Positions 1 to 25,588 of a stretch of 25,588 nt of DNA are shown piece after piece. This DNA comes from a virus. The position numbers and the translations under genes were made by a program. The first letter of the stretch is position 1, and each line of letters starts with the position of its first letter. The DNA is taken from the IMG/VR virus record IMGVR_UViG_3300034104_005805, positions 1 to 25,588 of that record; one strand, given 5' to 3'. Below the pieces are notes generated by a model. It was not told where the DNA came from. It searched no databases and worked only from the letters and a program-made list of their open reading frames with translations.

Positions 1-281
1 TTTTCATAAATGCTAGCTTCGGTGGGCTCAAACATTATATCATAATTCCAACGTTCACCTGTTTTAGGGTGAAACATTTTAGGATTTTCAGCATAATTTG
101 TAATATATTCCATAGATTTTTTGATCCTTTCCTGACTTGTTTTAATTTTTGTGTCAGCGCCAATATAAAAATATGGATCATCTTTTTTTAATCTAGATAG
201 GAATTTATCGATATCAACCAAAACCAAAGCATTGGAGCCTGGTCTAACCATTACATATCGTTCTTTTGGTATATATTTCAT
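1..281 (-). CDS. Unrecognised phage protein, N-terminal part only
   Basis: Translating the minus strand from the ATG at 281 gives 93 codons with no stop before the window edge, so the C-terminus is missing. It begins MKYIPKERYVMVRPGSNAL, continues with a Lys/Asp-rich stretch and ends near FEPTEASIYEK. No catalytic motif, signal peptide or membrane segment is visible. The composition (charged, soluble, many aromatic residues in the second half) suggests a small cytoplasmic or virion protein. It is transcribed divergently from the gene at 355, and the 73-base gap between them should carry promoters for both. No Shine-Dalgarno sequence precedes the ATG; the leader is A/T-rich as elsewhere in the window. 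I cannot name a family. Confidence 0.7.
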   Translation of the reverse strand, partial: MKYIPKERYVMVRPGSNALVLVDIDKFLSRLKKDDPYFYIGADTKIKTSQERIKKSMEYITNYAENPKMFHPKTGERWNYDIMFEPTEASIYE

Positions 282-296
282 TACTCAAATTTAAAC

Positions 297-344
297 ATAA
301 ATATCTGAACAAAGAACATTTTAATGATATTTATTAATAAATAT
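297..344. promoter_or_regulatory. Divergent control region with TATTTAT boxes and an 18-bp palindrome
   Basis: This lies between two divergent genes. On the minus strand a TATTTAT box covers 297-303, 15 bases ahead of the leftward ATG. On the plus strand the same box covers 328-334, 20 bases ahead of the rightward ATG. The plus-strand box is embedded in a perfect 18-bp palindrome at 327-344 (ATATTTATT and its complement). The box recurs ahead of several other genes in the window, so a phage promoter element is possible. The sequence is pure A/T, so chance cannot be excluded. Confidence 0.35.
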
Positions 345-354
345 AACTAAAAAT

Positions 355-882
355 ATGACTAAAAAAGACATTTTAGAAATTTTTGATGGTGAAAGTGCTA
401 ACGAGACTATTAAAAGTGAAAAACCAGTTTTTACCAATAAAACAATAGAATCATTGATTGATGAAATCAGTAATATGCAAACTGGTTGCGGTATTATTGA
501 AGATCTTAAATTTGTTGATGAGCGTCTTTACGAGGGTGTTTTAAATGAAATCGCTCTTGAAAAAATCGTAAACGAAGCTTTATACGAATATTATTCAATG
601 ACCGAAGAACTAAGCGAAGCTGAATATAAAGGTAGAAAAGTTAGTTTGGGTAAAATCATGCGTGGTGATCGTAAAAAATATAAGGTACACGTTAAAAATG
701 CAAAGGGTAATGTGGTTAAGGTTGAATTTGGCGACCCTAACATGGAAATAAAACGTGATGACCCCAAAAGAAGAAAAAATTTCAGAGCAAGACATCAGTG
801 TGATAATCCAGGCCCAAGATGGAAAGCTAGATATTGGGCTTGCAGAACTTGGTCAACAAAACCAGTTTCTAAAATGCTATAA
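355..882 (+). CDS. Conserved phage protein with Arg-rich, His/Cys-containing C-terminal domain
   Basis: This is a 175-residue protein in two parts. Residues 1-90 are acidic and helical in character. Residues 95-166 form a basic domain with the segments FGDPNMEIKRDDP (125-137) and RRKNFRARHQCDNPGP (139-154), followed by KARYWACRTW (157-166). From memory, the pattern 'FGDPNM-x-I-K-x(n)-RRK-x-FRARH-x-CDNPGP-x(n)-ARYW-x-C' recurs in proteins of T4-like aquatic phages, often without a fixed function and sometimes near head or structural genes. The His/Cys/Cys arrangement could bind a metal or nucleic acid; this is inference. The ATG at 355 has an A-rich leader and no Shine-Dalgarno. The stop is 3 bases before the next gene, so the two are probably co-transcribed. 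Confidence 0.8.
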   Translation: MTKKDILEIFDGESANETIKSEKPVFTNKTIESLIDEISNMQTGCGIIEDLKFVDERLYEGVLNEIALEKIVNEALYEYYSMTEELSEAEYKGRKVSLGKIMRGDRKKYKVHVKNAKGNVVKVEFGDPNMEIKRDDPKRRKNFRARHQCDNPGPRWKARYWACRTWSTKPVSKML

Positions 883-885
883 TTT

Positions 886-1152
886 ATGAATCCATTTACA
901 TTAACAAAAGGTAGTATAATAGAAATGGTTAACGAATACTCCTTCAATGGTAAATATGAGGGTGATTCAGTTATGGTTGGTTCTTTCAGAAGAAGACAAT
1001 TACCAGCACCAATTAGAACAAATGTTTTAAAAGCAATTACCAACTCAACAGGTAAAAGAGCAACACTTGCAAAATACAACAATGGTGAATATGACGGAGT
1101 TGAAATTAGATTATTTGGCCAGTTATTAACCTATTTGTCTGGTAGGTGGTAA
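886..1152 (+). CDS. Small unrecognised protein, 88 residues
   Basis: This begins 3 bases after the stop of the preceding gene and reads in the same direction, so it is probably translated from the same message. The protein is soluble and mildly basic, with a central SFRRRQLPAPIRTNVLKAIT segment and a Gly/Asn/Tyr-rich turn (KYNNGEYDG) before a short hydrophobic C-terminus. No domain is recognised. Its TAA stop (1150-1152) directly abuts the stop of the leftward gene ending at 1153, leaving no room for a terminator between the converging units. The reading frame looks natural in composition and the antisense ORFs over it do not, which is the main reason for accepting it. Confidence 0.65.
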   Translation: MNPFTLTKGSIIEMVNEYSFNGKYEGDSVMVGSFRRRQLPAPIRTNVLKAITNSTGKRATLAKYNNGEYDGVEIRLFGQLLTYLSGRW

Positions 1153-1578
1153 TCAAAAAGTTAACTTACACTTACCAATATATTTGTCGCGATCAATAGC
1201 AGTATTTTCATTTGGTAATTCATCGTCATCAAACCATTCCAAACCACAATCAGCTGATGAACTAAATATGATGTTGGAATATTTTTGCATAAATTCTTCA
1301 TCTTTACCGATCGGTATATCAATTTCAACTCCGTTTAATTTTATAAACGTATAACCATCTTTGTTACCATCAACGGTTTTATTAAAAACATATTTGATAT
1401 TGTTTCTATATTCAGTAAAATTCGCGAACAATATCTTATAATTAATTTGTGTGGCACAAACTATATTGGGTTTATAAATACGACAAACATATTCTGCGAC
1501 TACAAATGGTAATCTGTAATCGTATAAGCTTAAAATGCTTTCAAGAGACTCGCCAACGTTTGTTTTATGCGATGACAC
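1153..1578 (-). CDS. Unrecognised protein, 141 residues, overlapping the dNMP kinase gene
   Basis: The ATG at 1578 lies inside the last codons of the kinase gene, giving a 14-base overlap in a different frame. This is a typical arrangement for translational coupling in phage operons. The protein starts MSSHKTNVGES, has a hydrophobic beta-like core (residues about 20-75, with VVAEYVCRIY and VCATQINYKILFANF) and an acidic C-terminal third with GLEWFDDDELPNE. There are three cysteines but no clear metal-binding spacing. No membrane segment or signal peptide is seen. The function is unknown; the tight link to the kinase hints at a role in early or nucleotide metabolism, but that is weak evidence. 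Confidence 0.75.
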   Translation of the reverse strand: MSSHKTNVGESLESILSLYDYRLPFVVAEYVCRIYKPNIVCATQINYKILFANFTEYRNNIKYVFNKTVDGNKDGYTFIKLNGVEIDIPIGKDEEFMQKYSNIIFSSSADCGLEWFDDDELPNENTAIDRDKYIGKCKLTF

Positions 1579-2128
1579 TATCCTTCACCAAAATATCTAT
1601 TTTATTGTAAAGATCGTCCAAGGTACCATCATTGTTAATGATTGTCGTAACGCCTTCAATTAAATCCATTTCTTTTTCAGATGCGTGTTCATCACCATTA
1701 TTTAAGTTTGGTCTTGTTACTTTCCAAACAACGCCACCCATTTTTAGTATGGCATCAACCTCATGTTGAAATCTCACATCACATATAACAACATCCAATT
1801 CCTTGTTTGTTTCATACCACTGTTCAAATCTTTTAACCCAAAAAGATCTTCCAATTGATTGTAGTTCTGGTATGTATTTTGGCATATCATATTGGAATAC
1901 CTCAGTACCCATAATCTGTAAAACAAGTCTTGGTGTGATGCCCCAGGTTGGGTCGACAACATCTTTTAAGTCCCCAAATACTTGCTCTTCGGTAAAACCG
2001 AATAATTCCATAGCACCCCTTTTTATTGGGTTTGCGAAACTATATTTAGTAAAATTTTTGTTTTTTACAAGGTAATCACCAGATGTGTCTTTACCTGAAC
2101 GTTTTTTTCCTATAATACCGATTAACAT
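1565..2128 (-). CDS. Deoxynucleoside monophosphate kinase (T4 gp1-like)
   Basis: This enzyme is predicted to phosphorylate dNMPs to dNDPs using ATP in the host cytoplasm, feeding phage DNA synthesis. The 187-residue protein has an N-terminal P-loop GKKRSGKD (residues 7-14, pattern GxxxxGK followed by D). A DVRFQHE strand and acidic motif (117-123) is typical of this family, as is a TRP...DEHASE segment (138-151) that would form the lid and substrate region. Its length is somewhat shorter than T4 gp1. It follows an intrinsic terminator, so it probably has its own promoter. A 7-bp inverted repeat occupies the leader right up to the ATG. It pairs functionally with the thymidylate synthase at 9192-10445. 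I am confident of the P-loop dNMP kinase family, less so of the exact nucleotide range. Confidence 0.9.
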   Translation of the reverse strand: MLIGIIGKKRSGKDTSGDYLVKNKNFTKYSFANPIKRGAMELFGFTEEQVFGDLKDVVDPTWGITPRLVLQIMGTEVFQYDMPKYIPELQSIGRSFWVKRFEQWYETNKELDVVICDVRFQHEVDAILKMGGVVWKVTRPNLNNGDEHASEKEMDLIEGVTTIINNDGTLDDLYNKIDILVKDSVIA

Positions 2129-2129
2129 A

Positions 2130-2148
2130 TGTGTAATTTATTTACACA
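2130..2148 (-). promoter_or_regulatory. Inverted repeat in the leader of the dNMP kinase gene
   Basis: On the minus strand TGTGTAA (2148-2142) and TTACACA (2136-2130) are perfect complements separated by ATAAA. The repeat ends one base before the ATG at 2128, exactly where a ribosome would bind. It could be a small RNA hairpin limiting initiation or a dyad operator for a repressor. No Shine-Dalgarno is present. Confidence 0.4.
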
Positions 2149-2179
2149 AAAGTAATAAAAGAATTTGATAAAACCAAAT

Positions 2180-2207
2180 AAAAAAGGCCAGAAATTTCTG
2201 GCCTTTT
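2180..2207 (-). terminator. Intrinsic terminator after the 1,097-residue gene
   Basis: Positions 2182-2207 form a perfect 26-bp palindrome with a GGCCAG/CTGGCC core and A/T flanks. In the leftward direction the stem is followed by six T residues (complement of 2180-2185). It lies 6 bases past the stop codon of the gene at 2213-5506 and 52 bases before the kinase gene. Because the other side also carries four T residues it might work weakly in the opposite direction. Confidence 0.9.
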
Positions 2208-2212
2208 ATGTT

Positions 2213-5200
2213 TTAAATTGTTGGTATTTGTTTTTGTCCGTTCTTATTTATATCATCAAGTAATTGTTTCATTACCGTCATCATATTTTCAGAATCTAAT
2301 TTCATATCAGTGTTTTTACTAATAATCTCTGAGGCTTTTTGAGCCAAAGCTGTTCTAGCCGCTTGATTAATTTTTGATAAATCATAATTACCGACTGTGT
2401 TTGGCATAAATTTTTCTGGTGATCCAGGGTTAAATTGTGGAGCTGGCTCACCAACCCCACCTTGTCCTTGTTGTTGGCCACCTTCAGCTGTCTTAATATC
2501 ACGTAACATTCTTCTGTATGCTGTAACATCCATATCAGCTCTATTAATTAATTGAACCATTTTTTGTTGTGGTACATTCGCCAACGAACCTAGTATGGTT
2601 TGTAGGAAATTAGATAATTTTACGCGGTTTATTTGTTGACCGTAAGCTGATTTATACTCACTAGCAATTTTAGTACTTAAATCGGGTACAACTTTAGCTA
2701 ATTGTGTAAATATTTTACCACTATCACTGTTTTTGATAGCATCTTTTTTACCTTGTTCCATTTCTGGTTGGTTCTCACCAAATTCTGTCAACACATTTTC
2801 TATAATTGTATTTAAATTATTATGTGCTTCAATAATTTCCATAAGTTCAAGTGATTCTTCCAAATATAAAGGATTACGTCTAAAACCTAAATCGGCAAAA
2901 TCATCGTTAGCTTGTCCACCTTGACCTTGGTTTCCACCTTGTCCACCTTGATTTCCACCTTGATTTCCGCCTTGTCCACCTTGATTTCCACCTTGATTTC
3001 CGCCTTGTCCACCTTGGTTTCCACCTTGATTTCCGCCTTGTCCACCTTGGTTTCCACCTTGATTTCCGCCTTGTCCACCTTGACCTTGGTTTCCACCACC
3101 TTGATTTCCGCCTTGACCTTGCCCACCAGAACCAGATGAATTTAATTGACCCTTTTTGGCCAAATCAATTAAATATGAAAAAATTGCATAAAAACTTTTT
3201 ATTAGATTTGGGAAGTTTTGTAAAAATTCTCTTCTAGCATTGTAAACCGCATTTGCTTGTGATTTTCCTGGTGTTCTTACAGCAGCTTCAGATAATTTGT
3301 TGATTCCAATTTTCTTAAGCTGATCCATGATATTATTACCGTTTTTAAACTGAGTGGCATAAACCGCTTTGTTAAAATCACTAACAAATATTTTTAAACT
3401 TTTTGGATCCGATTTTAATAATTCGTTGATGTTAATACCAACAACCGTATCGTTATCAATTTTATTGAAAATTGGGTTTGACTTTGCTTGATTTAGTAAG
3501 TTATTAAAATTCTTATCACCACTATTAAAACCTTTAATCATTTTAATCAAATTACTTAAACGCATAACATGCGTTTTAAATAATTTTAATTGGTTTTGAC
3601 TCAATCCGATATCCTCTAAACCTTTATCACTCGTATCAACATTTGCACCTTTAGATGAAATCGACCTCATTAAACTATTATCAGCTTCTGCTAACATTTC
3701 CATGTCATTCAAAGCCTCATATAAATTAAGATCTTCTTCCATTAATTTTATGATATCATCAATATCATTAGGTTGTGTGATTTTTGATGTTACACGTCCA
3801 CCACCACTATATTGTTTTGGGGCATTACCGCTACCACCTTGTCCGTAAGTATCGGTATTGGTTTGCGCTTTAAAATTAAAAATGTCTTGGAAGTATTTTT
3901 TCAAATTATCATACAACATTTTATTATTACCACCCCTTTGACGATTTTCTTGGTTTCCACCATCATCTTGATTACCATCATCAACAACAGGTGGGTTTTC
4001 TTCGTTACCTTTAACTGGTCTAATATATTGAACCAGGTCATTTAATATTTGAGCTCTTGATGATTTTCTACCTTTATATCTACTCAATGCAACAGCAGCA
4101 GCACCAGCAGCTAAAGCAACACCCAAACCTTTTAAGATTGGAGCCGCTATAAGAGCTTTTGCTGATTTCACAACAGTTGTTTTCGCAACCCAAGTTGTAA
4201 TAGCTTTTGTTACTAAACCAACAAGATTACCACCACTGATTGTAACCAATGTATCACCAGCCATCCTACCAGTACCAGCCCAAGTACCACTAAACACTTG
4301 TTTTAATGTTGTACCGTGTTCTGTTGGATTTTTTACAATTGCGCTTAACGTTTCTTTAGCAGCGCCTGGATCTCTGAATATACCACCATCTTGTGTGATA
4401 ATATCAACACCAGCTTGTGCATTACCACCACCCAATGTTTTTAAAGCATCAACAACATCTTGTGGATTTGAAGACGGATTCAAGCTAAGACCCAAAGTTC
4501 TATTCATTATTTGAGTCATACCCTCACCTGGTTTTATATTACCAAGTAATTCTTGAGTTGTTTCTTTAATTTGTTCTGGTGTCATTGTTGTTATTTTCTC
4601 TGGTGGGAAAATATATTCAATTAACCAACTTAAAGCACCAAACGATGCACCAGCACCAAGTAACGCCGCTGGCAATCTCCAGGACTTTAAGGTTTTCATT
4701 CTTTCTGTATTGTAAGCAGTTAAGTCACCTTTTTTAATCGCAGCTTTTGTGTCAGCAAATTTTGCACCTAACTTGGCTCTTTTTGCTTCAATATCAGCAT
4801 CAGCTTCACCAATTAATTCATCACCAATTTTGATTAATTGATTACCCTCTAATTTGTAATTCGTATTTAACCAATCACAAAGTTCCTCTGGACTCATTCT
4901 AGGTCTTACACCAACATCCATTTTATAGAGATCGCTATAAAAATCCCAATCTTCTTCAACATACTCTGGTGTACACCAATTAGATCCTTCACTTTCATTA
5001 AACACACTAAATGCTGCCGTTAAATCAACATCAAGATATTTTTGAGCATACGCTCTTAAATCTTCGATGATTGCATTTGCGGCATCAACGGGTAAAAATC
5101 CTTTATCATTTGGCTTTAATTTAGTTGCGGCAACTAATGAATCATATAGTGTTGCAATTTCTAAAACCGTGTTTAAGAACTCTTCTTGACTTTTGTTATT

Positions 5201-5506
5201 TGGGAATTCTGGGTTTGATTGTCTTATGCTTTTATCTAGCGCTTTAATTTTTTCATTAGCTGTTTTATCTAATAAATCAGCAATTTTACTGTTAGCTAAC
5301 GCTGTGGTTTGAGTTTTACCAAAAATTTTACCACCAGCTTTATAACGACCTAATTTAGATAAAGCGTATTTAACATTTTCCCAAGTTCCTTCTTCTAATA
5401 ATTGGTCAACTTCTTTTAAAATAAGATCTGATTCACTCAATAAAGGTAAACCCATTTGTCTTCTCATTTGGTTAACCTCGTTAAGCATGTTTTCTTTGCT
5501 TTGCAT
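2213..5506 (-). CDS. Large protein with two hydrophobic segments and a Gly-Asn-Gln tract, probable virion protein
   Basis: This is 1,097 residues from the ATG at 5506. Residues 1-275 are charged and probably alpha-helical. A hydrophobic segment lies at about 278-300 (LPAALLGAGASFGALSW...). A mixed Gly/Thr-rich region (310-440) is followed by a second hydrophobic segment, Ala/Gly-rich, at about 450-475 (ALIAAPILKGLGVALAAGAA), ending in a basic RYKGRKSSR stop-transfer-like cluster. Residues about 500-570 are low complexity (Gly, Asn, Gln, Asp). A helical domain follows, then a Gly-Asn-Gln repeat at about 790-865, then a final helical domain ending QKQIPTI. I recognise no enzymatic motif. Large phage proteins with internal hydrophobic segments are often internal head or ejected proteins, or membrane-interacting structural proteins; that is inference. 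It starts 14 bases after the split gene's stop and ends at a strong terminator, so it closes the leftward operon. Confidence 0.85.
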   Translation of the reverse strand: MQSKENMLNEVNQMRRQMGLPLLSESDLILKEVDQLLEEGTWENVKYALSKLGRYKAGGKIFGKTQTTALANSKIADLLDKTANEKIKALDKSIRQSNPEFPNNKSQEEFLNTVLEIATLYDSLVAATKLKPNDKGFLPVDAANAIIEDLRAYAQKYLDVDLTAAFSVFNESEGSNWCTPEYVEEDWDFYSDLYKMDVGVRPRMSPEELCDWLNTNYKLEGNQLIKIGDELIGEADADIEAKRAKLGAKFADTKAAIKKGDLTAYNTERMKTLKSWRLPAALLGAGASFGALSWLIEYIFPPEKITTMTPEQIKETTQELLGNIKPGEGMTQIMNRTLGLSLNPSSNPQDVVDALKTLGGGNAQAGVDIITQDGGIFRDPGAAKETLSAIVKNPTEHGTTLKQVFSGTWAGTGRMAGDTLVTISGGNLVGLVTKAITTWVAKTTVVKSAKALIAAPILKGLGVALAAGAAAVALSRYKGRKSSRAQILNDLVQYIRPVKGNEENPPVVDDGNQDDGGNQENRQRGGNNKMLYDNLKKYFQDIFNFKAQTNTDTYGQGGSGNAPKQYSGGGRVTSKITQPNDIDDIIKLMEEDLNLYEALNDMEMLAEADNSLMRSISSKGANVDTSDKGLEDIGLSQNQLKLFKTHVMRLSNLIKMIKGFNSGDKNFNNLLNQAKSNPIFNKIDNDTVVGININELLKSDPKSLKIFVSDFNKAVYATQFKNGNNIMDQLKKIGINKLSEAAVRTPGKSQANAVYNARREFLQNFPNLIKSFYAIFSYLIDLAKKGQLNSSGSGGQGQGGNQGGGNQGQGGQGGNQGGNQGGQGGNQGGNQGGQGGNQGGNQGGQGGNQGGNQGGQGGNQGQGGQANDDFADLGFRRNPLYLEESLELMEIIEAHNNLNTIIENVLTEFGENQPEMEQGKKDAIKNSDSGKIFTQLAKVVPDLSTKIASEYKSAYGQQINRVKLSNFLQTILGSLANVPQQKMVQLINRADMDVTAYRRMLRDIKTAEGGQQQGQGGVGEPAPQFNPGSPEKFMPNTVGNYDLSKINQAARTALAQKASEIISKNTDMKLDSENMMTVMKQLLDDINKNGQKQIPTI
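2911..3135 (-). repeat. Gly-Asn-Gln repeat tract inside the large gene
   Basis: Tandem copies of a 33-base unit encode the 11-residue block GGNQGGNQGGQ, with shorter variants at both ends. Units are nearly identical at the DNA level, in contrast to the codon-shuffled repeat of the giant fibre gene, so this tract probably expanded recently by slippage or unequal recombination. The tract is likely a flexible linker between two helical domains. Confidence 0.85.
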
Positions 5507-5520
5507 ATTAACTATTTTGT

Positions 5521-6465
5521 TTATTTGTTTATATTATTTTTTACGTTTTGTCTGGCTTTTTCTAATATACTTAAAACTCTTTCGTTTAAAGCACTGTATT
5601 CTAAAACCTCAGCATTATGTTCGTTTGTGTGTTTAACCAACGCATCATAAATCATATCACCAAAATATTCCAAATCATCTTTGGAATTTAAACTAGGTCT
5701 TGCCTTAAATTGATTATCACGCAATAACGATTTTAATTTATTAATGAATTCGGTATTATCATTATAATCATGTGTAAAAATATAAGCAGCTTCACAAAAA
5801 TCAAATGCTATTGTTTCTGGGTTTTGTCTTAACTCGTATGATAAATCAGCCATATCAATAATATGACTAACTGTTTTATCATTTAATAAATTTTCATAAA
5901 ATTTTGGTTCGTCACCCATCATATCTTCATTTTCAGCCATGGGTTCTTCGGCTGGAGCCGCTGTTGTTTCACCACCTTCTTCATCTTTATCCTCAATTTT
6001 ATTCATGATGTCAGTTTTATCTTCATCACTTAATTTATTGATATCGGTTGCTGAAATAATTGAATTTAAAGTGTATTTGATGTCCTCCGCTTCTAAATTT
6101 TCATTAGCGTCACGTAGTTTTTGTGTTAATTTACCAGTTAATTTTTGTATTGCTTTTACTGGATCTTCATCCTCTTCATCACCAGCTGGCATTTCGGTTC
6201 CGTCAGTAGCTGGTTCGGTACCATCAACAGGTGCTTCAGTACCATCGGTGGCTGGCATTTCAGTTCCATCAGTAGCTGGTTGCTCTGTATTACCACCCAA
6301 CAAATCAGCTTCTAAATCAGCTGTTGACTGATCGGTAGAAACAGTAGAACCATCGGATGTTTCACCAGATGGTTCCGTAAAATTAGTGTCAGTAAAATCT
6401 TGTGTTGACTGAGTCGTAGGTGTCTTTAGTTTTAAGACATACTTTTCATCTAGACTTTTTTTTTT
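5521..6465 (-). CDS. Downstream part of a split structural-type protein (-1 frame)
   Basis: The frame is open from 6471 to the stop at 5521 but has no ATG before codon 16 of the conventional ORF. The only early start is a TTG at 6303, in the middle of a low-complexity stretch. Read from the A10 run it begins KKKSLDEKYVLKLKT and continues in Thr/Ser/Asp-rich sequence. It then has imperfect TDGTEMPA/TDGTEAPV repeats, a very acidic patch (GDEEDEDP), a helical domain starting DPVKAIQKLTGKLTQKLRD, a second acidic linker, and a C-terminal helical domain. It runs in the -1 frame relative to the gene at 6450-6818 with no intergenic gap, so the two are best read as one protein of about 432 residues. 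The KAIQKLTGKL-type block resembles parts of uncharacterised T4-like phage proteins; the function is unknown. Confidence 0.75.
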   Translation of the reverse strand, partial: KKKSLDEKYVLKLKTPTTQSTQDFTDTNFTEPSGETSDGSTVSTDQSTADLEADLLGGNTEQPATDGTEMPATDGTEAPVDGTEPATDGTEMPAGDEEDEDPVKAIQKLTGKLTQKLRDANENLEAEDIKYTLNSIISATDINKLSDEDKTDIMNKIEDKDEEGGETTAAPAEEPMAENEDMMGDEPKFYENLLNDKTVSHIIDMADLSYELRQNPETIAFDFCEAAYIFTHDYNDNTEFINKLKSLLRDNQFKARPSLNSKDDLEYFGDMIYDALVKHTNEHNAEVLEYSALNERVLSILEKARQNVKNNINK

Positions 6466-6818
6466 AAAACGTCAATGTTTTCGTTTTGGCCCACACTCTC
6501 ATTAATTTGTTTGAACATCAAGTTCAAGTGTTTGAGTGCGTCAGCGTATGATTTATAAGAATGCTCATGAATATTCTCAACACCGCTGATATATTCATAA
6601 CCATTGTTATTTTTTACTTTAATATAAACATGTTTTTCTTCCTGTACGATACCATATTCAGTACCATTAGCTGCAACAGCTTCATGAAGAATGTTACCCA
6701 TTTTACCATATAATGGTTTTGACTCGGTTATTGAATCCTTTTTAATACCAGCAATTTCCAATATTCTGGCTAATTTTTCATCTGGGTTTTGTATTTTTTC
6801 TGAACCTACTGGTCTCAT
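6450..6818 (-). CDS. Upstream part of the split structural-type protein
   Basis: I place the start at the ATG at 6818 (MRPVGSEKIQNPDEKLARIL). An in-frame TTG 21 bases upstream is less likely because it would add only MTKNIYI. The product is 122 residues if it stops at the TAG (6450-6452). It has an N-terminal helix (NPDEKLARILEIAGI), a beta-rich middle (GTEYGIVQEEKHVYIKVKNN) and a block YISGVENIHEHSYKSYADALKHLNLMF in the C-terminal half. From memory, blocks of this kind (variable-length YIGG...SYADALK...) are found in longer T4-like phage proteins that continue into an acidic region, which supports joining it to the -1 frame downstream. A TATTTAT box lies at 6851-6857 on the minus strand. The function is unknown, probably structural. 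Confidence 0.75.
   Translation of the reverse strand: MRPVGSEKIQNPDEKLARILEIAGIKKDSITESKPLYGKMGNILHEAVAANGTEYGIVQEEKHVYIKVKNNNGYEYISGVENIHEHSYKSYADALKHLNLMFKQINESVGQNENIDVLKKKV
6456..6468 (-). promoter_or_regulatory. Candidate -1 ribosomal frameshift site (T TTA AAA then A-run)
   Basis: On the coding strand the upstream gene reads GTT TTA AAA AAA AAA GTC TAG. This holds two classic -1 slippery heptamers in the zero frame: T TTA AAA, and A AAA AAA as in E. coli dnaX. The upstream frame stops two codons later, while the -1 frame is open for more than 300 codons and has no good start of its own. Programmed frameshifting would give a fusion of about 432 residues. The alternative is a real or assembly-derived one-base indel in the ten-A run: one extra A would also join the frames. 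Confidence 0.55.
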
Positions 6819-6850
6819 AATATAAATATTTTTAGTCAATTATTCTTATA

Positions 6851-6857
6851 ATAAATA
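6851..6857 (-). promoter_or_regulatory. TATTTAT box ahead of the split gene
   Basis: On the minus strand TGATATTTATTATAA lies about 33 bases upstream of the ATG at 6818, just past the stop of the nucleotidyltransferase gene. A second TATTTAT at 6828-6822 is too close to the ATG to serve as a promoter. This is a candidate only. Confidence 0.3.
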
Positions 6858-6869
6858 TCAACAACTTTA

Positions 6870-7604
6870 TTAAAGTTCAGCATTTTCAACAGATAGTAAA
6901 GAATCTTTTGTTTTTACTTTTAAATTACCCAATTCTTCCATAAAACCAGAGCGTCTTAAATATTTAAAAACTAAATTTTCGTTACTGTACTCACCACCAA
7001 TTTGTAGACCACCTTTTCTGTACTTTTTAATTTTATCTTTAAGTAAATTAAGTTTTTCTATTTTTTCTTCCCCATCTCCCATTTTTGAAATACTTGCTAA
7101 AGTACTGTTGAATTCTTTTACTTTATTCAAAACACTTTTTTTATCAAAATTCAAATTTTCTTTTGTTGGTTCAGAAATCCATTTGTTATATAAAACACTA
7201 TACATACCAGCACTTGATTCTAATTTTTCATTGACATCTTGTGCGTATAGTTCGACATCATAACCTTTTATTTTTATGTCATGTGCTGTATTATAAACTC
7301 TTTTTTTGGCATCAAACAACTCATCAACAATAGACATATCGGCCCCAAGTTTTGATTTATCTAGAATAACGTGCAAATCAATATCAGAATAATCAGACCA
7401 ATTGTAATTGGCTAAACTACCTATGAATAAAACATCTTCAATTTCTAATGATTCGATTTTAAAAGAATCGACAAAATCTTTTGCAATTTGTAGCAAATTT
7501 TTTCTTATTTCTGGTTTTAATTTTGCTGAACCAGACTTTACATTATCCCATATTTCTGGACTTAATGTATCTTTTAATTTAAAACTTTTTATAATCGAAT
7601 CCAT
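6870..7604 (-). CDS. Nucleotidyltransferase of the DNA polymerase beta superfamily
   Basis: This 244-residue protein has the signature of the pol-beta-like nucleotidyltransferase fold: a Gly-Ser pair (IGSLANYNWSDYSDIDLHV, residues 61-79, with G62 S63) followed by the D-x-D metal ligands D74 and D76. The probable third acid is in YDVELY (D116 or E118). The family transfers NMP groups to proteins, RNA or small molecules; the substrate here cannot be told. The second half (150-244) is helical and lysine-rich and may bind the substrate. Similar stand-alone nucleotidyltransferases occur in large T4-like phages without known targets. The ATG at 7604 is preceded by A/T-rich DNA with a TATTTAT box only 5 bases away. 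It lies 21 bases after the stop of the 105-residue gene and reads in the same operon. Confidence 0.85.
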   Translation of the reverse strand: MDSIIKSFKLKDTLSPEIWDNVKSGSAKLKPEIRKNLLQIAKDFVDSFKIESLEIEDVLFIGSLANYNWSDYSDIDLHVILDKSKLGADMSIVDELFDAKKRVYNTAHDIKIKGYDVELYAQDVNEKLESSAGMYSVLYNKWISEPTKENLNFDKKSVLNKVKEFNSTLASISKMGDGEEKIEKLNLLKDKIKKYRKGGLQIGGEYSNENLVFKYLRRSGFMEELGNLKVKTKDSLLSVENAEL

Positions 7605-7609
7605 TTCAA

Positions 7610-7616
7610 ATAAATA
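7610..7616 (-). promoter_or_regulatory. TATTTAT box immediately before the nucleotidyltransferase ATG
   Basis: The minus strand reads AGTATTTATTTGAA and then the ATG. At 5 bases from the start it could serve as a -10-like element only for a nearly leaderless message, so it may instead be part of an A/T-rich ribosome-landing site. Confidence 0.2.
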
Positions 7617-7625
7617 CTTTGGATG

Positions 7626-7943
7626 TTATTTTTTATTTCTAATTATTAATTCACCTAACACTTCTAAACGACCAACTTCTCTCTGAAATTCAATTTGGTT
7701 CATGTCAGAAGATATTTTTTTGTATGTTTCATTAAATTCTTTTTTGGCTTGCTCAACATCAAAATTACCCTCAGAAGCCTTTTTGTAATAAGGTAATTTA
7801 ACTTTAAAATGATGCCAAGTAAGAAGTGCTAATCCACCTTTTTCTTTAGCGGTGTTGGAGATTTTTGCGGCACCAGTCATCCTGGTTTTTGCGAAATCTT
7901 CAAAGCTTTCTATTACCTCAACTATTATATCAAATAATTTCAT
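7626..7943 (-). CDS. Unrecognised protein, 105 residues
   Basis: This starts MKLFDIIVEVIESFEDFAKT and is mostly alpha-helical by composition. It contains a KEKGGLALLTWHHFKVKLPYY block (residues about 34-54) that recalls a short motif in uncharacterised T4-like phage proteins (K-x-K-x-GG-x-A-LL-T-x-x-HF-x-x-KLPYY). The rest is charged (Lys, Glu) and ends LGELIIRNKK. It has no cysteine, no membrane segment and no catalytic motif. It lies between the methyltransferase-like gene (stop at 7956) and the nucleotidyltransferase gene, with short gaps on both sides, so all three are probably on one message. I cannot assign a function. Confidence 0.75.
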   Translation of the reverse strand: MKLFDIIVEVIESFEDFAKTRMTGAAKISNTAKEKGGLALLTWHHFKVKLPYYKKASEGNFDVEQAKKEFNETYKKISSDMNQIEFQREVGRLEVLGELIIRNKK

Positions 7944-7955
7944 AATATAATATTT

Positions 7956-8579
7956 TTATTTCCTTAACCAAACTGATGTACACCACTTACCATTTTGATG
8001 TTCTGGTATTAATGTTAAATCATCTTCAACAAAATTGTATTGGTTGAATTCGTTAAACATATTTATTGTATATTTACCAAGAGATTCCATATTATCAATA
8101 ACTATCATTTTAACACTGGTATTTGATTCTAAATAATTATTAACTTTTTCAATATTTGCTGGTCTTATGGATCCATCAATAACTATAATATTAGGATCAA
8201 AATCAATAGATAAATAACGTTCACTCATATCAGAAATAAGTTTTTCTGTTAAGATATTATAGTTTTTTTTCCAGTAATTTTTGGGGTAATCTATTGTTGG
8301 GTTCCAGTCGGATGCAACAAATTTTAATTGCCATTTAGCAAAAGCTTCTGGATATTTTGAGAATTCTAATAATAACTTTGCTGCCCATTCATAGTTAGCT
8401 TCAACTGTTAATGTAAATTTTGATTTTTTGGCCCACCAGATTGAAGATAAACCACCACCAAATTCTATTACAGTATATGTATTATCCATATTATTAGATA
8501 TAAATTCTATTGATTTTTTTGTAAACCAAGGTTTTGGTTCGTTATCAACTATTGTTTTCTGTTTAATTTCTTGTTCCAT
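7956..8579 (-). CDS. Class I SAM-dependent methyltransferase-like protein
   Basis: This 207-residue protein looks like a Rossmann-fold methyltransferase. Motif I is VIEFGGGLSS (residues 37-46). An acidic residue at the end of strand 2 (TLTVEANYEW, E60) would contact the SAM ribose. A later strand IIVIDGSIRP (131-140) and a VIDNMES turn (160-166) match the order of core strands. The C-terminus KWCTSVWLRK would be the last beta strand. The acceptor substrate is not evident: protein, small molecule or sugar are all possible, and the family resembles uncharacterised phage and FkbM/type-24-like enzymes rather than DNA methylases (no DPPY/NPPY motif). The ATG at 8579 follows an AAAGAAAA leader, A-rich without Shine-Dalgarno character. 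Confidence 0.75.
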   Translation of the reverse strand: MEQEIKQKTIVDNEPKPWFTKKSIEFISNNMDNTYTVIEFGGGLSSIWWAKKSKFTLTVEANYEWAAKLLLEFSKYPEAFAKWQLKFVASDWNPTIDYPKNYWKKNYNILTEKLISDMSERYLSIDFDPNIIVIDGSIRPANIEKVNNYLESNTSVKMIVIDNMESLGKYTINMFNEFNQYNFVEDDLTLIPEHQNGKWCTSVWLRK

Positions 8580-8606
8580 TTTTCTTTTGATTATGATTGT
8601 TAACTA

Positions 8607-9020
8607 TTAACTTGGCCAATAACCGATTTCCATCGTAAAATTTTTAGTATCAGTATCTTCTTCACGAGTTACTCTCACATAAAAATCGTTATACTCACCA
8701 TCATCACCACCGTCATAAAACTTTAAATGAAAAACTTTAACGTCATTAACATCAAAGTTTGTTCTATCATTACCCCAACCATTATCATCAACAGCTGTAC
8801 CGATAGCAGCCCATGGATCACCAATCCAAGGGTTGTTAAATTCAAATTGAAATAAACAATTTGGTAAGTTATTATCTTGGAAAGATCCAACAACGTCAAC
8901 TCCGCCAGATTCAGATCCAACGAATTCGACAGGACTTCCACTCAAGTAAACACTTGGGTAATTATTGGCACTGATATTATAACCATCACCGATTGCTTTA
9001 ACTTTTGTTGGTTTTGTCAT
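8607..9020 (-). CDS. Small beta-rich acidic protein, probable virion component
   Basis: This 137-residue protein is rich in Asp, Gly, Asn and aromatic residues, with alternating hydrophobic strands (KVFHLKFYDGGDDGEYNDF, NFTMEIGYWPS). The composition suggests a beta-sandwich such as a decoration, tail or fibre-associated protein. Acidic loops (VDDNGWGNDR, DGGDDGEYND) could bind calcium, but this is inference. No signal peptide is seen. The gene is preceded by a TATAAATA/TATTTATA palindromic box and sits between the 45-residue gene and the methyltransferase gene in the leftward operon. I recognise no named family. Confidence 0.7.
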   Translation of the reverse strand: MTKPTKVKAIGDGYNISANNYPSVYLSGSPVEFVGSESGGVDVVGSFQDNNLPNCLFQFEFNNPWIGDPWAAIGTAVDDNGWGNDRTNFDVNDVKVFHLKFYDGGDDGEYNDFYVRVTREEDTDTKNFTMEIGYWPS

Positions 9021-9033
9021 ATCTATTTTATTT

Positions 9034-9040
9034 ATAAATA
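9034..9040 (-). promoter_or_regulatory. Late-promoter-like box ahead of the beta-rich protein gene
   Basis: The minus strand reads CTATTTATAAATA, 13-20 bases ahead of the ATG at 9020. It includes both TATTTATA and TATAAATA. The latter is the consensus T4 late promoter element, so this is the best single candidate for a late promoter in the window. It also lies in the A/T-rich gap after the 45-residue gene. Confidence 0.4.
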
Positions 9041-9051
9041 GATTATTTAAC

Positions 9052-9189
9052 CTAAAAAGATAAAACCACTTCTTTATTTAACCACCCAACGATAAATTCG
9101 TAATCACCATTTAATATCCTGGTGTATGTTACTTTGCAATATGGTATCAAATATATTTGATAACCAACATCATAAACTCTTATTTTCAT
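9052..9189 (-). CDS. Small protein, 45 residues
   Basis: This short open frame fills the gap between thymidylate synthase and the beta-rich gene. It starts with the ATG at 9189, two bases after the thymidylate synthase stop, and ends with TAG at 9052. The product begins MKIRVYDVGYQIYLIPYCK and ends GWLNKEVVLSF. It alternates hydrophobic and polar residues like a small beta sheet, with one cysteine. The tight spacing, normal start and protein-like composition support it as a real gene, though at this length chance is possible. The function is unknown. Confidence 0.6.
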   Translation of the reverse strand: MKIRVYDVGYQIYLIPYCKVTYTRILNGDYEFIVGWLNKEVVLSF

Positions 9190-9191
9190 AT

Positions 9192-10445
9192 TTAATTGCT
9201 TAACGGTGCTTTAATTGTTGGGTGTGATTGGTAATTCTCTAAAGTAAAATCATTACTATCTAAATGACCAAATAAACTAACATCAAAAGAATCCCAAAAA
9301 GATGTGGTTTTATTTATTACCAATTTAGGTAATTCAAAGGGCTCTCTTGTTCTTTTTGGTGTTGGTGTATAATATTCATTATCGAAGTCTGGTAAATTAT
9401 TTGGGTCAAAATACCTTTCCATACCAGTTTCATAATTATTGGTGAACCAAATATTATATCTTTCTTCGTCAGTTAACTCCCTACCAATCTGTTCTTGAGC
9501 TTGATCCAGGTGATTAAGATACAGATGTGTATCACCAAGATTTCCTATAAGCTGGTCGGGAACCATGTTGACCGCTTTTGCAATGATTTCTAATAACAGA
9601 CCATAAGAAGCAATGTTGAATGGTAAACCTAAGAATGTATCTACTGAACGTTGATTCCACATTAGTGAGATTGCTCGTTTAGGAACGCTGTATTCGTCAA
9701 AATGAAATTGTTTGAAGTTAATACCACTTATATGTGGTTGTAAATCTCTACCACATACTTTTTTGTAAATTTCAAATCTTTCATCGTGACTCAACTCTCT
9801 TGTATATACTTGAAATCCATAATGACAAGGTGGAAGAACCATTTGGTCTAATTCACCTACATTCCAAGCATTAACCATTAATCGTCTTGAGTCTGGGTTT
9901 GTTTTGAGTTCAGAGATTAGGTTTGCGATTTGGTCTACTAATTTAGTTTTAACTTCATAGTGATTTTTACCAAACTCATCATACTTAATTTCAATTCCTT
10001 CCCAACTTCTCCATTGCTTACCATACACGGGCCCGAGCTCACCCCACTTCTTAGCAAACTCATCATCTGTTTTGATTCTGTTGATGAATTCTTCTTGTGT
10101 TAATCTATAACCTAACTCAGTCCTTTTTTCCTTTGACATATTAGGTAAGATTTTAGCATCTTCAATTAAATAGTTCTTATAGGCATCTCCATCCCAAATA
10201 TGACAGCTATTGTCTATAAGGAACTTGATGTTTGTATCGCCTCGTAAGAACCATATAAGTTCTGTTGCGATTGTCTTAAACGGCATCTTCTTGGTTGTAA
10301 GTAGAGGAAACCCGTCTTTCATGTTGTGACGTATCGTGTAACCAAAAATACTCTTAGTCCCAGTACCAGTTCGATCTTTTTTTTCTACACCGTAATCCAA
10401 AATTGATTGGAGTAGGTTTTGATATTGTTTGTCTATATTGTTCAT
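9192..10445 (-). CDS. thyA: Thymidylate synthase (folate-dependent, ThyA type)
   Basis: This enzyme converts dUMP to dTMP with methylenetetrahydrofolate, supplying thymidine for the A/T-rich genome. The key motifs are present: DRTGTGT with the phosphate-binding Arg25, the DSRRLMVNAWN segment (185-195), the nucleophile Cys207 in VLPPCHYGFQVY, the RSVDTFLGLPFNIASY block (266-281), GNLGDTHLYLNH (301-312) and the SHPTIKAPLSN C-terminus. At 417 residues it is much longer than the 264-residue E. coli enzyme. Insertions lie at about 95-135 (YKNYLIEDAK...FAKKWGE), at about 216-255 between the active-site strand and the RSVDTFLG block, and at about 325-385. All catalytic residues I looked for are present, so it should be active. 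It is the fourth gene of the leftward operon and, with the dNMP kinase, forms a dNTP-supply pair. Confidence 0.97.
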   Translation of the reverse strand: MNNIDKQYQNLLQSILDYGVEKKDRTGTGTKSIFGYTIRHNMKDGFPLLTTKKMPFKTIATELIWFLRGDTNIKFLIDNSCHIWDGDAYKNYLIEDAKILPNMSKEKRTELGYRLTQEEFINRIKTDDEFAKKWGELGPVYGKQWRSWEGIEIKYDEFGKNHYEVKTKLVDQIANLISELKTNPDSRRLMVNAWNVGELDQMVLPPCHYGFQVYTRELSHDERFEIYKKVCGRDLQPHISGINFKQFHFDEYSVPKRAISLMWNQRSVDTFLGLPFNIASYGLLLEIIAKAVNMVPDQLIGNLGDTHLYLNHLDQAQEQIGRELTDEERYNIWFTNNYETGMERYFDPNNLPDFDNEYYTPTPKRTREPFELPKLVINKTTSFWDSFDVSLFGHLDSNDFTLENYQSHPTIKAPLSN

Positions 10446-10481
10446 TGAACAATGATAAACAAAAAAAACTAAAAAAACAAA

Positions 10482-12179
10482 TTAAAGATTGTATCTGGAT
10501 TTACTTGAATTGAACTCACTGAGAACTTCAGAACCACTTCTTAATGATTTCCATATCTTAAACTCACCCATTAACGCATTCATAAAATATGAACTACCGC
10601 CAATTGCCCCAATCCACCAGTTAGCGTTATTTGTACTAATATTGGCGACAGGTGAACCACCACTTGCGGTGGCAATTTCAACACCATTTTTATAAAACTT
10701 AATTGTTTGGTTTACCTTATCAAAGACGTAGGTTATCATTTGCCACTGACTTTCAACAATTGTATTTATCGCTGTTGATTGTGTACCACCAGCGGTACCA
10801 TTACCCGCTTCAAAATTCATGGTTAGATTTGTTGTGTTCCAGTTATTCCAACTTATTTTAAAACCATTTGTTGCTGTATTAGCCCCAGCATTTGACATTA
10901 AACAGTTTATACTATATTCGTTTCTAGGATAAACCCAAGCATTCACAGTTATGGTATTACCAAAATTATATTGGCTGAATTGTATTCTATCAGAACCACC
11001 ATCAAAATCAAAAACACCGTTATTTGTGTTAGAATCATAAGAAACCCCATTCAGAGTACCAGCCGTTCCACTTATATTACCCAATGTCCCTATATTTGTT
11101 AAAGCAGTTCCACTACCAGCATATGACGCTGGATCACCTGGGTCGTAATAAAATTCAGCGGTATTTGTTGCGCCAGTTACTGGAAATCTATTACTTTCAG
11201 CGTTATAATTTGATAAAACTTCTTGAGCCGATAACGCTGAACTGTATATTCTAACAACACCTAAGTGGCCATCAATTAAATTACCAGCTGATGCGACATC
11301 ATCCCATCTTCTCATTAATCTCACCTCACCACCACTTTCTGGGGTCATATCACCATATGATAATGTGGAATCCAAAGAACCGTTAACATATTGATTTAAT
11401 GTTGTTCCATCATATGTTGCAACAATATGATACCACTCATTCAATGTCGGTTCGATACCCACCGTATTATGCCACCCAAACCCATCAAAAAAACCAACAC
11501 ATAATTTATAACTGCTCGGAGCACCGTTTGTACCAATACTAAAATTTAATACCTCACCATCGAATTGGTTAGTGACAACGGATGAAACTTTATCTGTTAA
11601 TGGTTTTGTTATTTTAACCCAAGCTTCAACTGTAAATGTAGTTAAACTACCTAAGTTGGGAAAAGTTGCATATTGGGTTGCTGTATCACTAAATTGTAAA
11701 ATACCACCAAAATCAGTTGAAAATGTTGGTGAATTATATAAAACACCACTTTCATCAACAAATCCTGTTAATGTCCTCCAACTACTACCACTTTGTGGAT
11801 AGCTATTTAAATGACCAGCATCCACATAAAAAACTAAGTTATCTGTTACAATGTCTGGTAAAACTGTGTTAATAATATAATAATCGTTTTGAGTGTATAA
11901 CCAATTAAATGCGTCAGCAACCTCCCCAAAAACTGCTGTGCCTCTTAATCTCGTTACTATTGATAGTAACTCAGAATTATTATTTGCAACAAAAATATTT
12001 AATTTACCAGCACCAGTTGCTTTGTATATTACGTAACCACCCATTGGCGCATCAATGCCATTATAAAACCCAGTCGTACTGGTTGGCCCATAACTTATGT
12101 TATTAGCGCCTAATGTTAAATTATGTCTGGTTATCGAAGAAGATTCTTCTACTGAACTATTTTTAATTACTGGTGGCAT
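10482..12179 (-). CDS. Double LamG/concanavalin-like domain protein, probable tail or surface adhesin
   Basis: This 565-residue protein has an N-terminal region (1-108) with a YVIYKATGAGKLNIF strand pair, then two tandem beta-sandwich modules of the LamG/concanavalin type. Module 1 covers about 110-332 and opens LVFYVDAGHLNSYPQSGSSW; it includes TVEAWVKI, EWYHIVATYDGTTLNQYVNG and GHLGVVRIYSSALSAQEV. Module 2 covers about 342-565 and opens EFYYDPGDPASYAGSGTAL; it includes TVNAWVYP, QWQMITYVFDKVNQTIKFYKNG and GEFKIWKSLRSGSEVLSEF. The repeated AWV, Y(V)NG/KNG and final helix motifs are diagnostic of this fold, which binds glycans or proteins. No secretion signal is seen, as expected for a virion protein. 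It likely contributes to host recognition. A TATTTAT box lies 15 bases before the ATG. Confidence 0.85.
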   Translation of the reverse strand: MPPVIKNSSVEESSSITRHNLTLGANNISYGPTSTTGFYNGIDAPMGGYVIYKATGAGKLNIFVANNNSELLSIVTRLRGTAVFGEVADAFNWLYTQNDYYIINTVLPDIVTDNLVFYVDAGHLNSYPQSGSSWRTLTGFVDESGVLYNSPTFSTDFGGILQFSDTATQYATFPNLGSLTTFTVEAWVKITKPLTDKVSSVVTNQFDGEVLNFSIGTNGAPSSYKLCVGFFDGFGWHNTVGIEPTLNEWYHIVATYDGTTLNQYVNGSLDSTLSYGDMTPESGGEVRLMRRWDDVASAGNLIDGHLGVVRIYSSALSAQEVLSNYNAESNRFPVTGATNTAEFYYDPGDPASYAGSGTALTNIGTLGNISGTAGTLNGVSYDSNTNNGVFDFDGGSDRIQFSQYNFGNTITVNAWVYPRNEYSINCLMSNAGANTATNGFKISWNNWNTTNLTMNFEAGNGTAGGTQSTAINTIVESQWQMITYVFDKVNQTIKFYKNGVEIATASGGSPVANISTNNANWWIGAIGGSSYFMNALMGEFKIWKSLRSGSEVLSEFNSSKSRYNL

Positions 12180-12194
12180 GCGTGTTTTTTACTT

Positions 12195-12201
12195 ATAAAT
12201 A
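12195..12201 (-). promoter_or_regulatory. TATTTAT box ahead of the LamG protein gene
   Basis: The minus strand reads GGTATTTATAAGTAAAAAAC, and the box lies 15 bases from the ATG at 12179 in the 35-base gap after the KTSC gene. It is a possible internal promoter for the structural genes. Confidence 0.3.
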
Positions 12202-12214
12202 CCACCAAAGTTCC

Positions 12215-12454
12215 CTATATTTTTTTGTATGTAAATTTTTTAGCTATATTTTGGTTAAAATATTTTCCCTGACTTTCCGATAAATTTAAAGCCGAAAATG
12301 TTTCATGAGGAACATCATCATACTCATAAACAACCTCATTATTAAACGTTACACTTAATTTTTTGGTTAATGTATCGTATGACGCTTTTTTTAGATTTGA
12401 GCTATCGTATTCACAAATAACCTTTGTTCCTTCGTAATTTTTACTCTTCACCAT
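12215..12454 (-). CDS. KTSC-domain protein
   Basis: This 79-residue protein is essentially one KTSC domain: SSNLKKASYDTLTKKLSVTF (residues 18-37), VVYEYDDVPHETFSALN (41-57) and SESQGKYFNQNIAKKFTYK (59-77) match the family's order of Ser-Asn-Leu, ASYD, YEYDDVP and S-x-GKYFN-x-x-I. The domain is found alone in bacteria and phages and fused to other proteins; its function is unclear. The ATG at 12454 overlaps the end of the preceding gene by 14 bases, so the two are probably translationally coupled. Confidence 0.85.
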   Translation of the reverse strand: MVKSKNYEGTKVICEYDSSNLKKASYDTLTKKLSVTFNNEVVYEYDDVPHETFSALNLSESQGKYFNQNIAKKFTYKKI

Positions 12455-12659
12455 ATTTTTTACTTTTTATTTTTATTGTATAATTTAAAATTTCCTTTAA
12501 ATCTAAAACTTCATTTGTCGTATAAACAAACACTTCACCATCAACTTGATCTGTTTTTTTGGTTATGATAACTAAATGACTACCGCTTAGAATTGTATTG
12601 TAGACATCTGTATAAGTTTTTACCGAACCGTTCCTTAAATTTATTATAATTGTGTCCAT
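12441..12659 (-). CDS. Small unrecognised protein, 72 residues
   Basis: This is the first gene of the leftward unit, starting with the ATG at 12659. The product (MDTIIINLRNGSVKTYTDVYN...) is beta-rich: short hydrophobic strands alternate with turns, a DGEVFVYTTNEV segment sits in the middle, and the end is Lys-rich (IKIKSKKYGEE). No motif or membrane segment is visible. Its stop overlaps the KTSC gene start by 14 bases. It is divergent from the clpC-like gene, so the promoters of both must lie between about 12660 and 12743 or within the 5' ends. The function is unknown. Confidence 0.7.
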   Translation of the reverse strand: MDTIIINLRNGSVKTYTDVYNTILSGSHLVIITKKTDQVDGEVFVYTTNEVLDLKEILNYTIKIKSKKYGEE

Positions 12660-12743
12660 TGATATTTATTTTTGATAAATTTAGGTAAAGTCTTTGATTG
12701 TGTCAAGTTTTTACTTAAATTTGCAAAAACATTATTAAAGACT
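12660..12743. promoter_or_regulatory. Divergent intergenic region before the clpC-like gene
   Basis: This is an 84-base A/T-rich gap if clpC-like translation starts at 12744. A TATTTAT box on the plus strand covers 12663-12669, giving a leader of about 70 bases. No clear Shine-Dalgarno is present ahead of either ATG. An in-frame TTG at 12672 could extend the protein but lacks any family similarity. Confidence 0.35.
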
Positions 12744-15206
12744 ATGGGCGAAAAAATGTCAAACGAATTAAGAAAAGCATTCACTATTGGTAGAGATAGT
12801 GCTGTAAACTACAAAGATCCAAAGCTTCGAATTGAGCATATATTATATGGTATACTCGTATCGGATAATATAATTCATGAGATTTTAAAAGAAAAAGTTA
12901 AAGATTTTGACCTGTTGGTTCAGGACATCGAAAACTTTAATAAAAAACAATCTGAAAATGACAATACGATTAATTCAGAGTCGATTCTCACATTTGAACC
13001 TGAATTACAGGAAATATTGAAGTTGTGTACTAAAAACAAGAAAAAAGATGATTTCATTACACCAGAATTGTTTTTTACATTGTCTTTTGATATTGACATA
13101 TCTGTAATAAAATTAATGAAAGATTACGGTATTTCAAAAACATACATACAAAGAAAGCTGAAACAGTTAAATGTGTCATCAACTTATTTTAAGGAAAATG
13201 AAGATGATGGTAATAAACGAGGTGGCAATAATGATGGTCAAACATCCAGAGTTAAATCAAAGACACCTATATTAGATAATTTTAGTAGGGATTTAACGTC
13301 ATTAGCAACAGAGGGTAAATTAGACCCTGTTATTGGCCGTGATGAAGAAGTTGAGCGAGTTGCGCAAATTTTGACCAGAAGAAAGAAAAACAACCCAGTT
13401 TTAATTGGTGATCCAGGTGTTGGTAAAACAGCTATTGCGGAGGGGCTTGCAATTAAAATTGCGATGAATGAATGCCCAAGACCATTACAAAATAAAAGAT
13501 TGGTTACTTTAGATTTAACATCACTTGTTGCTGGTACAAAATATCGTGGTCAATTTGAGGAGAGAATTAAAGCGTTATTGGAGGAAGTAAGGGAAAACCC
13601 AAATATTATTTTATTTGTTGATGAATTACATACTTTGGTTGGCGCTGGTAATTCATCTGGTGCTTTAGATGCCGCAAACGTATTTAAACCCGCATTGGCT
13701 CGTGGTGAAGTTCAGTGTATTGGTGCAACAACCTTGGATGAATATCGTGAGCATATTGAAAAAGATGGGGCTCTTGATAGAAGATTTCAAAAAGTAATGG
13801 TTAACCCACCAACTTTGGAACAAACAAAAGAAATTTTAATGAACATCAGAGGTCGTTATGAAGATTTTCATAAAGTTGAGTACACCGATGATGCCATTAT
13901 TGAAATTATAAGACTTGCTGATCGTTATATAACAAATCGTGAGTTCCCTGATAAAGCGATTGATATTCTTGATGAGGCTGGTTCGCGTACACAGGTTAGT
14001 ATAAAACCACCACAAAAAATTAAGGAACTCGAAAATGAAATCAAAGAAATTAAAAAACGAAAACAGGAAGTCGTAAAAAGCCAAAAATTTGAGTTGGCCG
14101 CTGATTTACGGGATCTTGAAAAAAAGACAAGTGCTGAATTGGAAAAAGAAAATAGGGTTTGGAAGGAAAATATTGACAATAAAAGAATGGTCGTAACAGA
14201 TGAAATGATATGTGAAGTTGTTTCAATGATGACTGGAATACCGATCAGTAAAATTTCTCAAAACGAGATTAAAAAATTATTGACAATTGATACTGAATTG
14301 TCAAATACAGTTATTGGTCAAAATCAAGCCATTCAAAAAATTTCATCGGCAATAAAAAGAAACAGAACTGGTATCAGAAAACAAAATAAACCCATCGGTT
14401 CATTTTTATTTATAGGCCCAACTGGTGTTGGTAAAACTGAACTTGCAAAAGTTTTGGCTGAAAAGATTTTTGGTAGTCAGGATGCTTTGATTAGAATTGA
14501 TATGTCCGAGTATGGGGAAAAATTTAATGTGTCTAAACTTATTGGTGCCCCTCCAGGTTATGTTGGTTATAATGAAGGTGGGCAATTAACTGAAAAAATA
14601 AAAAACAAACCATATTCATTGGTGTTGTTTGATGAAATTGAAAAAGCGCATCCAGATATTTTTAACGTTCTTCTTCAATTGTTAGATGAAGGTCATTTAA
14701 CAGATGGTAGTGGTAGAAAAATTAATTTTAAAAATACCATTATCATTATGACATCCAATATTGGGTTGAAAGATGTGCAAGATTTTGGTACCAAAATAGG
14801 ATTTTCAACCGATGAGGATCCAACAAAATCCGCACAAGATATTATTGAAAAAAGTTTACGTAAATTTTTCAAACCAGAATTTTTAAATCGTTTGGATGAA
14901 TTAGTTTATTTTAATTACCTAAATAAAGATGATATTTTAAAAATAATCGACATTCAATTAAACGATTTGGGTGAAAGATTAGCCGAATCAAATTATAGTT
15001 TTAAAATAACAAAACAAGCAAAAGAAAAATTAGCTGAACTTGGTTATGATAAAAAATATGGTGCTAGAGAATTAAATAGAACCATTCAAAAATACATTGA
15101 AGATCCAATATCAGAAGAACTATTAATACATAACATGCCACAAGAGGGTATCTTTAACATATCATATGATACGAAAAAAGATAAAATAATTGTGAAATTA
15201 GGGTAG
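12744..15206 (+). CDS. clpC: ClpC-type AAA+ unfoldase with two ATPase domains
   Basis: This is an ATP-driven protein unfoldase or disaggregase of the Clp/Hsp100 family. From the ATG at 12744 (820 residues; 12756 is an alternative) it has a divergent double Clp-N repeat (about 5-150) and AAA domain 1 with Walker A GDPGVGKT (222-229), Walker B ILFVDELH (about 289-296) and a LDRRFQK arginine finger. A middle region carries a UVR-like helix (KSQKFELAADLRDLEKK). AAA domain 2 has Walker A GPTGVGKTE (about 558), GAPPGYVGY, Walker B LVLFDEIEKAHP and SNIG. A C-terminal D2-small domain (GYDKKYGARELNR) follows. An IGF tripeptide (685-687), placed as in ClpC/ClpX ClpP-docking loops, predicts binding to host ClpP. 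The UVR helix and this loop favour ClpC over ClpB. All ATPase motifs are intact. Such enzymes are unusual in phages. It lies directly upstream of the giant fibre gene on the same strand. Confidence 0.93.
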   Translation: MGEKMSNELRKAFTIGRDSAVNYKDPKLRIEHILYGILVSDNIIHEILKEKVKDFDLLVQDIENFNKKQSENDNTINSESILTFEPELQEILKLCTKNKKKDDFITPELFFTLSFDIDISVIKLMKDYGISKTYIQRKLKQLNVSSTYFKENEDDGNKRGGNNDGQTSRVKSKTPILDNFSRDLTSLATEGKLDPVIGRDEEVERVAQILTRRKKNNPVLIGDPGVGKTAIAEGLAIKIAMNECPRPLQNKRLVTLDLTSLVAGTKYRGQFEERIKALLEEVRENPNIILFVDELHTLVGAGNSSGALDAANVFKPALARGEVQCIGATTLDEYREHIEKDGALDRRFQKVMVNPPTLEQTKEILMNIRGRYEDFHKVEYTDDAIIEIIRLADRYITNREFPDKAIDILDEAGSRTQVSIKPPQKIKELENEIKEIKKRKQEVVKSQKFELAADLRDLEKKTSAELEKENRVWKENIDNKRMVVTDEMICEVVSMMTGIPISKISQNEIKKLLTIDTELSNTVIGQNQAIQKISSAIKRNRTGIRKQNKPIGSFLFIGPTGVGKTELAKVLAEKIFGSQDALIRIDMSEYGEKFNVSKLIGAPPGYVGYNEGGQLTEKIKNKPYSLVLFDEIEKAHPDIFNVLLQLLDEGHLTDGSGRKINFKNTIIIMTSNIGLKDVQDFGTKIGFSTDEDPTKSAQDIIEKSLRKFFKPEFLNRLDELVYFNYLNKDDILKIIDIQLNDLGERLAESNYSFKITKQAKEKLAELGYDKKYGARELNRTIQKYIEDPISEELLIHNMPQEGIFNISYDTKKDKIIVKLG

Positions 15207-15209
15207 ACA

Positions 15210-15254
15210 TTATCGAAATTTAGACTATTTATAGATAGTTTAAATTTTCGATAA
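15210..15254 (+). promoter_or_regulatory. Long hairpin between clpC-like and giant fibre genes, with TATTTAT in its loop
   Basis: Left arm 15210-15228 and right arm 15235-15254 pair over about 19 bp with one bulged base and one G-U pair, around the loop TTATAG. It fills the whole 51-base gap and ends three bases before the fibre ATG. There is no U-run for classical termination. It could be a weak terminator for clpC-like, a translation-blocking leader for the fibre, or an RNA-processing site. A TATTTAT box at 15226-15232, also a possible promoter, lies in the loop and left arm. Confidence 0.6.
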
Positions 15255-15257
15255 TAA

Positions 15258-18200
15258 ATGGCAGTAATATATTTAAGATGTGCACTTCAACGTCCACTTA
15301 CGTTTGGTGAATTAGATGCAAACTTTCAAAACCTAAATGATGCAATAATAAATTTAGGTTTAAATGACTTAACGGATGTAGTAATAACAACTGGCGGAAC
15401 CGCTGGTCAAATTTTAGTTTATGATGGTACAAACTGGGTTAATAAAACATTAAACTCAGCTGTAACACCAGAATACATTGTCACATATAATCCGACAACT
15501 GGTGAGTACACTTATACACAAATAAATCCTGGTGCAACTATTTCATCAACAACGCCCACTGGTTTAACTCAGGGGGCTTTGTGGTTTAATGACGTTGATG
15601 GCGTTTTATATATTTTATATGATGGTGTAAACTGGATACCAGCAACTTCTGTAACAAGTGGAACCTCGGGTACAGCTGGTACAAGTGGTACATCAGGTGA
15701 GTCTGGAACAAGTGGCACAAGTGGTGAATCGGGAACAAGTGGTACATCAGGTGAAAGTGGTACATCAGGTACTTCAGGTGAATCAGGAACAAGTGGTACA
15801 TCATGGTTAGGTGATAATTCATACGGATCATTTAGTGATTCAACAACACAATCTATACAAGTTGATATCAGCGGTGCTGCAATACCAACTACATGGTCAT
15901 ATAATACAACTGAAGTAGCAAATGAAATTTCTGTTCAAAATGGAACAGAAATAACAGTTGATAAAGCGGGTGTTTACGAAATAGGGTATTCTGCTCAAAT
16001 AGAAGCGACACAAAATGCAAATGGGACAGATATTATTATTTGGGCCCGTATAAATGGTAATGATGAACCAAGAACAAGTTCAACCATCACAATGTCTGGT
16101 AATGGTGCATACCATTTACCATTTGTTGCATATCAATTTAATTTACAAGCAAATGATTATGTTGAGTTTGTGTTTTACTCAACTAATATACATGTACAAA
16201 TAACATCATTAGGGGCATCTGGTTCACCAGTATACCCAGCAGCACCATCTGTTATAGTGGTAGCAAAAAGAATTGACAAGTACATGGTGTTACCAAGTAC
16301 TTCTGGAACATCTGGTACAGCTGGTAGTTCAGGAACGAGCGGTACTTCAGGGATCTCAAATACTAGTGGAACAGCGGGTACATCGGGTACAGCTGGCACA
16401 TCAGGTACATCGGGTACATCAGGAGAAAATGGTACATCGGGTGAAAATGGCACATCGGGGGAATCGGGCACATCAGGTACTGCTGGCACAGCGGGTACTT
16501 CTGGGACAAGTGGAACTGTGGGGACAAGTGGAACTTCTGGAGAATCTGCCACATCAGGAGAGTCTGGCACATCTGGCGAATCAGGTACATCAGGTACTGC
16601 TGGCACAGCGGGTACTTCTGGGACAAGTGGAACTTCAGGTACTGCTGGAACAAATGGAACAAGTGGTGAATCTGGAACTTCAGGTGAAAGTGGAACATCA
16701 GGTGAATCTGGAACTTCAGGAACTGCTGGAACAAGTGGAACTTCAGGGTCTGCTGGAACATCTGGAACAAGTGGTGAGTCTGGAACATCGGGTGAAAGTG
16801 GTACATCAGGTGAATCGGGTACTTCAGGTGAATCGGGTACTTCAGGTACTGCTGGAACTACTGGAACAAGTGGTACATCGGGTGAATCTGGAACAAGTGG
16901 TGAATCTGGAACTTCGGGGGAATCGGGTACAAGTGGCGAGTCTGGAACTTCAGGAACAGCGGGAACAAGCGGGGAATCAAATACCTCGGGAACTTCAGGT
17001 ACATCGGGTACATCAGGAGAAAATGGTACATCAGGAGAATCGGGAACAACTGGAACATCGGGAACTTCTGGAACATCAGGTACTTCTGGAACTTCGGGGG
17101 AATCGGGTACAAGTGGAACATCAGGTACATCAGGAGAGAACGGAACTTCAGGAGAATCGGGTACCTCAGGAGAATCTGGAACATCGGGTACTTCTGGAAC
17201 ATCAGGTACTGCTGGAACAGCGGGTACTTCTGGTGAGTCTGGAACTTCAGGAGAGGGCGGTACCTCAGGAGAATCGGGAACAAGTGGAGAATCTGGAACA
17301 AGTGGCACAGCGGGAACGTCAGGAGAATCTGGTACATCAGGTACATCAGGAACAAGTGGGGAATCAGGAACAAGTGGAGAGTCTGGAACAAGTGGAGAAT
17401 CGGGAACTTCAGGTGAAAGTGGTACATCAGGTACTGCTGGAACAAGTGGGGAATCGGGAACAAGTGGAGAATCGGGAACAAGTGGAGAATCGGGAACTTC
17501 AGGTGAAAGTGGTACATCAGGTACTGCTGGAACAAGTGGGGAATCAAATACATCGGGTACATCAGGTACTGCTGGAACAAGTGGTGAATCAGGCACAAGT
17601 GGTGAATCAGGCACAAGTGGTGAATCAGGCACAAGTGGTACAGCTGGTACATCAGGAGAATCGGGAACAGCTGGTACGTCAGGTACATCAGGAGAGAGCG
17701 GTACTTCAGGAGAATCGGGTACGTCAGGTGAATCTGGAACTTCGGGTACAGCGGGTACGTCAGGAGAATCAGGTACGTCAGGAACAAGTGGGGAATCTGG
17801 AACAGCTGGAACAAGTGGAATAAGTGGTACAGCGGGAACAAGCGGGGAATCTGGAACAACAGGTACCTCTGGGACAAGTGGAACTGCGGGAACAAGTGGA
17901 GAATTAGGAACATCAGGTGAAAGTGGTACATCAGGTACTTCAGGTGAAAGTGGAACTGCGGGAACTTCGGGTACTGCTGGAACTTCGGGTACTGCTGGAA
18001 CGTCAGGAGAATCTGGTACATCGGGTGAATCTGGAACAAGTGGGGAATCTGGAACAAGTGGTACATCTGGAACAAGTGGTGTTTCAGGTTTATCAGGTGA
18101 ATCTGGAGAATCAGGAACATCAGGTACTTCTGGAACATCAGGTGAATCGGGAACTTCGGGTGAGTCTGGAACATCAGGTGAAAGTGGAACGGCGGGTACT

Positions 18201-21200
18201 TCTGGAACTTCAGGTGAAAGTGGTACAGCGGGTACCTCAGGCGAAAGCGGCACTGCGGGTACGTCAGGTTTATCAAATACATCAGGTACAGCGGGAACTT
18301 CAGGTGAAAGTGGTACAGCAGGTACTTCTGGAACTTCAGGTGAGTCTGGAACTTCAGGTGAAAGTGGTACATCAGGAATAAGTGGCACCACTGGGACAAG
18401 TGGTACATCAGGGGAGTCTGGAACATCAGGTGAAAGTGGTACAAGTGGTGAATCTGGAACTTCAGGTGAATCAGGAACAACGGGCACATCTGGAACTTCA
18501 GGTGAGTCTGGAACTTCAGGTGAATCTGGAACAACGGGCACATCTGGAACTTCAGGTGAGTCTGGAACTTCAGGTGAATCTGGAACAACAGGTACTTCAG
18601 GTACTTCAGGTGAATCTGGAACTTCAGGTGAATCTGGAACAACAGGTACTTCTGGAACATCAGGAGAATCGGGAACAAGTGGTGAATCTGGAACAACAGG
18701 TACTTCTGGAACATCAGGAGAATCGGGAACAAGTGGTGAATCTGGAACTTCAGGTGAAAGTGGTACAGCGGGTACTTCTGGAACTTCAGGTGAATCTGGA
18801 ACTTCAGGTGAATCTGGAACAACAGGTACTTCAGGTACTTCAGGTGAATCTGGAACTTCAGGTGAAAGTGGTACAGCGGGTACTTCTGGAACATCAGGAG
18901 AATCGGGAACAAGTGGTGAATCTGGAACTTCAGGTGAAAGTGGTACAGCGGGTACTTCTGGAACATCAGGAGAATCGGGAACAAGTGGTGAATCTGGAAC
19001 TTCAGGTGAAAGTGGAACAACAGGTACTTCAGGTACTTCAGGAGAATCTGGAACAAGTGGTGAATCTGGAACTTCAGGTGAATCAGGAACAACGGGCACA
19101 TCTGGAACTTCAGGTGAAAGTGGTACAGCGGGTACTTCTGGAACATCAGGAGAATCGGGAACAAGTGGAGAAAGTGGAACAACAGGTACTTCAGGTACGT
19201 CAGGTGAGTCTGGAACTTCAGGAGAATCGGGCACTTCTGGTACAGCTGGAACAAGTGGAGAATCAGGAACATCGGGTGAAAGTGGTACATCAGGAACATC
19301 AGGTGAATCGGGAACTTCGGGTGAAAGTGGTACAAGTGGTACTGCTGGAACTTCAGGGGAGTCTGGTACCTCAGGTACATCAGGAACTTCGGGTGAAAGT
19401 GGAACTTCGGGTACAGTTGGAACAAGTGGTACTGCTGGAACTTCAGGGGAGTCTGGTACAAGCGGAGAGTCTGGTACCTCAGGTACATCAGGAACTTCAG
19501 GTGAATCTGGAACAACAGGTACTTCTGGAACAAGTGGAGAATCAAATACATCAGGAACTACTGGAACAAGTGGTACATCAGGAGAATCAGGTACAACAGG
19601 TACATCTGGGACAAGTGGAGAATCGGGAACTGCTGGTACATCAGGTACAGCTGGTACGGCTGGAACAAGTGGTGAGTCTGGAACAAGTGGAGAATCAAAT
19701 ACATCAGGTACTTCAGGTACTTCAGGAGAATCTGGAACAACAGGTACTTCAGGTACTTCAGGAGAATCTGGAACAAGTGGTGAATCTGGAACAAGCGGAG
19801 AAAGTGGAACAACAGGTACTTCAGGTACGTCAGGTGAGTCTGGAACTTCAGGTGAAAGTGGTACAGCGGGTACTTCTGGAACATCAGGAGAATCTGGAAC
19901 AACAGGTACGTCTGGAACAAGTGGTGAATCTGGAACATCAGGCGAGTCTGGAACAACAGGTACGTCTGGAACAAGCGGAGAAAGTGGAACAACAGGTACT
20001 TCAGGTACGTCAGGTGAGTCTGGAACTTCAGGTGAATCAGGAACAACAGGTACTTCAGGTACTTCAGGAGAATCTGGAACAAGTGGTGAATCTGGAACAT
20101 CAGGCGAGTCTGGAACAACAGGTACGTCTGGAACATCAGGTGAATCGGGAACGTCAGGAGAATCTGGAACAAGTGGAGAAAGTGGAACAACGGGTACTTC
20201 TGGTACATCAGGTGAATCTGGAACAAGTGGAGAATCAGGAACAAGTGGAGAATCAGGAACTGCTGGGACATCAGGTACATCGGGTGAAAGTGGTACATCA
20301 GGAACAAGTGGAACGGCTGGAACAAGTGGAGAATCAAATACATCAGGTACTTCAGGCGAGTCTGGAACAACAGGTACGTCTGGAACTGCTGGAACAAGTG
20401 GAGAATCAAATACATCGGGTACGTCTGGAACATCAGGCGAGTCTGGAACAACAGGTACGTCTGGAACATCAGGTGAATCGGGAACGTCAGGAGAATCTGG
20501 AACTTCTGGTACTTCAGGAACAAGTGGGGAATCAGGAACAAGTGGGGAATCAGGTACAAGCGGAGAGTCTGGTACCTCAGGTACATCAGGAACAAGTGGT
20601 GAGTCGGGTACTTCTGGAACAAATGGAACAAGTGGAGAATCTGGTACCTCAGGTACATCAGGAACAAGTGGTACATCAGGAGAATCAGGAACTGCTGGTA
20701 CAGCTGGAACAAGTGGAACTTCAGGAGAATCAGGAACTGCTGGAACAAGTGGAACTTCAGGAGAATCAGGAACTGCTGGAACAAGTGGTACATCAGGAGA
20801 ATCAGGAACTGCTGGAACAAGTGGAACTTCAGGTACTTCAGGTATTGGTGGTGTTAGTGGAATATCAGCTCAAAGTGGTACATCGGGAACATCAGGTAGT
20901 TCTGGTGAATCAGGATCAAGTGGTACATCAGGAACTTCATCAACATCAGGTACTTCTGGTACGGCTGGAACAAGTGGTGAATCTGGAACAAGTGGTGAAT
21001 CTGGAACAAGCGGTACATCAGGAACTGCTGGAACTTCAGGAATAAGTGGTACAGCTGGTACAAGTGGTACATCAGGTGAAAGTGGAACAACGGGTACTTC
21101 TGGTACATCAGGTGAATCTGGAACAAGTGGAGAATCAGGAACTGCTGGGACATCAGGTACATCGGGTGAATCAGGAACAACAGGTACATCAGGTACATCA

Positions 21201-24200
21201 GGAACAAGTGGTGAGTCTGGCACTTCAGGCGAATCTGGAACAAGTGGAACATCAGGAACAAGTGGTGTTTCTGGGTTATCAGGTGAATCTGGAGAATCAG
21301 GAACATCAGGTACTTCAGGTACATCGGGTGAATCAGGAACATCAGGTACAGTTGGTACAAGTGGTATATCAGGAACAGCGGGTACTTCAGGAATAAGTGG
21401 TACGGCTGGAACAAGTGGTACTTCGGGCACTTCAGGTGAAAGTGGAACCGCTGGAACAAGTGGAGAATCAAATACTTCTGGTACTGCTGGTACAGCTGGA
21501 ACAAGTGGTATTTCAGGAACGGCTGGTACTTCGGGTGAAAGTGATACATCTGGAACCTCAGGTACCTCTGGAACATCAGGTGAAAGTGGAACATCAGGGA
21601 TAAGTGAAACTTCAGGAACTGCGGGTACTTCAGGAACAGCTGGAACTTCAGGTATCTCTGGTACAGCTGGAACAAGTGGGGAATCAAATACATCGGGTAC
21701 AGCGGGTACATCGGGAATAAGTGGAACATCGGGAACATCAGGGACTTCGGGAATAAGTGGAACATCGGGTACAGCTGGAACAAGTGGAGAATCAAATACA
21801 TCTGGAACATCAGGAACAGCTGGTACTTCAGGTGAAAGTGGTACTGCTGGAACAAGTGGTACGGCTGGAACATCAGGTGAAAGTGAAACATCAGGAACAG
21901 CTGGTACTTCTGGAACAGCTGGTACTTCAGGTGAAAGTGGTACTGCTGGAACAAGTGGTACTGCTGGAACATCAGGTGAAAGTGGAACCGCTGGAACAAG
22001 TGGAGAATCAAATACTTCTGGTACTGCTGGTACTTCTGGAACAGCGGGAACATCAGGTATTTCAGGTACCGCTGGTACCTCGGGTACAGCTTCAACTGCT
22101 GGAACTTCAGGAACAGCTGGAACTTCAGGTATCTCTGGTACAGCTGGAACAAGTGGGGAATCAAATACTTCAGGTACTTCTGGCACTGCGGGAACATCAG
22201 GAATAAGTGGAACGGCTGGAACAAGTGGAGAATCAAATACTTCAGGAACAAGTGGTACTGCGGGTACTTCAGGTATCTCAGGCACAGCGGGAACATCAGG
22301 AACTGCATCAACAGCTGGAACAAGTGGAACTGCGGGAACAAGTGGATTATCGGGTACAGCTGGTACATCAGGAATAAGTGGAACTGCGGGAACAAGTGGA
22401 ACATCAGGTACTGCGGGAACAAGTGGAATAAGTGGTACTGCGGGAACATCGGGTACAGCATCAACTGCGGGAACTTCAGGGACTGCTGGTACATCAGGAA
22501 TAAGTGGTACTGCGGGAACATCGGGTACAGCATCAACTGCGGGAACAAGTGGTACATCTGGAACTTCAGGAGAATCGGGAACTGCTGGTACATCAGGTAC
22601 GGCATCAACTGCGGGAACAAGTGGTACAGCTGGTACATCAGGTATCTCTGGTACAGCTGGTACATCAGGTTTATCAAATACATCAGGAACTTCTGGTACA
22701 GCTGGTACAAGTGGTGTTTCTGGGACTGCTGGTACATCAGGTACATCATCAACTTCGGGTACTGCTGGTACATCAGGTACTTCATCTACTGCTGGTACAT
22801 CAGGTACTGCGGGAACATCGGGAATAAGTGGAACTGCTGGTACATCAGGGTTATCAAATACATCAGGAACTTCAGGAACAGCTGGGTCAGCGGGTACATC
22901 TGGTACAGCGGGAACTTCAGGTATCTCAGGAACTGCTGGTACATCAGGGTTATCAAATACTTCAGGTACTGCTGGAACAAGCGGAACTTCGGGTATTTCA
23001 GGAACTTCTGGAACTGCTTCAACATCAGGTACTTCAGGAACTGCTGGTACATCAGGTGAAAGTGGTACAGCGGGAACTGCGGGAACATCATCAACTGCTG
23101 GAACTTCGGGAACAGCTGGGACAAGTGGATTATCAAATACATCAGGCACTTCTGGTACTTCAGGAATAAGTGGTACTTCAGGAACAGCTGGTACATCAGG
23201 AGAATCGGGAACTGCTGGTACATCAGGAACTGCTTCAACAGCGGGAACAAGTGGTACTGCGGGAACTTCAGGTATTTCTGGAACTGCTGGTACATCAGGT
23301 ATTTCTGGAACTTCGGGTACTGCGGGTACTTCTGGTACATCATCAACATCTGGTACTGCGGGAACTTCAGGGTTATCAAATACATCTGGAACATCAGGAA
23401 CTGCTGGAACATCAGGAATAAGTGGAACTGCTGGTACCTCGGGAACTTCATCAACATCTGGTACTGCTGGAACATCAGGTACTGCTGGAACAAGTGGTAT
23501 TTCAGGAACCGCGGGTACATCAGGTTTATCAAATACATCTGGAACATCAGGAACAGCTGGAACTTCAGGTATCTCAGGAACTGCGGGTACATCAGGTACA
23601 GCTTCAACTTCAGGAACTGCTGGTACTTCTGGTACTTCAGGTTTAAGTGGTACAGCTGGAACATCAGGAACAGCATCAACTTCTGGAACATCTGGAACAG
23701 CTGGAACAAGTGGTGTTTCAGGAACTGCTGGAACAAGTGGTACATCATCAACATCAGGAACTGCTGGAACTTCAGGAACAAGTGGAACCGCTTCAACATC
23801 GGGAACATCTGGAACTGCGGGTACATCAGGAATAAGTGGTACTGCTGGAACAAGTGGTACATCATCAACATCAGGTACTGCTGGTACTTCGGGTACTGCT
23901 GGAACAAGTGGATTATCTGGTACTGCGGGTACTTCTGGTACTTCATCAACTGCTGGTACAAGTGGTACTGCGGGAACTTCAGGGATAAGTGAAACATCAG
24001 GTACTGCTGGTACTTCATCAACTGCTGGTACAAGTGGAACTGCGGGAACAAGTGGTAGAAGTGGTACTGCTGGAACAAGTGGAACTTCATCAACATCAGG
24101 AACTTCAGGTACTGCTGGTACAAGTGGAACTTCATCAACTGCTGGTACAAGTGGAACGGCTGGAACATCAGGAATAAGTGGAACTGCGGGAACAAGTGGA

Positions 24201-25588
24201 ACATCATCAACTTCAGGAACAGCTGGTACATCAGGTTTATCAAATACATCGGGTACTTCTGGTACTGCTGGAACAAGTGGTAGAAGTGGTACTGCTGGAA
24301 CAAGTGGAACATCATCAACATCAGGTACAGCTGGTACAAGTGGGGAATCAAATACATCGGGTACTTCTGGTACTGCTGGCACAAGTGGTATATCAGGAAC
24401 AGCGGGTACATCAGGTTTATCAAATACTTCAGGTACTTCTGGTACCGCTGGATCAGCTGGCACTTCTGGTACTGCGGGAACTTCAGGTATAAGTGGTACA
24501 GCTGGAACTTCAGGAACAGCTGGTACATCAGGTACCGCTTCAACTGCTGGAACATCAGGTACAGCTGGAACAAGTGGTATTTCAGGAACTGCTGGAACAT
24601 CAGGAACATCATCAACAGCTGGAACATCTGGAACAGCTGGAACAAGCGGTATCTCAGGAACAGCAGGTACATCAGGTACATCAAATACATCAGGTACTGC
24701 GGGTACATCAGGGACTACTGGTACTTCAGGAACATCTGGAACTGCGGGTATCTCAGGAACTGCGGGAACAAGTGGTACAGCTTCAACAGCTGGAACATCA
24801 GGTACTGTTGGTACTTCAGGAATAAGCGGAACAGCTGGAACAAGTGGAACTTCATCAACTGCTGGTACAAGCGGAACAGCGGGTACTTCAGGAATAAGCG
24901 GAACAGCTGGAACAAGTGGTACATCATCAACTGCTGGTACTTCAGGAACAGCTGGAACTTCGGGGACAGCGTCAACAGCGGGAACTTCAGGGACTGCGGG
25001 TACATCAGGAATAAGTGGTACAGCTGGAACAAGTGGAACTGCTTCAACAGCGGGAACAAGTGGTACATCTGGAACAAGTGGAACTTCATCAACTGCTGGT
25101 ACAAGTGGTACATCTGGAACTTCAGGTATCTCTGGTACAGCTGGTACATCAGGAACAGCTTCAACTGCTGGTACATCAGGAACTGCGGGTACATCAGGTG
25201 AAAGTAGTACAGCGGGAACATCTGGTACTGCTGGTACTTCAGGTAGAAGTGGAACTGCGGGAACAAGTGGTACATCATCAACAGCTGGAACAAGCGGAAC
25301 TTCAGGAACAAGTGGTGTTTCAGGAACTGCTGGAACATCTGGTACAGCTGGTACATCTGGTAGAAGTGGAACTGCGGGAACAAGTGGTACATCATCAACT
25401 GCTGGAACAAGTGGAACATCAGGAACAAGTGGTGTTTCTGGGTTATCAGGTGAATCTGGAGAATCATCTACATCAGGAACTTCAGGTACATCAGGTACAT
25501 CGGGTGAAAGTGGTACAGCTGGTACATCAGGAACAGCTTCAACAGCTGGAACTTCAGGTACTGCTGGTACATCAGGATTATCAAATAC
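15258..25588 (+). CDS. Giant Gly-X-Y (collagen-like) tail-fibre protein, C-terminus beyond the window
   Basis: This frame opens with the ATG at 15258 and runs to the right edge: 3,443 complete codons, with the frame checked at many points and no stop seen. Residues 1-131 resemble phage fibre N-termini (PLTFGELDANFQNLN, GQILVYDGTNWVNK, GALWFNDVDGVLYILYDG), the probable attachment end. Residues 133-182 are a short Gly-X-Y tract. Residues about 183-347 form a C1q/TNF-like jelly roll (TVDKAGVYEIGYSAQIEA, IIWARINGND, ANDYVEFVFYS, VIVVAKRI), the usual trimerising domain. Residues 348 onward are Gly-X-Y, mainly GTS, GES, GTA and GIS. Triplet register is unbroken and I saw no proline. By analogy it is a trimeric receptor-binding or whisker-like fibre. 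Two long proline-rich antisense frames and several plus frames over the tract are shadows. The size, the order (jelly roll before the main tract) and the synonymous-codon mixture are unusual. Confidence 0.9.
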   Translation, partial: MAVIYLRCALQRPLTFGELDANFQNLNDAIINLGLNDLTDVVITTGGTAGQILVYDGTNWVNKTLNSAVTPEYIVTYNPTTGEYTYTQINPGATISSTTPTGLTQGALWFNDVDGVLYILYDGVNWIPATSVTSGTSGTAGTSGTSGESGTSGTSGESGTSGTSGESGTSGTSGESGTSGTSWLGDNSYGSFSDSTTQSIQVDISGAAIPTTWSYNTTEVANEISVQNGTEITVDKAGVYEIGYSAQIEATQNANGTDIIIWARINGNDEPRTSSTITMSGNGAYHLPFVAYQFNLQANDYVEFVFYSTNIHVQITSLGASGSPVYPAAPSVIVVAKRIDKYMVLPSTSGTSGTAGSSGTSGTSGISNTSGTAGTSGTAGTSGTSGTSGENGTSGENGTSGESGTSGTAGTAGTSGTSGTVGTSGTSGESATSGESGTSGESGTSGTAGTAGTSGTSGTSGTAGTNGTSGESGTSGESGTSGESGTSGTAGTSGTSGSAGTSGTSGESGTSGESGTSGESGTSGESGTSGTAGTTGTSGTSGESGTSGESGTSGESGTSGESGTSGTAGTSGESNTSGTSGTSGTSGENGTSGESGTTGTSGTSGTSGTSGTSGESGTSGTSGTSGENGTSGESGTSGESGTSGTSGTSGTAGTAGTSGESGTSGEGGTSGESGTSGESGTSGTAGTSGESGTSGTSGTSGESGTSGESGTSGESGTSGESGTSGTAGTSGESGTSGESGTSGESGTSGESGTSGTAGTSGESNTSGTSGTAGTSGESGTSGESGTSGESGTSGTAGTSGESGTAGTSGTSGESGTSGESGTSGESGTSGTAGTSGESGTSGTSGESGTAGTSGISGTAGTSGESGTTGTSGTSGTAGTSGELGTSGESGTSGTSGESGTAGTSGTAGTSGTAGTSGESGTSGESGTSGESGTSGTSGTSGVSGLSGESGESGTSGTSGTSGESGTSGESGTSGESGTAGTSGTSGESGTAGTSGESGTAGTSGLSNTSGTAGTSGESGTAGTSGTSGESGTSGESGTSGISGTTGTSGTSGESGTSGESGTSGESGTSGESGTTGTSGTSGESGTSGESGTTGTSGTSGESGTSGESGTTGTSGTSGESGTSGESGTTGTSGTSGESGTSGESGTTGTSGTSGESGTSGESGTSGESGTAGTSGTSGESGTSGESGTTGTSGTSGESGTSGESGTAGTSGTSGESGTSGESGTSGESGTAGTSGTSGESGTSGESGTSGESGTTGTSGTSGESGTSGESGTSGESGTTGTSGTSGESGTAGTSGTSGESGTSGESGTTGTSGTSGESGTSGESGTSGTAGTSGESGTSGESGTSGTSGESGTSGESGTSGTAGTSGESGTSGTSGTSGESGTSGTVGTSGTAGTSGESGTSGESGTSGTSGTSGESGTTGTSGTSGESNTSGTTGTSGTSGESGTTGTSGTSGESGTAGTSGTAGTAGTSGESGTSGESNTSGTSGTSGESGTTGTSGTSGESGTSGESGTSGESGTTGTSGTSGESGTSGESGTAGTSGTSGESGTTGTSGTSGESGTSGESGTTGTSGTSGESGTTGTSGTSGESGTSGESGTTGTSGTSGESGTSGESGTSGESGTTGTSGTSGESGTSGESGTSGESGTTGTSGTSGESGTSGESGTSGESGTAGTSGTSGESGTSGTSGTAGTSGESNTSGTSGESGTTGTSGTAGTSGESNTSGTSGTSGESGTTGTSGTSGESGTSGESGTSGTSGTSGESGTSGESGTSGESGTSGTSGTSGESGTSGTNGTSGESGTSGTSGTSGTSGESGTAGTAGTSGTSGESGTAGTSGTSGESGTAGTSGTSGESGTAGTSGTSGTSGIGGVSGISAQSGTSGTSGSSGESGSSGTSGTSSTSGTSGTAGTSGESGTSGESGTSGTSGTAGTSGISGTAGTSGTSGESGTTGTSGTSGESGTSGESGTAGTSGTSGESGTTGTSGTSGTSGESGTSGESGTSGTSGTSGVSGLSGESGESGTSGTSGTSGESGTSGTVGTSGISGTAGTSGISGTAGTSGTSGTSGESGTAGTSGESNTSGTAGTAGTSGISGTAGTSGESDTSGTSGTSGTSGESGTSGISETSGTAGTSGTAGTSGISGTAGTSGESNTSGTAGTSGISGTSGTSGTSGISGTSGTAGTSGESNTSGTSGTAGTSGESGTAGTSGTAGTSGESETSGTAGTSGTAGTSGESGTAGTSGTAGTSGESGTAGTSGESNTSGTAGTSGTAGTSGISGTAGTSGTASTAGTSGTAGTSGISGTAGTSGESNTSGTSGTAGTSGISGTAGTSGESNTSGTSGTAGTSGISGTAGTSGTASTAGTSGTAGTSGLSGTAGTSGISGTAGTSGTSGTAGTSGISGTAGTSGTASTAGTSGTAGTSGISGTAGTSGTASTAGTSGTSGTSGESGTAGTSGTASTAGTSGTAGTSGISGTAGTSGLSNTSGTSGTAGTSGVSGTAGTSGTSSTSGTAGTSGTSSTAGTSGTAGTSGISGTAGTSGLSNTSGTSGTAGSAGTSGTAGTSGISGTAGTSGLSNTSGTAGTSGTSGISGTSGTASTSGTSGTAGTSGESGTAGTAGTSSTAGTSGTAGTSGLSNTSGTSGTSGISGTSGTAGTSGESGTAGTSGTASTAGTSGTAGTSGISGTAGTSGISGTSGTAGTSGTSSTSGTAGTSGLSNTSGTSGTAGTSGISGTAGTSGTSSTSGTAGTSGTAGTSGISGTAGTSGLSNTSGTSGTAGTSGISGTAGTSGTASTSGTAGTSGTSGLSGTAGTSGTASTSGTSGTAGTSGVSGTAGTSGTSSTSGTAGTSGTSGTASTSGTSGTAGTSGISGTAGTSGTSSTSGTAGTSGTAGTSGLSGTAGTSGTSSTAGTSGTAGTSGISETSGTAGTSSTAGTSGTAGTSGRSGTAGTSGTSSTSGTSGTAGTSGTSSTAGTSGTAGTSGISGTAGTSGTSSTSGTAGTSGLSNTSGTSGTAGTSGRSGTAGTSGTSSTSGTAGTSGESNTSGTSGTAGTSGISGTAGTSGLSNTSGTSGTAGSAGTSGTAGTSGISGTAGTSGTAGTSGTASTAGTSGTAGTSGISGTAGTSGTSSTAGTSGTAGTSGISGTAGTSGTSNTSGTAGTSGTTGTSGTSGTAGISGTAGTSGTASTAGTSGTVGTSGISGTAGTSGTSSTAGTSGTAGTSGISGTAGTSGTSSTAGTSGTAGTSGTASTAGTSGTAGTSGISGTAGTSGTASTAGTSGTSGTSGTSSTAGTSGTSGTSGISGTAGTSGTASTAGTSGTAGTSGESSTAGTSGTAGTSGRSGTAGTSGTSSTAGTSGTSGTSGVSGTAGTSGTAGTSGRSGTAGTSGTSSTAGTSGTSGTSGVSGLSGESGESSTSGTSGTSGTSGESGTAGTSGTASTAGTSGTAGTSGLSN
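15654..15803 (+). repeat. First short Gly-X-Y tract
   Basis: About 50 residues made only of GTS, GES and GTA triplets, ending at a Trp (TSW, codon at 15804) that begins the jelly-roll domain. It probably forms a short trimeric stalk between the N-terminal attachment part and the jelly roll. Confidence 0.9.
18481..18588 (+). repeat. Perfect 54-base tandem duplication in zone A
   Basis: Copies 18481-18534 and 18535-18588 are identical (18 residues, six triplets each). This is a sign of recent local expansion inside the repeat tract. Confidence 0.9.
18701..18964 (+). repeat. 84-base identical block repeated at 180-base offset
   Basis: 18701-18784 and 18881-18964 are identical, 180 bases apart. 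A partial third copy begins at 18953, 72 bases after the second, and matches for 63 bases. A second pair with the same 180-base offset lies near 19785-19856 and 19965-20036. Confidence 0.85.
20841..20876 (+). repeat. Irregular linker near the boundary of zones A and B
   Basis: The triplets GIG, GVS, GIS and AQS follow each other here. GIG and AQS (the only Gln seen in the tract, with Ala in place of Gly) occur nowhere else that I noticed. The triplet register is maintained across it. Confidence 0.7.
24057..25400 (+). repeat. Arginine-containing module, four copies
   Basis: The only arginine triplets (GRS) I saw in the main tract are at codons 24057, 24282, 25245 and 25362. Each is followed by the same peptide, SGTAGTSGTSST, so they are copies of one module. 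They lie in the last 1.6 kb of the window. Confidence 0.75.

Follow-up and report, generated by a model that had tools for sequence, protein, structure and literature searches.

A giant proline-free Gly-X-Y gene encoding a candidate collagen-like fibre in a probable T4-superfamily phage

Among the phage proteins with collagen-like domains, EPclA is encoded by prophages of E. coli O157:H7; its collagen domain of 111 residues appears in electron microscopy as a rod of about 30 nm (PMC3368898). In bacterial and animal collagens, X is usually proline and Y either threonine or proline, and the collagen-like protein BclA is glycosylated (PMC8968730). Furthermore, predicted proteins of up to 7,694 aa were described from huge phages, some of them tentatively structural (PMC7162821).

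We analyzed a window of 25,588 bases, which is an entire virus record. An ATG-initiated frame of 3,443 codons, preceded by a gene for a Clp-type ATPase, is stop-free up to the contig end; the stop codon is absent because the record ends there, and the missing 3' end of the gene was looked for in other virus records and not found. When the stretch was shuffled with dinucleotides preserved (n = 100), the longest stop-free frame had a mean of 150 aa and a maximum of 251 aa. An open frame of 1,572 aa on the minus strand (20870-25588) was rejected as a by-product of repeat codons. The features of the locus are listed in Table 1.

Table 1. Positions of the giant gene, its parts and its upstream elements in the window
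Feature	Position	Strand	Remarks
Clp-type AAA+ ATPase gene, conserved upstream neighbour	12672..15206	+	phrog_4871 E 5e-257; AAA_2, ClpB_D2-small
TATTTATA promoter-like motif	15226..15233	+	32 bp before ATG; kept upstream of relatives' giant genes
Giant Gly-X-Y fibre gene	15258..25586	+	3,443 codons, 3' end open at contig end
N-terminal domain, residues 1-132	15258..15653	+	shared by all relatives; putative virion-attachment part
Short Gly-Thr-Ser linker, residues 133-187	15654..15818	+	between N-terminal and jelly-roll domains
BclA/C1q/TNF-like jelly-roll domain, residues 188-349	15819..16304	+	AlphaFold2 + Foldseek
Gly-X-Y tract, proline-free	16305..25586	+	1,032 triplets

From residue 350 onward, at least 3,096 residues follow a single Gly-X-Y register with zero slips or switches. 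A first, sequence-only reading of this DNA had proposed a giant proline-free Gly-X-Y fibre gene, and the open codons, the 1,032 triplets and the complete lack of proline bear this out. The first 349 residues lie outside the long tract, and the tract is not pure, 6.7% of its Gly positions being S, N, E, A or D, many of these 8 triplets apart. The Gly position is occupied by G (93.3%), S (3.7%) and N (2.4%), the X position mainly by T (75%) and E (17.5%), and the Y position by S (75.5%) and A (20.3%). The tract contains 184 Glu, four Arg and neither Pro, Lys nor aromatic residues. The usual collagen pattern is not followed, with Pro absent, Thr in X and Ser or Ala in Y; Pfam Collagen (PF01391) matched with 1,156 bits versus a cut-off of 27.2. 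Triplets with Glu in X fill the first half of the tract and are nearly absent from the second, where Y is more often Ala, X more often Ile, Leu or Val, and the Gly position more often occupied by other residues.

The N-terminal domain was common to all relatives in an alignment of nine and showed weak matches to cyanophage tail fibres (E 0.05-0.07); it is presumed to be the part that attaches to the virion. Sequence searches with this domain found no confident known relative, searches of PDB sequences with it and with the jelly-roll domain gave nothing useful, and an AlphaFold2 model of residues 1-361 from nine sequences was poor (pLDDT 47.5). The jelly-roll domain of about 160 residues, modeled with AlphaFold2 from 41 related sequences, reached a pLDDT of 90.9. 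With this model, Foldseek returned BxpB, BclA, F-BclA, 4-1BBL, EDA and C1QL2 from the PDB, and from viral models uncultured Caudovirales proteins, several of them named collagen triple helix repeat or Peptidase S74. A match to Pfam BclA_C (PF18573; E 9e-5, 22.8 bits) lay below the cut-off of 38. As modeled, the domain carries a TNF/C1q-type fold; members of this superfamily are trimeric as a rule, and a trimer would be expected here as well. The domain is apparently mobile: in one relative (G013) it lies within the second giant gene, and in two other phages (L183 and L184) within another, smaller Gly-X-Y gene.

Relatives were found via the N-terminal part and via the upstream Clp gene, and the order of Clp gene and giant gene was the same in them. 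Complete giant genes encode 5,316 aa in G002 (a record of 298.8 kb), 3,852 aa and then 3,592 aa in G001, 2,574 aa and then 4,969 aa in G013, and 4,627 aa in G023; in other relatives the frames run off the contig after more than 4,264-4,532 aa. Tracts in the intact genes comprise roughly 2,300-4,700 residues. Great length recurs across many lineages, with two giant genes per genome in two relatives. Some of the giant proteins terminate in a C-terminal domain or in a Peptidase_S74 fibre chaperone, and the window stops short of the C-terminus. The second giant protein of G001 ends in a Peptidase_S74 domain (E 3e-16); the C-termini of G023 and of the second giant protein of G013 look alike and resemble this end. 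The C-terminal domain of the first giant protein of G001 was found in no isolate. The sequence-only reading of the gene was supported in part; it had overlooked the BclA/C1q-like domain, TATTTATA and, in relatives, the S74 ends and the second giant gene.

A stop or frameshift nearby, or an assembly artefact, had been named as a danger to the claim of a giant gene. Across 9.5-13 kb, the tract never differed by more than one mismatch between separate assemblies of the G010 group; a single in-frame deletion was seen in some of them (432 or 72 bp), and one of 144 bp in a shorter assembly. We rejected an assembly artefact because independent assemblies are concordant and complete homologues of 2,574-5,316 aa are known, and the worry is thereby largely answered.

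Many contigs end within Gly-X-Y tracts, namely the window (15258-25588) and L010-L020, L023, L030 and L031; therefore, short-read assemblies probably conceal more such genes.

The motif TATTTATA lies 31-37 bp 5' of the ATG in the giant gene of the window, in that of G002, in both of G013 and in the second of G001, and TATTTAT is retained before all eight first giant genes compared. In the G002 region, TATTTATA was found in sense orientation before 10 of 74 ORFs, as compared to 4 in antisense and 0.7 for random genic positions; the prohead-protease-like gene is among the 10. From this distribution, we infer that TATTTATA acts as the late promoter of this phage group. The T4 late promoter TATAAATA in sense orientation was rejected, the sense-enriched motif being TATTTATA.

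In G002, a gp23-type capsid gene (PF07068, E 1e-74) lies about 7 kb 3' of the giant gene; it is followed by look-alikes of prohead protease, portal and terminase, these three identified by eye. The capsid protein of G005 is 78% identical to that of G002; the short contig of the window is without a capsid gene. No close isolate was found, capsid matches being below 60% identity. The best explanation, given gp23 in relatives, is that the giant gene belongs to a T4-superfamily phage with relatives of about 300 kb. The source is a freshwater-type virus of bacteria.

Two further genes of the window lie on the minus strand. One (10482-12179; 565 aa) encodes a Concanavalin A-like (Laminin_G_3) protein that is perhaps another virion adhesin; TATTTATA lies 22 bp before its ATG. 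The other (9192-10445) encodes a thymidylate synthase of 417 aa; its Pfam match covers residues 6-363 and is split in two, so roughly 100 additional residues are present within the enzyme. In G005, a terminase-like gene (G005:C1:174726-178131, in L170) matches in three pieces around a frame of 793 aa and may carry an intein or intron.

The tracts of G002 and L084 differed by 55 synonymous and 10 nonsynonymous changes (pN/pS 0.08), and residue changes affected none of 102 Gly codons, 9 of 101 X codons and 1 of 101 Y codons. The pair G010/G006 is more diverged, and its Gly positions were likewise the most conserved (0.12 versus 0.28 and 0.21). These comparisons indicate that the tract is under purifying selection, with Gly codons the most conserved. 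Tract indels in all compared pairs were multiples of 9 bp, which alone is no proof of selection, as slippage in 9-bp repeats and the aligner both favour them; the sole exception, of 6 bp, was in the N-terminal part. The argument for selection therefore rests on the codon evidence. Indels between near-identical strains measured 72, 144 and 432 bp, multiples of 72 bp or 8 triplets. Tract length probably evolves as units of 9 bp and 72 bp are gained and lost.

In G002, G023 and G024, a glycosyltransferase gene begins 60-180 bp 3' of the giant gene, in G022 about 0.7 kb behind it; G002, G022 and G024 have a second glycosyltransferase gene nearby. G005 (320.9 kb) carries the same two genes directly after Clp, with the giant gene absent from that place. 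A Gly-X-Y tract of at least 20 triplets was present in 9 of 76 loci with the glycosyltransferase, and in 7 of these 9 the tract gene was its immediate upstream neighbour. An exclusive partnership was rejected, as the enzyme gene elsewhere often follows a gene that is not fibre-like. The glycosyltransferase was looked for in bacterial genomes and not found. Its adjacency to the giant gene in relatives hints at Thr/Ser glycosylation of the tract, which had been raised from the window alone, and is suggestive only.

The smaller Gly-X-Y gene with the same jelly-roll domain (1,242-1,525 aa; L183:9437-17030, L184 similar) adjoins a sulfotransferase gene, an APS-kinase-like gene and a related glycosyltransferase gene, possibly a cassette for sulfation and glycosylation of a fibre. 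Behind the second giant gene of G013 (L174/L178), a gene on the opposite strand resembles, by eye, a sugar carbamoyltransferase.

We consider it fairly probable that the product of the giant gene is a virion fibre of a T4-superfamily phage, trimeric, collagen-like, about 0.9-1.3 micrometres in contour length and possibly glycosylated; that it trimerises, forms a triple helix, sits on the virion and carries glycans is what we infer from the evidence above. Three chains would assemble, their register set by the jelly-roll domain near the base and by the C-terminal chaperone, and in the Gly-X-Y part they would coil around one another as a triple helix, long and thin. Docking onto the virion would fall to the N-terminal domain, host binding to the distal, chaperoned end. 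At 0.286 nm per residue, and assuming an extended helix, the contour length is at least 885 nm for the window tract and 1,336 nm for G002; the earlier figure of about 0.9 micrometre was arithmetically sound and presupposes such a helix. The tract would then be a tether of about 0.9 micrometre (window, a lower bound) to 1.3 micrometres (longest relative), which may widen the capture radius or pass through a glycan coat.

An unmodified collagen helix should be weak because Pro is absent and positive charge is almost nil; therefore, either glycans, a low temperature and the great length make up for this, or the tract folds in another way. Glycosylation of Thr/Ser by the neighbouring enzymes may stand in for proline as stabiliser. 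Counting against a collagen helix are the non-Gly residues at Gly positions, 6.7% here and up to 24% in one relative. The specific proposal that glycosylation by phage-encoded enzymes stabilises a proline-free collagen triple helix a micrometre in length is a tentative one that we hold to be doubtful. If true, it would mean that a phage brings its own enzymes to decorate a fibre several times the length of its particle; this would be a new way of making collagen stable, and the fibre would rank among the longest known from viruses.

The tract might instead be a mucin-like brush, a disordered and densely O-glycosylated Thr/Ser polymer which shields the virion or sticks to glycans. Its composition, mostly Thr, Ser, Gly and Ala with no proline, and the glycosyltransferase genes that immediately follow the giant gene in several relatives agree with this. 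However, a brush needs no Gly at every third residue, yet the register has not slipped and Gly codons are the most conserved; such strict register argues against disorder, as does the junction of the tract with a trimer-type domain and, in relatives, with a fibre chaperone. We regard the brush as unlikely.

Gly at every third residue without proline also suits the packing of polyglycine and PPII helices, and chains folding back or lying alongside each other in a bundle of polyglycine-II type would give a shorter, thicker rod. The small residues that replace Gly at 8-triplet spacing could mark strand ends. However, this periodicity is found in the second half of the tract and the spacing is irregular in the first half, many runs of more than 40 triplets are unbroken, and no turn-like residues were seen. 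The absence of turn-like breaks argues against a folded bundle, which we rate as less likely still than a brush.

Neutral expansion, in which slippage or recombination lengthened a short functional fibre gene whose length is itself without function, fits the 72, 144 and 432 bp indels and the 8-triplet periodicity, but is very improbable given the low pN/pS of the tract, the age of the repeats (GTS is encoded by 33 different 9-mers) and the great length in many lineages, sometimes with two genes per genome.

If the trimeric collagen-like fibre is correct, some phages devote at least 5% of their genome to a tether; in G002, the share is 15.95 kb out of 298.8 kb. This raises the questions of the distance from the cell at which a phage makes first contact, of whether a collagen-like helix without proline is possible, and of whether phage fibres are glycosylated. 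For materials work, the giant genes offer long repeat proteins encoded with diverse codons.

Collagen-like phage fibres as a kind are known; for the present scale and composition, no counterpart was found among the open papers searched, and earlier notice elsewhere is possible. The huge-phage proteins are likewise very large predicted products of very large phage genomes, and collagen is not mentioned in the main text of that study (PMC7162821). The trimeric fibres and spikes with Peptidase_S74 share the chaperone, which ends the second giant protein of G001 and, by resemblance, that of G023; they differ from the giant proteins, whose shaft is Gly-X-Y and whose S74 end is seen in relatives. 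BclA, F-BclA and C1QL have in common with the present protein a collagen-like tract joined to a TNF/C1q-type jelly roll. In them, however, the jelly roll is C-terminal to the tract, whereas here it lies ahead of the long tract; the residues at X and Y differ, and the domain of this phage gene matches in sequence below the Pfam cut-off. EPclA-type tail fibres resemble the giant protein in having a Gly-X-Y region between globular fibre domains. Their 111 residues and about 30 nm compare with at least 3,096 residues without proline, and the extended fibre of about a micrometre would be some 30-40 times as long as this best-studied phage collagen domain.
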